From assembly GCF_006175995.1 (NCBI RefSeq), contig NZ_VDMB01000002.1:143090-207089 (forward strand): DNA of 64,000 bases. Reading direction: 5' to 3'. The DNA is from Desulfobotulus mexicanus (GTDB taxonomy: Bacteria > Desulfobacterota > Desulfobacteria > Desulfobacterales > ASO4-4). The translations under genes were made by a program, and so were the position numbers. How positions within the stretch are numbered: the stretch's first letter is position 1; every line of letters starts with the position of its first letter. Under the pieces are notes generated by a model. It was not told the origin of the DNA, ran no database searches, and was given only the letters and a program-made list of their open reading frames with translations. Positions 1 to 64,000 of the stretch are shown in pieces.

Positions 1-1
1 G

Positions 2-469
2 AAAGAAGATTCAAGCCTTGACATGGAAAAACTCCTTTTGGCCTTTCAGCAGTTCTTCCGGGAGAATTCAGAAAGCTGGATTGAGCGTTTCGATTATAAG
101 GAGGCAGGGCCTCAATTGCTCATGCAGGCCTTTTTACAGCGCATCATCAATGGTGGTGGCCGGGTGAATCGGGAATATGGCCTTGGAAGCAGGCGTACGG
201 ATCTTTTTCTGGAATGGCCTCTGGATAAGGAAAAGGGCTTTTTCGGACCTGTGCAGAGGGTGGTGATAGAGCTTAAAATCCTGCGCAAGGGCTTAGAAAA
301 TACCATAAAGGAAGGCCTTGAGCAGACAGCCGATTATGCGGACAAAACAGGGGCAGGGGAGGCCCATCTTGTCATATTCAACCGTAATCCCCAAATCCCC
401 TGGGAAGAAAAAGTCTGGAACAAAACCATGAATCATGGGAAATGGACCATGGGCGTGTGGGGGGTGTAA
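2..469 (+). CDS. C-terminal part of a PD-(D/E)XK nuclease-like protein (5' end outside window)
   Basis: The frame is open to the left edge, so only the last ~155 residues are visible. The visible part has the hallmarks of the PD-(D/E)XK domain that closes many bacterial AAA-ATPase/DUF-type proteins: GLGSRRTDLFLEW followed about 25 residues later by VVIELKI (the E-x-K part of the active site), and a short Trp-Gly end (GVWGV) typical of that group. An internal ATG at 23 is unlikely to be the true start. The ATPase part would lie upstream and cannot be checked. Family assignment is from motif memory; the function is unknown, and such proteins are often linked to mobile or defence regions. Confidence 0.6.
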   Translation, partial: KEDSSLDMEKLLLAFQQFFRENSESWIERFDYKEAGPQLLMQAFLQRIINGGGRVNREYGLGSRRTDLFLEWPLDKEKGFFGPVQRVVIELKILRKGLENTIKEGLEQTADYADKTGAGEAHLVIFNRNPQIPWEEKVWNKTMNHGKWTMGVWGV

Positions 470-470
470 A

Positions 471-491
471 AAGTGGGAAGTGGGAAGTGGG
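471..491. repeat. Tandem heptamer AAGTGGG x3
   Basis: Three perfect tandem copies of AAGTGGG lie directly after the stop codon of the preceding gene. The rest of the gap to 730 is AT-rich with no recognised element. Confidence 0.7.
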
Positions 492-730
492 AAGGTTTTC
501 TGTAGAAGTGTTTGAAGTTTAAAAATGACTGATTATCTCTTAAAAAACCAGTTGCCTAAAACAGTCTTTTTTAATGACAAAGTGGCTGTCCTATGGTTGC
601 ACTTGGTTGCAGTGAATATATGGAGCCTTTGCCAGTTATCTCGGACAAGCATATTGACTTTCAGTGGGCTGGCACTTATTTTAGGCCTGTATATTAAGGC
701 CTGATATGGGCACCAAAAAGAGGGGGGGCT

Positions 731-964
731 ATGTTACAGGCAAAATTCAGTGTTGAAGAATCGCAGGCACAATTTTTGAATAATTTTAAAGCTTATGGAT
801 TTAAGGATAAAAGCTCTATGCTTCGCACAGCCATAGAATATTTCAAGAAAGAAATAGAACTTGAAAATCTTAGGAAATCCGCTGAATTATATTCTGAAAT
901 CTATTCTGAAGATAATGATCTAAAAGAATTGACCGAAACGGCAATAGACGGATGGCCGGAATGA
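731..964 (+). CDS. Antitoxin of a MazEF-like pair (ribbon-helix-helix type)
   Basis: A 77-residue protein preceded by an AGAGGGGGG purine run. It begins with a short beta-strand-like segment (QAKFSVEES) and a predicted helix-turn-helix layout resembling CopG/ribbon-helix-helix antitoxins, followed by an acidic C-terminal tail that would contact the toxin. Its stop codon overlaps the toxin start (ATGA at 961-964), which indicates translational coupling. It should bind and neutralise the MazF-like protein and repress the operon; this follows from the family and was not tested. The N-terminal fold assignment is the weaker part. Confidence 0.7.
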   Translation: MLQAKFSVEESQAQFLNNFKAYGFKDKSSMLRTAIEYFKKEIELENLRKSAELYSEIYSEDNDLKELTETAIDGWPE

Positions 965-1317
965 CAAGGCTTAAAAGAGGTATGGTTATAGATGTCAATC
1001 TCGATCCGGCAAAAGGTTCAGAAACAGGAAAAATCAGACCTTGTGTAGTCGTGACCAATGACATTTATAATGAGAGAGTTCCTGTTATTCAGGTTGTCCC
1101 AATTACTGAGTGGAGTGAAAAAAAAGCTCGAATACAAACCAATGTTGAAATTTATCCTTCACCCGATAATGGTTTATTAAAAAAATCAATAGCAGACTGC
1201 TTGCAGATGCGTCCAATAGATCATCGTTATAGGTTAGTCAAAATTCGGGGAAAATTGTCAATGGATAAGGTACAGGAAATTAATAAGTCTTTAAAAATTT
1301 TATTTGAACTAAATTAG
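961..1317 (+). CDS. mazF: MazF/PemK-family endoribonuclease toxin
   Basis: About 118 residues, the usual size for MazF. It shows the PemK-fold signature: RGMVIDVNLDP at residues 6-16, GSETGKIRPCVVV with the conserved Arg (R26) and a Thr shortly after (T32), and the PITEW strand. MazF enzymes cleave mRNA at short sequences. The ATG at 961 overlaps the antitoxin stop by 4 nt and is preferred to the in-frame ATG at 952. No damage to the frame is visible, so the module looks intact. Confidence 0.88.
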   Translation: MTRLKRGMVIDVNLDPAKGSETGKIRPCVVVTNDIYNERVPVIQVVPITEWSEKKARIQTNVEIYPSPDNGLLKKSIADCLQMRPIDHRYRLVKIRGKLSMDKVQEINKSLKILFELN

Positions 1318-1369
1318 AAAGAAAAGGGGGCAGCCTTTTTGCAATCGAAAAAAGAAGGGAAAATCTGCT

Positions 1370-2791
1370 TTGACAAAGATCATCCACCACGGCGGTAAAG
1401 AAGGTGTTACCGGCTCATGTCATCAGCTTCTGCTGGAAAACGGCAAAAGCCTTCTGATAGACTGTGGCCTGTTTCAGGGTGCGGAAGTTTCTCCTGATCA
1501 GGAAACGGCAAAAAACGCTGATCCCCACACCATCTCCTTTGATACCCGCAATATTCTGGCCCTTGTCATCACCCACAGCCACATTGACCATGCAGGCCGG
1601 ATGCCATGGCTTCTCGCCGCAGGTTTTCAGGGGCCCATCATCTGTTCAGAGCCTTCCGCAGAACTGCTGCCCCTTATGCTGGAAGATGCTTTCAAGCTTT
1701 CCGTAAGCTCCAGGCCGGATATGCTGGATCGTTACACCTCCCTCATCCGAAGCCGCCTCCGGCCACTGCCCTATAAAACATGGCATACCCTGCTGGATTC
1801 TTCCGGGCAGATGGTCCGTATCAAGCTGCACCGGGCCGGTCATATTCTGGGTTCTTCTTCTGTGGAATGCGCCATTCTCGATAAAAGCACAGGCAAAGAC
1901 CAGCGAATTGTCTTTTCAGGAGATCTCGGCGCACCATGGGCACCCCTTCTTCCGGCACCAAAGCCCCTTTTCAGGGCAGATACCCTGATCCTTGAGAGTA
2001 CCTACGGAGACCGGACCCACGAAGACCGCAAAAACAGAAGAAACCGCCTTGAAACCCTTGTGGCAGATTGTTTTAAAAACGGTGGAACCCTTCTTGTTCC
2101 AGCCTTTAGTCTGGGCCGCACCCAGGAGATTCTTTATGAACTGGAAGAGATTCTGTACACTAAAGCAGAAGAAAGCCTGAATAAGGGCTGGCTGTGGAAG
2201 GATCTGCCCGTTTATCTGGATTCTCCCCTTGCCGGACGCATTACAGACATCTACAGAAGCCTCAAGCCCTTCTGGGACAGGGAAGCCCATCAGAAACTTG
2301 GCAGAGGCAGAAAACCCCTTGCCTTTGATCAGCTTATAACTCTGGATTCCCACGCTGCCCATATATCCAATGTCAGAGAGCTTGCCCGGTCCGCAAAGCC
2401 AGCAATTGTCATTGCCGGAAGCGGCATGTGTACCGCAGGCCGCATTGTCAACTATCTGAAAGCCATGCTGAAAGATCCCCGTCATACCCTTCTTTTTGTG
2501 GGATATCAGGCGGCTGGCACACCGGGCAGGGATATTCAGAGGTTTGGGCCTAAGGGCGGTTATGTATTTCTTGAGGGAGAAAAGATTTTCATCCGAAGCC
2601 GCATAGAAAGCATCAGCGGCTATTCTGCCCATGCAGATCAGAAGGATCTTGTCCGCTTTGCCACCCGCATGCGCCACAGACCCGGAGAAATTCATCTTGT
2701 GCATGGGGAGGAAGGGGCAAGAAAAGCCCTGAAGGAAGAGCTGGAAAAGGCCTATTCTGCTCTGGGTAATCTTGTTAAGGTGTTTTCCTGA
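1370..2791 (+). CDS. MBL-fold/beta-CASP RNase (RNA-specificity domain hydrolase)
   Basis: 473 residues with a metallo-beta-lactamase N-terminal part and an inserted beta-CASP domain, as in CPSF-73/YSH1-like bacterial proteins. Visible motifs are THSHIDHAGR (zinc-binding HxHxDH, residues 69-75), ESTYGDRTH (beta-CASP entry), SGMCTAGR, GYSAHADQ and the terminal HLVHGEE. Members are predicted zinc-dependent exo- or endoribonucleases. The start is a TTG at 1370 behind an AAGGGA-like ribosome site; no better ATG lies upstream. It stands alone between two toxin-antitoxin loci with no operon partner, so its RNA target is unknown. Confidence 0.85.
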   Translation: MTKIIHHGGKEGVTGSCHQLLLENGKSLLIDCGLFQGAEVSPDQETAKNADPHTISFDTRNILALVITHSHIDHAGRMPWLLAAGFQGPIICSEPSAELLPLMLEDAFKLSVSSRPDMLDRYTSLIRSRLRPLPYKTWHTLLDSSGQMVRIKLHRAGHILGSSSVECAILDKSTGKDQRIVFSGDLGAPWAPLLPAPKPLFRADTLILESTYGDRTHEDRKNRRNRLETLVADCFKNGGTLLVPAFSLGRTQEILYELEEILYTKAEESLNKGWLWKDLPVYLDSPLAGRITDIYRSLKPFWDREAHQKLGRGRKPLAFDQLITLDSHAAHISNVRELARSAKPAIVIAGSGMCTAGRIVNYLKAMLKDPRHTLLFVGYQAAGTPGRDIQRFGPKGGYVFLEGEKIFIRSRIESISGYSAHADQKDLVRFATRMRHRPGEIHLVHGEEGARKALKEELEKAYSALGNLVKVFS

Positions 2792-2830
2792 AAAAATAAA
2801 TACCTTTAGTTTAGAAAGGGATGCTTCTTT

Positions 2831-2979
2831 CTCTCCCCTCTCCCATTGGGCTTATCTTTACCCATAAGTCTGGAATCAGGAAATTAGGGAGCTGATATGG
2901 TAAAAATGATGGAGTGCAGATGGAGTGCAGGCCTTGGTTTTCTCCCCTCTCCCACTGGGAGAGGGGCCGGGGGTGAGGG
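2831..2979. repeat. CCCTCTCCC-type palindromic intergenic repeat, one partial and one complete copy
   Basis: At 2944-2966 a perfect 10-bp stem (CCCCTCTCCC / GGGAGAGGGG) closes a 3-nt loop and is followed by CCGGGGGTGAGGG. A half copy of the same sequence lies at 2831-2850 (TCTCCCCTCTCCCATTGGG). This type of short palindromic repeat is widely scattered in bacterial genomes. Between the copies is a direct repeat of TGGAGTGCAG (about 2910-2930). Confidence 0.7.
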
Positions 2980-3011
2980 AAAAAAAGCGGGCAAATGCCA
3001 GGGAGATAAAA

Positions 3012-3311
3012 ATGACAAAAGATCAAATAATAATAAAGATAAAAGAAAATTATCCGTATCTTATGAGTGAGTTTGGTCTTAAAAAAATCGGTTTGTTTGG
3101 CTCTTACGCAAAAGGTGTGCAAGAAGAAAGCAGTGATATTGATATTGTCGCTGAGTTTGAAAAACCCATAGGTCTTAAATTTGTAATATTTGCCGAATAT
3201 TTGGAAAATATCCTTGGAAAAAAAGCGGATATTCTGACGCCTGCTGGCATAAAGGGAATTCGAAACCCGGATATCGCAAAATCCATTATGGAAACCATTG
3301 AATATGTCTAA
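3012..3311 (+). CDS. mntA: MntA-type nucleotidyltransferase antitoxin
   Basis: 99 residues in the minimal nucleotidyltransferase (MNT) fold. The signature GSYAKG is at residues 30-35 and SDIDI at 41-45, with D42 and D44 as the expected metal ligands. In characterised MntA-HepT pairs the antitoxin adds AMP groups to the HepT toxin. ATG 3012 is chosen because it follows a GGGAG site and gives the family's normal length; the frame could be read from 2925 but that extension crosses the palindromic repeat. The stop lies inside the start region of the toxin gene. Confidence 0.87.
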   Translation: MTKDQIIIKIKENYPYLMSEFGLKKIGLFGSYAKGVQEESSDIDIVAEFEKPIGLKFVIFAEYLENILGKKADILTPAGIKGIRNPDIAKSIMETIEYV

Positions 3312-3639
3312 AAGAAATGAGGAAGACTTTCTGCTTGATATTATGGAGGCCTCACGGAGAATTCTCTCTTACACTCAGGGTGTTGATTATACCAGCTTCA
3401 TGGAAGATTTAAAAACCCAGGATTCAGTGATCAGAAATCTTGAAATCATAGGAGAGGCTGTAAAAAATCTTTCAAAAGAATTCCGGGCACAACATGATCA
3501 TATTCCATGGAAAAGCATGTCTGGCATGAGAGATCGCTTGATACATGACTATTTTGGTGTGAATCTGGATATTGTTTGGGGAGTGATATCTGAAGATTTA
3601 CCAATTTTATTCGAAAAAATCGGAAAAATTGTATACTAA
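3304..3639 (+). CDS. hepT: HepT-like (DUF86) ribonuclease toxin
   Basis: 111 residues, all-helical DUF86/HepT family. The catalytic R-x4-H motif is present as MRDRLIHDYFGVN (R76, H81), and the following Tyr (Y83) is the residue AMPylated in characterised systems. NLEIIGEAVKNLS (residues 45-57) is also family-typical. The ATG at 3304 overlaps the mntA stop (TAA 3309-3311), implying coupled translation; TTG 3298 is a weaker alternative. Both genes look intact, so this is probably a working toxin-antitoxin pair. Confidence 0.87.
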   Translation: MSKRNEEDFLLDIMEASRRILSYTQGVDYTSFMEDLKTQDSVIRNLEIIGEAVKNLSKEFRAQHDHIPWKSMSGMRDRLIHDYFGVNLDIVWGVISEDLPILFEKIGKIVY

Positions 3640-3729
3640 AAAAAACCCAAGACCTGGAAGCTGCATATTGTATGCATCCTTAGCAGTATGACTTATGCAC
3701 GGGCATGAGCATGAGAGGAATCATAACAG

Positions 3730-5424
3730 ATGAACTTAGGCAACAGAATCCAGCCAATCCATTACCTGCTTTTTTTTCTTATTCTCCTTACCATTATTTT
3801 CATATCCATCCTTGCAGCCGTCCCACCCGTTGACCGGGATGCCCTGACCCACCATCTTATTATCCCAAAACTTTACCTTGAACATGGCTTCCATGAGATT
3901 CCCCATATTATATTTTCCTACTATCCCATGAACCTGAATCTTCTCTACATGATTCCCATGTACTTTGGTAACGACATCCTGCCAAAATACATTCATTTTC
4001 TTTTTGCCATTCTTACTGCGGTTTTAATTTACAAATACCTCAGCCAACGCACCAATAAAAGCTATGGCCTGCTCGGGGCGCTTTTTTTTCTTTCCACGCC
4101 TGTGGTTATAAGGCTTTCCAGTACGGTGTATGTGGATCTTGGCCTGGTCTTTTTTTTCTTTGCTTCCATACTTGCCATTTTCCGCTGGATTGAAACCGGT
4201 TTTAAAACCCGCTACCTCATCATAAGCGGTATTTTCTGCGGGCTTGCCCTCGGTACAAAATACAATGCCCTTGTGGGTTTTTTTCTGCTCACACTTTTTA
4301 TTCCCTTTATTTATGTAAGGTATAATCAAAGGAGCAGAAACTATCATGTAAAATCCATTGCCGCAGGAACACTATTTGTCTTTGTTGCCCTTGCTGTTTT
4401 TTCTCCATGGATGGTGCGCAATGTGGTCTGGACCGGTAATCCCATATACCCACTTTACAACAGCATTTTCATATCAAAGCCTGAGCCGGAAAAATCAGAA
4501 ATCAAAAAAAATACTCCTGCGCAAAAAAAACCTTTAAAAATAACCCACATTGATGTCCGCCACCACTTATACGAAGAATCATGGCTTGAAATTGCCCTGA
4601 TTCCAGTCCGTGTTTTTTTTCAAGGGGAGGATGATAATCCCAAATACTTTGATGGCAGGCTTAATCCTTTCATATTTCTGCTGAGCCTCTTTGCCTTTAT
4701 GGGTATCTCTGCCGCAGGAAGACAGAAAAATACCGAAAAATGGATATTGCTGTCTTTTTCCGTCTTGTTTTTGCTTTACGCCTGTGCCAAGGCTTCCATC
4801 CGTATCCGATATTTCATTCCCATTCTGCCGCCCATGATTGTTCTTTCCATGTATGGCCTTTATAATATTGAAAACAGGTTTTTGAACCGCCAGCACCCTT
4901 ATGCCGGATGTCTTAGAAAAACCGTCATGCTTACCATAGCCTTCGCCATGCTTGGCATGAATGTCCTTTATATGAAAGAGCGATTTGAAAAAGACAGGCC
5001 ACTGCCCTACATTACAGGAAAAATCAGCAGGGATGATTACATACAACAATACAGACCGGAATACGCAGCCCTTCAGTACGCCAACGCAAACCTTGGAGAA
5101 GGTCACAGAATACTGGGCCTCTACCTTGGTAATCGCCACTATTATTCCGATATACCCATTGAATTCAGCACTCACATATTCAGAAGCCACGCTAAAAATG
5201 CTGATTCCGGCACGGACCTTGCTATAAAACTCCATGAAAAAGGCCTTAGCCATATTTTGGTGAGACTTTCCATGCTCAATGATTTTTTTGATGAATACAA
5301 TGAGCAGGAGCAGAAGATTTTAAAGGCGTTTTTTGAAAAAAATGCTGTAATGGAATTTCATAAAGACGGAAACGGCCTTTTGCGTATTTTGATACCCGCC
5401 AAAGATGATGATCCCCAAATTTAA
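3730..5424 (+). CDS. Multi-spanning GT-C-like glycosyltransferase (GT39/ArnT-like)
   Basis: 564 residues with about ten hydrophobic segments and a soluble C-terminal part. The first extracytoplasmic loop carries VPPVDRDALTHHL, the Asp-containing loop expected in GT-C enzymes that take a lipid-linked sugar donor. Enzymes of this type transfer a sugar from a polyprenyl-phosphate carrier in the membrane. Its 3' end overlaps the next gene, a dolichol-phosphate-type GT2 that could make such a donor, so the two probably act together. The exact acceptor is unknown; the pilin downstream is one candidate. Confidence 0.68.
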   Translation: MNLGNRIQPIHYLLFFLILLTIIFISILAAVPPVDRDALTHHLIIPKLYLEHGFHEIPHIIFSYYPMNLNLLYMIPMYFGNDILPKYIHFLFAILTAVLIYKYLSQRTNKSYGLLGALFFLSTPVVIRLSSTVYVDLGLVFFFFASILAIFRWIETGFKTRYLIISGIFCGLALGTKYNALVGFFLLTLFIPFIYVRYNQRSRNYHVKSIAAGTLFVFVALAVFSPWMVRNVVWTGNPIYPLYNSIFISKPEPEKSEIKKNTPAQKKPLKITHIDVRHHLYEESWLEIALIPVRVFFQGEDDNPKYFDGRLNPFIFLLSLFAFMGISAAGRQKNTEKWILLSFSVLFLLYACAKASIRIRYFIPILPPMIVLSMYGLYNIENRFLNRQHPYAGCLRKTVMLTIAFAMLGMNVLYMKERFEKDRPLPYITGKISRDDYIQQYRPEYAALQYANANLGEGHRILGLYLGNRHYYSDIPIEFSTHIFRSHAKNADSGTDLAIKLHEKGLSHILVRLSMLNDFFDEYNEQEQKILKAFFEKNAVMEFHKDGNGLLRILIPAKDDDPQI

Positions 5425-5437
5425 AATCAGAGGTTCC

Positions 5438-6385
5438 ATGTATAAAGATAAAACCATAGGCGTTGTGATACCCGCCCACAATGAAGAAACACAGATTGGC
5501 AAAGTGATAGAAACCATGCCGGATTTTGTGGATCACATTATTATTGTGGATGATTGCAGCACAGACAATACAACTCAAGTCATTCGTCAGTATCAAGATA
5601 AATCTTCCCACATCACCCTGATAAGCCACGAAACTAATAAAGGCGTTGGGGGTGCCATGGCCACGGCTTATAAGTGTGCCAGAGATATGAATCTTGATAT
5701 TGCCGTGCGCATGGATGGTGACGGGCAGATGGATCCTGAAGATATGCCTGCCCTCCTTGATCCCCTTGCCTCAGGGCAGGCGGACTACAGCAAAGGTAAC
5801 CGTCTTTTTACCGGTGAGGCCTATAAAAAAATTCCCAAAGTCAGATACTTTGGAAATGCCTTTTTATCCCTTTTTACAAAAATTGCTTCCGGCTACTGGC
5901 ATGTGGCAGACTCTCAGTCCGGCTATACAGCCATAAACCATAAAGCCCTTAAAACCATAGACTGGGATCAGATGTACCCCTGGTATGGTCAGCCCAATGA
6001 TGTGCTGGTGCGCTTGAATGTGAATGAATTAAAGGTTTGTGATGTGCCCGTAACCCCTGTTTATGGTGTGGGTGAAAAATCTGGAATGAAAATCCGAAAA
6101 GTAGTTTTCACCATAGGCTGGCTTTTAATCAGGCTCTTTTTCTGGAGGATGAAGGAAAAGTATATTATCCGTAACTTTCATCCGTTGATATTTTTTTATG
6201 CCCTTGCCTTTTTCTTCCATGCGGCCACCTTTGTTCTTTTTTTGCGCATGGCTCTTGTCTGGATTATTGTGGGGCATATTCCACCCATCAATGCCCTTGC
6301 CTGCTTTTTTTCCTTTATGAGCGGAAATCAGTTCATGCTCTTTGCCATGTGGTTTGACATGGAGGCCAATAAGCATCTGAAATAG
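5438..6385 (+). CDS. GT2 glycosyltransferase, polyprenyl-phosphate sugar synthase type
   Basis: About 315 residues. The N-terminal GT-A domain has VIPAHNEE, IIIVDDCSTDNT and RMDGDGQMDPEDM (the DxD-type metal site), as in dolichol-phosphate-mannose synthases. The C-terminal ~120 residues contain two or three membrane spans. It is expected to charge a polyprenyl phosphate with a sugar at the inner face of the cytoplasmic membrane. ATG 5438 has an AGAGG site just upstream and sits after the previous stop; the frame also has ATG 5405, which would overlap the previous gene by 20 nt. Confidence 0.8.
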   Translation: MYKDKTIGVVIPAHNEETQIGKVIETMPDFVDHIIIVDDCSTDNTTQVIRQYQDKSSHITLISHETNKGVGGAMATAYKCARDMNLDIAVRMDGDGQMDPEDMPALLDPLASGQADYSKGNRLFTGEAYKKIPKVRYFGNAFLSLFTKIASGYWHVADSQSGYTAINHKALKTIDWDQMYPWYGQPNDVLVRLNVNELKVCDVPVTPVYGVGEKSGMKIRKVVFTIGWLLIRLFFWRMKEKYIIRNFHPLIFFYALAFFFHAATFVLFLRMALVWIIVGHIPPINALACFFSFMSGNQFMLFAMWFDMEANKHLK

Positions 6386-6405
6386 CGATTGACAAAATTT
6401 GGCAG

Positions 6406-6446
6406 TTTTAGGGGTCTTATTCTGACAAAAAATGTCATCCCTAAAA
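6406..6446. other. Nested inverted repeat in the intergenic region before pilA
   Basis: TTTTAGGG (6406-6413) pairs with CCCTAAAA (6439-6446), and inside it TGACA (6423-6427) pairs with TGTCA (6433-6437). No T-run follows, so it is not a standard terminator. It could be an operator or an RNA structure at the end of the glycosyltransferase transcript. Confidence 0.35.
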
Positions 6447-6532
6447 TAAGCACATAAAAAAACTCAAACTTGCCCATTGCAAAGTAACCGAAAACTCAGT
6501 ATTCTTTTTATAATTTTAAGTTTCAAGTTGGC

Positions 6533-6548
6533 TGGCATGGCAATTGCT
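6533..6548 (+). promoter_or_regulatory. Sigma-54 (-24/-12) promoter of pilA
   Basis: The sequence TGGCATG-GCAA-TTGCT matches the RpoN consensus TGGCAYR-N4-TTGCW at every conserved base. It lies 67 nt upstream of the pilin start codon, on the same strand. Sigma-54 control of pilA through a PilR-type activator is established in Pseudomonas, Myxococcus and Geobacter. rpoN itself is in this window at 58.5-59.9 kb; no pilR or pilS gene is. Confidence 0.85.
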
Positions 6549-6615
6549 TTTTGTTTTAGCAGAGTTTGTTTTCTAAAGTGCTGAAAAACCAGAACCTGAA
6601 AAAAGGAGAGAGCTT

Positions 6616-6963
6616 ATGAGGGAGACATTGAAGGATCAAAAGGGTTTTACGCTTATCGAACTGATGATTGTTGTGGCAATTATTGGTATTTTGGCGGCGG
6701 TTGCAATTCCCCAGATGACAAAATATTTTGACAGAGCAAATGTTTCAAGAATTGAACAGGTAGTTAGGGAGGCTAATATACTTATTGCTGATTATATGGT
6801 TGAAACTCAAGGTGCAACAGTAGCTTTAACTAAAGCAAAAACTTTCCTTCGTGACGCAGCAACAGCAAGTAATATAAGTGCAAAAGATAATCTTTTAACC
6901 TCTGGCAATGTTACAAGAAATCTTTTATTTAATACAACAGAGGGGATTTTTAAAATGCCTTAA
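6616..6963 (+). CDS. pilA: Type IV pilin (class III signal peptide)
   Basis: 115 residues. The prepilin leader ends KG with cleavage G10/F11, followed by [16 protein letters not shown] with the conserved Glu at mature position 5. The hydrophobic helix runs to about residue 30. The C-terminal part is short and has no cysteine pair, so there is no disulfide-bounded D region; it is Thr/Ser/Ala-rich (e.g. [13 protein letters not shown]), which would suit glycosylation. GGAGAG lies 8 nt upstream of ATG. It is driven by the sigma-54 promoter at 6533 and closed by a terminator at 6987, so it is a single-gene unit. Confidence 0.9.
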
Positions 6964-6986
6964 TACTGGCATATTTCTTTAAAGTA

Positions 6987-7028
6987 AAATCCTCTCCGGT
7001 TTATTGCTGGAGAGGATTTGTTTTTTTT
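6987..7028 (+). terminator. Rho-independent terminator after pilA
   Basis: An 11-bp perfect stem, AAATCCTCTCC (6987-6997) with GGAGAGGATTT (7009-7019), is followed by a run of eight T from 7021. Confidence 0.9.
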
Positions 7029-7157
7029 AATAGTTATGATTATAGTTGAAATTATTTTGTTAGGAATACTTTTTTAAGATATAAAAAATTAGCCCGGTGC
7101 CTGTAAGGGGTTCCGGTTTTTTATTTTGCATTTATATACAAGATAAGGATAAGTTTA

Positions 7158-9281
7158 ATGTTAACAAATTATATGCGGACACAATCTCATTTATCATCCT
7201 TATCCGATAACAAGCATAATAAAAAGTGGTTTTATATCCTCTCAACCATCATTTTGTTTTTTGCATACAGCAATACCTTCCATGCATCCTGGCATTTTGA
7301 CGACCATCACAATATAACACAGAATTCTCACATTCAAATCAGTAGCCTGAATCCAGACAGTCTGAAAAACGCCGCATTAAAAGGTCACTCTAATCGTCCT
7401 GTTTCCAATATCAGCCTGGCCCTTAACTGGTATTTCGGGCAGGATAATGTAAAAGGTTATCATATTGTTAACCTTGGCATACATATTTTTACGGCATTTT
7501 TTCTTTATCTTGCGATATTTACTCTTTTTAAAACTCCCAATCTTTCCGGCAGGCAGGATAATGAAATTCATTTCATTGCATTTCTGGCGGCCATTATATG
7601 GGCATTGAACCCCATACAAACCCAGGCCGTTACTTATATTGTGCAACGCATGGCTTCCATGGCAGCCCTTTTTTATATCATGGGCATTTATTTTTATCTC
7701 ATGGCAAGGCTTGGCAGGACATACAAAAAAAAGCTGTTTTTTTATTCTGCCCTTGTGCTGGCTTTTTTATTAGCTGTCGGTTCCAAAGAAAATGCCCTGA
7801 TGCTGCCCGCTTCAATTTTTTTGATTGAAATTATATTTTTCAGAGACCTTAGTGACCCGGCTGTCCGAAAACGCATGTTCTGGTCCGCTTGTGTTCTCGC
7901 CGCACTTGTTTTTATTTCAGGCCTTTTGCTTTTTTATTCAGGAGATTTTATCAGCAGGCTGCTTGGAGGCTATGAAAGAAGAACCTTTTCCCTTGAAGAA
8001 CGACTGCTCACCCAGCCCCGCATCATACTCTTTTACATCTCCCTTATTTTTTATCCCATTACAGACCGTCTTTCCCTTGTCCATGATTTTGAAATATCCA
8101 CAGGCCTTTTTCAACCCTGGACCACCCTGCCTGCCATTATGCTTATCACGGGTATGATTGCTACGGCCCTTTGGAAAGCCCGCCAATACCCCCTTATTTC
8201 CTTTGCCGTTCTTTTTTTCTTTTTAAACCATGTGATAGAATCTTCCGTCATTGCCCTTGAGCTTGTTTTTGAACACAGAAATTATCTGCCTTCCTTTTTT
8301 CTTTTTGTGCCCGTAGCAGCAGGTATTCACTATGGTATCCAGTATTATATTAAATATAACAAGGCTATGTATTTTATTATTGTTTCTTCTGTAACTATTC
8401 TCCTGATAGTTTTGGGTATTGGTACCTATGTGCGTAATATGGAATGGCAGTATGAATTTACACTGTTGCATGACGCACTGGAAAAAGCTCCGGGAAGTGC
8501 AAGGCCTTACCAAAATCTAGCTAATATTTATTTAAACATAGGTATGTATGATAAGGCAGAAGAGTTGCACTTGAAAGCAATAGATCTTTATGACAGTACA
8601 AAATATAAAGCCGAAGTCATTTCTTTGCATAATCTGGCGGTTATCTATTATAGAAGGGATAAAGATTATCCTAAAGTGATAGAAACATATCGAAGGGCAC
8701 TCAGTATGGGGCATGCTTTAGAAAAAAGCCATTATAACCTTGCCATTGTTCTTACAAAAACGGGAGGTATGGACGAAGCAATGGGGCATGCAAAGCTGCT
8801 TTTGAGAGTAGCTCCCCGTAATACGGATTACATGAATCTCATGGCTTATATCAAAATCAGGAAAGGGGAGTCTGAAAAAGCACTGCCCCACCTGATAGCA
8901 GCCATCGGCCAGAATCCGGATAACGTCAGAACCCTTATGGGGCTGGGTACGGCCCGCATGAATATGGGGGAGCATAGGGTGGCAGAGCATTATTTTCTGC
9001 GTATTTCAGGTAGCTCCCCTTTAAAAACAGACAGTCTTCTTCTTCTCATAGAAAACAGCCTGCGGGATAAGAATCCTGAACAGGCAAAAAAATATGCGGA
9101 ACAACTGGTTGCCACCGTAAGCCTCAATAGAATACGGGAAAGACTTTTTAATCAGAATGATCAGGAGATCCAATGGCCCATAGCAAAAGAGCTTGTTGCT
9201 CCTGTAATTGCACAGGTTTTGAAGCAACAGGCCAGCATGATTACAGATGCGGCAGGAGATGCAGGAAATGAAATCCCATAA
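7158..9281 (+). CDS. TMTC-like membrane glycosyltransferase with TPR repeats
   Basis: 707 residues. The first ~430 form about ten membrane spans; the first loop carries WHFDDHHNI (residues 45-53), the paired Asp motif seen in PMT/TMTC-type GT-C enzymes, followed by SNRPVSNISLALNWYFG, also typical of that group. Residues ~445-620 hold TPR-like repeats (RPYQNLANIYLNIGMYDKA, HYNLAIVLTKTGGMDEA, RTLMGLGTARMNMGEH). The architecture suggests protein O-glycosylation at the outer face of the cytoplasmic membrane. Placed just after pilA, it is a reasonable pilin glycosyltransferase candidate, but that is inference; TPR proteins of this kind are common in Desulfobacterota with unknown substrates. Confidence 0.72.
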   Translation: MLTNYMRTQSHLSSLSDNKHNKKWFYILSTIILFFAYSNTFHASWHFDDHHNITQNSHIQISSLNPDSLKNAALKGHSNRPVSNISLALNWYFGQDNVKGYHIVNLGIHIFTAFFLYLAIFTLFKTPNLSGRQDNEIHFIAFLAAIIWALNPIQTQAVTYIVQRMASMAALFYIMGIYFYLMARLGRTYKKKLFFYSALVLAFLLAVGSKENALMLPASIFLIEIIFFRDLSDPAVRKRMFWSACVLAALVFISGLLLFYSGDFISRLLGGYERRTFSLEERLLTQPRIILFYISLIFYPITDRLSLVHDFEISTGLFQPWTTLPAIMLITGMIATALWKARQYPLISFAVLFFFLNHVIESSVIALELVFEHRNYLPSFFLFVPVAAGIHYGIQYYIKYNKAMYFIIVSSVTILLIVLGIGTYVRNMEWQYEFTLLHDALEKAPGSARPYQNLANIYLNIGMYDKAEELHLKAIDLYDSTKYKAEVISLHNLAVIYYRRDKDYPKVIETYRRALSMGHALEKSHYNLAIVLTKTGGMDEAMGHAKLLLRVAPRNTDYMNLMAYIKIRKGESEKALPHLIAAIGQNPDNVRTLMGLGTARMNMGEHRVAEHYFLRISGSSPLKTDSLLLLIENSLRDKNPEQAKKYAEQLVATVSLNRIRERLFNQNDQEIQWPIAKELVAPVIAQVLKQQASMITDAAGDAGNEIP

Positions 9282-9324
9282 GAGCTACTTTGGGATTTAA
9301 TATGCCCGGAAAATTAACATCCGT

Positions 9325-9415
9325 CACCCCACCCAACCATGGCACTCACCCAACCATGGCACCCAACCATGGGACACCCACCCACTTGGTTGTTTACACC
9401 CACCCTCATTTTGGG
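9325..9415. repeat. ATGGGACACCCA repeat family, copy A (with partial tandem units)
   Basis: ATGGGACACCCA is at 9369-9380, preceded by degenerate units (CCATGGCACTCACCC, CCATGGCACCCA) and followed by CCCACTTGGTTGTTTACACC. The same 12-mer recurs at 10135, 11151 and 15397. It is non-coding and appears to be a dispersed intergenic repeat; the last two copies carry group II intron pieces. Confidence 0.75.
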
Positions 9416-9557
9416 TTGCTTGGTTCCTTCCTGTTTTTGTGGTTCAGCAGGGCATCGGTTCTATCACTGGCATGTATTTTTACCCTTATTCTTGACTGTT
9501 TCAATAAGGCTGGTTATATGTATTAAAGTAAATAAATACTTTGGAGATTTAGAGTTT

Positions 9558-9827
9558 ATGCCAACGATAAGCATGTTTTATGGAATTTTGATCTTGATGT
9601 TTTTCCGAGACAATCGCCAACATCATTTGCCTCATATTCATGTTCGTTATCAAGGTGAAGAAGCTGCAATTGCTATAGAGGATGGTTCGATTCTTGGGGG
9701 TAGGATTCCTCCAAAACAACTTAAGCTTGTTCAGGCATGGATAGAAATCCATAAAGAAGCTTTGATTACTAACTGGGAGCTTGCGGTTAACGGGGAAGAG
9801 CCTTTTCGTATTCCACCGCTTCAATGA
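9558..9827 (+). CDS. DUF4160-family protein, copy 1
   Basis: 89 residues, DUF4160 family. The N-terminal strand pair ends in LPHIHVRYQGEEAAI with the H-x-H motif (H26, H28) that recurs in the other two copies in this island. Its stop is 9 nt before the DUF2442 gene. DUF4160 and DUF2442 genes are repeatedly found side by side and have been suspected to be toxin-antitoxin-like; no biochemical function is established to my knowledge. ATG 9558 is chosen because it starts the conserved MPTIS block; the longer frame from 9339 crosses the dispersed repeat. Confidence 0.82.
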   Translation: MPTISMFYGILILMFFRDNRQHHLPHIHVRYQGEEAAIAIEDGSILGGRIPPKQLKLVQAWIEIHKEALITNWELAVNGEEPFRIPPLQ

Positions 9828-9836
9828 GGTGTCGCT

Positions 9837-10073
9837 ATGTTGATTGATGTTGTATTTGTAAAGCCACGTAAGGATTTTCAGCTGGAGCTGGAGTTTGCAA
9901 ATGGGGAGATTCGTATTTTTGACATGCGTCCCTTAATTGCCGTTAAGCCTTGGAATAGAATAGCTTCTCCCGGTATTTTTCAAAAAGCATCTGTAGAATA
10001 TGGGACTGTTGTATGGCCCGGTGGGATTGATGTAGCATCAGATACCTTGTATCTGGATGGGAAAAACTTATAA
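9837..10073 (+). CDS. DUF2442-family protein, copy 1
   Basis: 78 residues. The pattern VFVKPRKDFQLELEFANGEIRIFDMRPLI then WPGGIDVASDTLYLDG is that of the short DUF2442 subtype (a beta-rich domain). It follows copy 1 of DUF4160 with a 9-nt gap and an AGGTG ribosome site, so the two are co-transcribed. This subtype differs from copies 2 and 3, which suggests separate acquisitions rather than local duplication. Function unknown. Confidence 0.82.
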   Translation: MLIDVVFVKPRKDFQLELEFANGEIRIFDMRPLIAVKPWNRIASPGIFQKASVEYGTVVWPGGIDVASDTLYLDGKNL

Positions 10074-10134
10074 ATCGCTCAAACTATGGCCCACAACCAT
10101 CACAACCAATCAGCACAAGCAAACAACCGACACC

Positions 10135-10146
10135 ATGGGACACCCA
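10135..10146. repeat. ATGGGACACCCA repeat family, copy B
   Basis: Exact 12-mer, followed by CTTTGTTGTTTCC, a variant of the sequence after copy A. The flanks (10074-10180) are rich in ACAACC/CCATGG units and contain no gene. Confidence 0.7.
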
Positions 10147-10214
10147 CTTTGTTGTTTCCAAGCCCCCTCCTTTTATGTATCTTTATCTTTAAAAACAGTA
10201 TCCTTTAAAGTGAA

Positions 10215-10236
10215 GGAGGCCATATGACCTGCCTCC
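10215..10236. repeat. Hairpin repeat with GGAGGC/GCCTCC arms, copy 1
   Basis: GGAGGC (10215-10220) pairs with GCCTCC (10231-10236) around CATATGACCT. A near-identical copy with the same loop and right flank lies at 18284-18311. It has the form of a short stem-loop placed downstream of a gene pair; there is no T-run, so terminator activity is unproven. Confidence 0.6.
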
Positions 10237-10282
10237 GTTCAACCCTTATCAGCCTTGAAAGCACTCCCTGGTATCAAAAGCA

Positions 10283-10696
10283 CTAATAATGCGTAATTGA
10301 CTTTTCCAAAGCTATTTTTTTTCCGGCCATAACCAAAAAAGCGGATCTGTCTATTCCCAGTTTAGTTGCAGCCGTATCAATCAATATAAGATCCTGCTCG
10401 GCAAGGCTAATATTTACCCTCGTTCGTTTTTGAACAGTAGCAATAGTTATTAATGTTATTCCAAAAAAATCAAAATCATGTTCATGTTTTCTGGCAATGG
10501 TTTTATAGTTTGAGGGCTCTGGGATTGTTTCACAGTCTTCGGCCATACCTTCAAGATGAAGTGTCAAGGCTTCTTTTGCCATAACTTCCAGTTCTTCAAG
10601 GCTGGACCCTGCCGTGATACAACCGGGAAGATCTGGAAAAGATAAGCCATAATCAGAATCTTCTGTTTTGTGGATGACTCCGTAAAAACTTGCCAT
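10283..10696 (-). CDS. hicB: HicB-family antitoxin
   Basis: 137 residues. The N-terminal half is the degraded RNase H-like HicB fold (SFPDLPGCITAGSSLEEL...AKEALTLHLEG), and the C-terminal ~35 residues form a ribbon-helix-helix-type DNA-binding segment (RTRVNISLAEQDLILIDTAATKL). It would neutralise HicA and repress the locus. GGAAA precedes the ATG. It lies 147 nt downstream of hicA, in the usual hicA-hicB order but with an unusually wide AT-rich gap. Confidence 0.88.
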   Translation of the reverse strand: MASFYGVIHKTEDSDYGLSFPDLPGCITAGSSLEELEVMAKEALTLHLEGMAEDCETIPEPSNYKTIARKHEHDFDFFGITLITIATVQKRTRVNISLAEQDLILIDTAATKLGIDRSAFLVMAGKKIALEKSITHY

Positions 10697-10843
10697 CGGC
10701 GTTTCCTTTCAAATAGTATTTGAGGCTTTGTAAAAATCAGGACCGTGCTACAAATCCTACAAAAGCTTAAAATTACTTAATAAATAATTTAAAAATATTT
10801 TTGGTTAGTGCCACTGAAATTTAAGAGATAATCAGTCTCTTTT

Positions 10844-11032
10844 CTATTTCAGTTTTATTCCGGCCTGCTTTTCAATGCTTTTTAATGTTCCAGGCGGAAC
10901 ATCTTTTTTCGGATGGGAAACCGTTACTCTGCCGGATTTTTCAGGGTGCTTAAATTGCCAATGACTGCCTTTCGTACTCACTTTTACCCAGCCTGCCTGT
11001 ATTAATATTTTTATTATTTCCTGACTGTTCAT
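10844..11032 (-). CDS. hicA: HicA-family mRNA interferase toxin
   Basis: 62 residues, the normal HicA size. The double-stranded RNA-binding-like fold signature is clear: IIKILIQAGWVKVSTKGSHW with the catalytic His in KGSHW, then VTVSHPKKDVPPGTLKSI. The ATG at 11032 starts at the conserved MNSQEIIKIL; the longer frame to 11200 runs through repeat and intron sequence and is not coding. Expected to cleave mRNA when unopposed by HicB. Confidence 0.88.
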   Translation of the reverse strand: MNSQEIIKILIQAGWVKVSTKGSHWQFKHPEKSGRVTVSHPKKDVPPGTLKSIEKQAGIKLK

Positions 11033-11150
11033 GTGTGTAAAGTAACACATACATGTTTGATCGTCAAAATAAAACCACAGATCCATCATGGGACACCTCC
11101 ACCATGGTCCCAGACAATCCAGACAATCAGACAAGGCAGACGGACAGACA

Positions 11151-11162
11151 ATGGGACACCCA
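11151..11162. repeat. ATGGGACACCCA repeat family, copy C (5' exon of intron piece 1)
   Basis: Exact 12-mer directly abutting a group II intron 5' end. Its last six bases CACCCA occupy the position of IBS1. Confidence 0.75.
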
Positions 11163-11297
11163 GTGCGCCGGGATAAGCTGGCATGAGATTGGAGGTGCAA
11201 GTCCTCTATCCGGTAAGGTTTAGCGAACCGCCGGAGACCTTAAGTCATGGACTGCTGCTCGTGAGGGTCGTGGTTAAGCGTTGACAGGGGAACACAC
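11163..11297 (+). mobile_element. Group II intron 5' fragment, piece 1 (internally deleted)
   Basis: Begins with GTGCG, the group II 5' splice-site consensus, and is nearly identical over about 135 nt to piece 2 at 15409 (shared blocks include AAGTCCTCTATCCGG and AAGCGTTGACAGGGG). Everything 3' of AACACAC is lost, and the sequence continues straight into CACCCACTTCGTTATTTACACCC, the right half of the dispersed repeat. It looks like a once-complete intron in a repeat copy that collapsed by deletion across short ACAC homology. It cannot splice or encode a protein. The rest of the 11033-11591 gap holds nothing recognisable. Confidence 0.75.
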
Positions 11298-11591
11298 CAC
11301 CCACTTCGTTATTTACACCCACCCTATTAATTTTGTAATTTTGGGTAGGGGCAGGGTAAACGCATGTAAGTCTCACTTCAAAATTGAGTTTGTGTAAAAT
11401 CAGAGCCTTATAAATTTCAAAGGCTGAACCTCTTTGATTGTTAATGCTGTAACCTATTGAAATTACCTTCCGCAAAATCTACATGCGTTCACCCTGTGGG
11501 TAGGGGAGCAATGCTTGACCTTCTTTTCCAAATACCTTATTTTATAATTTTAAAAGGTGGTCAGGAATAATTTAAATAAAGGGGGAAAAGA

Positions 11592-11831
11592 ATGAGTCCA
11601 ACAGTTTTCAGAGAGAAAGGTTATCGATTCTTTTTCTTTTCCCGAGAAGAAACACGAATGCATGTACATATTTTTTCTGCTTCAGGCGAAGCAAAATTCT
11701 GGATTTTTCCGGAGATAGAGCTTGCAAGAAATTATGGATATAACCGTAGCTAACTGAAAGAGATTGAATCTTTGGTGGAGGAAAATAGAGATGAACTTAT
11801 CAGCGCATGGAAGCAGCACTTTTCCTGTTGA
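11592..11831 (+). pseudogene. DUF4160 gene, copy 2, interrupted by an in-frame TAA
   Basis: The frame opens MSPTVFREKGYRFFFFSREE, contains the family H-x-H (MHVHIFS) and FWIFPEIELARNYGYNRS, then meets TAA at 11751-11753. The same frame then continues LKEIESLVEENRDELISAW to TGA at 11829, matching the end of intact relatives. A single C-to-T change (CAA to TAA, Gln in homologues) would explain it. A 53-residue truncated product remains possible. The DUF2442 partner overlaps its distal part. Confidence 0.78.
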
Positions 11832-12051
11832 AGTAACCCATATTTCAACCCATGGCATCTGGATACTGGCCCATGGATGCGAGCTTTTTATGCCTTACTC
11901 TGATTTTCCATGGTTCAAAGATCAGCGTCTCAGTGACATTCTGAGTGTTGTAGAATTGTCTCCAGGACATTTTTACTGGCCAAATCTCGATATTGATTTG
12001 ACACAGGAAATAATTGAAAATCCGCAGAGGTTCCCAAACATTAGTATTTAA
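11791..12051 (+). CDS. DUF2442-family protein, copy 2
   Basis: 86 residues. The pattern VTHISTHGIWILAHGCELFMPYSDFPWFKDQ, then HFYWPNLDIDLTQEIIENPQ, is the longer DUF2442 subtype with the WP-x-hydrophobic-D motif. ATG 11791 lies inside the end of the broken DUF4160 gene (overlap 41 nt to its distal stop), so translation was probably coupled. With the partner truncated by a stop 38 nt upstream of this ATG, expression may be altered. A scrap of a similar 3' end is at 18345. Confidence 0.78.
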   Translation: MNLSAHGSSTFPVEVTHISTHGIWILAHGCELFMPYSDFPWFKDQRLSDILSVVELSPGHFYWPNLDIDLTQEIIENPQRFPNISI

Positions 12052-12056
12052 AGACT

Positions 12057-12073
12057 AAAAGGGGTCAGACCCC
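12057..12073. repeat. GGGGTCAGACCCC palindrome, copy 1
   Basis: AAAAGGGGTCAGACCCC, an inverted repeat with a 5-nt centre. A longer copy with complete arms lies at 16817-16837. GGGGTCAGACCCC is a recurrent motif near REP-associated Y1 transposase genes, and this copy lies just upstream of such a gene remnant. Confidence 0.65.
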
Positions 12074-12134
12074 AATGGCACTGAATTTAGCATAATATGA
12101 TAAATTTCCAATAAAAAAAGACTGGTTCTGTGAT

Positions 12135-13001
12135 ATGTTGTTAATAGCGACAAAAACAATTAATCACAGGAGCCAGCCTTTGCTAAATCATACACGCACC
12201 CTAAGAGATCAGCAACAGAAGTTTTTTGAAAAAGAATGTAAAAATTTTCCTCACACGGCTTTCTATGACTGTGTGATGCAAGGTTTAATAACAAAAATAG
12301 GGGATTTAAGCCATTCAGACCAGCATCAGCTTGCAGAGCTTGCTGGCCTCTACCGGAGCCGCCTTTTTGATATTTCTTGGTTCATGCGTATGCTCAATGA
12401 ATCCATTGCAAGGAAAGCCAATCAGGAGGAGGGGATAGGCGGCAGGTTCTGGGAAGGGCGTTTCAAGAGTCAGGCCCTTTTAGATGAAAAGGCCATTCTT
12501 GCGGCCATGGCTTATGTGGATCTCAATCCTGTAAGAGCTGGTATGGCAAAAACCCCGGAAGATTCAGAGTATACTTCCATTAAGGAAAGGCTGGATGCCC
12601 TTAAGTCCTCTTCGGCATTGAGTGAATCTGAAAATGATGTCCGGCTTCGAGAGCCTCAGTCACCTACACCCCCTGAAAAACCCAGAGCCGCCCTTGCGCC
12701 CTTTGATGATCTTACGGATATGCCCTTTGCCATTCCCTTTGGTTTCCATGAATACGCAGAGCTTGTGGACTGGACAGGAAGGCAGCTCAGGCGAAAGAAG
12801 ATGAGCATCCGTGAAAATACACCGCCCATTTTGAGTCGTTTAGGTGTGGATGCAGCCGTCTTTGTATCTTCCATGGATACGCTTTTAGAGCAGTTCGGTA
12901 CCGCCGTGGGTGATTCTGAAGTTTTGAGGATGCATTGTAAGCTGAGGGGGCTTCGCTGTATGCCCGGTGTTCGGTGTGATGTCTTTTTTGATGCGGCATG
13001 A
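12135..13001 (+). pseudogene. Truncated/chimeric Y1 (REP-associated) transposase
   Basis: From about residue 52 the protein matches the C-terminal part of long Y1 transposases: DISWFMRMLNESIARKANQE, GGRFWEGRFKSQALLDEK, AMAYVDLNPVRAGMA. The N-terminal catalytic half (HUH motif and catalytic Tyr) is missing. In its place stand about 50 unrelated residues (LLNHTRTLRDQQQKFFEKE). An imperfect inverted repeat, CTGGTTCTGTGAT (12122-12134) versus ATCACAGGAGCCAG (12163-12176), lies across the apparent start. The gene is therefore a fusion of two pieces and catalytically dead. Its last ~160 bp recur at 13923 and 17227. Confidence 0.75.
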
Positions 13002-13067
13002 TTTACAAAGCTCGCTTTATTTCCGTCCGCTTCCCAATAATAATCTGGAAAAGAGACAAACAAGAAA

Positions 13068-13304
13068 ATGCCAACAGTTAAAAGTATTCCAGGTCCTTAC
13101 CGTTTCTTTTTTTATAGTTTTGATTGCAATGAACCAATGCATGTTCATATTCAAAGAGATAAAGAAGTATGCAAATTTTGGTTAAATCCTCTTGTTTTGG
13201 GTAAGAATAATGGATTCTCTCCAAAAGATTTGAATTTAATCAGAAAAATTATACAGTTAAATATGGAAATAATAAGGGAGGCATGGCATGAGCACTGCGA
13301 TTGA
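13068..13304 (+). CDS. DUF4160-family protein, copy 3
   Basis: 78 residues, intact. The N-terminus MPTVKSIPGPYRFFFYSFD leads to EPMHVHIQRDKEVCKFWLNP with the H-x-H motif, then a C-terminal helix (FSPKDLNLIRKIIQLN). It resembles copy 2 more than copy 1. It overlaps the next gene by 17 nt. Function unknown; the pair with DUF2442 is the recurring context. Confidence 0.82.
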   Translation: MPTVKSIPGPYRFFFYSFDCNEPMHVHIQRDKEVCKFWLNPLVLGKNNGFSPKDLNLIRKIIQLNMEIIREAWHEHCD

Positions 13305-13560
13305 AATAGTAGAAGCAAGATTGAACCGTATAGAAGTAACGGACATTGAAATAACAGCCTTTCTTTCTGACGGTCGAAGAATAAGTGTTCCATTGGCATG
13401 GTCCTGGAGATTGTCGGATGCAACTCCGAAACAGCGTCAAAATTACGAAATAATTGGTAATGGTCAAGGCATACATTGGCCTGATATTGATGAGGATATA
13501 AGTGTTGAAGGAATGCTTCTCGGTATCCCTGCACGACACAGACAGTTTTCATTTGCTTAA
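13288..13560 (+). CDS. DUF2442-family protein, copy 3
   Basis: 90 residues. LSDGRRISVPLAWSWRLSDA, then NYEIIGNGQGIHWPDIDEDI, is the canonical longer DUF2442 pattern ending with the WPDIDEDI motif. Overlap with DUF4160 copy 3 (17 nt) indicates coupled translation; AGGGAGG precedes the ATG. This is the only pair of the longer subtype in the island with both genes unbroken. Confidence 0.83.
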   Translation: MSTAIEIVEARLNRIEVTDIEITAFLSDGRRISVPLAWSWRLSDATPKQRQNYEIIGNGQGIHWPDIDEDISVEGMLLGIPARHRQFSFA

Positions 13561-13588
13561 TCCCCTGCATGGCCTGCAAAAATGAGCT

Positions 13589-13840
13589 TCACTCTGAAAG
13601 TTCCTTTTCAAGGCCTTTTTCATTTTCAAGCTGGGTGATGGATTCCAGAAGACGCCTTGCATTTTTCGGTGACCGTAAAAGATAGGCCGTTTCTTCAAGG
13701 GCTTCATAATCCTCAAGTGACATAATCACAACAGCACTGGATGTTTTACGTGTCACAATAACTGGCGAGCGGTCTTCACAGACCCTGTCCATTGTTTTAG
13801 CGAGGTTTTGTCTTGCAGCGGTATAGGTTATGGCTTCCAT
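13589..13840 (-). CDS. Phd/YefM-family antitoxin without a partner toxin
   Basis: 83 residues. MEAITYTAARQNLAKTMDRV, then RSPVIVTRKTSSAVVIMSLE and DYEALEET, is the YefM/Phd DNA-binding fold with the usual C-terminal toxin-binding helix. A perfect AGGAGG lies 7 nt before the ATG. YefM genes normally precede yoeB or another toxin; here only 28 nt separate its stop from the convergent DUF2442 gene, so the toxin is absent. It could act as an anti-addiction antitoxin or be a relic. Confidence 0.85.
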   Translation of the reverse strand: MEAITYTAARQNLAKTMDRVCEDRSPVIVTRKTSSAVVIMSLEDYEALEETAYLLRSPKNARRLLESITQLENEKGLEKELSE

Positions 13841-13922
13841 ATCTGAATCCTCCTGTACAGAATATTGTACGTCCAGACAGTGGCTTGTCAAGCAAAAAAA
13901 AGGTATGCTCCCTTTGAAAATT

Positions 13923-14079
13923 TGTGGATGCAGCCGTATTTGTATCTTCCATGGATATGCTTTTGGAGAAGTTCGGTACCGCCGTGGGTGATCCTGAAGT
14001 TTTGAGGATGCACTGCAAACTACGGGGTCTTCGCTGTATGCCGGGTGTTCGGTGTGAGGTCTTTTTTGATGCGGCATGA
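13923..14079 (+). pseudogene. 3' tail of Y1 transposase, copy 2
   Basis: About 157 bp closely matching the end of the 12135-13001 gene (GATGCAGCCGT, TTCGGTACCGCCGTGGGTGA, ending GATGCGGCATGA). There is no upstream coding part. It sits in the upstream region of the orphan Phd antitoxin. Confidence 0.8.
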
Positions 14080-14104
14080 TTTACAGGGCAGGATTTATCT
14101 CTGG

Positions 14105-14152
14105 TGGCTGAGGCTCCCGAAGCCCGGTAGTTGAGGCTATCGAAGCCCCTTT
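14105..14152. repeat. GAGGCT-N3-GAAGCC repeat pair
   Basis: Two adjacent units, GGCTGAGGCTCCCGAAGCC and GTTGAGGCTATCGAAGCC. Units of the form GGTGGCTGAGNCTNTCGAAGCC are a known class of intergenic repeat in many bacteria and are often linked to Y1 transposases; a Y1 tail fragment lies just upstream. Confidence 0.5.
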
Positions 14153-14222
14153 CCAATTCCATCCTTTCGGGCTATGCAGTAGCAGGGTATTTCTGTTACA
14201 CTTTCAAAAGAAAGGACATTGC

Positions 14223-15167
14223 ATGGCAACAAGCAATTCCAGTGATTACGACAGCCCATGGAAAGAGGCCGTAGAGCGGTACTTTAAGGAATTTCTGGCT
14301 CTTCTTTATCCTCAGATCCATGATGAGACAGACTGAAGCCGTAAGCCCGTATTCATCGACAAGGAGCTTCAGAAGGTAGTCCGGGATGCAACCCTGGAAC
14401 GGCGTTATGCGGATAAGCTGGTGAAGGTCTGGACTAAGAAGAATCAGGAAATCTGGGTGCTGATTCATGTGGAGGTTCAGGGTGACCCTGAAACTGTCTT
14501 CCCCAAACGCATGTATGTGTACAATTTCCGCATCTTTGACCGCTATGACAGGGATGTGGTCAGCCTTGGCGTACTGACGGACAGGCAGGAGAGCTTCAGA
14601 CCGGATTCCTATGCCAGAGAATTATGGGGCTGCTCCCTTGACTTCCGCTTTCCCATTGTCAAACTTATGGACTGGGAGGATGAAGAGCGTTGGGAAGAGC
14701 TTGAAAACAGCGACAATGTTTTCGCCCTGGTGGTCATGGCCCAGATCAAGGCCAAAAGCTGCAAATCAAAAGACGAGCTGAAGGCATGGAAGTTCCATCT
14801 GGTGAAGCTTATGTATCAGCGGAACTATAGCAAAGAAGACATCCTGCAGCTTTACCTGTACATCGACTGGATGATAAGCCTGCCCAGGAAGCTTGAAAAA
14901 CAGTTCCTTGACGATGTTTACCTCTTTGAGGAGGAGAAAAAGATGCCATACATTACAAGTGCAGAGCGGTTTGGGTTGGAGAGGGGTGAGGTTAAGGGCA
15001 TGTACAACGAGAAGTTCCAGACCATCATGAGCCTTAATGAGTTCAATATGAAACCGGAGGATATTGCCAAGGCTACCCGTCTTACCCCTGAACAGATAAA
15101 GGCTGTCCTTGCAGCAGGAGACAAGGGCCTGGATCTTCTCATAGGTGATGATGCTACCAGACATTAA
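14223..15167 (+). pseudogene. Rpn/PD-(D/E)XK transposase-like nuclease with in-frame TGA
   Basis: ATG 14223 follows AAAGGA and opens YDSPWKEAVERYFKEFLALLY, the start of a common family of ~310-residue PD-(D/E)XK proteins (DUF4351/Rpn-like). At codon 38 (14334-14336) a TGA stands where relatives have Trp (the DWS motif); the same frame then continues SRKPVFIDKELQKVVRD and VLIHVEVQGDPE (active-site E-x-Q/K region) to 15167. One G-to-A change explains it. The downstream part could in principle start at GTG 14421, but that would lack the N-terminal active-site residues. The last ~55 residues resemble those of the nuclease at 17328. Confidence 0.82.
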
Positions 15168-15396
15168 ACCCTTCTTATTTTGATTTTTATCCATCCGTGA
15201 CCGGACGCAGCCTTCAATGGGTTGTGTCTGGTTGTTGTCTTATGGGGCATCCTGTGGCTTCGGTATCTGTTCCTGTACCTGATAATTCTTCCGTATCTTC
15301 CCATGGCAGTTCATTCATGCCCCGGTTCCCTGATTCCTTCCTTTTCTAGCTCCTTATCCCCCGCTGTACCGTCTCTTTTGTTTCCTGGGCCATCCC

Positions 15397-15408
15397 ATGG
15401 GACACCCA
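15397..15408. repeat. ATGGGACACCCA repeat family, copy D (5' exon of intron piece 2)
   Basis: Exact 12-mer ending at the intron 5' boundary; CACCCA at 15403-15408 is the presumed IBS1. Confidence 0.75.
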
Positions 15409-15880
15409 GTGCGCCGGGATAAGCTGGCATGAGATTGGAGGTGCAAGTCCTCTATCCGGTAAGGTATAGCGAACCGCCGGAGCCCTTAAGTCATGGGCTG
15501 CTACTCGTGAGGGTAGTGGTTAAGCGTTGACAGGGGAACACACAGGCTCGGTATTGAGCTCCTAAATCAGGGTTGGGAATGCTGACCGTGTTGGGTGAAC
15601 GGGAAGGCAAAACTGAATGCTGCGTCAACGCAAGTAGCAGGCAGGTTCCCCGGAGTCGCTGACCCGGTGCATGTGTGAATGTCTCATGAACGGAACCCGG
15701 GAGGCCTCATCCAGCGGTACTTTAAGAGAGTAACTAACAGCTCCAAGGTAAGTAGCCGAACAGCTGCCAGAGCCGGGTGAGGAGTCGGACAAGGCCATAG
15801 TAGTGAAGAAGGGGACGAACAAATTGAAGGAACAGGCATGATGACAAACGAACTGGATATGCGAAGTCCGGGGGACTCCA
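15409..15880 (+). mobile_element. Group II intron 5' fragment, piece 2 (domains I to start of ORF)
   Basis: Starts GTGCG and runs about 470 nt with the dense stem-loop composition of intron domains I-III. TGGGTG at 15592-15597 is complementary to CACCCA immediately before the intron, as expected for an EBS1-IBS1 pair. A short frame starting ATG 15838 (MMTNELDMRSPGDSRK) has the position expected for the intron-encoded reverse transcriptase, but no RT domain follows. All sequence from the ORF to the 3' splice site (domains V and VI) is gone. The exact right end is uncertain; the hairpin at 15883 marks where unrelated sequence seems to begin. Confidence 0.75.
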
Positions 15881-15882
15881 GG

Positions 15883-15920
15883 AAAAGCCCCTGCATCCTT
15901 TTTCGGTACGGGGGCTTTTT
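15883..15920 (+). terminator. Hairpin with T-run at the end of intron piece 2
   Basis: AAAAGCCCC (15883-15891) pairs with GGGGCTTTT (15911-15919) around a 19-nt loop, followed by T. Both strands end in a T/A run, so it could act in both directions. Confidence 0.55.
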
Positions 15921-16034
15921 GCGTCAGGGGTTCAGCAATGCTTTTGTGCAGACAGTGGGTTCGCATTTTTCCACATCAAATGATGTAGGAAAACAGGAAC
16001 TGGAGAAAGATCGGGAAGGCCCTTTTCTCAGTCT

Positions 16035-16482
16035 TTATTTGTTTCTGTCCATGTAGCTTCTGATGCCAAATCCGCTGCCAAGGCCGCCAAGGAAAACGGC
16101 AAAAAGTTTGATGACCTCCCGGTACAGTTCCTTGTCTGAGCCGACCAGAAAAACGGTGGCGAATATGAACAGAACGGCAAAGACAAGAACGTATATCAGG
16201 GTGTATTTTCTGTTTTCTGCGGCATCCCTGAAAGATCTTTCATCATCCTTTTCGGCAAGTTCCAGAATTCTGGTGATATGGGTTTCATTGATCTTGTCCA
16301 CAAGAGGATGGGGTGCCGGTCCCAGCCTGTGCATGGACATCCCGATTTCCAGAACCTTCCTTGCTTCCGGGGGAAGCCCTTTAAGCATCTCCGGCTCCAC
16401 AAAACCCACGTCATTTTTTTTTAGAATACCCTTTGCCTTCTTCTGTGGCGGTATCCTTTGTGTTTGTTTCCGTATCCGTCAT
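16035..16482 (-). pseudogene. Two-span membrane protein gene (DUF2335-like) with an A9 frameshift
   Basis: The ATG (16482-16480) overlaps the upstream stop (ATGA) and opens MTDTETNTKDTATEEGKGYS, then reaches a run of nine A on the coding strand (16414-16422) and stops at once. Dropping one A joins it to the long frame VGFVEPEMLKGLPPEARKVL, then ILELAEKDDERSFRDAAENR and two membrane segments at the C-terminus. The joined ~148-residue protein resembles DUF2335-type predicted membrane proteins. Either the gene is broken, or the A9 run allows transcriptional slippage that restores the frame; a sequencing indel is a third option. Confidence 0.6.
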
Positions 16483-16763
16483 TGCAGCAACTCCCGAAGG
16501 CGGCCTGAGCTGATTTTACTGACCAGCACCTTTTCAATGCGTTCCGATATTTCTGCACCAGAGTAGGATGCAGCGGCCTGCCGGACAAGGGCATCAAAGG
16601 CCTGATCATCCATATGCCCTTCATTGCGGAGACGCACCATATACCGGATGAGATTCTGAAAAGCGGTACGCCGGGCCTGTGCAAGGGTGTCGTTTCTGTC
16701 TTCATGGAAAGCCATGGGAACAAAAGGAGTCTTCCCTGCCTGTCCGTATGTGTTCAAATACAT
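16479..16763 (-). CDS. Small hypothetical protein upstream of the membrane-protein gene
   Basis: 94 residues, not recognised. Predicted mostly helical (DTLAQARRTAFQNLIRYMVR, then HMDDQAFDALVRQAAAS, and ISERIEKVLVSKI). ATG 16763 has GGAGG 6 nt upstream and is preferred to the frame start at 16814. Its stop overlaps the start of the A9-frameshifted gene, so the two form a translationally coupled pair; a cytosolic helical protein with a two-span membrane partner is the visible arrangement. Confidence 0.6.
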   Translation of the reverse strand: MYLNTYGQAGKTPFVPMAFHEDRNDTLAQARRTAFQNLIRYMVRLRNEGHMDDQAFDALVRQAAASYSGAEISERIEKVLVSKISSGRLRELLQ

Positions 16764-16816
16764 ATGCCCTCCGGAACACGGATGGTTTATTGCAAGTAAA
16801 AAATCTGCTGGCAACT

Positions 16817-16837
16817 AAAAGGGGTCAGACCCCTTTT
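16817..16837. repeat. AAAAGGGGTCAGACCCCTTTT palindrome, copy 2
   Basis: Arms AAAAGGGG (16817-16824) and CCCCTTTT (16830-16837) pair perfectly around TCAGA. Same core as 12057. With T-runs on both strands it could also terminate transcription. Confidence 0.7.
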
Positions 16838-16919
16838 ATGTTCAAAAGTTTAAAAAATACAGTTGTAACCACTTGATTTAATTATAGCCTCCACTTATTG
16901 ATAAGTTACATAAGAACAA

Positions 16920-17063
16920 CTAAACTGTCTCAGCCACAGTAACCAAAGCTGCTATATCCTGACCTCTGCGTGTCAAAATAACGGGTTCTTTTTCATATAC
17001 AACCCTATTTACTATATTGGCAAAATTTTTTCTGGCATCGGCAGTAGAAATTTTTGTATGCAT
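16920..17063 (-). CDS. Short Phd/YefM-like antitoxin (47 residues), orphan
   Basis: MHTKISTADARKNFANIVNR, then EKEPVILTRRGQDIAALVTV, is the N-terminal DNA-binding half of a Phd/YefM antitoxin; the protein ends at residue 47, where the toxin-binding C-terminal helix would begin. GAGGA lies 5 nt before the ATG. No toxin gene follows. It may be a truncated relic or a DNA-binding-only repressor. Distinct in sequence from the antitoxin at 13589. Confidence 0.72.
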   Translation of the reverse strand: MHTKISTADARKNFANIVNRVVYEKEPVILTRRGQDIAALVTVAETV

Positions 17064-17226
17064 AGTCTTTCCTCATTAATTTATAATGTACAAAAATAGC
17101 ATCACTACATTTAGCATAAAACAAATATAAGCTTTGCTTTTTAAAAAACAATACCATCAACGAAACAAAGGAAAGTTATCCTCTGCTAAACCGTAGCGGT
17201 AGCTGTTCACATCAAAAACTATGGGA

Positions 17227-17310
17227 TTCCATGGATAAGCTTTAGGAGAAGTTCGGCACCGCCGTGGGTGATCCTGAAGTTTTGAGGATGCACTGCAAGC
17301 TGAGGGGGCT
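17227..17310 (+). pseudogene. 3' tail of Y1 transposase, copy 3
   Basis: About 84 bp matching the same tail region as at 12870 and 13955 (TTCCATGGATA, GAGAAGTTCGG, GATCCTGAAGTTTTGAGGAT) and losing similarity just before the Rpn gene at 17328. Upstream sequence back to 17064 is not recognised. Confidence 0.75.
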
Positions 17311-17327
17311 ATGCTTCTCCCCGCCAT

Positions 17328-18263
17328 ATGAACCAGAAACCAGCGGGAGGCTCCTTGAACCAGATGCTTACGGATTTTTATGTAAAGCCCACATCGGATA
17401 TCTTCATCAAGTTCCTCTTTGGCAAGGAAGAGCATAAGCCCATTCTCATTGATTTCATCAATGCTGTTATGAAGAACTCAGGATTTACTTTGATCACAGA
17501 CCTTGTGATTAAAAACCCTTTCAACATTCAGACCATCCTCAATGCCAAAGAAACCATACTGGATATCAAGGCAAAATCTTCTGACGGCAGGTGGATTGAT
17601 ATAGAAATGCAGAACTCGAATAAGGGCTTTTTCGGGGAACGGGCTTTGCATTACTGGACGGATCTTTACGGAGATCAGTTAGTTACAGTTGACAATTATT
17701 CTACCCTGTGCCCTGTGGTCTGCATCAGTATCCTTGATTTTAAGATGTCTAAGAACGTGGATAGATACCACCTCTGCTTCATGCTCCGGGAAAAGGATAC
17801 GCCGGAACTGCTCTTAACGGATCACCTTTCCCTGCATTTCCTTGAACTTCCCAAGATTACTGCTTACAATCTGGATAAGAGTCTGGACAACTGGCTTTAT
17901 TATCTCAAAAATGAAGGCCTGAACAGGGAGTATGAGACTATGGAAAATATCTTAAAGAACAATCCTCAGATAGCCAACGCCAGAGAAAAATACCTGAGCT
18001 TTACTCAGGACGAACATATGCGTGAGGCCTATAATTCTCACATCAGATGGAAGCGGGATCATGATTCGGCTTTGTTTTTTGCGGAGCAGAAGGGAGAGAT
18101 CAGGGAGAAGTTCCAAACCATCATGGAGCTTCTGGATTTCAATATGAAGCCTGAAGAGATAGCCAGGATTACAAGGCTCACCCCTGAAAAGGTAAGGGCT
18201 GTTATTGTAGCAGGGGAGAAAGGTCTGGATCTTCTGCTGGATGATGATGCTACCAGGTATTAG
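17328..18263 (+). CDS. Rpn-family recombination-promoting nuclease / PD-(D/E)XK transposase-like
   Basis: 311 residues, intact. FYVKPTSDIFIKFLFGKEEH at the N-terminus, LDIKAKSSDGRWIDIEMQNS (active-site D...E-x-Q) and GFFGERALHYWTDLYGDQL are typical of the PDDEXK_2/Rpn family, which cleaves DNA and promotes recombination in E. coli. ATG 17328 has no clear ribosome site; ATG 17364 (MLTDFYVKP) is an alternative with GGGAGG 13 nt upstream. The C-terminal ~55 residues (EKFQTIMELLDFNMKPEEI onward) closely match the tail of the broken nuclease at 14223. Confidence 0.85.
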   Translation: MNQKPAGGSLNQMLTDFYVKPTSDIFIKFLFGKEEHKPILIDFINAVMKNSGFTLITDLVIKNPFNIQTILNAKETILDIKAKSSDGRWIDIEMQNSNKGFFGERALHYWTDLYGDQLVTVDNYSTLCPVVCISILDFKMSKNVDRYHLCFMLREKDTPELLLTDHLSLHFLELPKITAYNLDKSLDNWLYYLKNEGLNREYETMENILKNNPQIANAREKYLSFTQDEHMREAYNSHIRWKRDHDSALFFAEQKGEIREKFQTIMELLDFNMKPEEIARITRLTPEKVRAVIVAGEKGLDLLLDDDATRY

Positions 18264-18283
18264 GTTCTGGTGAGGGAAAAATG

Positions 18284-18311
18284 AAGTAGGCCATATGACC
18301 TGCCTCCGTTC
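18284..18311. repeat. Hairpin repeat with GGAGGC/GCCTCC arms, copy 2
   Basis: AAGTAGGCCATATGACC then TGCCTCCGTTC; one arm base differs from copy 1 at 10215. Located 21 nt after the nuclease stop codon. Confidence 0.55.
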
Positions 18312-18344
18312 CACCTTTAATTTCAGTCAGGCGTTCCCGCATAA

Positions 18345-18391
18345 AGGAGATTGATCTTATACAGGAAACAATTGAAAAACCGCAGAGGTTC
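18345..18391 (+). pseudogene. Scrap of a DUF2442 3' end
   Basis: GAGATTGATCTTATACAGGA and the following bases encode EIDLIQETIEKPQRFP, matching IDLTQEIIENPQRFP at the end of DUF2442 copy 2. No upstream part of the gene remains, and the sequence runs directly into intron piece 3 through the shared string AGGTTCCC. Confidence 0.75.
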
Positions 18392-18493
18392 CCCGGAGTC
18401 GCTGACCCGGTGCATGTGTGAATGTCTCATGAACGGAACCTGAGGAGGCCTCACTCAGTGGGACTTATAAAGTTACTGATAGCTCAAAGGTGA
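18384..18493 (+). mobile_element. Group II intron internal fragment, piece 3
   Basis: About 110 nt homologous to 15643-15755 of piece 2 (shared blocks: GGAGTCGCTGACCCGGTGCA, GTGTGAATGTCTCATGAACG, TAGCTC-AAGGT). Neither end of an intron is present. The left edge is fused to a DUF2442 scrap, the right edge to the radical SAM gene, whose AAGGTGAG ribosome site is formed by intron sequence. Confidence 0.75.
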
Positions 18494-18495
18494 GT

Positions 18496-19416
18496 ATGCT
18501 CAACAAATGTAAGATGTTTAAAAAAATATATTTTGAAATAACAAGTGCGTGTAACCTCTCCTGTCCTTTCTGCCCCCCTCTGAAGCGGGAGTCAGGGTTC
18601 GTTGATGAAGCTGGGTTTAAGAAGGTAGTAGGTGAAATTGCAGGCATGACGGAAAGGGTGCTGCTCCACGTGAGGGGAGAGCCCCTGCTGCATCCGGAGT
18701 TTCCCCGTTTTATCCGTATAGGGCAGGCCCTTGGCGTTTCCTTTGAAATCACCACCAATGGTGCCCTTTTGGAAGGCCTGGAAGATGTGCTGCTGTTGCC
18801 CTCCCTTGTGCAGGTGAATTTTTCCCTGCACAGCCTGCTGGCCAACGGCCTTGAAAATCAGCCCCTGATTCTGCAAAAAATTTGGGACTTTGCCCGGAGA
18901 GCGGAGAGGGAGAGGCCGGATCTTTATATCAATTTCCGTTTCTGGGATATGGCAAGTGCTGTGGATACTCCGCAGAACGCCATACTGGAGGAGTTGGAAA
19001 GGATGTATGGTTTTCATCTGACCGATGTGAACGTGAAACGGAAAAAGAGCTTCCGGCTTTCCGGCAGAGTCAGCCTGCACTTTGATACGGAGTTTCAATG
19101 GCCTTCCATGGGGGATGCTGTGACAGGTGATGCCGGATTCTGTTACGGCCTGAAAAATCAGATTGCCATTCTTTCCAATGGTGTGGTGACTCCCTGCTGT
19201 CTGGATGCGGAAGGGGTCATTTGTCTTGGCAATATTTTCCATCAATCCATTGCAGAGATTCTTGAAAGTCCAAGGGCCACTGAAATCAGAAGAAATTTTC
19301 AAGCATATCGCCTGTCCGAAGCCCTTTGTCAGCGCTGCAGTTATATAAAGAGATTTTCTCCTAAAACCCTGCGCACCCAGCAGACAGGCCATGGTGGTGT
19401 TTTAGCCGGGGTATGA
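18496..19416 (+). CDS. Radical SAM protein with SPASM-like C-terminus
   Basis: 306 residues. CNLSCPFC (C19, C23, C26) is the CX3CX2C cluster motif of radical SAM enzymes. The C-terminal part, GVVTPCCLDAEGVICLGNIF then LCQRCSYIKR, has the extra cysteines and the pattern of a SPASM domain, which binds auxiliary iron-sulfur clusters in peptide- and protein-modifying enzymes. ATG 18496 is chosen for its AAGGTGAG site; ATG 18514 would also give a functional N-terminus. No precursor-peptide gene is visible nearby, so the substrate is unknown. Base composition is higher in GC than the island to its left, so it probably marks the return to core genome. Confidence 0.82.
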   Translation: MLNKCKMFKKIYFEITSACNLSCPFCPPLKRESGFVDEAGFKKVVGEIAGMTERVLLHVRGEPLLHPEFPRFIRIGQALGVSFEITTNGALLEGLEDVLLLPSLVQVNFSLHSLLANGLENQPLILQKIWDFARRAERERPDLYINFRFWDMASAVDTPQNAILEELERMYGFHLTDVNVKRKKSFRLSGRVSLHFDTEFQWPSMGDAVTGDAGFCYGLKNQIAILSNGVVTPCCLDAEGVICLGNIFHQSIAEILESPRATEIRRNFQAYRLSEALCQRCSYIKRFSPKTLRTQQTGHGGVLAGV

Positions 19417-19597
19417 AAAACCATGTTCTTTGCAGGCATCTAAGGATGACAGGGTGATGGTGTGTCTGTGTTTTTTTCTTCTGGACAAGAGAGAATTGAT
19501 GTGTTTTTTTATATATTTTGCATACAAACAAAAAGCTCCGATGGAGCAGGCTTGAAGCAGAAACTCGCTACATTGATACCTTCTGAAAGGGGGAAAA

Positions 19598-20977
19598 ATG
19601 CAGATTACCGTCATCAGTGGCAGTCCAAAGGGAGAGCTGAGCGTTACCCTCCAGTCCCTGCGTTACCTTGAAAAAATCTTTCCTGAACACAGTATGGATG
19701 TGATCCATGTGGGCCAGAGCATCCGGGCCATAGAGGAAAAGGCGGAAAAAAGGGAAGAAATTTCAGCTCTTGTAAGTGCTGCTGACCTTGTGATTTTTGC
19801 CCAGCCGGTCTATACTTTCACCATTCCATCCCAGCTGAAACGCTTTCTGGAGCTTGTGAACCAAAGTGATCTGAAAAGGGCTTTCAATGGTAAATATGCG
19901 GCTGTGATTACAACATCCATCAATTTTTTCGATCACAGTGCCCATGATTATATGCGGGCAGTGACAGAAGATCTTAACATGGCCTTTGCAGGTGGTTTCT
20001 CCGCAGATTCCTATGATCTTCTGAATGCGGAAGAGCAGCAGCGCCTGAAAAGCTTTGCCCAAGATATTTTCAAGACCGTTGAAAAGAAACGGCCTGTTAC
20101 AAGGGCCTTTGCTCCTCTTGTGCATTCCTTGTGGAATTATGAGCCGGGTCCGGATATTGCCGGCTTGGATACCGTGGCAAAAAAGGTATTGATCATTCAG
20201 GACAGAAAATACAGTGCAGAAAATGCGGGAGCCATGGCAGACCGCCTTGCCCGTCGTTTTCCTGCGGCTGATCGTCTGATACTGGAAGAAATGACACTGG
20301 CGGGAGGCTGCCTTGGCTGTGTGCAGTGTGGTTTTGATCACAGGTGCGTATATACAGGGAAAGATGATTTCATTGCCACCTATGAGGAGAGGATAAAAAC
20401 CGCTGATATTATTTTCTTTGTCATGAAGGTGGAAGACCGCATGTTCTCTTCCCTCTGGAAAGCTTTTTTTGATCGGGGTTTCTACAATACCCACACTCCT
20501 ACACTTAAGGGGAAGCAGTTGGGCTTTGTGATTTCAGGGCCTCTGGGTCAGATGGCTCCTTTCAGGGAAGTGCTGACGGCCTTTACCCAGTGGCAGGGTG
20601 CGGGGCTTGTGGATATGGTCTCCGATGAGTGCGGTCAGGCCTATTTGCTGGACAGTCTGCTGGATACCCTTGCTGAGCGGGCCGTGGAAGCCGGTGAAAG
20701 GGGATATGTGGCCCCTGCAACCTTCCTTGGCAAGGCAGGTATGAAGGTGTTCCGGGATGATGTGTTCGGTCGTCATCGCTTTGTGTTTCAGGCGGATCAT
20801 GACTGGTTTGAAGCCAATGGTATTTATGATTTTCCCCAGGATGACAAGAGGGCCATGGAAACCAATGCCTTTATGTTTGATATGATGAAGGACCCGGCTG
20901 CCAAAGAGGCCATCCGGAAAATGCTGAAATCCGAGATGGTGAAACCTATGCGTAAGGTGGTGGAAGAGGCCGGTTGA
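19598..20977 (+). CDS. Double flavodoxin-fold iron-sulfur flavoprotein-like oxidoreductase
   Basis: 459 residues built of two tandem NADPH-dependent FMN-reductase-like domains. The first starts MQITVISGSPKG (FMN phosphate loop) and covers ~1-185; the second starts KKVLIIQDRKYS near 195. Domain 2 carries GGCLGCVQCGFDHRC, giving C238-x2-C241-x2-C244-x5-C250, matching the compact cluster motif of Methanosarcina-type iron-sulfur flavoproteins. Residues ~385-459 form an extra helical tail. GAAAGGGGG precedes the ATG. It ends 26 nt before the Memo gene, so it is likely co-transcribed with the AmmeMemoRadiSam genes and may supply electrons. That role is inference. Confidence 0.78.
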   Translation: MQITVISGSPKGELSVTLQSLRYLEKIFPEHSMDVIHVGQSIRAIEEKAEKREEISALVSAADLVIFAQPVYTFTIPSQLKRFLELVNQSDLKRAFNGKYAAVITTSINFFDHSAHDYMRAVTEDLNMAFAGGFSADSYDLLNAEEQQRLKSFAQDIFKTVEKKRPVTRAFAPLVHSLWNYEPGPDIAGLDTVAKKVLIIQDRKYSAENAGAMADRLARRFPAADRLILEEMTLAGGCLGCVQCGFDHRCVYTGKDDFIATYEERIKTADIIFFVMKVEDRMFSSLWKAFFDRGFYNTHTPTLKGKQLGFVISGPLGQMAPFREVLTAFTQWQGAGLVDMVSDECGQAYLLDSLLDTLAERAVEAGERGYVAPATFLGKAGMKVFRDDVFGRHRFVFQADHDWFEANGIYDFPQDDKRAMETNAFMFDMMKDPAAKEAIRKMLKSEMVKPMRKVVEEAG

Positions 20978-21003
20978 GTATAGAAAAAACAGGAGGTGGC
21001 TCT

Positions 21004-21819
21004 ATGCAATCCGATTCCCGTGTACGCAGTCCTGCGGTGGCATCCCTCTTTTATCCGGGGGATGCCTTGCGTCTTGAACAGGAAGTATCTTCTCTTCTGG
21101 CAAAGGCTGATGCTTTCCCGGATATTCTGCCCAAAGCCATGGTTGTGCCCCATGCCGGGTATGCCTGGTCCGGTGCTCTGGCAGCCACAGCCTGTAAACT
21201 TCTTATTCCCATGAAAAATCAAATCCGGCGGCTGGTGTTGCTGGGGCCTGCCCACAGGGTATACCTGAGGGGCATTGCCCTTCCTTCCAGTACGGCCTTT
21301 GCCACGCCCTTCGGGGAGGTGGGTTTAGATACGGATCTTCTGCAAAAACTGGCAGCGGCTTTTTCCTGTGTGAAGGTGATGGATGCGGCCCATGCCATGG
21401 AGCACAGCCTTGAGGTCATTCTTCCCTTTCTTCAGAAAACCCTGGACTCCTTTACCCTTGTGCCTCTGGTGGTGGGGGAGACGGATGCCCTTAAAGTGGC
21501 TTCGGTGCTGGATTATCTCTGGGGCGGTGAAGAAACCCTCATCCTTATCAGCTCGGATTTAAGCCATTTCAAGGATTATGCCTCAGCACGCACAATTGAT
21601 ATGCAGACGGCGCAGGCCATTGAATCCATGGACCTTTCTGGGATTTCTTCCGATGCCGCCTGTGGGGTTTATCCTTTAAGGGGTTTTCTTACTTCTGCAC
21701 TTCGCCGCAGTCTCAAGGTTCACCGTCTGGGGCTTTGCAATTCTGGGGATGTCTCAGGAGATAAAGCAGGCGAGGTTGTCGGCTATGGGGCATGGGCTTT
21801 CACGGAGGAGGGAATATGA
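21004..21819 (+). CDS. amrB: AmmeMemoRadiSam system protein B (MEMO1 family)
   Basis: 271 residues. MEMO-family signatures VVPHAGYAWSG, LLGPAH, EHSLEVILPFLQ and ISSDLSHF are present; these carry the conserved His/Asp residues of a fold related to non-heme-iron extradiol dioxygenases. Human MEMO1 belongs to the same family. AGGAGGTGG sits 7 nt before ATG 21004, which is preferred to the frame start at 20974. The stop overlaps the AMMECR1 start (ATGA). The biochemical role of the bacterial protein is not established. Confidence 0.88.
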   Translation: MQSDSRVRSPAVASLFYPGDALRLEQEVSSLLAKADAFPDILPKAMVVPHAGYAWSGALAATACKLLIPMKNQIRRLVLLGPAHRVYLRGIALPSSTAFATPFGEVGLDTDLLQKLAAAFSCVKVMDAAHAMEHSLEVILPFLQKTLDSFTLVPLVVGETDALKVASVLDYLWGGEETLILISSDLSHFKDYASARTIDMQTAQAIESMDLSGISSDAACGVYPLRGFLTSALRRSLKVHRLGLCNSGDVSGDKAGEVVGYGAWAFTEEGI

Positions 21820-22382
21820 GCATGGACTACCTTAATCCTGCGGAAAAAAAGTTCCTTCTTTCCATGGCATGGGATGTTCTCAGGGCAGGGGTTGCCGGAA
21901 AGAGATCCCTTATAAAGCCCGATGCGGAAACAGGGGGGCATCTGATGGAAAGGGGAGCTTCCTTTGTTACCCTTCAAAAGTCGGGAGAACTCAGGGGATG
22001 TATCGGCTCCCTCACGGCATGGCGGCCCCTTTGGGAGGATGTGGCGGCCCATGCCTGGAATGCGGCCTTTGAAGATCCCCGTTTTTCTCCTGTAAAGGCT
22101 TCGGAACTTTCCCTCATTTCCCTTAAAATTTCTATTCTGACACCGCCGGAACCCCTTTTATTTGATTCGGAAGTGGATTTGCTTTCAAAGCTTCAACCCG
22201 GTGTGGACGGGCTGACCATCCGTTCGGGCAGGTGTCAGGCCACCTTTCTTCCTGCTGTGTGGGAACAGCTTCCGGAGCCGGAAGACTTTCTGGTCCATCT
22301 CAAGCTGAAGGCCGGACTGCGGGCAGATGCTTTTCCCAAAGATCTTAAAGCTGAACGCTATGGGACGGATGAATTTGCCTGA
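21816..22382 (+). CDS. amrA: AmmeMemoRadiSam system protein A (AMMECR1 domain)
   Basis: 188 residues, a single AMMECR1 domain. The invariant LRGCIGSL motif is at about residues 61-68 and is preceded by SFVTLQKSGE; the C-terminal VWEQLPEPEDFLVHLKLKAG is also diagnostic. Human AMMECR1 is a disease-associated homologue of unknown activity. It is translationally coupled to the Memo gene by a 4-nt overlap and followed by the radical SAM gene after 24 nt. Confidence 0.9.
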   Translation: MSMDYLNPAEKKFLLSMAWDVLRAGVAGKRSLIKPDAETGGHLMERGASFVTLQKSGELRGCIGSLTAWRPLWEDVAAHAWNAAFEDPRFSPVKASELSLISLKISILTPPEPLLFDSEVDLLSKLQPGVDGLTIRSGRCQATFLPAVWEQLPEPEDFLVHLKLKAGLRADAFPKDLKAERYGTDEFA

Positions 22383-22406
22383 ACCTTTCTGGGATAGGAG
22401 AATGCC

Positions 22407-23432
22407 ATGAAAATTCCTGAAAGTTATTTTCGTAAAAAGGAGAAGGACAGCCTGCAATGCATGGTCTGCCCCCATGGCTGTATCCTGAAAGAAGGGCAGC
22501 GGGGACGCTGTTTTGTGCGCATGATTCAGGAGGGACACATGGTGCTGGACACCTATGGTCGTTCCAGCGGGCTTTGCATTGACCCAATTGAAAAAAAGCC
22601 GCTTTATCATTTTCTGCCGGGAAGCCGGACGCTTTCCTTTGGTACGGTCGGATGTAATCTTGCATGCAGATTCTGTCAGAATTGGGAACTATCCCGTTCC
22701 AGAAGCATGGACAGGATGATGGTCTCTGCCTTGCCAGAAGCCATTGCCGCAGCTGCCCTGAAGGAGGGATGCAGGAGTGTGGCCTATACCTATAATGATC
22801 CTGTGATTTTTCTGGAATATGCCATGGATACTGCCAAAGCCTGCAGGGAGGCAGGAGTTTTGTCTGTGGCTGTAACCGCAGGCTACATTCATGGAAAGGC
22901 GAGGGAAGACTTTTTTTCCTGCATGGATGCGGCCAATGTGGATCTAAAGGCTTTTTCTGATTCCTTTTACAGAAAATACTGCGGTGCCTCCCTTGGGCCG
23001 GTTTTGGAAACCCTTTGCTATATCCGTCAGGAAACCACGCTCTGGCTGGAGCTGGCTACCCTGATTATTCCTGGATACAATGATTCTGATAAAGAGCTGG
23101 ATACCATGGTAGACTGGATTCTTGAGCACCTCGGACCGGAGGTTCCCCTTCATTTTACTGCCTTTCATCCGGACCATGAGTTCCGCCATGTGAAAAGAAC
23201 ACCTGCAGCCACCCTGCTGCGGGCAAGAAAACGGGCCATGGACAGGGGGCTTTTCCATGTGATGACGGGAAATATCCTTGAAGATGAAGGATCTTCCACC
23301 TTCTGCCATAATTGTGGCGAACTTCTCATAGCTCGGGCAGGATACCATATTACGCAGTGCAGGCTTTCAGAAAAGGGACTCTGCCCCCTTTGCAATACTC
23401 CCTGTGCCGGTTTTTTTGATACGAATCTATAG
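22407..23432 (+). CDS. amrS: AmmeMemoRadiSam system radical SAM enzyme
   Basis: 341 residues. GCNLACRFCQNWELS holds the CX3CX2C cluster (C83, C87, C90). Two further cysteine groups frame the core: CMVCPHGC near residue 18 and CHNCGELL...CRLSEKGLCPLCNTPC at the C-terminus, probably extra clusters or zinc. This PflA/PflX-like subfamily is the third member of the AMMECR1-Memo-radical SAM triad. All three proteins are intact and in one operon, which makes a shared reaction likely though unidentified. Confidence 0.9.
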   Translation: MKIPESYFRKKEKDSLQCMVCPHGCILKEGQRGRCFVRMIQEGHMVLDTYGRSSGLCIDPIEKKPLYHFLPGSRTLSFGTVGCNLACRFCQNWELSRSRSMDRMMVSALPEAIAAAALKEGCRSVAYTYNDPVIFLEYAMDTAKACREAGVLSVAVTAGYIHGKAREDFFSCMDAANVDLKAFSDSFYRKYCGASLGPVLETLCYIRQETTLWLELATLIIPGYNDSDKELDTMVDWILEHLGPEVPLHFTAFHPDHEFRHVKRTPAATLLRARKRAMDRGLFHVMTGNILEDEGSSTFCHNCGELLIARAGYHITQCRLSEKGLCPLCNTPCAGFFDTNL

Positions 23433-23449
23433 GGTTTAATGGGGTATAC

Positions 23450-24589
23450 TTACCATAAATAGCGATTTTTCAAAGCAGATATTCTTTCGTAGGAAAGGGC
23501 TATCCTTTCCTTTGAAATCCGGTTTTCCTCCACAAGCCTTTTTATAATTTCTATGGCTTCCTTTGCAATGTCAGGATTATAGTCTGCGGGTGAATTGTTG
23601 GAGAAAATAAGCATGTCAACACCTGCAAGGATGGCCTTTTCAATGGCGGTTTCCATGCCGTAGTGATCCGTAATAGCTCCCATCATCATATCATCGGAAA
23701 CAATAACACCTTCCCATCCCAGTCTTTTTCTTAAAATACCTGTCATGGTACTGTGGGACAGAGTTGCCGGATAATCCGGATCAAGATGGGCATTGAAGGT
23801 ATGGGCTGTCATGATCATGCCATCAAAATCGTTCATGAAGTGCAGCAGGTAGGGGTATAGTTCTTCGGTTTTCCAGGTTTCGGTGATGTCCGTGAAACCA
23901 TAATGGGAATCTTCTTTGGAGCTGCCATGCCCCGGAAAATGTTTGAGTGCGGCAATAATGTTTTTCTTTTTATAGGTCTCTGTGAAAATTTCAGAATGCC
24001 TGAAAACCAGCTCAGGGCTTTGGGAAAAGCTGCGTTCAATTTTTCCTATTACAGGGCAGTCGGGATTGACATTGACATCGACAACCGGAGCAAAATTTAC
24101 ATTGACACCCATATCCGAAAGAGTGGCTGCACTTTTATCTGCCCAGAACTGTGTGGTCTCCGCATCATTGAGATCCCCTAGGTACTGGGCGGATACTGTG
24201 GGAGGGAAGCCATAACTTTCCTTCAGGCGGTTTACCCTGCCTCCTTCCTGATCTAGGGCAATGAAGAGGGGAAAAGGCGAGGCTTTCTGAAGCCTTCGGC
24301 TCAGTTCTTTGAGTTCTTCCGGTGAGGAGATGTTTCTGGGGCGTGATCTGGAGGGGACATCATACTCATAGAGAACAACACCCCCGATATTTCTTTCCTG
24401 TATGTCCTTGTATATGCTGTGATTCTCATTAATTTCCGTTCCCCTGAATCCGATAATCAGCATTTGGCCGATCTGTTTTTCAAGGGAAGGCTTTTCCTCT
24501 GAGCTGGAGTTGGCACATCCTTGAATACCGAAAGAGAGGGTTGTGAGCAGAGCAATAAAAAGGATACTATGAATGGTCTTTTGGTGCAT
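23450..24589 (-). CDS. GH3-family beta-N-acetylhexosaminidase-like lipoprotein
   Basis: 379 residues. An N-terminal signal ends GIQGC (C25), suggesting a lipoprotein. The GH3 core is clear: ALDQEGGRVNRL, KHFPGHGSSKEDSHYG (the Lys-His and Asp-x-His dyad of NagZ-type enzymes) and VIVSDDMMMGAI (nucleophile Asp). NagZ removes N-acetylglucosamine from peptidoglycan fragments; cytosolic NagZ lacks a signal, so this exported version more likely acts on peptidoglycan or chitin-like material in the periplasm. It stands alone and converges on the radical SAM gene. Confidence 0.87.
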   Translation of the reverse strand: MHQKTIHSILFIALLTTLSFGIQGCANSSSEEKPSLEKQIGQMLIIGFRGTEINENHSIYKDIQERNIGGVVLYEYDVPSRSRPRNISSPEELKELSRRLQKASPFPLFIALDQEGGRVNRLKESYGFPPTVSAQYLGDLNDAETTQFWADKSAATLSDMGVNVNFAPVVDVNVNPDCPVIGKIERSFSQSPELVFRHSEIFTETYKKKNIIAALKHFPGHGSSKEDSHYGFTDITETWKTEELYPYLLHFMNDFDGMIMTAHTFNAHLDPDYPATLSHSTMTGILRKRLGWEGVIVSDDMMMGAITDHYGMETAIEKAILAGVDMLIFSNNSPADYNPDIAKEAIEIIKRLVEENRISKERIALSYERISALKNRYLW

Positions 24590-24904
24590 GGTGATCTTTC
24601 TTTGTGGGATGAATATTAAATTGTTATTGAAATATCAGACCATTATTGGAAATGGATTTTATTTTGTCAATATAGAATGTATTGAAAAAGTCCGAAATTT
24701 TGAACAATGGGTCAATCTGCTGGTGGGCTGTGAATGGGTACTGACGGGGAGTGTGGCAGCTGTCAGGTCAGGTTTTAAAGACGGGAGTTATTACAGGCCC
24801 GAGAGCAATGCATTTGTACTGGCTTTGCAGAGACCATTTTGAGAAAGGTCAAATTTTGGGTTGCACCCATTTTTCATATAAAAAAAGATTTTATATCAGA
24901 ATAA
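24590..24904. other. Intergenic stretch with nothing recognised
   Basis: An AT-rich region of 315 bp between the GH3 gene and the PH-domain gene. A plus-strand frame of 77 codons starts at ATG 24608 but has no similarity that I recognise and no ribosome site, so it is not called. Confidence 0.5.
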
Positions 24905-25369
24905 TCAATGGACACTCTCTGGTTTTATGTAAAGATCCATGGCTTCATCTACCTTGTCCCGCCATGCAGAGGGATTGAGGATGCCCTGAAAACGGACTTC
25001 TGCATCGCTTGATCCTGCAGAATAAAAGGCAATATCCCCTATGCCAAGAAGTCTTTGTGGAATACTCTGGTTGAGTTCGATACTTTTTAAATCCTGTATC
25101 CTGATACTCTGCTGATTTCTGGCAACAATACCCTTGTGGCGCGAAATTCGTCTTTTGTCGATGGTGAATTTTAATGAGAATCTTTTTATTGCCGTCAGCC
25201 CCAGAAGAAGTATGCCCGCGGCAAAAGAGCTTCCCGATAAAATGGATTTTATGGGGCCTGTAAGGTTAAATGCGGTGAAAGCAGCAAGAAGAAAGAGGAT
25301 GGTGGAAAGGGTGATGATTTGCCAGTAGCTTCGCCATGCAGGTCTGAATTCTGTGTATAAATCCGGCAT
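24905..25369 (-). CDS. Two-span membrane protein with a bacterial PH domain (bPH2/DUF304)
   Basis: 154 residues. Two membrane segments (about 17-36 and 43-60) are followed by FTIDKRRISRHKGIVARNQQ, SIRIQDLKSIELNQS and GIGDIAFYSAGSSDAEVRF, the beta-strand order of the YdbS/YdbT-type PH domain. Function unknown; such proteins are often single genes. AGGAGGG precedes the ATG. Confidence 0.8.
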   Translation of the reverse strand: MPDLYTEFRPAWRSYWQIITLSTILFLLAAFTAFNLTGPIKSILSGSSFAAGILLLGLTAIKRFSLKFTIDKRRISRHKGIVARNQQSIRIQDLKSIELNQSIPQRLLGIGDIAFYSAGSSDAEVRFQGILNPSAWRDKVDEAMDLYIKPESVH

Positions 25370-25462
25370 GATACCCTCCTTATTTATTTGTGGTATAAAA
25401 AATATGGAGTCATTTCTGAAATGATGGGTGATGGATACGGCATCCAGATTTTTATAACAAAA

Positions 25463-25498
25463 AACGACCGTCCTGTATAAAGAAACAGGACGGTCGTT
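25463..25498 (-). terminator. Terminator of the cold-shock gene
   Basis: A perfect 14-bp stem: AACGACCGTCCTGT (25463-25476) pairs with ACAGGACGGTCGTT (25485-25498), loop 8 nt. On the minus strand it is followed by TTTTGTTAT, consistent with an intrinsic terminator. Confidence 0.88.
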
Positions 25499-25533
25499 AT
25501 GTCTTATTCGATTTTATCTGTAATTATTGAAAA

Positions 25534-25734
25534 TTACAGAGGTACTACTTTGTCAGCTGCCGGGCCTTTCTGGCCGTTGACAATATCAAACTGAACACGC
25601 TGACCTTCTTGAAGCGTTTTAAAACCGCTGCTCTGAATAGCAGAAAAGTGTACAAAAACATCTTCTCCGGAATCCGTTGCAAGAAAACCAAAACCTTTAG
25701 ACTCATTAAACCATTTTACAGTGCCTTCTGCCAA
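25534..25734 (-). CDS. Cold-shock protein, CspA family
   Basis: 66 residues, the full cold-shock domain. RNP1 (KGFGF, residues 13-17) and RNP2 (VFVHF, 26-30) are intact, so single-stranded nucleic-acid binding is expected. The start codon is TTG (25734), directly behind a strong AAGGAG site; no in-frame ATG fits. The message has its own promoter far upstream and a strong terminator, so it is monocistronic. A leader of ~130-140 nt is typical of cspA genes. Confidence 0.93.
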
Positions 25735-25868
25735 TGTCTTCTCCTTAACATCTGTTTGTATCTGAAGTGGTGTTCATCATTGGCAGCTTTTATATCTGTA
25801 CAACAATCCTTGGACCGTTCCACATTTACTTTGCTCTTGCCAATAGAATTGCACCTATTGAGGCTTGA

Positions 25869-25897
25869 ACACTAATAGAAAGTGCCGGGTCTGTCAA
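25869..25897 (-). promoter_or_regulatory. Putative sigma-70 promoter of the cold-shock gene
   Basis: On the minus strand TTGACA (25897-25892) is a perfect -35 box; a weak -10 (TATTAG or TAGTGT, around 25875-25869) follows at 15-17 bp. Transcription from here would give a long leader. The rest of the gap up to 26097 is AT-rich without other recognised elements. Confidence 0.45.
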
Positions 25898-26097
25898 TGC
25901 TTTTTTTTAACATAAAATTGATTTTTTCAATTTATTATTTTTGTGATGAATATGACACGGTAAGGATTTCAGGTGTCATATGTATAAGGTTTTAAAGTAT
26001 TATGTTTTATATCAATGATATACGGGTCTGGCTGAAGTGGTTTTAATAGCAGAATACCATGCCCGATACAGTCAAAAGCAGAGGCTCTATTTTATTG

Positions 26098-27270
26098 TCA
26101 GGATAATTTGCCCCTGTCTCCTCTGCTTTGTTGCATATTTTCCCGCCATGCAATTATGCATGCAAGGATGAAATAAATCAGTGCCTGCAGCCATAACTGT
26201 ATAAATTCCGGTTTTATGGTGTGAAAATCCGCACCCATATGATTCAGCTTGAGAAAGCCGCCGATGCCCGGAGTGGCGGGAAGGAGCTGGGAAAGGATAC
26301 GGAGTGGTTCAGGAATGGCTTCCACGGGCCATGAAAAGCCGGAGAGAAAGAGAATGGGGATGGATGTGAACAAAAGGGCCATCATGGCAGAGGCCCTCTC
26401 CCGGAACAGGTGGCGCAGGCAGAGCCCAAGGCAGATGGTGGCCAGAAGAAAGGGCAGAAGAAAGAAAAAAAGTTCCCAGAGATCCGCCCGCTGTGGATAT
26501 CGGTATATTCTGAAGAGAATGCCAAAAAACCATACAATATGCAGACAGTAGAGGGGAAGATAAACAAATATCCGGCCAAGGGTGCGTCCTGTGGCAGAAC
26601 TGTTTTCTGGAAGACCTGTATTGCCACCGTATTCCCTTTGCGTCCCTCCCAGCATACCTATACCTATGAGAAGGGTCTGATGAAGTATGAGCACAAGTAC
26701 GGCAGGAACTATGTAGGCACCATAGCCGCCCGCAGGATTGAAGAGGAAAACATTCATCAGGGGCAGGGGATCTCTTGCAGCCATGGCCTGTTTTTTTGTG
26801 AGTCCTGTGGCTGTAAGTCTTTGAATTTCGATGCCTGCGGAAAGGGTGCCTGCACTTTGCTGAACTCCCATGGCCACCTGACGGTAAACGAGAAAATAAC
26901 TTCCGTCACAGTAGAGGGGAAGGGTGGCTGTGCGGCCTTTGCGTATGTTTGGGGTAAAATCCGGTGGAACAATGAGAATACCGCTGACTTCCCTATTGAT
27001 AAATGCCTTTCTTGCGGCCTCAAAATCAGAAAACTGTTTTGCCACCTGCACGTTTTCTGAAGCATCCACCATGCGTATGAGCTGCCTGCTGACGGGTGTT
27101 CTGTCCTGATCGACAACTGCAATGGGAACACTGCGAAGCACTTCGGCCCTGTAGGGAAGGGGGTATACGGCAGGATAGATGAGCTGCACGCCGAAAAAAA
27201 GCAGCAGTATGCCCGGATCTTTCAGTATGCGAAGGGCTTCAGCCCGCCATTCTTCTAAAAAACCTTTCAT
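26098..27270 (-). CDS. ABC-2 type transporter permease
   Basis: 390 residues. One N-terminal span, a ~150-residue periplasmic domain (VPIAVVDQDRTPVSRQLIRM is the family hallmark), then five spans in the C-terminal half. It resembles YhhJ/YbhR-type half-permeases that act with a HlyD-type adaptor. The ATG at 27270 overlaps the stop of the upstream permease (ATGA). No ATP-binding subunit is encoded next to it. Confidence 0.85.
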   Translation of the reverse strand: MKGFLEEWRAEALRILKDPGILLLFFGVQLIYPAVYPLPYRAEVLRSVPIAVVDQDRTPVSRQLIRMVDASENVQVAKQFSDFEAARKAFINREVSGILIVPPDFTPNIRKGRTATLPLYCDGSYFLVYRQVAMGVQQSAGTLSAGIEIQRLTATGLTKKQAMAARDPLPLMNVFLFNPAGGYGAYIVPAVLVLILHQTLLIGIGMLGGTQREYGGNTGLPENSSATGRTLGRIFVYLPLYCLHIVWFFGILFRIYRYPQRADLWELFFFLLPFLLATICLGLCLRHLFRERASAMMALLFTSIPILFLSGFSWPVEAIPEPLRILSQLLPATPGIGGFLKLNHMGADFHTIKPEFIQLWLQALIYFILACIIAWRENMQQSRGDRGKLS

Positions 27271-28451
27271 TTCCGCCCCCAGTAAACGGGATTTTTCATG
27301 CGGCCTGGCATGAGAATCAGACCTGTACCTCCGGCCAGAATCACAAAGAGCCAAAGGCTGCCAAAGGCATCCATGGAAGCCTGAACCGGCGCTCCCCTGA
27401 GAGTTTGATCCACAAAAAGTCGCAGATAATGGGTCAGGGGCAGAAGATCACCCCATAGCCTTGCCGCCGAAGGCATACCCATTGCCGGGAAGGTGACACC
27501 CACAAAAGCAAAGGCTGTACTGGCGTAAAATGAAGCAAGACTTAAGGCCATGCGCATATTGGCGCAAATAGCTACTAGAAAGAGGGCCACAGCCTGATAA
27601 GCCAGCACCATACTGCTGGTGGCAAGACGCAGCAGCAGTCCGCTGCCTTCCATGGGAACTCCCATTCGGAAGAGAAAGGCATTCATGAAAAGACCCCATA
27701 CGCAGAAAATCAGGGTGTAGGGCAGGATTTTTGCGATAATGGCAATCCATGCGCTTCCTCCTGCCTTTTCCAGCCACTCTGCTGCTGTGCTTCTGGCCAG
27801 TTCCGATCCAAGGGCATAGATGGCAGATGTAATTACAAACATATGGAGCATGGTGGGCAGAAGGGTGGCTGCAAGGAAATAGAAGTAGTTGGAGTAAGGA
27901 TTGAAGGGTACTCGCACATCCACACGTATGGGCTGAATACGCCCGATGGCAGCATTGCGGGTCTGGCCTTCGGCCATATGGCGTTTGAGCTCCAGTCCCG
28001 AAGAAAGGGACTGCATGGCCATGGTGGCATCTTTCATGATAAGGCTTGCGGCAATCATGTAGGTGTTGTTCACATAAAGGATGGTTTTCGGGGCCAGTCC
28101 CCTTAGAACATCCTTCTCAAGGTTTTTGGGGATAATAAGCAGACCATAGGTTTCCCCGCTCTGTATGGCCTGCCTGCCTTCGGTGAAGTTGCTTGCCGGC
28201 AGATGGATGCGGATACCAGGTGTGGCATCCATGCGGCGGATGATTTCCCTTGAAAGCTGGGTATTATCCTGATCCAGAACCGCCACGGGCAGGTTGCTGA
28301 GAACTCCCTGGGAGAAAAACCAGGCTATAAAGGCAAAGGATAAGGGGGGGAGCAGAAATACCACCATAATGAGAAGGCGGCTGCGGGCCATTCGGACCAG
28401 TTCCCTGCAGAAAACCGCCCGGAATCCGGTTTCAGGAATCAGGGCTTTCAA
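27267..28451 (-). CDS. ABC-2 type transporter permease
   Basis: About 394 residues with the same layout as its neighbour: N-terminal span (SRLLIMVVFLLPPLSFAFIA), LPVAVLDQDNTQLSREIIRR, large periplasmic domain, then five spans. TTG 28451 overlaps the HlyD stop (TTGA) and has GAAGGAGAG just upstream, so I prefer it to ATG 28484, which would overlap HlyD by 37 nt. The two permeases probably form a heterodimer for export of a small hydrophobic compound. Confidence 0.83.
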   Translation of the reverse strand: MKALIPETGFRAVFCRELVRMARSRLLIMVVFLLPPLSFAFIAWFFSQGVLSNLPVAVLDQDNTQLSREIIRRMDATPGIRIHLPASNFTEGRQAIQSGETYGLLIIPKNLEKDVLRGLAPKTILYVNNTYMIAASLIMKDATMAMQSLSSGLELKRHMAEGQTRNAAIGRIQPIRVDVRVPFNPYSNYFYFLAATLLPTMLHMFVITSAIYALGSELARSTAAEWLEKAGGSAWIAIIAKILPYTLIFCVWGLFMNAFLFRMGVPMEGSGLLLRLATSSMVLAYQAVALFLVAICANMRMALSLASFYASTAFAFVGVTFPAMGMPSAARLWGDLLPLTHYLRLFVDQTLRGAPVQASMDAFGSLWLFVILAGGTGLILMPGRMKNPVYWGRK

Positions 28452-29455
28452 GGCCGCTCTCCTTCGGGCTGCAGGTCTTCCCATATGACAAGGGCGCTCA
28501 TGCCCGGACGCAGGCCGGGTATGGGGTTAAGGGGTCTGGCCCGGACCTCAAAGGTTTTGAGATCAAAATCCCCCCTGGACCGGGTGGCCCGCCAGGTGGC
28601 AAAATCCGCCATGGCGGCAATGTGGGTTACCTTTAGAATAAAATGCTGATCTCCTAAGGCTGGAAACTTTGTCGGCAGTTCATCGCCCATGCGGAAGCGG
28701 GTCAGCAGGTCTTCCCTCAGCTGGAAGGTGATCCAGATATCGTTTAGGTCCACAAGGGATACCACAGGGAATCCGGGGCTTACCAGCTCTCCCACCTCGG
28801 CGTTGATGCTGGATACTTCTGCGGCCAGCGGGGCTGAAAGCCTTGCTTCCCTGAGATAGGCCTCCACTTCGGAGACGGCCCCCTCGGCCTGGGCCAGAAG
28901 GGCATCCGCCGTAGCCCTGTCTTCCTGTCTGGCCCCGGCGATGGCCATGTCATAGCCTGCTCTGGCCGCTTCTGCCGTTCTTCTGGCTGCCGTCATGCGG
29001 GCCTCGGCCTCATCTTTCTGCTGGGCTGGAACAACGCCTTCGCTATGGAGTTTATGGATGCGGGCAAAGGTCCTTTCAGCCAGTGTGGCGTTGGCTTCCG
29101 CCGTTTGCCAGGCATTGTATGCGGAGCGGATTTCTTCACTTCTGGCTCCGCCGTGGGCTTTTTCCTGCTGGGCAAGGGCTGCCCTTTCCGCAGCCGTCGC
29201 CTGACGCAGCTTGGCTTCAATTTCAGGGCTTTCCAGCTCCACAAGAAGTTCTTCCTTCAGTACCCGCTGCCCTTCTTCAATGTGAAGTATGGCCACACGG
29301 CCGGCAATTTTGGAAGCCACATGGACCTCGCGGGCCTCCACCTCTCCCTGCAGAATCAGGGGCGGCGGTGTCAGCAGCCGCCATCCTGTTACGGAAAGAG
29401 CTGTAAGTATCAGTACCAGAGTAAACAGGGTGGCAATGCGCCGGGGGATGCTCAT
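28448..29455 (-). CDS. HlyD-family periplasmic adaptor
   Basis: 335 residues. An N-terminal anchor (residues ~8-26) is followed by a biotinyl-lipoyl half (VHVASKIAGRVAILHIEEGQ), a long Ala/Glu/Arg-rich coiled-coil hairpin (~70-190), and the second lipoyl half with APLAAEVSSINAEVGELVSP. It would bridge the permeases and the TolC-like channel. Start overlaps the TolC stop by 4 nt. Confidence 0.9.
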   Translation of the reverse strand: MSIPRRIATLFTLVLILTALSVTGWRLLTPPPLILQGEVEAREVHVASKIAGRVAILHIEEGQRVLKEELLVELESPEIEAKLRQATAAERAALAQQEKAHGGARSEEIRSAYNAWQTAEANATLAERTFARIHKLHSEGVVPAQQKDEAEARMTAARRTAEAARAGYDMAIAGARQEDRATADALLAQAEGAVSEVEAYLREARLSAPLAAEVSSINAEVGELVSPGFPVVSLVDLNDIWITFQLREDLLTRFRMGDELPTKFPALGDQHFILKVTHIAAMADFATWRATRSRGDFDLKTFEVRARPLNPIPGLRPGMSALVIWEDLQPEGERP

Positions 29456-30882
29456 GGCAGTTCCGCCTCCTTTTCTGCGTTTGTGCGATAGTATTCAAAG
29501 TCAGAAATACTGCCCGTTGTCTCAAGAAGTCTTGCAAGAGCCAGATCAAAGTCAAAAAGGGCCTGAAGGTGGGTGATCTGTACCTTGGAGAGGGCCAGCT
29601 CCGCATCCACCACATCCAAAGAGGTGGCAAAGCCCTCTTCAAAGGCCCGGGTTCTCACCCTGAGATATTCCCGGACAAAGGTTCTGGAAACAGCTAAGGT
29701 ATCAATCTGTTCTATGGCCTGCATCAGTCTCTGATAGCGGCTTTCCACAAGGGCTTCCATATCCCGGATGGCCTGACTGCGAAGCTGGCTGATCTGGTTT
29801 TTTACGGAATGGGCGGCCTCTACCCTGCCGGACCGTGAAAAGCCGTCGAAGAGGGTAAAGCGGATACCTGCACCTGCGGCCCATTCCGGCTCCAGTACCG
29901 TGAGGTCATCTGTGATCAGGGCTCTTGTGCCAAAAAGGAAAACATCGGGTTTATAGGCACTTTTTTCCTTCTGCATACCCGCACTGGCAAGGGCTTCCTG
30001 TTGATGGAGCTGAAGAAGCAGGGGGTTGTTTTTACGGGCTTTTTCCATAAAAACAGCCATATCCGGGATGTTCCGGTAGAAAAAAAGCGGAGACCGGGGC
30101 TTTACATCATCCTCGCAGGCAATGAGGGATTTCAGGGCTGTACGGGCAATCTGTGCATCCCGGAGGGCTTTTTTGTATTCTCTGCGGGCTTCTTCCACAG
30201 CTACCTGGGCGTGCAGCCTTTCGGCAAGGGCAATCATCCCTGTCTCTTCCAGGCGGACGGCCTGATGAAGATGCTTTTCCATTCCCTGCACAACTTCCCT
30301 GCGTACCTGAACCACGGCATCCGCCAGTCGGACACCAAAATAGAGGCGAACCAGCTCGCTGAACATCTGATGGGAAAGGGCCTCCTTTGAACTTTGGGCC
30401 AGTTGAAGCTGAACATCTGCCGCCCTGTTGGCTGCGGTGATTTTTCCACCGGTATAAACAGGCCATGAGAGGGTGAGATCGCTTTTAAGGAAATTTTGTT
30501 CCTGCAACTCATAATGCTGGGGCAGGTTTCCTGTAATGGCTGAGATCTGCTGGGGTGGAAGACCCGGATGCAGGGTGTGGATCAGCTGACCTGTCATGGA
30601 GTTCAGTGCTGCGAGTTCCACCTCCAGGGGGGCATTCATGTGGGTCCAGGATGCGGAAATCTGCAGCTGCGGATAATATAGACCTCTTGCTGTTTTCTGC
30701 TCGGCTTCTTTTTGTTCGATGCCTGAGATGGCAGCAGCCAGTCTCTGGTTTTCCGCCATCATCTGTGAAAAGGCCTTGTCAAATTCGAGGGCTTTTGCAC
30801 CAAAGGGCAGAAACATCAGAAAAAGGGCTAAAAGAATCGGACCCATTTTTTGTCGGTATGTATTGTGAAAAAAATCCAACAT
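29452..30882 (-). CDS. TolC-family outer-membrane efflux channel
   Basis: 476 residues from ATG 30882, which follows AGGAGG at a 9-nt spacing. A signal peptide (ILLALFLMFLPFGAKA) is followed by two OEP repeats rich in long amphipathic helices (e.g. FSELVRLYFGVRLADAVVQV, YKKALRDAQIARTALKSLI). First gene of the tolC-hlyD-permease-permease operon, all coupled by 4-nt overlaps. Confidence 0.9.
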   Translation of the reverse strand: MLDFFHNTYRQKMGPILLALFLMFLPFGAKALEFDKAFSQMMAENQRLAAAISGIEQKEAEQKTARGLYYPQLQISASWTHMNAPLEVELAALNSMTGQLIHTLHPGLPPQQISAITGNLPQHYELQEQNFLKSDLTLSWPVYTGGKITAANRAADVQLQLAQSSKEALSHQMFSELVRLYFGVRLADAVVQVRREVVQGMEKHLHQAVRLEETGMIALAERLHAQVAVEEARREYKKALRDAQIARTALKSLIACEDDVKPRSPLFFYRNIPDMAVFMEKARKNNPLLLQLHQQEALASAGMQKEKSAYKPDVFLFGTRALITDDLTVLEPEWAAGAGIRFTLFDGFSRSGRVEAAHSVKNQISQLRSQAIRDMEALVESRYQRLMQAIEQIDTLAVSRTFVREYLRVRTRAFEEGFATSLDVVDAELALSKVQITHLQALFDFDLALARLLETTGSISDFEYYRTNAEKEAELP

Positions 30883-30976
30883 GATCTTGGGCCTCCTGGG
30901 TAGCATCGTGAGGATGTGTTCATTTTTTTGTGGTTAGACCATATCCCCTGCTACATTAAGGCTTGCCCGCTGGCTG

Positions 30977-31333
30977 TCAAGGTTTTTGTATAGCTAAGGG
31001 AGGGCTTTGTGTATCAAGGGCGCAGGCAAAGGGTGGGGGGTATTTCATGTGGGAGGCAAGGCTGCATGCGGCCGTGGGCTGCATGCGGATAACTGTCATG
31101 GCAATGGCTGCTGCACTGCAGGATTTTGCCAGCAGGCAGAGCCATTCATAATAGATGGTGTCGATCACAGGCGTGCGGCTGAGATCATAGAAGATAACCC
31201 GCGTATTTTTTTTCTGGAGTTCGCCAAGGATTTCCGTAATCAGCCTGTCCGGATCCGAAGGGTCTAGGGCTGTATCCGGTTCCAGAAGAAACCGGCCCTT
31301 TTCTATGGGTGTCATGTGAATGCCCGTTACCAT
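30977..31333 (-). CDS. RsbS-like STAS-domain protein
   Basis: 118 residues. A single STAS domain with RVIFYDLSRTPVIDTIYYEW; the Thr at residue 59 takes the place of the phosphorylated residue of RsbS. The C-terminal ~25 residues (after SLASHMKYPPP) look unstructured. It lies 3 nt behind the RsbR-like gene. In stressosomes RsbS and RsbR build the sensing complex that holds the RsbT kinase. Confidence 0.75.
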   Translation of the reverse strand: MVTGIHMTPIEKGRFLLEPDTALDPSDPDRLITEILGELQKKNTRVIFYDLSRTPVIDTIYYEWLCLLAKSCSAAAIAMTVIRMQPTAACSLASHMKYPPPFACALDTQSPPLAIQKP

Positions 31334-31336
31334 GGT

Positions 31337-32197
31337 TTATTCCGCCTGAGTCCGGCTGACCTGAAAACCTAAGGATCTGAAAGCTTCCTTGAGGCCTTCG
31401 GACAGGGTGGATTTTGTCTGGATATCTCCCATATTGATGTTCAGGTTGGCAAGGGATCTTGCAATGCAGGGCCGTATACCCGTCAGAATGGCGCGGGCTC
31501 CCATCAGTCCTGAAGCACGGATGACCTGTATAAGGTGATGCATGACCTGAGTATCGATGGTGGAAACACCGGTAAGGTCCAGAATGATCACACGGGCCCT
31601 GACTTCCTCAATGCGCTGAAGCAGCTTTTCCATAAGATCCATGGCCCTGCTGGAGTCCAGGGTGCCGATGACAGGAAGGGAAAGTACGCCGTCCCATATT
31701 TCCGTGATGGGGGTTGCCACGGCCATGAGTTCGTTCTGCTGGGCCTCCACGGCCATTTTCCTTTCAAGCTGATAGAGCCTGAAGGTATCCATGACCAGCT
31801 TGTTAAAGAAACGGATGAGATACAGGAGCATCTGACGGATTTCTTCGGAGGGTTCTACCTGTGCGAGAAGGGATTCCAGAAAAAGGTTCTGGATAAACTG
31901 GATCAGACGGAAAAAAGCTTCCGCAGAGCCTCCCCGCATCTGGATTTTTCCATGGACCTCCATCATGAGGCGACCCAGGGTCTGGTAGGCGGGGTCGGAG
32001 CCTGAAATCTCGCCTTTTTTTAAAATAGATGAAAAAAGGTCAATGAGTTCAAAGGTGTAGTCCCTGATTTCATTTTCATTGAGGTAGCGTTGGCTGGCCA
32101 GGGTCTGATCCGCAAATTCTGCAATTTTATCGGCGATGGTGCTCATGTCGATGCGGTCCAGTATTTCAGGTCCTATGGCACTGTAATTGATATCCAT
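31337..32197 (-). CDS. RsbR-like STAS protein with N-terminal sensor domain
   Basis: 286 residues. The N-terminal ~150 residues are helical (an RsbR-type N-domain), then VATPITEIWDGVLSLPVIGT leads the STAS domain, with IILDLTGVSTIDTQVMHHLI containing T216 at the position of the RsbRA T171 phosphosite and AILTGIRPCIARSL at the second conserved position. ATG 32197 is preferred to the frame start 32212. Expected to sense a signal and release a downstream kinase. Confidence 0.85.
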   Translation of the reverse strand: MDINYSAIGPEILDRIDMSTIADKIAEFADQTLASQRYLNENEIRDYTFELIDLFSSILKKGEISGSDPAYQTLGRLMMEVHGKIQMRGGSAEAFFRLIQFIQNLFLESLLAQVEPSEEIRQMLLYLIRFFNKLVMDTFRLYQLERKMAVEAQQNELMAVATPITEIWDGVLSLPVIGTLDSSRAMDLMEKLLQRIEEVRARVIILDLTGVSTIDTQVMHHLIQVIRASGLMGARAILTGIRPCIARSLANLNINMGDIQTKSTLSEGLKEAFRSLGFQVSRTQAE

Positions 32198-32219
32198 GCT
32201 TTTATTCCTCATTTTTGGT

Positions 32220-33275
32220 TTAAAATTGGTAGTTTTTGGTTCTTGTCTGCTGGTCTGTACTGTAATTTATTATAAAAAGGCTTTTGTCGTCATGGTCCCG
32301 GCCATGGATATTACCGAGTAAAAATGCCGTAAGCTGTGGGTGGCACCTCTGAAGACCGGGCAGGTTTTCCAGTGCTTCCTTCCCGTTGATGCCATCGGAG
32401 CTGCTGGTGATGAGGGCGTCTTCTGGCAATTCAAAGGAGCCAGTCCCAGGAGTTCCGCCGCCTCTGCCCAGTACACCTCCGGGAAAGCGGGGCTGGTGGA
32501 TTCCCAGAGGATGGTGGCAGCGTAGTATCAGATCGCCAAGACCTGCATAGTCCACGATTCTTTTGTTTGTATTCACTCGAACGGCAAGTCCCATGGCACC
32601 GCGGCTGCCATGGAGCCTCTGGTTGAGCATGGTGAGAAGTTCTGCCGGGTCTGCTCCGGGCTCAGGTAGATTATGGAGGGCTTGGGCGGTTTCGGCGGCA
32701 TTGCGTCCGTGTCCCAGTCCATCCAGATGAATCCAGTTGAGATATCTCTTGTCAGAGGCTGAAACCAGACTGTCTCCGTTGAAAATATTATCCCTGAAAG
32801 CCCTTAAAAATTGACCGGTTCGAAGGACATTGTGTAGGGGGGGCTGTTTTTTTACCGGAGGATAAAAACGAGTCCACAGGGCTGTTCCGCACCAGGATTG
32901 TATCCCCGGTGGGATCTTCCGGGTGTAGATATCAAAAACATCGGCGGCCCTATGAATGGATCCAAGTCCTCTTCCAAGGGTCTGAGCCGTGGAGAATCCA
33001 TCTTGGAGCGCCCGGTCAAGGTCTGCAATCCCCGGTCCATGGTCCAGGGCAAAAAGATCCAGTGCCGGTATGGGGTGGATGTGTTCCCATATCTGCAGAA
33101 TGCCGGAGCCTGAGGCAAATTTTATCTGGTTGGACATGGCTTCACTGGCGGCAATCTGTATCCGTTCCCTCTGAACCTCATTAAAACCCATGCGCATGGA
33201 TACGGCACGCAGCCTTGAACGCACCATGGGTGCGCTTTCTTTTTCCTTTATAAGCTGCTGTGCTATGAGATGCAT
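32220..33275 (-). CDS. RsbT-like kinase fused to a PP2C (RsbX-like) phosphatase
   Basis: 351 residues. The N-terminal half is a GHKL kinase: ERIQIAASEAMSNQIKFASG (N box), DHGPGIADL and TLGRGLGSIHRAADVFDI (G boxes). The C-terminal half is a PP2C-type domain: HLDGLGHGRNAAETA and LITSSSDGINGKEAL carry metal-binding Asp residues. Bacillus uses separate RsbT and RsbX; here phosphorylation and dephosphorylation of the STAS proteins could be in one chain. Lies between the RsbR-like gene (22 nt) and the GGDEF gene (11 nt). Confidence 0.83.
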   Translation of the reverse strand: MHLIAQQLIKEKESAPMVRSRLRAVSMRMGFNEVQRERIQIAASEAMSNQIKFASGSGILQIWEHIHPIPALDLFALDHGPGIADLDRALQDGFSTAQTLGRGLGSIHRAADVFDIYTRKIPPGIQSWCGTALWTRFYPPVKKQPPLHNVLRTGQFLRAFRDNIFNGDSLVSASDKRYLNWIHLDGLGHGRNAAETAQALHNLPEPGADPAELLTMLNQRLHGSRGAMGLAVRVNTNKRIVDYAGLGDLILRCHHPLGIHQPRFPGGVLGRGGGTPGTGSFELPEDALITSSSDGINGKEALENLPGLQRCHPQLTAFLLGNIHGRDHDDKSLFIINYSTDQQTRTKNYQF

Positions 33276-33286
33276 ATATCTTGCCT

Positions 33287-34231
33287 TCAGTTTGCATGTT
33301 TCAGGTGATGCTCTTCTGTAATACCTGCCACGGAAACCTGTCCCCTTCCATTATTTTTTGCATGGTAGAGGGCCTGATCTGCTTTGTGGGCAAGGCTTTC
33401 AGGCGTATCGTTTTTTTTAAAAGCAGCGATACCTATACTGACCTTGCTGTCCATATCCGAAAGGATGGTACGGGCGATGCGTCCTGCCTGCTCTGTGTCC
33501 GCAAAAAGAAGAATGGCAAATTCATCTCCGCCTATGCGGCAGGCCAGATCCTGTCCATCCCTGATGGCGGTTCGCATGGCAAAGGCCATGGAACGGAGGA
33601 CCTCATCTCCATAGGCATGGCCGAAGGTATCATTGACCTCCTTGAAGTAATCCAGATCCAGAAATATGAGGGAAAAGGACCGGAATTCATATTGGAGCTG
33701 TCGGATGGTTTTGTGGAGAAGGCGGTCATAGGCTCCCCTGTTGAAAAGCCCCGTCAGGCTGTCTGTTTCTGCTTTTTTGATGTAAAGATCCAGTTCCTTT
33801 TTTCTGTGCAGGAGCTGATGTTCAATGGTGCGGATTTCCTTCTGGGCTTCTTCCCGGGCCAGCTGCAGTTTTTTCCGGATGGTTTCATTCTGTATACGCA
33901 GAAGATCAGGATTGCTGGTCTGGCTTTTATCCTTGAAGTCCTGCTGAAATTTTTCAATTTTTTTTGATCCGGGGTGCCGGATACCGGAAATCAGCAAAAA
34001 GGTATTTTCCTGCCATGAAGCCTGAAGACAGTTATTCTCAAGGGACAGGGAGACGGTGAGGGATGTCTGTTCATAGGACAGGGCTTTTCGCAGCTCTATA
34101 TTCAGCAGGGGGATTTTGATGGCTGATGAAAAAACCGGTCCCTGAAGCTTGCCTGTGGCTTCCAGTATCAGAACGGAAAGCCTTTGAATATCCGGCTCCG
34201 TAAGTATGGGAAAGGAAAAAAGAAAGGCCAT
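33287..34231 (-). CDS. GGDEF diguanylate cyclase, output gene of the stressosome-like locus
   Basis: 314 residues. The C-terminal GGDEF domain has CRIGGDEFAILLF intact, with FSLIFLDLDYFKEVNDTFGH (metal and base contacts), so it should make cyclic di-GMP. The residues where an RxxD inhibitory site would be read DGQD, so product inhibition at the I-site is probably lost. The N-terminal ~120 residues are of an unrecognised type, followed by a coiled-coil stretch (~125-160). First gene of the four-gene minus-strand unit. Confidence 0.87.
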   Translation of the reverse strand: MAFLFSFPILTEPDIQRLSVLILEATGKLQGPVFSSAIKIPLLNIELRKALSYEQTSLTVSLSLENNCLQASWQENTFLLISGIRHPGSKKIEKFQQDFKDKSQTSNPDLLRIQNETIRKKLQLAREEAQKEIRTIEHQLLHRKKELDLYIKKAETDSLTGLFNRGAYDRLLHKTIRQLQYEFRSFSLIFLDLDYFKEVNDTFGHAYGDEVLRSMAFAMRTAIRDGQDLACRIGGDEFAILLFADTEQAGRIARTILSDMDSKVSIGIAAFKKNDTPESLAHKADQALYHAKNNGRGQVSVAGITEEHHLKHAN

Positions 34232-34373
34232 GAAAACTTCCGGTATCAGAGAAAAATCATCAATGCGGATGCCATCTTATTGGCCCTTGCCGCTATGTTT
34301 TTTATTATAAACAACTGTCTCATACGATAGCAGAGCCTGAAAGTCAAAGCCCAAAAAAAGGTGTCTGGCCGGA

Positions 34374-34907
34374 TCAGTGGCTGCCAGTGGACAGAACATT
34401 CATAAAACAGCTGATATGTGCGGTATTATCTGAATCATTATCAGAGGAAATCTGGCTGGTATGGAAAAAACGGGAACCCGCAGTATGCCAGTTTCTTATG
34501 TCCCCTTCGGGTTCACTGATCTGTATGGTGCTGCTCTGATTCTTTTTTACGGAAAAACGTAGCATGGCAAGCAGATAATCCCGATCCTTTTCCAGCATTT
34601 GATCTCTGTTACCTGTCTTGAATGTAATACGGATGCGTTGATTGCTGCCACTGTCCGTAAGTTTTTCCGTTGTGATTTCCCATCCCGGCCCCGGTGATTC
34701 AATGAAGCGGTCGTAGGAAAGGATCAGCGGATCATAGGAGAGGACAAAGGAGAAATCTTCCAGATTATTGCGAGCATCTTTAATGATAATACGGGTATCT
34801 GCCATACCGCCGCTGATACCATGGAAGGGTGTTGTAAAGAGATCACTTCCATGGCTGTAAAGGGGTGTTCCCAGAGATATGAGAAAAATAAATATCAGGT
34901 ATCGCAT
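34374..34907 (-). CDS. Exported cohesin-like domain protein
   Basis: About 177 residues. ATG 34907 follows AAGGAAAAA and starts a signal peptide (RYLIFIFLISLGTPLYSHGS). The mature part, with TRIIIKDARNNLEDFSFVLS, YDPLILSYDR and LLAMLRFSVKKNQSS, has the strand pattern of cohesin-type beta-sandwich domains found outside cellulosomes in many bacteria. Function unknown; the assignment is by pattern only. The next 313 bp to 35220 hold nothing recognised. Confidence 0.6.
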   Translation of the reverse strand: MRYLIFIFLISLGTPLYSHGSDLFTTPFHGISGGMADTRIIIKDARNNLEDFSFVLSYDPLILSYDRFIESPGPGWEITTEKLTDSGSNQRIRITFKTGNRDQMLEKDRDYLLAMLRFSVKKNQSSTIQISEPEGDIRNWHTAGSRFFHTSQISSDNDSDNTAHISCFMNVLSTGSH

Positions 34908-35220
34908 CGGTTTTTCCTTACTGGAGAAAGTGAAAAAGGCGTTTTTATTGTCAGTGTCTGCCATACTTTCTGATATAGCACATCGGGCAGGCGGAAGGAA
35001 AACACGGAAGGGCTGTTTTTTTTGATTTTTTTCAGATCATAAGGGATGCTTTTTGATTTCATGGAAAAAGGGTGATAAGAAGACAGGCGCTTTATGAAAG
35101 CATACTCTACTTTTCGGCATGATGAATATCCCATAGTGGCAGAAAACTTTTGTTTCCTGTGAAGTAAATTTTGCTTGCAGGGGCAAAAAAATGCTCTGAA
35201 CATTTCTCTGGGAAGAAGCG

Positions 35221-36885
35221 ATGAAAGATCAACTTCCAAACCGCTTTTCTTTTCGTATTTCCGTGGCTGTATCCCTTATTTTTCTCATTCTTTTTTTTAC
35301 TCTGTCCGGTTTGGGAATACATCAGCTCCATAAAGCCACCGCTGAAGTAAAAACGATGGTTTTTTCCGGCAATGGTGTTTCTGAGTTTTTCCCTCTCCAT
35401 GAAGATCAAGGAACTGCTTTTGATAAAGAAGAAGGCGTAGAAATACATAGTTCTGATATTATTCATAATATGCATATGGTCGTGTTCCGGATACTGTCCG
35501 GGTTCATCTGTTTAGGAATATCGGTTTTTTTTGCTGTTTTAGCTTTTTTTCTGGAAAGATACAGGTTGCGCATGTCTCTGTTGGAGGTAAGCAGGGGAAT
35601 GCAGATCATACAGCAGGGAAATTTTTCATACAGAATCCATGGCACAGTTATTTATGGAGCAGAAGATCTGAGCAGGGCATTTGATGAGATGGCCGCAACT
35701 CTGGAGCGTTCGGATAAGGCACGAAAAACCCTTGTGGAAATACAGATCAGGCATAATACCCAATGGATTCGAGAGGTTCGTCGCCGTCAGAAAGCCCTTG
35801 CTCTTCATAAGCAGCGCCTGGAAGAGAAGGTAGCGGCGCGTACCCAGGTACTGGAGTCCATCAACACAGCCCTTCGCAGCAGTGTTCGTGCCCTGGAAAG
35901 ACGAACCCTTGAGATCACACAGCTTAACCGGCTGGCCGAATCTCTTCAGAATGCAAAGGATACCCGGGATGCAGCTTCTCTTGTGGTCCGGACCTGTCAG
36001 CAGATTTTTCCTTCTGACGCAGGCATTCTTGCTTTATCCGATACTAAAGGTCACATGGATTTTATTGTGGGCTGGGGACGGGACCGGCCGGATATTAAAA
36101 ACTGTATGGGAGAGGCATGTCCCCGTAAAAAATCCGCAGGAGACCGTGTTTCTGTATGTGGTGCCGGTGTGGATGGCTGTGAAGAGCTGTGTATCCCTGT
36201 GAATCCCAGAGAAGGAAAAGGGGCCATGATGCGTATAAGGCTTCGACAGATGGCAGATCTTTACGGTCGTAAACAGGCTGCCCGAAGGGCCCTTGCCGGA
36301 AGTGTGGCAGGACACCTGACGGCCTGTCTGACTTCACTGCATCTGGTGGACAGGCTGCGGCGGGAGGCCGTAACAGATCCCCTTACCGGACTCTATAATA
36401 GAAGGTACATGGAAGAGACCTTTGTAAGGGAGCTTTCCCGGATGAAAAGGGACAATCTTCCCCTTTCCGTTATTCTCATGGATGTGGATGATTTTAAAAT
36501 TTTTAATGACACCCATGGCCATGATATAGGTGATCTTGTTCTGCAGAACCTTGCCGGTATTTTAAAAAAAGATGTGAGAACCGAAGATGTTGCCTGTCGT
36601 TACGGAGGGGAGGAATTTTTACTGCTGCTTCCTGGTCTTTTCGCAGAAGATGGTTTGATAAGGGCGGAAACACTCCGGAAAAGGGTGGCATCTTCTCCGC
36701 TGATTATCGAAGGAAAAGAACCCCTTGCCATTACGCTTTCCCTGGGAATTGCTTCATGGCCGGATGATGCTGCAACATCCCATGAACTCATCACTGCAGC
36801 GGATAAGGCCATGTATGCGGCCAAGCTGTCCGGCAGAAACAGGGTCTGCCGTGCCGCTTCCGTGGATTTGGATTCTGGTATTTGA
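35221..36885 (+). CDS. Membrane-bound HAMP-GAF-GGDEF diguanylate cyclase
   Basis: 554 residues: span at ~16-38, short periplasmic loop, second span at ~88-113, HAMP-like region (~115-170), coiled coil (~180-240), GAF-like domain (~250-370) and a C-terminal GGDEF domain with CRYGGEEFLLLLP. RTED five residues before GGEEF is a canonical RxxD inhibitory site, unlike the GGDEF protein at 33287. It should make cyclic di-GMP in response to an envelope or cytosolic signal. Transcribed alone. Confidence 0.85.
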   Translation: MKDQLPNRFSFRISVAVSLIFLILFFTLSGLGIHQLHKATAEVKTMVFSGNGVSEFFPLHEDQGTAFDKEEGVEIHSSDIIHNMHMVVFRILSGFICLGISVFFAVLAFFLERYRLRMSLLEVSRGMQIIQQGNFSYRIHGTVIYGAEDLSRAFDEMAATLERSDKARKTLVEIQIRHNTQWIREVRRRQKALALHKQRLEEKVAARTQVLESINTALRSSVRALERRTLEITQLNRLAESLQNAKDTRDAASLVVRTCQQIFPSDAGILALSDTKGHMDFIVGWGRDRPDIKNCMGEACPRKKSAGDRVSVCGAGVDGCEELCIPVNPREGKGAMMRIRLRQMADLYGRKQAARRALAGSVAGHLTACLTSLHLVDRLRREAVTDPLTGLYNRRYMEETFVRELSRMKRDNLPLSVILMDVDDFKIFNDTHGHDIGDLVLQNLAGILKKDVRTEDVACRYGGEEFLLLLPGLFAEDGLIRAETLRKRVASSPLIIEGKEPLAITLSLGIASWPDDAATSHELITAADKAMYAAKLSGRNRVCRAASVDLDSGI

Positions 36886-36979
36886 CAAAGATTAAAAGGT
36901 ATGGCCTCATGAATCAGGTTTCTCGGGGGAGAGCTTTGAGGGGAGTATTCATACCTCAACAGATAAAAGGAGGAAGAAG

Positions 36980-37528
36980 ATGGCTGAATTTCTGGATCTT
37001 TTAAAAAACCGTCGCAGCGTACGTAAATTTCAGGATCGTATGGTTTCCGATGCGGAGCTGGAAAAAATTCTGGAAGCGGTGCAATGGTCCCAGTCATGGG
37101 CAAATACTCAGTGCTGGGAAATTATTATTGTAAAAGATGCGGATACAAGGCTGCGTCTTCAGGAGACTCTGGCACCTAAGAATCCTGCGACAAAGGCTCT
37201 GGTGGCAGCACCTGTTCTTCTGGTTCTCTGCGGGAAAAAGGCCTCCAGTGGATATTATGATGGTAAGGCTTCCACGGTTTTTGGGGACTGGATGCTCTAT
37301 GACCTTGGCATTGCCACCCAGAGTCTCTGCCTGACGGCCCATGATATGGGGCTGGGTACTGTGGTAGTGGGTCTTTTTGATCATGAAAAGGCGGGGGAAA
37401 TTCTAGGAGTGCCGGATTCCGTTCAGGTGGTAAGTATGATTCCTCTGGGGTATCCGGATAAAACACCTAAGGCTCCTGAACGTAAGCTCATATCTGATTT
37501 TTCCTATAATGATAGGTACGGCGCGTAG
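36980..37528 (+). CDS. Nitroreductase-family FMN protein
   Basis: 182 residues. RRSVRKF at 11-17 (FMN phosphate contact), WANTQCWEIIIV, and GLGTVVVGLFD then VVSMIPLGYPD are family-typical. Enzymes of this group reduce nitroaromatics, quinones or other substrates with NAD(P)H; the physiological substrate cannot be told. GGAGGAAG precedes the ATG. Followed by a strong terminator. Confidence 0.88.
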   Translation: MAEFLDLLKNRRSVRKFQDRMVSDAELEKILEAVQWSQSWANTQCWEIIIVKDADTRLRLQETLAPKNPATKALVAAPVLLVLCGKKASSGYYDGKASTVFGDWMLYDLGIATQSLCLTAHDMGLGTVVVGLFDHEKAGEILGVPDSVQVVSMIPLGYPDKTPKAPERKLISDFSYNDRYGA

Positions 37529-37535
37529 AAAATTT

Positions 37536-37576
37536 ATCAGTCACCACCGGAAAATTCCTGTGGTGACTGATTTTTT
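37536..37576 (+). terminator. Terminator after the nitroreductase gene
   Basis: A perfect 12-bp stem: ATCAGTCACCAC (37536-37547) pairs with GTGGTGACTGAT (37560-37571), followed by T6. Confidence 0.92.
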
Positions 37577-37663
37577 ATGGATTCTGTTAGGAGACGGACA
37601 GGGTCTTGACCGCAAACCAAACCAAAGTCAAGCCATAGCAGGCGGGTATGGAGAGCGTTGCGT

Positions 37664-39595
37664 ATGCATCAGCAGGCAAAGAAATGGTATCTTACCCGAC
37701 AGACCTTTCCTGAGCTTTTTCAGAGAAATGTTCTGCGTTTTCCGGAACGTAAGGCACAGATGTGGAGAGGGGAAAACGGTAAGGATGAGGTGGTTTGTCT
37801 TTCTTATGCTGAGCTGGGGGTGATGGTTCAGGAAATCGCTACAGGACTGCTTGCAGAGGGAATTGAGAAGGGTGACCGGGTTGCCATTGTGGCGCCGACT
37901 AGCCCGCAGTGGATGTGGGCGGATTATGCCATTTTATCCGCAGGTGCCATCAGTGTTGCAATCCATCCGGTCCTTTCAGCCTATGAGATGACAGAGCAGA
38001 TCAGAGATTCAGGGGCGCGTCTTGTTTTTGTCTATGGAAAAACCGTACTGGAACGTCTGCTGGTTTCTGGGATGAAGTCTTTAAAGTCCATTGTCTGGCT
38101 GGGACCTGGTGAAAAAATACCTGAGGCTGACTTTAATTCCGGACCTTCCTTTAATATTGTCAGCCTTGAAACCTTCCGAGAAAAGGGACGGGAGTTTTTT
38201 CAGAAGTCCCCCCTTGCCTATGGTCAGCGATGGCGCAGTGTGCAGCCCGATGACGCTATGACCCTGATTTATACCTCGGGCACAACGGGGCAGGCCAAGG
38301 GAGTTCTCCACACCCATGAGTCCATGACCTGTGCCTGTATCCGTGATCTCTGCGCCCTGCCTCTTCTCACGGAAAATGACTGTCTTTTATCCTTTCTCCC
38401 CTTATCCCACAGTTATGAGCGCCAGTGTGGCCATGGCACGGCCATGTTTGCTGCCGTACCCATTGCCTATGCTCTGATATCCAGCCTTGGGAATGATATC
38501 AGGCTTTTTCAGCCCACCTACATGATGGGGGTTCCCCATACCTATACAAAGATCTATACCCGTGTTGAAGAAACCCTTAAAGGTTCTTTTCAACGATTTC
38601 TCTTCCGGAAAGCCAAAGCTGCAGGGTTGTCCTTTGTCAATGGTATTATGGATGCAAATGGCTGTGTGGATATGACAGAGGGAAAGACCCGTTCGGGGGC
38701 CGTTTTTTTTGTTTCTCTGAATCACAGAATCATGGATTTTCTGGTTTACCGGAAGCTGCGCAGGCGTTTTGGTGGGCGGCTTCGTTTTGTTTTTTCCGCT
38801 GCTGGCGCTCTTCCGGAAAGAATCTGTCGTCTTTATATGGCTATGGGCATACCTATACTGGAAGGCTACGGAGCTACGGAAACATGTAATACAGTGGCTA
38901 TAAATCCCATAGAAGCAGTAAAACCCGGTTCCGCAGGAAGGTTCTGTAAGGGAGTTGAGTACCGTCTTGCCGAAGACGGAGAGCTTCTTGTGAAAGGAAA
39001 AAGTCTTTTCAAAGAATACTGGAACAATCCCATGGCCACAGAGGCGGCTTTTACTCCGGATGGTTTTTATCGTACAGGGGATGTGGTGGAAGTGCAGGAG
39101 GATGGATACCTGCGGGTAATCGACAGGACAAAAGGGTTGCTGATGCTGGCAACGGGCCACAGGGTTGCCTCTGCCAAAATTGAAACCCTTTTTTCCTTAA
39201 GTGCCTATATTGAAAAAACAGTGACCGTAGGGGATGACAGGCCCTTTCCCGTGGTGCTGGTGGTACCGGATTTCGGGGCCTTTATCCGCATGTTCCGGAC
39301 TTCGGGCCTTTTGTTTGATGAGAATCTCGTCAGGCAGTTTGATGGAGGCTATGTGGTATCTCCGGAGTTTATCCAGATACCTGAAGTAGTCGCTATGGTG
39401 GAAATTGAGATTGCTTTGGTGAATGAGAAGTTGCAGGGATTCGAAAAAATCAGAAATTATCTGATTTTACATGAAAACTTCACGATGGAGGGAGGAGAGC
39501 TGACTCCTACTCTGAAGGTTCGCAGGGATGTGGTGCTTGCCCGTTATCGTGATGATATTGAAAAACTCTATGAAAAAGGCCCTGTGCTTGGCTGA
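37664..39595 (+). CDS. AMP-forming long-chain acyl-CoA synthetase-like protein
   Basis: 643 residues from ATG 37664. ANL-superfamily motifs: LIYTSGTTGQAKGVLHTH (P-loop), LEGYGATETCN (A5), GFYRTGDVVEV and IDRTKGLL (hinge). In the A10 region the sequence has TLKVRRDVVL, with Lys in the expected place. It would activate a fatty acid to acyl-CoA via acyl-AMP. Followed by trmO after 9 nt, though the two functions are unrelated. Confidence 0.87.
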   Translation: MHQQAKKWYLTRQTFPELFQRNVLRFPERKAQMWRGENGKDEVVCLSYAELGVMVQEIATGLLAEGIEKGDRVAIVAPTSPQWMWADYAILSAGAISVAIHPVLSAYEMTEQIRDSGARLVFVYGKTVLERLLVSGMKSLKSIVWLGPGEKIPEADFNSGPSFNIVSLETFREKGREFFQKSPLAYGQRWRSVQPDDAMTLIYTSGTTGQAKGVLHTHESMTCACIRDLCALPLLTENDCLLSFLPLSHSYERQCGHGTAMFAAVPIAYALISSLGNDIRLFQPTYMMGVPHTYTKIYTRVEETLKGSFQRFLFRKAKAAGLSFVNGIMDANGCVDMTEGKTRSGAVFFVSLNHRIMDFLVYRKLRRRFGGRLRFVFSAAGALPERICRLYMAMGIPILEGYGATETCNTVAINPIEAVKPGSAGRFCKGVEYRLAEDGELLVKGKSLFKEYWNNPMATEAAFTPDGFYRTGDVVEVQEDGYLRVIDRTKGLLMLATGHRVASAKIETLFSLSAYIEKTVTVGDDRPFPVVLVVPDFGAFIRMFRTSGLLFDENLVRQFDGGYVVSPEFIQIPEVVAMVEIEIALVNEKLQGFEKIRNYLILHENFTMEGGELTPTLKVRRDVVLARYRDDIEKLYEKGPVLG

Positions 39596-39604
39596 GGAGT
39601 TTAG

Positions 39605-40087
39605 ATGGAAAGTTATGCCATACCCGTTATGGGGGTGATTCATTCTTCGTTTCACAGTCTTGAGGATATGCCCATTCAGCCTGTGGGTGCTCTGGAAGTC
39701 AAGGGACATGTGACGGTGAAGCCTGATTTTCATGAAGGGTTGAAAGACCTTGAAGGGTTCAGCCATATTTATCTTATTTATGTTTTCCATGGGGCAAAAC
39801 GTGAGCAGATGCGTGTTATCCCTTTTATGGATACGGAGGAAAGGGGAGTTTTTGCCACAAGATCGCCCTTAAGACCTTCACATCTGGGGCTTTCTGTGGT
39901 GGAACTTCTTTCTGTGGATGGGGGCAGGCTTGAAATTTCAGGTGTGGACGTGCTGGATGGTACTCCGCTTCTGGATATCAAACCTTATATTCCTGCCTTT
40001 GACCATCGTGAAAATGTTCGTTCCGGATGGATGCAGCATGACAGGGAAGAGGTTATTTCAATGCGTTCCGATGAACGGTTTATATGA
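39605..40087 (+). CDS. trmO: TrmO, tRNA (t6A37) N6-methyltransferase
   Basis: 160 residues of the TsaA/TrmO beta-barrel family. GLKDLEGFSHIYLIYVFHGA, then FATRSPLRPSHLGLSVVELL and ISGVDVLDGTPLLDIKPYIP, is unmistakable. TrmO uses SAM to methylate t6A at position 37 of some ANN-decoding tRNAs. AGTTTAG precedes the ATG, so the ribosome site is weak. Length is that of the short, single-domain form. Confidence 0.92.
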   Translation: MESYAIPVMGVIHSSFHSLEDMPIQPVGALEVKGHVTVKPDFHEGLKDLEGFSHIYLIYVFHGAKREQMRVIPFMDTEERGVFATRSPLRPSHLGLSVVELLSVDGGRLEISGVDVLDGTPLLDIKPYIPAFDHRENVRSGWMQHDREEVISMRSDERFI

Positions 40088-40100
40088 AGGTGTGTGGAAA

Positions 40101-40367
40101 ATGAGGTATGCTGATTCTGCTGCAGATCTGCAGATGCTGATCCATGGTTATCCGGACCTTATTCCTTCTGTCTTTCTTCGGGATGATGGGCTGGCGGCTT
40201 ATTATTATGATGGTTTTTCTTTGCGGGAGTTGCGCTCCTTTTTTAATTCAGATCCGGATCAGGAACTCTGCGGACGTTTCGGGCTGGGGGCTGGGGAATG
40301 GCGGGAAGCCGTTGAAATGGCCCTTGTGGCCCGTGCAGTCCTGGAAAGGCGCAGATCTTTAAAATAA
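40101..40367 (+). CDS. Small hypothetical protein
   Basis: 88 residues, not recognised. MRYADSAADLQMLIHGYPDL, then YYYDGFSLRELRSFFNSDPD, suggests a compact helical fold. It starts 13 nt after trmO with GAAGGTG upstream; an ATG at 40072 in the same frame would overlap trmO. Probably in the same operon, and it ends just before the shared terminator. Confidence 0.6.
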   Translation: MRYADSAADLQMLIHGYPDLIPSVFLRDDGLAAYYYDGFSLRELRSFFNSDPDQELCGRFGLGAGEWREAVEMALVARAVLERRRSLK

Positions 40368-40374
40368 AGTTTAA

Positions 40375-40410
40375 AAAAGGTCTGCAGAAAATATGATCTG
40401 CAGACCTTTT
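40375..40410. terminator. Bidirectional terminator between convergent genes
   Basis: AAAAGGTCTGCAG (40375-40387) pairs perfectly with CTGCAGACCTTTT (40398-40410). Each strand ends in T-rich sequence; it separates the plus-strand operon from the minus-strand gene at 40429. Confidence 0.88.
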
Positions 40411-40428
40411 ATGGCTTTGGTCCTGAGA

Positions 40429-40986
40429 TTAATTCAGCATATCCCGTTTCAGTCGGTTGTCCGCAGGTTTATCACCCAGCCAGATGGCAAAAAGCGCTTT
40501 TTTAAAGTCAAGGCCTTCAATGCTGCCTCTGGTTTCTCCATTTTTACTCATAATGACTCCGCTGGCGGGTGTGTAGGCCAGCTCAATGAGATCCCCGTCC
40601 TTGATTTCATCGTTGAAGAAACCATTGAGAGTGTCAATTTGTGGTTTGATGGGTGTAATATTCCCACCTGTGGCAGCATCAAAGCCTTCATTGATGGCAT
40701 CAAGCATTCTTTCTCTTGTAATCATGCCTGATGTGATGTGAAGGCGTATGGCCATGGGAGCATCAGCATTTATGAGGGTAGTTGCATTGCTGCTTTTTTC
40801 CTTTACGTACAGAGCACCGACGTAAAGATTCATGAAAGCTCTTTTACGGATGCCTGCGCCATTCAGTATGAGGTTTTCTCCCTCCAGGATCATCGTTCCT
40901 GAAAGATCCACACCACCGACTTTCTGATTGGCCATAGCCGGGATGGCCATCAGGCATACGGCCAGAAAAACAAGAATTTTTTTCAT
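40429..40986 (-). CDS. Exported chalcone-isomerase-fold protein
   Basis: 185 residues. A signal peptide (KKILVFLAVCLMAIPAMA) precedes the fold: GGVDLSGTMILEGENLILNG, FMNLYVGALYVKEKS and ITSGMITRERMLDAINEGF are typical of the bacterial periplasmic chalcone isomerase-like family. Non-plant members lack isomerase activity and may bind lipids or fatty acids. ATG 40986 follows AGGAG. Confidence 0.85.
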   Translation of the reverse strand: MKKILVFLAVCLMAIPAMANQKVGGVDLSGTMILEGENLILNGAGIRKRAFMNLYVGALYVKEKSSNATTLINADAPMAIRLHITSGMITRERMLDAINEGFDAATGGNITPIKPQIDTLNGFFNDEIKDGDLIELAYTPASGVIMSKNGETRGSIEGLDFKKALFAIWLGDKPADNRLKRDMLN

Positions 40987-41114
40987 GGAAAACTCCTTTG
41001 CTTGAACAGGTTTTTGGGTTTTGAAAACTTTGAAAATAAACATATATCATAATAATATATGCTTGTTATTCTGTAATTGTATTAAGGTGGAGCAGCCTTG
41101 GGTTGCCGCATGGA

Positions 41115-41579
41115 TTAAGAGGATTCCGGTAAATGACTTACCCGTTCCCAATGGGTGCTCCTGCCAAAGGTAGGAATACCGATGTATCCCCGCAGCTCCA
41201 GTTTATCACCTTTCATTCTGGCCTGACCCTTGTAAATTTTACCATTTTCAGGATCATAGACCTGACCGTCTTTCCATCCGTCTCTTTCAGCAGATCTGAA
41301 ACCCCAGGCAATGGTCAGTCCAAGAATGGGATTGTTTCTTTTTTTAGGATCAGGATTCAGATTATCCACAAGCTCTTCACCTTCATCATCCGTGGATTCC
41401 CTGAGCCATACAATCTGGGCAGCCCAGCTTTTATTTTCAGGCAGGGGGATGATTTCCACTATGGATTTTCCTCCTTCGGTCTTCCACAGGCCAGTGGGAG
41501 GTTCTAGGGATTGTGAAAATACGGGGGTGGATAAAAGGGTGATTAAGAAAAAGATAAAGGGGATACTGCTTCTTTGCAT
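41115..41579 (-). CDS. Exported DUF2147-family protein
   Basis: 154 residues. A signal peptide (IPFIFFLITLLSTPVFS) precedes TGLWKTEGGKSIVEIIP, YDPENGKIYKGQARMKGDKL and LRGYIGIPTFGRSTHWERV, the DUF2147 pattern. A GAGGAGG ribosome site lies just before ATG 41579. Function unknown. Confidence 0.85.
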   Translation of the reverse strand: MQRSSIPFIFFLITLLSTPVFSQSLEPPTGLWKTEGGKSIVEIIPLPENKSWAAQIVWLRESTDDEGEELVDNLNPDPKKRNNPILGLTIAWGFRSAERDGWKDGQVYDPENGKIYKGQARMKGDKLELRGYIGIPTFGRSTHWERVSHLPESS

Positions 41580-41758
41580 AAAAAACCTCCTCATCCTATT
41601 GTTGGACTGTGAATCCGTATCTGCAGGATCTGATTGAGAAACATTGTTTACAACAGGAATGGACAAATGGCAAGCAGGTATTTTGTATGAAAAGTATGAA
41701 AAATACCCACAGGCCTCTATGCATGAAAAGTTGTTTTTTGCCTAAGGGGAAGATTTTT

Positions 41759-42676
41759 CTATGGAAGAATCAGGCCTTTTTTCAGATCTGCAATGGAGCT
41801 GAAATTATTTTTTATCATATAAACCTTAAGGCCCCCAACAATCTCTGAGGTGACCTTCGGATTGATGAAGTTGCCCGTTCCCACGGCTACGGCACTGGCA
41901 CCGGCCAGAAAAAATTCCACGGCATCCTCTGCATTCATGATCCCCCCAAGGCCGATCACCGGAATTGATACGCAGGCACTGGTTTCCCATACCATGCGGA
42001 GGGCAACGGGTTTGATGGCAGGTCCTGAAAGTCCGCCTGTTATATTGGCAAGCTTGGGTTTTCTCGTTTTTATGTCGATACCCATGCCCGTGAGGGTATT
42101 AATGAGGCTTAAGGCGTCGGCACCTGCCCCTTCAACACTGCGGGCAATCACTTTTATATCCGTTACATTGGGAGAAAGTTTTACAATGAGGGGTTTGCTG
42201 CTGACTTTGCGTACGCTTTCCGTCAGGCGGGCTGCAGCATCCGGGTCTGTGCCAAAGGCCAGACCTCCTGCTTTGACGTTGGGGCAGGAGATGTTCAGCT
42301 CCAGTGCTGCGATGTCCGGCTCCCTTTCAAGGCGCAGGGCAAGTTTTCTGTAATCCTCTTCGCTTTTTCCGTAAAGGTTGGCAATGACGGGCGTTCCATG
42401 GGTTTTAAGAAGGGGCAGCTTGTTCTTCAGAAAGGCTTCTGCGCCTATATTTTCAAGACCCACGGCATTGAGGAGGCCAGATGCGGTTTCCACCACTCTG
42501 GGTTCCGGATTTCCTGCCGAGGGTTCCAGGGAAAGACCTTTGACAATGATGGCACCGATGCGGGAAAGGTTTGTAGCTTCTGCGTATTCAAGGCCGTAAC
42601 CGAAGGTTCCTGAAGCAGTGAGTACTGGGTTTTTCAGTTTCAGTCCTGCGATGTTTACACAAAGATCAGGCAGCAT
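41759..42676 (-). CDS. pyrD: Dihydroorotate dehydrogenase, class 1 (B-type)
   Basis: 305 residues. NPVLTASGTFGYGLEYAEA, LELNISCPNVKAGGLAFGTD (with the Cys base of class 1 enzymes) and VIGLGGIMNAEDAVEFFLAG (FMN phosphate site) are diagnostic. It oxidises dihydroorotate to orotate in pyrimidine synthesis. 1B enzymes pair with the PyrK electron-transfer subunit; no pyrK is adjacent. ATG 42676 is chosen as the family start. Confidence 0.92.
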   Translation of the reverse strand: MLPDLCVNIAGLKLKNPVLTASGTFGYGLEYAEATNLSRIGAIIVKGLSLEPSAGNPEPRVVETASGLLNAVGLENIGAEAFLKNKLPLLKTHGTPVIANLYGKSEEDYRKLALRLEREPDIAALELNISCPNVKAGGLAFGTDPDAAARLTESVRKVSSKPLIVKLSPNVTDIKVIARSVEGAGADALSLINTLTGMGIDIKTRKPKLANITGGLSGPAIKPVALRMVWETSACVSIPVIGLGGIMNAEDAVEFFLAGASAVAVGTGNFINPKVTSEIVGGLKVYMIKNNFSSIADLKKGLILP

Positions 42677-42828
42677 CTTTTTTCCTTGTTTTTGGAATGT
42701 CTGAGGATAGGGCCTTTGGAGGATAGGGCCTTGCCTTAGGCCAGCGCCTCGTTTATAGACGGAAGGGCATCTTTGTGGCAAGAGAAGATGTTTTTTTTAA
42801 AAATCAATATTATTATCAGGGAGAGGAC

Positions 42829-44130
42829 ATGGGCAAAACCATTACAGAAAAGATATTTGATGCCCACCGGGTGGATAATCCGGCAGGAGATATTCAGGTG
42901 ATCCGCCTGGATGCGGTTTTCTGCCATGAGATTACAACCCCTGTGGCCATCAATGATCTCGTGGCCCGGGGCAAGGATCGGGTGTTTGATCCTTCTAAAA
43001 TCAAGGCCGTGATTGATCATGTGACACCGGCCAAAGATTCCAAAACCGCAGAACAGGGCAAGATTATCCGGGACTGGGCCAGACGGCACGGCATAATGGA
43101 TTTTTTTGATATTGGCCGCAACGGTGTCTGCCATGCTCTGTTTCCGGAAAAGGGGTTTGTCCGGCCGGGGTATACGGTTATTATGGGCGATTCCCATACC
43201 TGTACCCACGGAGCCTTTGGAGCCTTTGCAGCCGGTGTTGGTACCACAGACCTTGAGGTGGGGATTTTAAAGGGAGTTTGTGCCTTCAAGGCCCCACGTA
43301 CTCTTAAAGTGGAGGTTACGGGCAGTCTGCCTGCCGGTGTATATGCCAAGGATGTGATCCTTGCCCTCATCGGAGAGCTGGGTGTGAATGGTGCCACCAA
43401 CAAGGTCATTGAATTTACAGGTCCTGTGGTGGATGCCATGAGCATGGAGTCCCGCATGACCCTCTGCAATATGGCCATTGAAGCTGGAGGTACCTGCGGG
43501 GTCTGTTATCCCGATGCCGTGACCGTGGATTATCTCTGGCCCTTCATAGAAAAGGATTATCCTTCAAAGGAAGCTGCCCTTGCGGACTATTCTCAGTGGA
43601 TTTCCGATTCGGATGCGGAATATGACGGGACCATGACCCTTGATGTTTCAGGTCTTTCTCCCATGATGACCTTCGGGTATAAGCCGGATCAGGTAAAGCC
43701 CGTTTCCGAGATGGAGGGATCGCCTGTGGATCAGGTCTATATCGGTTCCTGCACCAATGGGCGCATCGAAGATCTTCGGGTGGCGGCTGCCGTGTTGAAA
43801 GGCAGACGCATTGCGGATACGGTTCGCGGTGTTGTTTCTCCTGCCACGCCGGAAGTTTATCGCATGGCTCTGGCGGAAGGTATTATTGGAATTTTCATGG
43901 ATGCGGGTTTTTGTGTGACTAATCCTACCTGCGGTGCCTGTCTTGGAATGAGCAACGGGGTGCTTGCCGAAGGTGAGGTCTGTGCTGCCACCACAAACCG
44001 GAATTTCAATGGCCGCATGGGCAAGGGGGGCATGGTGCATCTCATGAGTCCTGCAACGGCCGCAGCCACGGCTCTGACCGGGAAAATTTCTAACTCACTG
44101 CTGTACACGGGAAAGGAGGCCTGCGCATGA
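42829..44130 (+). CDS. leuC: 3-isopropylmalate dehydratase, large subunit (HACN/LeuC type)
   Basis: 433 residues. VIMGDSHTCTHGAFGAFAAG, IGSCTNGRIEDLR and NPTCGACLGMSNG supply the three cysteines of the 4Fe-4S cluster. It isomerises isopropylmalate in leucine synthesis; the shorter form matches the archaeal/Desulfobacterota branch that includes homoaconitases, so substrate range may be wider. GGGAGAGG precedes ATG 42829. It overlaps leuD by 4 nt. Confidence 0.92.
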   Translation: MGKTITEKIFDAHRVDNPAGDIQVIRLDAVFCHEITTPVAINDLVARGKDRVFDPSKIKAVIDHVTPAKDSKTAEQGKIIRDWARRHGIMDFFDIGRNGVCHALFPEKGFVRPGYTVIMGDSHTCTHGAFGAFAAGVGTTDLEVGILKGVCAFKAPRTLKVEVTGSLPAGVYAKDVILALIGELGVNGATNKVIEFTGPVVDAMSMESRMTLCNMAIEAGGTCGVCYPDAVTVDYLWPFIEKDYPSKEAALADYSQWISDSDAEYDGTMTLDVSGLSPMMTFGYKPDQVKPVSEMEGSPVDQVYIGSCTNGRIEDLRVAAAVLKGRRIADTVRGVVSPATPEVYRMALAEGIIGIFMDAGFCVTNPTCGACLGMSNGVLAEGEVCAATTNRNFNGRMGKGGMVHLMSPATAAATALTGKISNSLLYTGKEACA

Positions 44131-44651
44131 AATCCTTTGACGGTAAGGTGGCCTTTCTGGACCGTTCGGATATCAATACCGATGAAATTATTCCTGCCCG
44201 CTATCTTACGGAAATTACCAAAGAAGCCCTGAAGCCCTTTCTTATGGAAGATCTGAGTATGGAAGGCTTTAATCCTGCCTCAGGTTTTGCCGGGGTTTCC
44301 GTTGTTGTGAGCCGGGCAAATTTCGGGTGCGGATCTTCCCGGGAACATGCGCCATGGGCCTTTGAGGTGAACGGCATTTATCTGGTTATAGCCGAAAGCT
44401 TTGCAAGGATTTTCCGGCAGAATATGTTTAACTGCGGCATGATGGCTGTGGAGTTGCCAAAGGAAGATATTGATACGCTCTTTACCCGTTTTTCAGGAAA
44501 GGAAACCTTTGTTTCCGTGGATCTGGAAAAAGGGCTTTTTGTTTTTAAGGCTGGTGGGGATACCCTTGAGATTTCATTCAGTGTTTCGGAATTTGACAAA
44601 AGTCTGGTCAAGGCCGGAGGCTGGGTGGATTTTGCAGATAAAAACTACTGA
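44127..44651 (+). CDS. leuD: 3-isopropylmalate dehydratase, small subunit
   Basis: 174 residues. The swivel domain with INTDEIIPARYLT and NFGCGSSREHAPWAF (substrate-specifying loop), then FARIFRQNMFNCGMM. Coupled to leuC by ATGA. No other leu genes are adjacent. Confidence 0.92.
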   Translation: MKSFDGKVAFLDRSDINTDEIIPARYLTEITKEALKPFLMEDLSMEGFNPASGFAGVSVVVSRANFGCGSSREHAPWAFEVNGIYLVIAESFARIFRQNMFNCGMMAVELPKEDIDTLFTRFSGKETFVSVDLEKGLFVFKAGGDTLEISFSVSEFDKSLVKAGGWVDFADKNY

Positions 44652-44835
44652 TGCTTTCCCGTCCGTCTGATGAACAGACCGGCATGAAAAATTGAGCGGA
44701 GATTCCTTTGAAGCAGGGGACGGCATTGCGCCGTTTCCTGCTTTCTGGTACATGGATAGTATTGTAAGGTTTTACTCTATGGAAGAGTTTTTAAGCCTCC
44801 GCAGAGGCAGCATTCTATTATCCGGAGAATCATGA

Positions 44836-45237
44836 ATGGCAGAGACAGGCAGGCTAGAAGTTCCACACACATTTCCATCCCTTGTCATTGATTCTTTCTT
44901 TGCTCTGGGTCTGTTTTCTGCACTGATGTTCCGCATTATGATTGTTTTTACCCAGTGGCAGGTTCACTGGTTCCGGCCTGCCTGGTATGCGGGGGTGGTG
45001 GGGTATCTGTTTTTCTTTGCATTCCGGTATTATGTTTCCCGCAAAAGACGCAAAGTTATTGCAGATTACAGACTGGCGGAAAAACTTAAAGACGAGGCCG
45101 TTTTAAGCAGGGAAGACAGAGAAGCTCTTTTGTATATTGTGGATTCCATCCGCAAATCCCGTGAAAATATCAACTACCTTTTTATCTTCGTCCTTTCATG
45201 TCTTGCTATCCTTCTGGACCTGTGGATGCACTGGTAG
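44836..45237 (+). CDS. Three-span membrane protein, unknown
   Basis: 133 residues, not recognised. Hydrophobic segments at about 15-37, 49-65 and 113-131; a basic/charged cytosolic loop (SRKRRKVIADYRLAEKL) lies between the last two. Starts after GGAGAATC and is followed by the HAD gene after 57 nt, perhaps in one operon. Confidence 0.65.
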   Translation: MAETGRLEVPHTFPSLVIDSFFALGLFSALMFRIMIVFTQWQVHWFRPAWYAGVVGYLFFFAFRYYVSRKRRKVIADYRLAEKLKDEAVLSREDREALLYIVDSIRKSRENINYLFIFVLSCLAILLDLWMHW

Positions 45238-45294
45238 GAATTGAAAATGGCTGCATGGCTTGTATCGAACCATGACATACCAAGGGAGATTAAA

Positions 45295-45927
45295 ATGAAT
45301 AATATCCGGATGCCGGAACTGGTGCTTCTGGATTTTGGCGGTGTCATTGCAGAGGAGGGTTTTAAAGCGGCCATGGTGGATCTTGCCCTGGAACAGAAAA
45401 AAGATCCCGAAGCCTTGAAACGCATGGCCTTTGATCTGGTCTATGCCACGGGTTTTACCACAGGAAAGATTCGGGATAAGGATTTCTGGAAGGCCTTAAG
45501 GGAAAAATCCGGTATAATCGGCAGCGATAAAGATCTGACAGCCTTTGTACATGACCGTTTTATTGTACGCCCATCCATGCTTTATCTTTCTGCCCGACTT
45601 CGCTTGAAGGGTATCCGCACAGCCATTCTCAGTGACCAGACCCACTGGCTGGATGAACTGGATGAGCGGGACGGTTTTTTTCCCTGTTTTGACAGGATAT
45701 TTAATTCCTATTATTCGGGTATAACCAAAAAGGATACAGAGTTTTTCCTGCAGGTTCTGGATGCCATGGAGGTGAGACCGGAAAAGGCTCTTTTTGTAGA
45801 TGATCACAGGCCCCATGTGGAGAGGGCTTTAAGTCTTGGCATGGATGCCATCTGGTATCAGGAGGAGAAGGCTTTCAGGGAAGAAGTGCAGAAACGTTTT
45901 CCCTTTGTACTCTTTGATTCGCCATAA
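45295..45927 (+). CDS. HAD-superfamily hydrolase
   Basis: 210 residues. Motif I reads VLLDFGGVIAEEG: the nucleophile Asp is present, but the second Asp is Gly, as in several YihX-like subgroups. Motif II (TAILSDQT), Lys (GITKKDTE) and motif III (ALFVDDHRPHVERA) follow, with a helical cap inserted after motif I. Predicted small-molecule phosphatase. ATG 45295 follows GGGAG. Ends 14 nt before the rhodanese-rubrerythrin gene. Confidence 0.83.
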   Translation: MNNIRMPELVLLDFGGVIAEEGFKAAMVDLALEQKKDPEALKRMAFDLVYATGFTTGKIRDKDFWKALREKSGIIGSDKDLTAFVHDRFIVRPSMLYLSARLRLKGIRTAILSDQTHWLDELDERDGFFPCFDRIFNSYYSGITKKDTEFFLQVLDAMEVRPEKALFVDDHRPHVERALSLGMDAIWYQEEKAFREEVQKRFPFVLFDSP

Positions 45928-45941
45928 AAGGAGGCTGAAAC

Positions 45942-46766
45942 ATGGGAGAAAAATCCTTTGAAAAATTGTGGCCGGAGGAGGTTTCATCCTATATCCGGAG
46001 TCACAGGGAAAAAAATTATCTCCTTGTGGATGTAAGGGAAGATCATGAGTATCAGGAAGAGCATATTCCGGGAGCTCTGCATCTGCCCCTGAAGGATGTG
46101 GCATCAAGGATAGGAGGCCTGGTAAAGGATAAGGCCCGTGAGGTGATTTTCTATTGCGCCCGGGGTGTACGGTCGGAAGCAGCTGCCCTTATGGGCAGGG
46201 ATGCCCTTGGGGAAAGTATCCGCCTTTTCAGTATGACTGGGGGAATTGCAGCCTGGGAGGGACAGATTCTTGATAATCCACCTGACCTTTCGCTCTTTTT
46301 TGGTTCGAGAATGCAGGGAACGCCACTGGAACGGGCCATGGCTTTGGAAAAGGGGGCTGAGCTTTTTTATGGTTTTTTGGCCAGTCGTTGGGGAAAGGGA
46401 CCTTTGGGTATCTTTCTTGCCAGATTGGGAACTGAAGAGGTGGCCCATGCAAAAATACTGTGGCGTTTTATGAAAAAAGAAGGCTCCTTTGAAACCGCCT
46501 ATGGGCAGCTCAGCACGGAATTTTCCGAGGGTGGTGAATCTTTGGAAAGCCTTCGGGCAGGAATTCTTGCCCTTAGCGAAGGAGATTGTATCAAGGTACT
46601 TGAAACGGCTATGGGTGTTGAACTGATGGCCTATGATCTGTACAGAAACTTAGGAGAAACTGCGCAAGGAGAGGAAAGGGATGCCTTTATGACTCTGGCC
46701 CAGGCGGAAAAAGCCCATATGGTGCGTCTTGGAGAAGCCTTTGCCCTTTGCGGAGCATCTGATTAA
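45942..46766 (+). CDS. Rhodanese-ferritin-like (rubrerythrin-type) fusion protein
   Basis: 274 residues. Residues ~8-115 form a rhodanese domain with YLLVDVREDHEYQEEHIPGA and active-site loop YCARGVRS (C72). Residues ~125-270 form a four-helix ferritin-like domain with the diiron ligands spread over MALEKGAELFY, GTEEVAHAKI, AMGVELMAYDLY and QAEKAHMV. The fusion joins sulfane-sulfur transfer to a peroxide/oxygen-handling diiron site, fitting sulfide-rich anaerobic life. No rubredoxin-like Cys4 tail is present. Confidence 0.85.
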   Translation: MGEKSFEKLWPEEVSSYIRSHREKNYLLVDVREDHEYQEEHIPGALHLPLKDVASRIGGLVKDKAREVIFYCARGVRSEAAALMGRDALGESIRLFSMTGGIAAWEGQILDNPPDLSLFFGSRMQGTPLERAMALEKGAELFYGFLASRWGKGPLGIFLARLGTEEVAHAKILWRFMKKEGSFETAYGQLSTEFSEGGESLESLRAGILALSEGDCIKVLETAMGVELMAYDLYRNLGETAQGEERDAFMTLAQAEKAHMVRLGEAFALCGASD

Positions 46767-46775
46767 AGGAATATT

Positions 46776-47039
46776 ATGAAACGTTTTGAAGAGCTTTTTG
46801 CAGAACTGCAGGAAAAGGCCAGAACGGGGAATCCGGATTCCGGAACTGTTGCAGCACTGGGGCAGGGTAAACATTTTATTGGAAAAAAAATTCTTGAAGA
46901 GGCCGGAGAAGTCTGGATGGCTTCGGAATACGAAGGCCGGGAGAAAACTGCTGAGGAGATTTCCCAGCTCCTTTATCATGTGCAGGTCATGATGCTGGCC
47001 TGTGACTTAAGCCTTGAGGACGTGTACAAATATTTATAA
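46776..47039 (+). CDS. hisE: Phosphoribosyl-ATP diphosphatase
   Basis: 87 residues, MazG-like all-helical fold. [20 protein letters not shown], then [18 protein letters not shown], has the acidic E-E-x-x-E...E-x-x-D/H pattern of HisE. It removes pyrophosphate from PR-ATP, the second step of histidine synthesis. Followed by hisG, the first-step enzyme, after 10 nt. Confidence 0.9.
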
Positions 47040-47049
47040 AGGAAAAAAC

Positions 47050-47898
47050 ATGCTGCAGATTGCATTGCCTAATAAGGGAAGCCTTTCCGAAGACAGTGTG
47101 CGTCTTGTCCGGGAGGCGGGTTATAACTGCCGTCGTCTGGGTAAGGAGCTGATCATTTCCGATGTTGAGAACGGAATTGATTTTTTCTTTTTAAGACCTA
47201 AGGATATTGCCGTTTATGTCCGTAAGGGTATTCTTGCTCTGGGTATTACCGGCAGGGATCTGGCTCTGGATTCCGGGGCGGATGTTGTGGAGATACTGCC
47301 CCTTCATTATGGAAAATCAAAATTCTGTTATGCGGTTCCCGAAGAAAGTCCCATTACTCCGGATACTCTGGAAGGAAAGCGTATTGCCACAAGTTATGCC
47401 ACACTGGTGGCAAGGGATCTTGAAATGCGGGGTGTGAAAGCTGAAATTGTTCCCCTTGATGGTGCTGTGGAAATTTCCATCCGTCTTGGTGTTGCAGACC
47501 TCATTGCCGATGTGGTGCAGACTGGAAAAACTTTAAAGGATGCAGGCCTGAAGGTTGTGGGGGATGTTATTTTGAGCAGTGAGGCAGTGCTTGTGGGGCA
47601 GGATGAAGCTGTGCTGCAAAATCCTCTGGTGAAAACCTTTGTGGACCGGCTGCAGGGAATTGTTGTGGCCAGAGATTATGTGATTGTGGAATATGACGTG
47701 CCTGAAAATTTACTGGAGCAGGCCTGCCGGATTACACCGGGTATAGAATCCCCTACGGTTTCTCCCTTAAGCAAAAAGGGCTGGATGGCGGTAAAGGCCA
47801 TGGCAAAAAAGAAAGAGATCAATGGCATCATGGATGCCCTGACGGATCTTGGAGCCAGAGGTATTATGGTTCTGGATATCCGGACCTGCAGGATTTAA
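47050..47898 (+). CDS. hisG: ATP phosphoribosyltransferase, long form
   Basis: 282 residues: two catalytic lobes (LQIALPNKGSLSEDSVRLV; DAVEISIRLGVADLIADVVQ holding the PRPP loop) and a C-terminal ACT-like regulatory domain from about 205 (KAMAKKKEINGIMDALTDLG). The long form is feedback-inhibited by histidine and needs no HisZ. AAAGGAAA precedes ATG 47050. Confidence 0.93.
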   Translation: MLQIALPNKGSLSEDSVRLVREAGYNCRRLGKELIISDVENGIDFFFLRPKDIAVYVRKGILALGITGRDLALDSGADVVEILPLHYGKSKFCYAVPEESPITPDTLEGKRIATSYATLVARDLEMRGVKAEIVPLDGAVEISIRLGVADLIADVVQTGKTLKDAGLKVVGDVILSSEAVLVGQDEAVLQNPLVKTFVDRLQGIVVARDYVIVEYDVPENLLEQACRITPGIESPTVSPLSKKGWMAVKAMAKKKEINGIMDALTDLGARGIMVLDIRTCRI

Positions 47899-47910
47899 AG
47901 GAGAGATATT

Positions 47911-49332
47911 TTGGAAAAGGCAAAGGCCCTGATTCTGACCCACACGCCTGAGCCGGAACGCATATGTGCGGCTTCGGCACGGATTTCCACCAAAGAGGGA
48001 TCCGCAACCACTATTTATGAAGAAACCAGTCGGGAAAATATCGGCGGACTGATCCGCAATGTCATGGGGCTTGGTCATCGCTCTATTGCGGAACATGCGG
48101 TGTTTACCCTTGCCTTTGAAGATGTCTCTGTTTTTTTTGAGCAGTATCTCATTGAGTTTCGTTTGGCTGCATATACGGTAAAATCCAGACGATATGTGGA
48201 TTATGCGGGAATGGGCTGGATGCGTCCGGATTTCAGGTTTGAAAGTGCAGGGACTGATAAAGGGGCCTTTATTGCTTCCTATGACAGGCAGATGAAAAAG
48301 CTCTTTGATGCCTATGCCCGTCTGACCTCTCTGGATATTGCCAAAGAAGATGCCCGCTTTCTTCTTCCCTGCAGTTTCCGCAGTCATATTTATTGCACCA
48401 TGAATGCAAGGGAGCTTTTGTATTTTATCCGAACCAGTATCCATGGCCGGGGAAGAATCTATCCTGAGATTTTAAATCTTGGTAAAAAAATTCTGGTTCA
48501 GGCTGAAGAAATTTTTCCGGATGTTTTTCAGGGTCTGGATAAAGATGGTTTTACGCCTGAGCTTCCTGAAAAAGCTTTTGTGATGGCAGGGTCGGGCAAG
48601 ACTGTAAAGGCTGTATTACCGGAAGTTCGTCTTCTGTGGGGTTCCGAAGATGGTGAAAAAAAGGTGGCCATTTCTGCATTGATGTCCGAGGGATGGGGGC
48701 CGGAGGAAGCCTCGGAAATGCTTGATGGGGAAGTTTCTTTGCAAAAAAAACTAATTGAGGCTGTTATGGCCGACCCGAGACCCCGTGAGCTGGAGCAGGT
48801 GAACTATACCTTCCATATTCCGGGTATCAGCCTTGCCGGTCTTACCCATATGACCCGACACCGTATTCAGGGGCTTGTGGTTCCGGATTTTTCCCGTTTT
48901 GGAAGGCAGGGCATGATTCTGCCCGAATCCGTTTCTTTAAATTCTGAGGCTCTGGCTGTTTACAGGGATGCCGTGGAAAGCAGTGATGCCCTCTGGAATA
49001 TGGCCCTTGGGATGGGGCTTGTACCCGAAGACAGGGTGTACCTGCTGCTGGCGGGAAACACCATAGATATTTTTTCCACCATGAATGCACGGCAGCTCTA
49101 TCATTTTCTGCGCCTTAGGACCTGTTTCCGTGCCCAGTGGGAAATACGGGATATTGCATGGAAGATGCGGGATCTTCTGGTAAAAAAGGCTCCGGGTCTG
49201 TTCAGGGCTTCCGGGCCGGGATGCCTGAGGGATGGAAAATGTCCCGAGGGCCGCATGTCCTGCGGCCGTATGCCCGAAGTTAAGGCCAGGATAGCACCTT
49301 ATAACTCAGATGATGATGTCTCCGGGTTTTGA
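47911..49332 (+). CDS. thyX: Double-length FAD-dependent thymidylate synthase (ThyX) family protein
   Basis: 473 residues made of two ThyX-like halves. Half 1 has LGHRSIAEHAVFTLAFEDVS, then FRLAAYTVKSRRYVDY; half 2 has GLTHMTRHRIQGLVVPDFSR and RLRTCFRAQWEIRDIAWKM. The usual RHRxxS signature is kept only partly (RHRIQG...SRF) in half 2 and lost in half 1. Standard ThyX is ~220-250 residues and acts as a tetramer; a fused chain could form the same sites from two copies. Start is TTG 47911 behind AAGGAG. It follows hisG by 12 nt. Confidence 0.82.
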   Translation: MEKAKALILTHTPEPERICAASARISTKEGSATTIYEETSRENIGGLIRNVMGLGHRSIAEHAVFTLAFEDVSVFFEQYLIEFRLAAYTVKSRRYVDYAGMGWMRPDFRFESAGTDKGAFIASYDRQMKKLFDAYARLTSLDIAKEDARFLLPCSFRSHIYCTMNARELLYFIRTSIHGRGRIYPEILNLGKKILVQAEEIFPDVFQGLDKDGFTPELPEKAFVMAGSGKTVKAVLPEVRLLWGSEDGEKKVAISALMSEGWGPEEASEMLDGEVSLQKKLIEAVMADPRPRELEQVNYTFHIPGISLAGLTHMTRHRIQGLVVPDFSRFGRQGMILPESVSLNSEALAVYRDAVESSDALWNMALGMGLVPEDRVYLLLAGNTIDIFSTMNARQLYHFLRLRTCFRAQWEIRDIAWKMRDLLVKKAPGLFRASGPGCLRDGKCPEGRMSCGRMPEVKARIAPYNSDDDVSGF

Positions 49333-49524
49333 TTTTTTTTCTGTGTTCATTTTTTTAGGTGAATAAAAATGACAGGGCTGGCCGGAATTTCTGAACACCA
49401 CAAGGGAAGGAATCTCCCGGCTTTTAAAGTTTAAGCCCCGGCAGCCATGGGGAAAACGGGGTTCCCATGTGACGTAGTAGTGGCGGCAGCGGTGACAGTT
49501 GATTCTTCTGATCTTGTTTTTCAT
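49306..49524 (-). CDS. Small conserved Cys-rich protein
   Basis: 72 residues. CHRCRHYYVTWEPRFPHGC, then NFKSREIPSLVVFRNSGQPC, is a conserved pattern seen in small hypothetical proteins of related bacteria; four cysteines (two in CxxC) suggest zinc binding. Its end overlaps the convergent thyX by 27 nt. The ribosome site is weak. Function unknown. The following gap to 49704 holds nothing recognised. Confidence 0.65.
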   Translation of the reverse strand: MKNKIRRINCHRCRHYYVTWEPRFPHGCRGLNFKSREIPSLVVFRNSGQPCHFYSPKKMNTEKKSKPGDIII

Positions 49525-49704
49525 TGTTTTTACAATTGGATAAATGTGATAAATATATCAGGGCCGTGGCTCTTGCAATCGGGATGGGTCGGGTAAAAGC
49601 CCCGTCCTTTTTTTGCTTGCGGGATCAGCGGCCATCCTGTAGCAATTTTCAATTGTACCTTATTTCTTTGTTTTTCATATGGCAAGATTGCCGGGGTTTT
49701 TTTC

Positions 49705-51585
49705 ATGATTGAAAAAAAAATTATCTGGAATTTGAAAAAATTTCAGACCTATAATCAGGAGCGACAGCGGATGTTTGCCGAAGCAAGTCCAAAGGAGGCG
49801 AATCAGATTCTTTATCTGCTTCCCTGGATGCTCAGCGTTAATCATCCCAGGGTTCCGGGATATATGAAAGATGCAGAAAAAAATTTCAGGGTTTATGGCA
49901 TTGATCGCAGTAAGAATATCCTGGAAAAAGCTCCTTTGTTCTGCCGTATGTTCGGTGTGGGTACGAATCTTCTGTTTCAGAAAAAAGACAGTTTACTGAT
50001 TGAAGGCCTCTATTCCATCGGGAGTGCAGGTACTCTGGCACAGACTCAGGATTCTGATTGCGATATATGGGTCTGCTGTGACAGCAGGCTCATTGGCAGG
50101 GAAGGTTGGAAAGCCCTGCAGAAGAAAATCAATATTATAAAAGACTGGCTGGATACGAACTGTCGTATGCCGGTTTATTTTTTTCTTTCAGACCTTGAAG
50201 CTATCCGTCGGGGAGATTTTGGTCAGGCTCTGGATGAAAGTTCAGGTTCTGCCCAGAAAAATGTTTTAAAGGAAGAATTTTACCGCACTTCCATTGTTAT
50301 TATGGGCAAGGTACCTTTTTGGTGGGTTTGCTGGGATACGGATGGAGATATGCCCTATGGGAACACCTGGAAACAGCTTGAGGAGAACAGGCGGATCAGT
50401 GATGAGCTTGTAAATCTTGGAGATATTGAGAAGGTTTCTTCCCGTGAGTTTCTTGGGGCAGCCCTGTGGCAGTTACATAAGTCCCTTACCAGTCCACTGA
50501 AGTCTGTTATTAAAATGACGCTTCTGCGTATGCATCTTGATCGTCCTGATGAGGCTTTGCCATGTCAGCGTTTCCGGGATCAGGTACTTCGGGGTGAAAT
50601 GGATTTTCAGGATCCCATGGGTTTTTCCATGGAACTTATTCTTCAGGAATACGGCAGGGATCTTCCCCGGACAGAACATCAGCTGATGGTACGATGCTTT
50701 TATCTGCGCTGCGGCCTGACATCCTTTGAGCAGAAAAAACCCATCCGGAAAAAGCAGACCCAAAGATTTGTTACTATTGCAGGGCTTTCCAGGGAGGCCT
50801 GCTTTGAACTGGATTCCTTTGAAGAGTGGGATGCAGCCCGCCAGATGCGGTTTGGTAAAGCAATGCTGCTGCGTCTCTTTCGTTTCTATGAAGATATTGT
50901 TCGCAGGGCAACGGGCGTTGCCAGTATGATGGACACCCGGGATCTTACGGTACTGGGACGAAGAATCACGGCTATTTATCAGAAAAAAGAGGATAAGGTG
51001 GTTCATCTGCCAAGACCGGGTTATGCCTTTAATCTTAAATCCCTTGAATTTGTGTGGATGGAGGATTACTGGAATCTCTACCCAGGATCGGACCGGCAGC
51101 TTCCTTTCCTTGCGGGAGCAGATATCCTTGAAGCTGTGACCTTTGCTGTCTGGAATGGCCTTTATAACCGGACAAGTATGCGTATGGAACCCAATCCTTC
51201 CAGTGTGAGTCTTCAGGAGATAATTAATCTTTCTGAAAAAATAAAGGATATTTTCGGGGTATGCGATGTGGCTGAAAGGGATGCAGAGGTTTTTTTAAGG
51301 GCGGAACGCTTTACCAAGGTTCTTGTGGTTATCAGTTTTGAAAAAAGTCCCTATGAGAAGGATATCAATGATCTTGGGGTCATTTTTTCCAATGCCTGGG
51401 GTGAAATATATGTGCGCCGTTTTCAGTCCCCCTTTGCCCTTGCATCTTTTATGCGGCAGTACAGAAAAGGTAACCCAAGCCTTGAAGTTTACTATTATTT
51501 GCAGCGTAATGCTTCATATTATGAAAAGATTATTGAAAGAACCAAACGGCTCACGGCGCTTACCCTGGGTTCTGGCTCTTTATAA
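49705..51585 (+). CDS. cyaA: Class I adenylate cyclase, short form
   Basis: 626 residues. The N-terminal catalytic domain shows LYSIGSAGTLAQTQDSDCDI with GS at 106-107 and the paired Asp (D118, D120), the nucleotidyltransferase-type site of enterobacterial CyaA. The C-terminal part is shorter than in E. coli (848 residues), where it carries PTS-linked regulation, and ends with DLGVIFSNAWGEIYVRRF and SLEVYYYLQRN. It should make cAMP. No CRP gene is in the window. Followed closely by a GntR regulator (25 nt). Confidence 0.85.
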   Translation: MIEKKIIWNLKKFQTYNQERQRMFAEASPKEANQILYLLPWMLSVNHPRVPGYMKDAEKNFRVYGIDRSKNILEKAPLFCRMFGVGTNLLFQKKDSLLIEGLYSIGSAGTLAQTQDSDCDIWVCCDSRLIGREGWKALQKKINIIKDWLDTNCRMPVYFFLSDLEAIRRGDFGQALDESSGSAQKNVLKEEFYRTSIVIMGKVPFWWVCWDTDGDMPYGNTWKQLEENRRISDELVNLGDIEKVSSREFLGAALWQLHKSLTSPLKSVIKMTLLRMHLDRPDEALPCQRFRDQVLRGEMDFQDPMGFSMELILQEYGRDLPRTEHQLMVRCFYLRCGLTSFEQKKPIRKKQTQRFVTIAGLSREACFELDSFEEWDAARQMRFGKAMLLRLFRFYEDIVRRATGVASMMDTRDLTVLGRRITAIYQKKEDKVVHLPRPGYAFNLKSLEFVWMEDYWNLYPGSDRQLPFLAGADILEAVTFAVWNGLYNRTSMRMEPNPSSVSLQEIINLSEKIKDIFGVCDVAERDAEVFLRAERFTKVLVVISFEKSPYEKDINDLGVIFSNAWGEIYVRRFQSPFALASFMRQYRKGNPSLEVYYYLQRNASYYEKIIERTKRLTALTLGSGSL

Positions 51586-51610
51586 ACATGCTATTCCGGA
51601 GAAAAAATAC

Positions 51611-52267
51611 ATGCATAAGACCCTTGCGGAACAGGCCCGGGCAGGCCTTGAAAATATGATTGTTTTCAATGTGCTTGAAACCCGAAAGTTGTATTCTGAA
51701 AAGCAACTGGCCATGCGTCTGGGTCTTGGGCGCACACCGGTACGGGAGGCCCTGCAGCGTCTTTCTCATGATCGCATGGTAATGATTCATCCCCGTCGGG
51801 GTATTCAGATTGCCAAATTAAGCGTGGATGAGCAGCTGAAGCTTCTGGAGGTGAGAAGGGCCATAGAAGGGGCCTGTGTGCATCATGCAAGCTTGAGGGC
51901 TACGGAAGAACAGAAAAAACGGATGCAGTTGCTGGGAAGTGCCATTATGGAAGCTGCCCTGGATGATAATGATGCAGAAGTGCTTGTATGTCTTCGGGAA
52001 ATACATGATGTTCTTGTGGAGGCCACACAGAATTATTTTTTTGCCCAGACCATGAGTCCGCTTCTGAGCCCTTCCCGCCGCTTCTGGTTTATGAATAAAG
52101 GAGCTTCGGATTCACGCAGAGGAGCAGAGCTGTATCGGATAATTCTTGAGGCGGTATCATGTGGAGATTCCGACAGGGCTGTTAAGGCCTCTATGGAGCT
52201 GATGGATTATTTAAAGGCATTTGCTGAAAGAAGGCAGGAGAGTAGTGTTTCGTCAGAGCAGGAATAA
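51611..52267 (+). CDS. GntR/FCD-family transcriptional regulator
   Basis: 218 residues. An N-terminal winged helix (LYSEKQLAMRLGLGRTPVRE, then ALQRLSHDRMVMIHPRRGIQ) and a C-terminal FCD domain (LEVRRAIEGACVHHASLRAT). Such regulators bind small carboxylates in the FCD domain. It sits 25 nt behind cyaA, probably co-transcribed, and its stop is only 4 nt from the 3' end of a convergent tRNA gene, with no visible terminator between. Confidence 0.85.
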   Translation: MHKTLAEQARAGLENMIVFNVLETRKLYSEKQLAMRLGLGRTPVREALQRLSHDRMVMIHPRRGIQIAKLSVDEQLKLLEVRRAIEGACVHHASLRATEEQKKRMQLLGSAIMEAALDDNDAEVLVCLREIHDVLVEATQNYFFAQTMSPLLSPSRRFWFMNKGASDSRRGAELYRIILEAVSCGDSDRAVKASMELMDYLKAFAERRQESSVSSEQE

Positions 52268-52271
52268 AATT

Positions 52272-52349
52272 TGGCGTCCCCAAGGGGATTCGAACCCCTG
52301 TCGCCGGCGTGAAAGGCCGGTGTCCTGGACCGGGCTAGACGATGGGGAC
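52272..52349 (-). tRNA. tRNA-Glu (TTC), copy 1
   Basis: The 78-nt cloverleaf includes an encoded CCA. Acceptor GTCCCC / GGGGAC, T-loop GGTTCGAATCC, anticodon TTC (complement of 52311-52313) in CTTTCAC. Last gene of the tRNA array. Confidence 0.95.
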
Positions 52350-52354
52350 GCATG

Positions 52355-52439
52355 TGGTGGTGGGGGGAGGATTTGAACCTCCGAAGGCTTGGCCGACAGA
52401 TTTACAGTCTGTTCCCTTTGACCACTCGGGAACCCCACC
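52355..52439 (-). tRNA. tRNA-Tyr (GTA), copy 1
   Basis: 85 nt with a long variable arm and encoded CCA. Acceptor GGTGGGG / CCCCACC; anticodon GTA (complement of 52403-52405). Five nt from tRNA-Glu copy 1. Confidence 0.95.
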
Positions 52440-52518
52440 GGATTTATGATCTTACTTTGTTTTTTACTCCGGTTATTCCCTGGATTTTTTTATATTGTTT
52501 TGAATTTTTGAAAAAAAA

Positions 52519-52603
52519 TGGTACCGAAGGCCGGACTTGAACCGGCACGGGTCTCCCCACTGCGCCCTCAACACAGCGTGTCTACCTATTCCACCACTTC
52601 GGC
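52519..52603 (-). tRNA. tRNA-Leu (GAG), copy 1
   Basis: 85 nt, long variable arm, encoded CCA. Acceptor GCCGAAG / CTTCGGT; anticodon GAG (complement of 52567-52569). An AT-rich spacer of 79 nt separates it from tRNA-Tyr copy 1. Confidence 0.95.
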
Positions 52604-52613
52604 ATATCATTTA

Positions 52614-52691
52614 TGGCGTCCCCAAGGGGATTCGAACCCCTGTCGCCGGCGTGAAAGGCCGGTGTCCTGGACCGGGCTAGACGATGGGGAC
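52614..52691 (-). tRNA. tRNA-Glu (TTC), copy 2
   Basis: Identical to copy 1 throughout, offset 342 bp. Confidence 0.95.
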
Positions 52692-52696
52692 GCATG

Positions 52697-52781
52697 TGGT
52701 GGTGGGGGGAGGATTTGAACCTCCGAAGGCTTGGCCGACAGATTTACAGTCTGTTCCCTTTGACCGCTCGGGAACCCCACC
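52697..52781 (-). tRNA. tRNA-Tyr (GTA), copy 2
   Basis: Same as copy 1 except one base (A to G on the plus strand, in CCACTCGG versus CCGCTCGG), located in the D-arm region. Confidence 0.95.
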
Positions 52782-52796
52782 AATGCTACATATTTT

Positions 52797-52822
52797 GATC
52801 CTGCTTCAAATGAGGCAGGATC
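52797..52822. other. Inverted repeat between tRNA-Leu and tRNA-Tyr copy 2
   Basis: GATCCTGC and GCAGGATC pair perfectly around a 10-nt loop. No T-run follows on the transcribed strand, so it is more likely a processing structure than a terminator. Absent from the equivalent spacer in copy 1. Confidence 0.5.
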
Positions 52823-52827
52823 CTGTT

Positions 52828-52912
52828 TGGTACCGAAGGCCGGACTTGAACCGGCACGGGTCTCCCCACTGCGCCCTCAACACAGCGTGTCTACCTATTC
52901 CACCACTTCGGC
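52828..52912 (-). tRNA. tRNA-Leu (GAG), copy 2
   Basis: Identical to copy 1. Its 5' end is 12 nt after the secG stop codon, so it is read from the secG transcript. E. coli also has a GAG tRNA-Leu gene (leuU) directly after secG. Confidence 0.95.
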
Positions 52913-52924
52913 ATGTTTTAAGCT

Positions 52925-53224
52925 TTATTCAGCAGGTGTTTCCTGTGCTGCAGGCTGACTGACAACTGTTGCCGGCATCACTGAACTTTCCTGTTTGTTG
53001 CCGGATATGTAAGCCAGACTTAAAGAGGTCAGCATGAACATGACTGCAATACCTGTTGTGATTTTTCCCATCATGCTCTGACCACCGGAAGGGCCTAGAA
53101 GTGCCTGGCTGGATCCGCTTCCGAAGGCTGCGCCCATTTCTGCACCTTTACCGGCCTGGAGCAGAACTACGACAATCAGGCTGAGGCAGATAATAATATG
53201 AAGCGTAACAAGCAGTGTGGTCAT
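52925..53224 (-). CDS. secG: Protein-export channel subunit SecG
   Basis: 99 residues, two membrane spans (about 3-22 and 52-72) joined by the conserved loop GKGAEMGAAFGSGSSQALLG. A low-complexity C-tail follows. SecG assists SecYE during SecA-driven translocation. Overlaps the tpiA stop by 4 nt; tRNA genes follow. Confidence 0.95.
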   Translation of the reverse strand: MTTLLVTLHIIICLSLIVVVLLQAGKGAEMGAAFGSGSSQALLGPSGGQSMMGKITTGIAVMFMLTSLSLAYISGNKQESSVMPATVVSQPAAQETPAE

Positions 53225-53988
53225 AAATCAAATCCATTTCTGATCAGGGATACGAAGGTTTTAGGGTCCAGGCTCGCACCGCCCACAAGGGCGCCATCAA
53301 CATCTTCCATGGACATTAAGTCCTTGATATTGGATGGTTTAACGCTGCCACCATACAGAATCTCCGTCTGCTTGGCAAGGTCTTTTTCAAGACATTCTGC
53401 CAAGATTTTCCGTAAGAAGGCATGGACCTCCTGAACCTGATCCGCACTGGCCGTTTTTCCGGTTCCAATGGCCCATACGGGCTCATAGGCAAGGACAAGA
53501 GAATTAACGCCCGTTACGGAGAGGCCTTTTACCGCTTCCCGAACCTGTTTGTCAAGCACTTTGAATGTCAGCCCTTCATTTCTCTGGGATTCGCTTTCTC
53601 CTATACAGAGTATTACTCCCATTTCATGACTGAATGCAGCTTTTATTTTAGCCTGTACCATGGCATCGCTTTCTTTAGCCAAGGCACGTCTTTCCGAATG
53701 GCCAACGATGACAAGGGAGCAGCCACAGGCCTTGAGCATGGGAGCAGAGACTTCTCCGGTAAAGGCCCCTTCGGCTTCGCTGTGGACGTTCTGGGCGGCC
53801 AGAAGCAGCTGGGTATGGTTCAGCCTTTCCCTTACGGGAACAAGGGCAGGAAAGGGTGGTGCCAGAGCCACACAGGAATGATCCGGGAGTCTGCCCAGTG
53901 CCGTGGCGATGGCTTCCGCATCCTCAGCCGCTTTCGCTGGTGTCTTGTGCATTTTCCAGTTGGCTACAATGAGTTGTTTCCGGTCCAT
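53221..53988 (-). CDS. tpiA: Triosephosphate isomerase
   Basis: 255 residues, complete TIM barrel. WKMHKT (catalytic Lys12), VIVGHSERR (His97) and AYEPVWAIGTGKTA (catalytic Glu and flexible loop) are intact. Interconverts DHAP and glyceraldehyde-3-phosphate. Twenty-four nt downstream of gap, in the common gap-tpiA-secG order. Confidence 0.96.
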   Translation of the reverse strand: MDRKQLIVANWKMHKTPAKAAEDAEAIATALGRLPDHSCVALAPPFPALVPVRERLNHTQLLLAAQNVHSEAEGAFTGEVSAPMLKACGCSLVIVGHSERRALAKESDAMVQAKIKAAFSHEMGVILCIGESESQRNEGLTFKVLDKQVREAVKGLSVTGVNSLVLAYEPVWAIGTGKTASADQVQEVHAFLRKILAECLEKDLAKQTEILYGGSVKPSNIKDLMSMEDVDGALVGGASLDPKTFVSLIRNGFDL

Positions 53989-54012
53989 TGCCTTGCCTTT
54001 CCTAAAAAAGAT

Positions 54013-55020
54013 TTATGAATGTTTACCCATGAAGGCTGCCAGATCCACCATACGTTGGGAATAGCCAGTTTCGTTATCGTACCAGGCAAGTACCTTGACC
54101 ATATCCTCGCCTATGGTTTCCGTTGTGGGTGCATCGACCACGGATGAAAGGGGACAGCCGTTGAAATCCATGGAAACCAGAGGTTTTTCCTCAAAGCCCA
54201 GGATGCCTTTGAGGGGGCCTTCACTGGCAGCCTGAAGGGCGGCATTCACTTCTTCCTTACTAAGGCCTTTTCGTTCTGTATTGACCACCAGATCAATCAT
54301 GGAGACGTTGGGGGTTGGTACACGGATGGAAAGACCGTTAAGCCTGCCCTGCAGCTGAGGAAGGACCAGACCCACGGCCTTGGCAGCACCTGTGGTGGTG
54401 GGTACCATGGATAATCCTGCAGCCCTTGCCCTCCGAAGATCCTTGTGGGGAAAGTCCAGTATGCGCTGGTCTCCTGTGTAGGAATGGATAGTGGTCATCA
54501 GACCCTGACGGATGCCGAAGCTGTCCATGAGAACCTTTGCAACGGGAGCAAGGCAGTTGGTAGTGCAGGAAGCGTTGGAAACTATGAAGTGTTTTTCTGG
54601 ATCAAAGGTGTTTTCATTGACGCCCATGACAAAGGTGGCATCGGGGTTCTGTCCCGGTGCGGAAATGATGACGCGTCTGGCACCGGCCTTAAGGTGGGCA
54701 GCGGCTTTTTCCCTGTCACGGAAAACACCCGTGCATTCGGCCACTATATCTACGCCCAGCTCTTTCCAGGGCAGTTCCGCAGGATCCTTTGCCGCAAAAA
54801 AGGGAATGCTGCGACCGTTGACAATAATGGAATTGTCCGTTGCCTCAATTCGGGCATCAAGTCTGCCGTGTACGGAATCAAAGGCCAGAAGGTGGGCCAT
54901 GGTTTCCGGTGTGGTGAGGTCATTTATGGCAACGATCTCCACATCCGGATGCTGCATGGCGCAGCGGAAGATCACACGGCCGATTCGTCCCAGGCCATTT
55001 ATAGCGACTTTTACAGGCAT
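54013..55020 (-). CDS. gap: Glyceraldehyde-3-phosphate dehydrogenase
   Basis: 335 residues. The NAD-binding motif INGLGRIGR, catalytic Cys152 in SNASCTTNC, and the C-terminal WYDNETGYSQRM are intact. Only one glycolytic kinase neighbour would be expected (pgk) and it is not in the window. AGGAGT-type site before the ATG. Confidence 0.96.
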   Translation of the reverse strand: MPVKVAINGLGRIGRVIFRCAMQHPDVEIVAINDLTTPETMAHLLAFDSVHGRLDARIEATDNSIIVNGRSIPFFAAKDPAELPWKELGVDIVAECTGVFRDREKAAAHLKAGARRVIISAPGQNPDATFVMGVNENTFDPEKHFIVSNASCTTNCLAPVAKVLMDSFGIRQGLMTTIHSYTGDQRILDFPHKDLRRARAAGLSMVPTTTGAAKAVGLVLPQLQGRLNGLSIRVPTPNVSMIDLVVNTERKGLSKEEVNAALQAASEGPLKGILGFEEKPLVSMDFNGCPLSSVVDAPTTETIGEDMVKVLAWYDNETGYSQRMVDLAAFMGKHS

Positions 55021-55043
55021 GATTACTCCTTAATTTTAAGTCT

Positions 55044-55493
55044 TTAAAGATGTTTCATCATATTCATGGCATCCGTGCCATCGGGGTAATATCCTTTGCG
55101 GATACCGCTGGGAATAAAGCCCTGGCTCCGGTAGAAGCTCAGAGCCTCTGTATTTTTGCAGGCAACTTCAAGGAAAAGTACAGGCCATTGGGATTCTCCA
55201 GCCTTTTGGTATGTTTTTCCCATGAGAAGGGTGGCGACTCCCTTTTTTCTGTATGCAGGATGGCTTGCTATCTTAAGTATTTCCATACCGTCAGCCATCT
55301 GTCTTGCGCAGAGATAACCCATTATTATTCTGCTGTTTTCGGCAATGCAGGAAAAACCGTCGGGAATACTGATTTCCGACATGAAATCCTGTTTATTCCA
55401 TGGGTATGGAAAAATGCGTCTTTCAAGGTCAACAACTGCGGCAAGATCCCCGGAAAGCATGGGCCGGATATGAATCTTATCCCTTTTGAGCAC
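55044..55493 (-). CDS. rimI: Ribosomal protein S18 N-alanine acetyltransferase-like GNAT protein
   Basis: About 149 residues. The GNAT fold has IRPMLSGDLAAVVDLERRIF, then the acetyl-CoA site ILKIASHPAYRKKGVATLLM and SFYRSQGFIPSGIRKGYYPD, which is the RimI pattern. The frame is open to 55586, but the start is probably GTG 55493, overlapping the EIIA gene by 17 nt. Confidence 0.85.
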   Translation of the reverse strand: MLKRDKIHIRPMLSGDLAAVVDLERRIFPYPWNKQDFMSEISIPDGFSCIAENSRIIMGYLCARQMADGMEILKIASHPAYRKKGVATLLMGKTYQKAGESQWPVLFLEVACKNTEALSFYRSQGFIPSGIRKGYYPDGTDAMNMMKHL

Positions 55494-55902
55494 TGCGTGG
55501 CATTCCTTTAAGTACACCACTGGCAAGGGTGATGCTGCGTTTGCCGTGGGCTTCCAGCTGGGTTCCGATTTCATGGATGGGAACACGTTTTCTCAGGCTG
55601 ATGGCGCGGATGAGAAGGGGAAGGTTGACACCGCTTATGACCTCTATTCTTCCTTCTTCCAGAAAGGAGTAGCTGAGGTTGGAGGGGCTGCCACCGAACA
55701 TGTCCGTGAGAATGAGAAGCCCTTCTCCCTGATCCATTTTTTTTAAGGTTTCAGCAATTGTTTTTCTTATGGTATCAGCATCTTCCTTTATATTGACAGA
55801 TACGGCAGTGACATTCTGGGTATTTTCTCCGAGAATGAATTCGGCAGCTTCAATCAGGGCCTGGCCGAGCTGACAGTGGGTGACTACGATGATTCCTATC
55901 AT
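55477..55902 (-). CDS. PTS EIIA component, mannose (EIIA-Man) family
   Basis: 141 residues. GIIVVTHCQLGQALIEAAEF has the phosphorylated His9, then ILTDMFGGSPSNLSY and VISGVNLPLLIRAI. There is no sugar EIIBCD nearby, so it is likely regulatory. It lies 30 nt after rapZ in a cluster with ptsN. Confidence 0.88.
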   Translation of the reverse strand: MIGIIVVTHCQLGQALIEAAEFILGENTQNVTAVSVNIKEDADTIRKTIAETLKKMDQGEGLLILTDMFGGSPSNLSYSFLEEGRIEVISGVNLPLLIRAISLRKRVPIHEIGTQLEAHGKRSITLASGVLKGMPRSAQKG

Positions 55903-55932
55903 GTAAATTATTTTCCCGGTTAAGGGTTTGTA

Positions 55933-56817
55933 TCAGGTGGGGGCGGACTGGCGGAGGATATCTCTGTGGCTTATGCCAATCTGGCCGACCCGTCCCTGCA
56001 GGTACTCAAAGATTCGGCGTGCAATGGCCACGGATCTGTGGCGGCCGCCTGTGCAGCCAATCCCCAGGGTGAGGTAGGCTTTGCCTTCTCTTTTATACAA
56101 TGGGATCAAATAGTCAAGGAGGTCGAGGTACTTTTGTAAAAAGATCCGGGTTTCTTCCTGTGAGATGATGAAGTGCTGAATGGCAGGATCTTCTCCCGTA
56201 AGATCCCGTAAATCCGGATTGAAATAGGGGTTTGCCAGGAAACGGACATCCATGAGAAGATCCATATTACGTGGGAGGCCGTATTTGAATCCGAAACTTA
56301 AGAGATCCACCCTGAGTGTGTCTGTGGAAATGCAGTGTTGCGCAATGCCCATGATAAGGGCTTTAAGGGCATGGACCGTGGTTTCCGATGTGTCGATGAC
56401 ATGGTCGGCCCTTTCCTTTAGTGGGACCATGCGTCGGATTTCTTCCCGTATGCTGTCCATGAGGGAAATGGTCTGGGACAGGGGATGCTGACGGCGGGTC
56501 TGGCTGAAACGATCGAGCAGAACATCTTCCCTGGCATCGAGAAAAATAAGCTGAAAGCTCCAGCCCTGTTGCCGGACCTCTTCAAAAATTCTTGAATGGT
56601 TTTCAATAAAACCCTTTTCCCGGATATCCATGATAAAGGCAAGGCCGTTGAAATCTGCCGTATCACTGTGGATGCGGAGCTCCAGAAACTTAGGAAGAAG
56701 GGCTACGGGAAGATTGTCCACACAGTAAAAGCCTGCATCTTCAAGGGCTGCGGCAGCGGTACTTTTTCCAGAGCCGGAAAGTCCCGTTACAACAATGATT
56801 TTTCCGTTGGCGTCCAT
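55933..56817 (-). CDS. rapZ: RNase adaptor RapZ (YvcJ family)
   Basis: 294 residues. Walker A GLSGSGKST at 12-20, FIMDIREKGFIENHS, and the C-terminal YLTLGIGCTGGRHRSVAIAR typical of RapZ. In E. coli it binds the GlmZ small RNA and directs RNase E to control glucosamine-6-phosphate synthase; in other phyla the same protein has nucleotide-binding and stress roles. Neighbours ptsN and rpoN are the classical context. Confidence 0.93.
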   Translation of the reverse strand: MDANGKIIVVTGLSGSGKSTAAAALEDAGFYCVDNLPVALLPKFLELRIHSDTADFNGLAFIMDIREKGFIENHSRIFEEVRQQGWSFQLIFLDAREDVLLDRFSQTRRQHPLSQTISLMDSIREEIRRMVPLKERADHVIDTSETTVHALKALIMGIAQHCISTDTLRVDLLSFGFKYGLPRNMDLLMDVRFLANPYFNPDLRDLTGEDPAIQHFIISQEETRIFLQKYLDLLDYLIPLYKREGKAYLTLGIGCTGGRHRSVAIARRIFEYLQGRVGQIGISHRDILRQSAPT

Positions 56818-56879
56818 GGAGATCCACTTTATATGTCAGGTTATGATGGGTCAGATGATATGGCTGTATCCTGCCTCAC

Positions 56880-57246
56880 CGTTAAAAAGAATTAAAAATC
56901 GTAATTATTCAGAATGGTTTTCCAATTACCATAGTTGCAAGACAGACGCACAGGCCCCAGGCTATTTGCCCGTGACGCAATCTTATTCGGGAGCTTCTTG
57001 CCCTGTGCGGAAGCGTCAAAAACTCCCCGCCACAGGCAGGATAAGCTTTTTGATTGTCATAGCAGGCTTAAGCACGCTGCCTTTGTGGCGGCTCAGACAG
57101 TTTGCCGCTTCTTTCGCACAGGCCTGCAAAGCTCTGATCCGAAACGATTGCAATGTCACTTGCAAATAGCCATGGAGCCTTGCAACAGTACGAAGCTGTT
57201 GTAATTACAGCATTGACAGTTCAAAATAAACTGTGCTGAACAGTTA
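56880..57246. other. Structured non-coding segment between rapZ and ptsN
   Basis: About 360 bp without a convincing gene. It has several related short units (GCACAGGCC, CCCTGTGCGG, GCCACAGGCAGG, CGCACAGGCCTGC) that can pair with each other, and the mirror-like pair TTGCAAGAC / CCTTGCAAC near the ends. It could be a repeat element or a leader RNA; a family cannot be named from sequence alone. Confidence 0.4.
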
Positions 57247-57705
57247 CTAAAAATCTTCATCCATGGGGGCAATGGCTTCTAAAACCATTTCTGGACTTGA
57301 AGCCTGACGGAGTCTGTTTTTTACGGATGGTTCCCGCAGGAGTCTGGAAATTCTTGCCAGAATTTTCAGATGCAGACCCGTTGCTGCACCGGGTGTCAGG
57401 ATGACAAAAAAAAGGTGCACCGGCCGGTTGTCCATGGCGTCAAAGGAAACGCCCCTGCGGCTTTTACCAAAGATAAGAAGGATATCTTCAAGGCTGTCCA
57501 GCTTCCCGTGGGGAATGGCAATACCATCACCGATGCCCGTACTCCCCAGCATTTCCCTTTCCAGAAGTACCTGCATGAGAACTTCCTTTGGGGGTGCGGA
57601 AGTCTGGCTGAGGGAAGCAAGCAGTTCCTCTAAAACAGCAGGCTTATCCTTTGCCTGCAGGTCGGTGAGGATGGTGTCTCTTGTCATAATATCCAGAAGT
57701 TTCAT
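57247..57705 (-). CDS. ptsN: Nitrogen PTS EIIA component
   Basis: 152 residues. GSTGIGDGIAIPHGKLDSLE has the phosphorylated His66, and PVHLFFVILTPGAATGLHLK follows the usual fold. Part of the regulatory PTS linked to nitrogen and potassium control. The partners PtsP and NPr are not encoded here. Confidence 0.93.
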   Translation of the reverse strand: MKLLDIMTRDTILTDLQAKDKPAVLEELLASLSQTSAPPKEVLMQVLLEREMLGSTGIGDGIAIPHGKLDSLEDILLIFGKSRRGVSFDAMDNRPVHLFFVILTPGAATGLHLKILARISRLLREPSVKNRLRQASSPEMVLEAIAPMDEDF

Positions 57706-57750
57706 TTGTTTACCTTTTGGTTACACTGCAAGCCTGAGTGAATGCAGGTT

Positions 57751-57786
57751 AAAGGCCTGCTCTTTTACCGACTCAGGCAGGCCTTT
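57751..57786 (-). terminator. Possible terminator or attenuator after hpf
   Basis: AAAGGCCTGC (57751-57760) pairs with GCAGGCCTTT (57777-57786) just after the hpf stop. Only three T residues follow on the transcribed strand, so it may be a partial terminator. Confidence 0.45.
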
Positions 57787-57792
57787 AATCCA

Positions 57793-58362
57793 TCAGGCCG
57801 TGGGCTGAATCAGTCCCAGATCTCCGTCTTTTCTTCTGTAAACGACATTGACCTTCTCTGTGCGTGCATCGGTATAAACGATAAAATTCTTTTCAGAAAT
57901 TTCAAGCTGCATGGCAGCTTCTTCGGCATCCATGGGTTTGAAGGGCATGGATTCAATGATAAAGCCTGCCTTTGGAGCCGTTTCCGGATTCAAAGCATCT
58001 TCATCTGCTTCCCGGATGGTTTCAGCAACAGCCATGGCTGCCTCGGCGCCTTTGATACCGCCTTTGGAAACAGGACGCTTTTCACGGATTTTTTCTTTGG
58101 TTCTGCGGATCTGGGTTTTGAGTTTATCCACCACCAGATCCAGGGCTGCATACATATTCTCTGTTTCTTCCGTGGCCTGAAGATTCAGGCGGTCACAGGT
58201 GATGCGCACATCCACAATATGGCGGATTTTTTCCACAGACATAACCACCTGGGCTTCGGCTGGGCCGTCAAAATGCTTGTCCAGTTTGGAAAGCTTACTG
58301 GTGGCGTAATTTTTCAGTGCTTCGGAGGGTTCGATGTTCTTGAAGGTTACGGATGTCTTCAT
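57793..58362 (-). CDS. hpf: Long-form ribosome hibernation-promoting factor
   Basis: 189 residues. The N-terminal HPF domain (SVTFKNIEPSEALKNYATSK, then VVMSVEKIRHIVDVRITCDR) and the C-terminal dimerisation domain (ISEKNFIVYTDARTEKVNVV, YRRKDGDLGLIQP) are both present. The long form pairs 70S ribosomes into 100S dimers in stationary phase. Follows rpoN, as in many proteobacteria. Confidence 0.94.
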   Translation of the reverse strand: MKTSVTFKNIEPSEALKNYATSKLSKLDKHFDGPAEAQVVMSVEKIRHIVDVRITCDRLNLQATEETENMYAALDLVVDKLKTQIRRTKEKIREKRPVSKGGIKGAEAAMAVAETIREADEDALNPETAPKAGFIIESMPFKPMDAEEAAMQLEISEKNFIVYTDARTEKVNVVYRRKDGDLGLIQPTA

Positions 58363-58450
58363 GGGTGTTCCTCCTTCATGGTGTGATGGATGAAAGCCAT
58401 TTCATTTTCATAGAGCGGACGGAAAGTGAAGGCTCCCGGACTGGAATAGA

Positions 58451-59881
58451 TCAGTACTGTCTGCGTTTGCTGGACGGAAGAATTTTTAATATTTCCCTGT
58501 ATTTGGCAATGGTTCTTCTGGCTATGTCTATGTTATGTTCTTTTTCCAGGATTTCTGCAAGTTTAAGATCGCTGTAAGGTTTTTGCGGGTCTTCGCTTTC
58601 CACCAGCTGCTTGATTTTATCAAGGACACTGGCGGATGCCATGGCCTCGCCTTCCACCCGGTTGATGGAGCTGTTGAAAAAATATTTGAGTTCAAAAAGT
58701 CCCTGGGGTGTATAGGCGTACTTATTGGTGGTGACCCGGCTGATGGTGGATTCATGCATCTGTATGTCCTGAGCCACATCCCGTAAAACCATGGGTTTGA
58801 GGTGGGCTATACCCTTTTCAAAAAAATCCTTCTGGAAGCGGACAATACTTTCCATCACATTGTAAATGGTTTTTTGTCTCTGCTGTATGCTTTTGATCAG
58901 CCAGGAGGCGGAACGCATTTTTTCCTGAAGATATTCTTTTGTTTCTCCTGTAACCTTTTCCCCTGTTCTCATGGCTTTTTTATAATAGGGGTTAATGTGC
59001 AGCCTTGGCAAGCCGTCATCATTCAGGCTGATGAGAAAGTCATTGCCATGTTTGTAAACATAGATGTCCGGCGTGATATAAACGGGTGCCTCATTGTGGT
59101 ATTCCCTGCCGGGTTTGGGTTCTAAGGACCGGATAACGGAAACGGCAGCGATAACGGTTTCAATGGTCAGCTTCAGGCTTTTGGCGATGGCCTTGAAATT
59201 TTTATTTTCAAGGTGTTTTAAATGCTGGGATATGATTTTTTCCACCACATCCGATGCAATGCCAAGACGTTTGATCTGCAGCAGCAGGCATTCCTGAAGG
59301 TTTCTGGCAGCTATCCCCGGAGGGTCAAAGGACTGCACAAGCCTGAGGGCCTCAGTCACTTTTTTTTCAGAACAGTCGCTGACCTTCATGATATCTTCAA
59401 TGCCCGTGTCCAGATAACCATCGGTATTGATATTGCCGATGATAAGACCTGCAAGCTGCTGAATCCGGATGTCTGCTCCTGTCATGGAAAGCTGCCAGAA
59501 GAGATGCTCATGCAGGGTTTCTTTTCCAGATATGAAGTTTTCATAACGGGGGGCCTCCCTCTCCTCGGATTCAAAATGCACCCGGCCCGTACTGCTGTAT
59601 TCATCAAGGTAGCTGTCCCAGTCAGTTTCTGCACTCACCTTTTCGCTGATTTCAATTTCCTGGAGTGACTCTTCCGAGGCAGGTGTTTCGTTGACTTCCG
59701 GTGTCTCTGTATCCGGAGCCTCCATGCGTTCTTCCAGGGCAGGGTTCTGTTCCAGTTCCTGCTGAATCGCATCCACCAGCTCAAGGCGGGAGAGCTGAAG
59801 CAGCTTGATGGCCTGTTGTAGCTGGGGCGTCATGACAAGCTGCTGGGTCAATTTGAGTTGTTGTCGGAGTTCTATGGCCAT
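58451..59881 (-). CDS. rpoN: RNA polymerase sigma-54 factor
   Basis: 476 residues. Region I (LRQQLKLTQQLVMTPQLQQA) interacts with activators; the acidic region II spans ~55-110; the C-terminal RpoN box ARRTIAKYRE recognises the -24 element, preceded by a helix-turn-helix (DVAQDIQMHESTISRVTTNK). One sigma-54 promoter in this window (pilA) fits its consensus. Starts 1 nt after the lptB stop. Confidence 0.97.
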   Translation of the reverse strand: MAIELRQQLKLTQQLVMTPQLQQAIKLLQLSRLELVDAIQQELEQNPALEERMEAPDTETPEVNETPASEESLQEIEISEKVSAETDWDSYLDEYSSTGRVHFESEEREAPRYENFISGKETLHEHLFWQLSMTGADIRIQQLAGLIIGNINTDGYLDTGIEDIMKVSDCSEKKVTEALRLVQSFDPPGIAARNLQECLLLQIKRLGIASDVVEKIISQHLKHLENKNFKAIAKSLKLTIETVIAAVSVIRSLEPKPGREYHNEAPVYITPDIYVYKHGNDFLISLNDDGLPRLHINPYYKKAMRTGEKVTGETKEYLQEKMRSASWLIKSIQQRQKTIYNVMESIVRFQKDFFEKGIAHLKPMVLRDVAQDIQMHESTISRVTTNKYAYTPQGLFELKYFFNSSINRVEGEAMASASVLDKIKQLVESEDPQKPYSDLKLAEILEKEHNIDIARRTIAKYREILKILPSSKRRQY

Positions 59882-59882
59882 T

Positions 59883-60605
59883 TTATAACCGGAATCCGTC
59901 TCCTAAGTAGGTTTTTCGGGCTACGGGACTTGCGGCGATGGCAGCAGGCGATCCTGATTCCACCACCTTGCCTGAATGCAGGATGTAGGCATGATCGCAG
60001 ACACCCAGAGTTTCCCGTACGTTATGGTCAGAAATCAGAACACCTATACCCCGGTGGGTCAGATAGTTAATGATGTTCTGTATATCACTGACAGCCATGG
60101 GATCAACCCCTGCAAAGGGTTCATCCAGAAGAACAAAGGATGGATCTGTACACAAAACCCTTGCAATTTCAAGCCGTCTTCTTTCTCCCCCGGAGAGAAC
60201 CGTGGCCATCTGAGGGGCTAGATGACGTATACCCAGTTCATCCAGAAGGGATTCTGCCTTCTGCCTGCGTTCCCAACGACCCATATCCAGATTTTCAAGG
60301 ATGATCAGTATATTCTCCAGAACGGAAAGTTTTCTGAATATGGAAGCTTCCTGGGGCAGATACCCTATGCCATGGCGTGCTCGCATATACATGGGATAAT
60401 CCGTCAGGTCTTTATCGTCAAGGAAAACCCTGCCTCCATCGGGCCGGATCAATCCCACGGCCATGTAAAATGTGGTTGTTTTTCCGGCTCCGTTGGGACC
60501 GAGGAGACCGATGACCTGTCTGCTTTCCACATGAAGGGATACCCCGTCCACCACTTTCCGGTCGCCGTATTTTTTTTCAAGCTGCTGGAGTTGTAATAAG
60601 GCCAT
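59883..60605 (-). CDS. lptB: LPS export ABC transporter ATP-binding protein LptB
   Basis: 240 residues. Walker A GPNGAGKTT at 36-44, signature LSGGERRRLEIAR, Walker B FVLLDEPFAGVDP, and the H-loop in LISDHNVRETLGVC. LptB powers extraction of LPS by LptFG. ATG 60605 begins the conserved MALLQLQQLEKKYG; the frame start at 60737 is inside lptA. Confidence 0.96.
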   Translation of the reverse strand: MALLQLQQLEKKYGDRKVVDGVSLHVESRQVIGLLGPNGAGKTTTFYMAVGLIRPDGGRVFLDDKDLTDYPMYMRARHGIGYLPQEASIFRKLSVLENILIILENLDMGRWERRQKAESLLDELGIRHLAPQMATVLSGGERRRLEIARVLCTDPSFVLLDEPFAGVDPMAVSDIQNIINYLTHRGIGVLISDHNVRETLGVCDHAYILHSGKVVESGSPAAIAASPVARKTYLGDGFRL

Positions 60606-60621
60606 GGAAGATCTCCTGATT

Positions 60622-61623
60622 TCAGAAAGGGGCGGCATCGGATCCCGGGAAAAGGGACCCTGAAGCTCCACCTGAAATTTCGATCTCACCGGTTCTGCGG
60701 TTGAAACGGATCTCAGGACCCTGAAGTATATTCCCATCGCGTTCCATTCGTGCCGGGTTTCCCGTGAGTATGATTATTTCATCTGTGCTTGTGTATACAG
60801 CCTTTTCTCCAAGGGCATGTCCATCGGCATGGGTCAGTCTTACATGGCCTTTGGCAATGGCCTTTTCAATTCCAGGGGGGGTATGGTCTGTTTCATGCTC
60901 CTTTTTTTCTTCACTTCTGTAGTAAAGGGTCATGGTGTCAGCCATGATATTCATTTCAGCCTGGCTCATGTGGACCTTGTCATGCAGAATAAGAATCTTT
61001 GCGTTCAAATCCCAGTGCTGCATCATGGCCCTTGCAGCCATGGGGGAGGTTTCCACGCTTTCAGTGGCTGTTTCTCTGAGGGTTGTGGGTGTTTCCTGGC
61101 TGCCTTCCACTTCCATCTGATTTTGAATACGGTCAAAACGGATTATGTTGCCACGGATATGCAGATCCGTGTGCAGAATTTCTGCAGGGAAACCTTCAAG
61201 CAGAAGCTTTTGGGTCTGGCTTTCATAAAGGGCCGTATCTGCCGTGGCATGGATATCTTCGCTGCTAAGACGGACCTTCCCTTCGGCTTTAAGGCTTTTC
61301 AGGCTTTCTGCGGACAGCTGTTTTCCCGTATCCATGGGGTAAAAAAAGATATGGATCTTTTCTGCCTCTAAGCTTTCGTGGTTTCCTGAAATTTTAGCTT
61401 CTCCTTCCATCAGAATTTTTCTGGATTTCGTATCCCAGGTCTGTTGTCTGCTTTCAAAATGAATGGAGGGTGATGAATCCGCTGAAAGGTTGAAAGGATA
61501 AAAAAAACAGAACATGACGAAAAAGACTCTTAGAAAAAAAGCTGTGTCATACTTTGGTTTTTGGAGGACTGATTTAGCGGTGGGTCCGGTCCTTTGACCA
61601 CAGTGGTAACTCAGCATTTTCAT
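60622..61623 (-). CDS. lptA: LPS transport periplasmic protein LptA
   Basis: About 333 residues. A membrane/signal segment (FFLRVFFVMFCFFYPFNLSA) precedes OstA-like beta repeats (IHFESRQQTWDTKSRKILME, then GPEIRFNRRTGEIEISGG). It is longer than E. coli LptA (185 residues), with a middle insertion around 170-210 rich in Glu/Thr. It forms the periplasmic bridge that carries LPS. The start is uncertain: ATG 61623 is chosen; 61677 would overlap lptC by 23 nt. Confidence 0.82.
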   Translation of the reverse strand: MKMLSYHCGQRTGPTAKSVLQKPKYDTAFFLRVFFVMFCFFYPFNLSADSSPSIHFESRQQTWDTKSRKILMEGEAKISGNHESLEAEKIHIFFYPMDTGKQLSAESLKSLKAEGKVRLSSEDIHATADTALYESQTQKLLLEGFPAEILHTDLHIRGNIIRFDRIQNQMEVEGSQETPTTLRETATESVETSPMAARAMMQHWDLNAKILILHDKVHMSQAEMNIMADTMTLYYRSEEKKEHETDHTPPGIEKAIAKGHVRLTHADGHALGEKAVYTSTDEIIILTGNPARMERDGNILQGPEIRFNRRTGEIEISGGASGSLFPGSDAAPF

Positions 61624-61654
61624 CGATTGTGGCCAGAAGAGGGCAGGAGCTGTC

Positions 61655-62214
61655 TTATGGGGATGGCATGGAGCCATGGAGCTTTCCTTTCACATTGCCT
61701 ATGAAGTGTATCAAGCCGTCTGAGATACTATAGGACAGGGTGTCTGAGATGATCAGGAGTCCTTCGCTTTCCACGGTTACGGGTTTTGGTGACAGGATGA
61801 GGTTTTCTTTGGCTATGTATTCCATTTTTTCGCTTTTAGCTGTATATTCAGGGTGTTCTATTTTTACTGATCCTTCGAGTAGCATATCCTTGGTATGGAT
61901 ATTTACGAAACCTGAAAGTGCATAGGCCAGGATAGGGATATTATCTTTTGTCATATAGGTGGCCTTAACCACTTCCAGAGCTGCAGCATCTGCCTTTCGG
62001 TCATAATCTGCCCTTTCTGCGGAGAGGGTCCAGACAACTTTGCCCTCTTCCGTTGCTGTATGGCGGAATCGGGTCAGGGTAATATCGGAGCGCTGCAGAA
62101 GAGAATCCGGTGGCAGTGGAGTACGAAACCGTTCTACCATAAACAGGATGGCGGTTGTGAGGATCAGGCCGCTTACAAAAAAAAGCAGAAAACGTCTTTT
62201 CCGGTAGCCGGGCT

Positions 62215-62218
<4 letters not shown>
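61655..62218 (-). CDS. lptC: LPS export protein LptC
   Basis: 187 residues. An N-terminal anchor (FLLFFVSGLILTTAILFMVE) and an OstA-like periplasmic domain (WTLSAERADYDRKADAAALE, YTAKSEKMEYIAKENLI). Links LptBFG to LptA. Overlaps kdsC by 4 nt. Confidence 0.88.
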
Positions 62219-63641
<1,423 letters not shown>

Positions 63642-63776
63642 TCAAGCCGATGCCTTCGTCCATCGTCAGGTCTTCTTTGTTTTTCCTTCTTATGCCCTTG
63701 ATTCCCCATAAGTGAGCTGTTATGAATGCGACCGGAATAAAGCATTGGAAATTTATTGAGGGAGGGGTAAGGGAAA

Positions 63777-64000
63777 ATGAAAAGCAAAGAAAAAAAAAGC
63801 AGGGGGTGGCTGTTTCTGCCCCTTATGGGGCTTCTTATAGGCGGTATCGGCTGGCTGGTTTTTACCTGTTTTGAAGGAAGTACGCCAGTGATATCCATGG
63901 ATCTTGTGTCCGACAGCATAGGAGAAAAAGAGGCTCTTTCCCTTGAAGTGAAGGACAAAGGCCGGGGGGTTAAGGAAGTTCAGGTTTCCTTTTATAAAGA
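63777..64000 (+). CDS. Start of an exported/membrane protein, probably M23-type peptidase (3' end outside window)
   Basis: 75 codons visible. ATG 63777 follows GGAGGGG. A membrane anchor (WLFLPLMGLLIGGIGWLVFT) is followed by STPVISMDLVSDSIGEKEAL and LEVKDKGRGVKEVQVSFYKD, the Ig-like N-terminal region that precedes a LytM/M23 domain in a family common in Desulfobacterota. The catalytic part is not visible, so the peptidase call is an inference. Divergent from kdsA. Confidence 0.55.
   Translation, partial: MKSKEKKSRGWLFLPLMGLLIGGIGWLVFTCFEGSTPVISMDLVSDSIGEKEALSLEVKDKGRGVKEVQVSFYK

Follow-up and report, generated by a model that had tools for sequence, protein, structure and literature searches.

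What are three pairs of genes of the Pfam families DUF4160 and DUF2442 doing within 4 kb of the genome of Desulfobotulus mexicanus, and how did they come to lie together? The pairs are on a 307-kb contig, in the 64,000-nucleotide stretch of DNA that was analyzed as a whole (hereafter the window). An earlier note on this DNA had described them as probably separate gains of an addiction, anti-phage or RNA-targeting module with an undescribed activity, accompanied by a fourth, remnant DUF2442. Our own reading, to which we assign a probability of about 0.86, is that each pair is or was a mobile type II toxin–antitoxin (TA) module of the DhiTA/PEM family, that there were three separate gains, and that copies 1 and 3 look functional. 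The genes and the remnant are as follows:

9558..9827, + strand: copy 1 DUF4160, putative DhiT/PEM-like toxin, intact, 89 aa (PF13711, 87.9 bits; NF048015, 94.3 bits)
9837..10073, + strand: copy 1 DUF2442, putative antitoxin, 78 aa (PF10387, 40.4 bits)
11592..11831, + strand: copy 2 DUF4160, putative toxin of the overlapping lineage, a pseudogene with TAA at 11751-11753 (codon 54) (PF13711, 40.2 bits, from a scan that covered the sequence up to the TAA only)
11791..12051, + strand: copy 2 DUF2442, putative antitoxin, intact, 86 aa (PF10387, 46.3 bits)
13068..13304, + strand: copy 3 DUF4160, putative toxin of the overlapping lineage, intact, 78 aa (PF13711, 64.9 bits)
13288..13560, + strand: copy 3 DUF2442, putative antitoxin, 90 aa (PF10387, 72.5 bits)
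18347..18393, + strand: scrap of the 3' end of a copy-2-type DUF2442, 16 codons (repeat families D6 and D7)

The coordinates of the three pairs stand as first described, with Pfam domains above cut-off, but the toxin gene of copy 2 is broken, which leaves two intact pairs and one antitoxin with a broken toxin gene. As had also been noticed, DUF4160 comes first in each pair and is coupled to DUF2442, from whose start it is separated by a 9-nt gap in pair 1; in pair 3 the two genes share 17 nt and in pair 2, if the TAA is read through, 41 nt. The H-x-H motif ascribed to every DUF4160 copy is there (HIH in copy 1, HVH in copies 2 and 3). The in-frame TAA of copy 2 follows 53 codons, and a recognizable domain resumes past it; judged from its sequence, copy 2 has lost its toxin gene and retained its antitoxin. 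Copy 1 and copy 3 are both likely to be working pairs. The fourth remnant is real as well: the scrap shares 87% identity over 47 nt with the copy 2 DUF2442 at its 3' end. At its junction, AGGTTCCC, it adjoins sequence that recurs close to the intron end (15643).

The note was right to think of an addiction (toxin–antitoxin) module, but its claim of an undescribed activity fell, as two members of the same family have been published. The DUF4160/DUF2442 pair of Dickeya dadantii 3937, dhiTA, was described in 2021, with the toxin gene preceding the antitoxin gene (PMC8198452), and NCBIfam holds a model named for it, NF048015 "toxin_DhiT". In Dickeya, overexpression of DhiT inhibits growth, co-expression of the antitoxin abolishes the inhibition, and the dhiTA promoter is repressed by the antitoxin and by the complex; the plasmid-stability heading of that paper names only ccdAB2, not dhiTA (PMC8198452). 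A second DUF4160/DUF2442 pair, PEM, is reported to stabilize Thermus plasmids (2025; PMC12724237). No T. thermophilus transformants were obtained with a plasmid lacking the second PEM gene, while they were obtained with a plasmid lacking the first (PMC12724237). Because both single-gene-deleted Thermus plasmids were maintained in E. coli (PMC12724237), the toxicity of PEM may be host-dependent. One further candidate relative of DhiT, Aave_1720 of Acidovorax citrulli, was rejected as BrnT-like and not a member of this family.

NF048015 is an equivalog model whose curated cut-off of 100 bits defines a narrow, Dickeya-type DhiT group. The copy 1 toxin matches 82 of the 84 model positions and, at 94.3 bits, falls 5.7 bits under that cut-off. 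The Thermus PEM toxin, with which it shares 47% identity, is active and yet also under the cut-off and under copy 1 (90.7 bits). The genome search with the same model gave no match for copy 2, nor did the copy 3 toxin match it. On these comparisons, the three pairs are assigned to the DUF4160/DUF2442 TA family, and none of them is DhiT in NCBI's narrow sense.

The co-occurrence of the two families was confirmed in a survey of 147 genomes of the same class, in which genes counted as partners when they shared a strand and lay at most 340 nt apart. At least 94 of the 106 DUF4160 matches (at ≥50.8 bits) had a DUF2442 partner, and the toxin gene came first in 93 of those 94. In the D. mexicanus genome itself, each of the two families counts five genes, of which three lie in the cluster, and the remaining two DUF4160 genes (contigs C36 and C38) are also paired with DUF2442; the C36 copy was scored as unpaired in the survey, though it is actually paired. 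The chance that three of five random positions fall within 3.7 kb is ∼3e-5, so the clustering is beyond chance. Close relatives of the copy 3 toxin are found in many phyla. Copy-3-type toxins were located at 45 loci across phyla, and at 44 of these a copy-3-type DUF2442 lies downstream; 35 loci hold intact pairs, and in all 35 the antitoxin and toxin genes overlap, by 17–38 nt.

The two genes do not decay alike. In-frame stops interrupt 13 of 123 DUF4160 versus one of 150 DUF2442 sequences among the matches listed (≥38.5 bits; Fisher p 4e-4, a value that is approximate because the surveyed genomes are related). At least six of the 45 copy-3-type loci (≥6/45) have a broken toxin with a whole antitoxin, and the reverse case was found in none. 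As the decay falls on DUF4160, it gives independent support to DUF4160 being the toxin. Strict linkage and co-inheritance, together with a toxin that decays before its antitoxin (copy 2 included), are marks of type II TA systems and are all observed here.

The co-inheritance was followed in two trees, one of 60 toxins and one of the 60 antitoxins paired with them. Both trees split in two, with a support of 1.0 for the toxins and 0.66 for the antitoxins. One lineage, DhiT/PEM-like and including copy 1, has adjacent genes, mostly with small gaps or small overlaps; the other, with copies 2 and 3, has genes that overlap by ∼17 nt or more. Inside each lineage, distances in the toxin tree track those in the antitoxin tree (r 0.63 in one lineage and 0.77 in the other; permutation p 0.0005). 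In both trees, copy 1 groups with a relative from another genome of the class and copy 3 with a Desulfotignum locus, and copy 2 is on a long branch. The earlier note had set copy 1 apart from copies 2 and 3 and had supposed separate gains; the trees agree on both points. Three separate acquisitions would be the best reading, because the trees place copies with relatives from other genomes and the identity among the three toxins is low (22%–38%). The low G+C of the pairs (0.36–0.41, against 0.47 for the window) is in keeping with import. Three pairs inside 4 kb could, in principle, have arisen when one ancestral pair was duplicated locally, and tandem pairs do exist elsewhere, as on the Acidiphilium plasmid pACRY06, but such an origin is hardly credible with only 22%–38% toxin identity between the copies and with the nearest relatives of copies 1 and 3 in other genomes in both trees; on the inter-copy identities and the trees, we reject it.

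Both lineages are carried by plasmids. The overlapping lineage occurs on Aeromonas plasmids of 3.4 kb that carry hardly anything besides, and pACRY06 holds two pairs in tandem. This carriage, on the small Aeromonas plasmids and as a double pair on pACRY06, favors an addiction role.

Because copies 2 and 3 have no NF048015 match, we infer the function of the overlapping lineage through the Pfam families and the gene arrangement. It could be argued that this lineage is a functionally different, non-TA two-gene unit that shares just Pfam domains with DhiTA: the NCBI DhiT model does not detect it, copy 3 is only 22% (toxin) and 24% (antitoxin) identical to copy 1, and long branches part the two lineages. 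We consider this very unlikely, since both lineages have in common the gene order, the strict pairing, and an invariant H-x-H and Trp, and since the overlapping lineage is found on plasmids and its decay spares the second gene. The most conserved residues in both lineages are H25 (60/60 sequences), H27 (59/60), and W73 (60/60).

The region in which the pairs lie, from ∼9.3 to 18.5 kb, consists of debris: transposase 3' ends, group II intron remnants, two Rpn-family (recombination-promoting nuclease) genes, HicAB, and an orphan YefM. The main features are:

10283..10696, − strand: HicB antitoxin (PF15919, 90.8 bits)
10844..11032, − strand: HicA toxin (PF07927, 80.2 bits)
11198..11320, + strand: group II intron remnant (Rfam RF02005, 68.3 bits)
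12845..13023, + strand: 3' end of an IS200/RAYT-like transposase gene, first direct repeat (D1, 89%)
13589..13843, − strand: orphan YefM antitoxin (PF02604, 86.6 bits; PRK11409 YefM model, 115.8 bits against a cut-off of 121)
13923..14101, + strand: transposase 3' end, second direct repeat (D1)

The known TA pairs said to stand alongside are thus one whole pair, HicAB (10283-11032), and a YefM (13589-13843) with no YoeB partner beside it, YoeB matches being on other contigs only. The direct repeats at 12845-13023 and 13923-14101 flank copy 3 and yefM; a further transposase 3' end is at 17227, and a second group II intron remnant at 15444. The transposase was named by inspection of the sequence, and its truncated ORF has no Pfam match. 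In an intact relative of this transposase in a congener, the 5' region is ∼290 nt from the middle part, while here the two are ∼2 kb apart, with HicAB and copy 2 between them. The three-pair cluster was not found in the two congeners compared, and in one of them (G027) the radical SAM gene of the right flank adjoins other genes, with no TA pairs. Scans for promoters and terminators gave sites no more numerous than in shuffled sequence, and no attC-like sites, as would mark an integron cassette array, were noticed by eye.

Anti-phage activity is known for many type II TA systems, and the pairs could accordingly be defense modules whose toxin is freed by infection (abortive infection). Their clustering with HicAB and mobile-element debris, and a few phage-derived records with a DUF4160 gene, are in line with such a role. 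The pairs have no match in PADLOC-DB, though the silence of one 2023 library is no refutation, and carriage on tiny plasmids is compatible with addiction alone. We regard the anti-phage role as unlikely and keep to addiction modules as our reading.

The model of the copy 3 toxin, a confident one (mean pLDDT 90.9), combines a small beta sheet with two helices at the C terminus. No convincing relative of this fold was found among PDB and viral models. In the PDB comparison, where a solved member of the known RNase toxin folds (RelE, BrnT, HicA) was looked for, the best match was a mitoribosome assembly protein (Z 4.6, with an rmsd of 2.8 over 73 residues), and the comparison of the toxin sequence with PDB sequences gave nothing significant. 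RNA exosome subunits were among the weak fold matches, with Z under 4, and do not enter into our reading. The copy 3 antitoxin model matched three solved DUF2442-like structures, 3K8R (Z 11.2, rmsd 3.0 over 80 residues), 2X8N (Z 9.1, rmsd 5.2 over 88 residues), and 2AUW (Z 6.3, rmsd 2.9 over 71 residues). The last is longer and is titled a putative DNA-binding protein, whereas one domain of 90 aa makes up the whole copy 3 antitoxin.

In the mechanism that we propose, by homology and not from the fold, the first gene (DUF4160) would encode a growth-inhibiting toxin, and the second (DUF2442) an antitoxin that would neutralize it and, together with the toxin, repress the shared promoter. We infer that the copies here act like their Dickeya and Thermus relatives. 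The modules would travel between bacteria as small passengers of plasmids and other mobile DNA and would be retained because a cell that lost the antitoxin would be harmed; the three in D. mexicanus would have been gained separately and have piled up amid transposase and group II intron debris. Our best guess for the toxin, held at somewhat less than even odds, is an enzyme that acts on RNA or translation via its two invariant histidines. It is improbable that the overlapping lineage forms a separate class of toxins directed at a target of their own, in which a compact beta-sheet and helical-hairpin fold, with an active site of H-x-H and a C-terminal Trp, would be unlike known TA toxins.

A cluster of "unknown function" is now placed in a described but little-studied TA family. 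To the published accounts of DhiTA and PEM, in the portions of those papers at hand, the split into lineages with adjacent or overlapping genes and type-matched partners is a small addition, as is the decay biased to DUF4160. The pairs resemble DhiTA in the two Pfam families, in having the toxin gene first, and in their adjacent or overlapping genes, but copy 1 does not reach the equivalog cut-off, the model misses copies 2 and 3, and the toxin gene of copy 2 is broken. They resemble PEM in having DUF4160 ahead of DUF2442 (the two PEM genes are 10 nt apart on pTthSNM1-1d), but PEM is plasmid-borne in a thermophilic host, and the pairs here are on a 307-kb contig. HicAB, a neighbor here, also has its toxin gene first, but HicAB and YefM/YoeB are of protein families other than DUF4160/DUF2442. 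Set beside these systems, the cluster is genuine and of an ordinary sort, its family having been described before; it amounts to a modest curiosity rather than a novel type of system.

The open reading frame at window 12135-13001 appears, from its sequence, to be a chimera of two sources. Over its initial part (window 12056-12299) it shares 97.5% identity with a repeat located on C38, another contig of the D. mexicanus genome, and the remainder matches a transposase gene in that gene's later portion. Other features of the window are as follows:

11198-11320, group II intron remnant (Rfam RF02005, 68.3 bits)
14421-15167, Rpn-family recombination-promoting nuclease gene
15444-15665, group II intron remnant (Rfam RF02005, 160.6 bits)
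17328-18263, Rpn-family recombination-promoting nuclease gene
52275-52912, minus strand, cluster of six tRNA genes

The second intron remnant is the fuller of the two, and both Rpn-family genes have numerous near copies at other sites in the genome. The tRNA cluster looks duplicated, since identical scores recur among its genes.

Further DUF4160 arrangements were observed in other genomes of the class. In two members of the same genus, G099 (C1:1088036-1093149) and G025 (C1:1585589-1590668), two DUF4160 genes lie on opposite strands with approximately 4.7 kb between them. In G035 (C138:3269-3749), DUF2442 precedes DUF4160, the only such order among the 94 pairs listed in the 147-genome survey.
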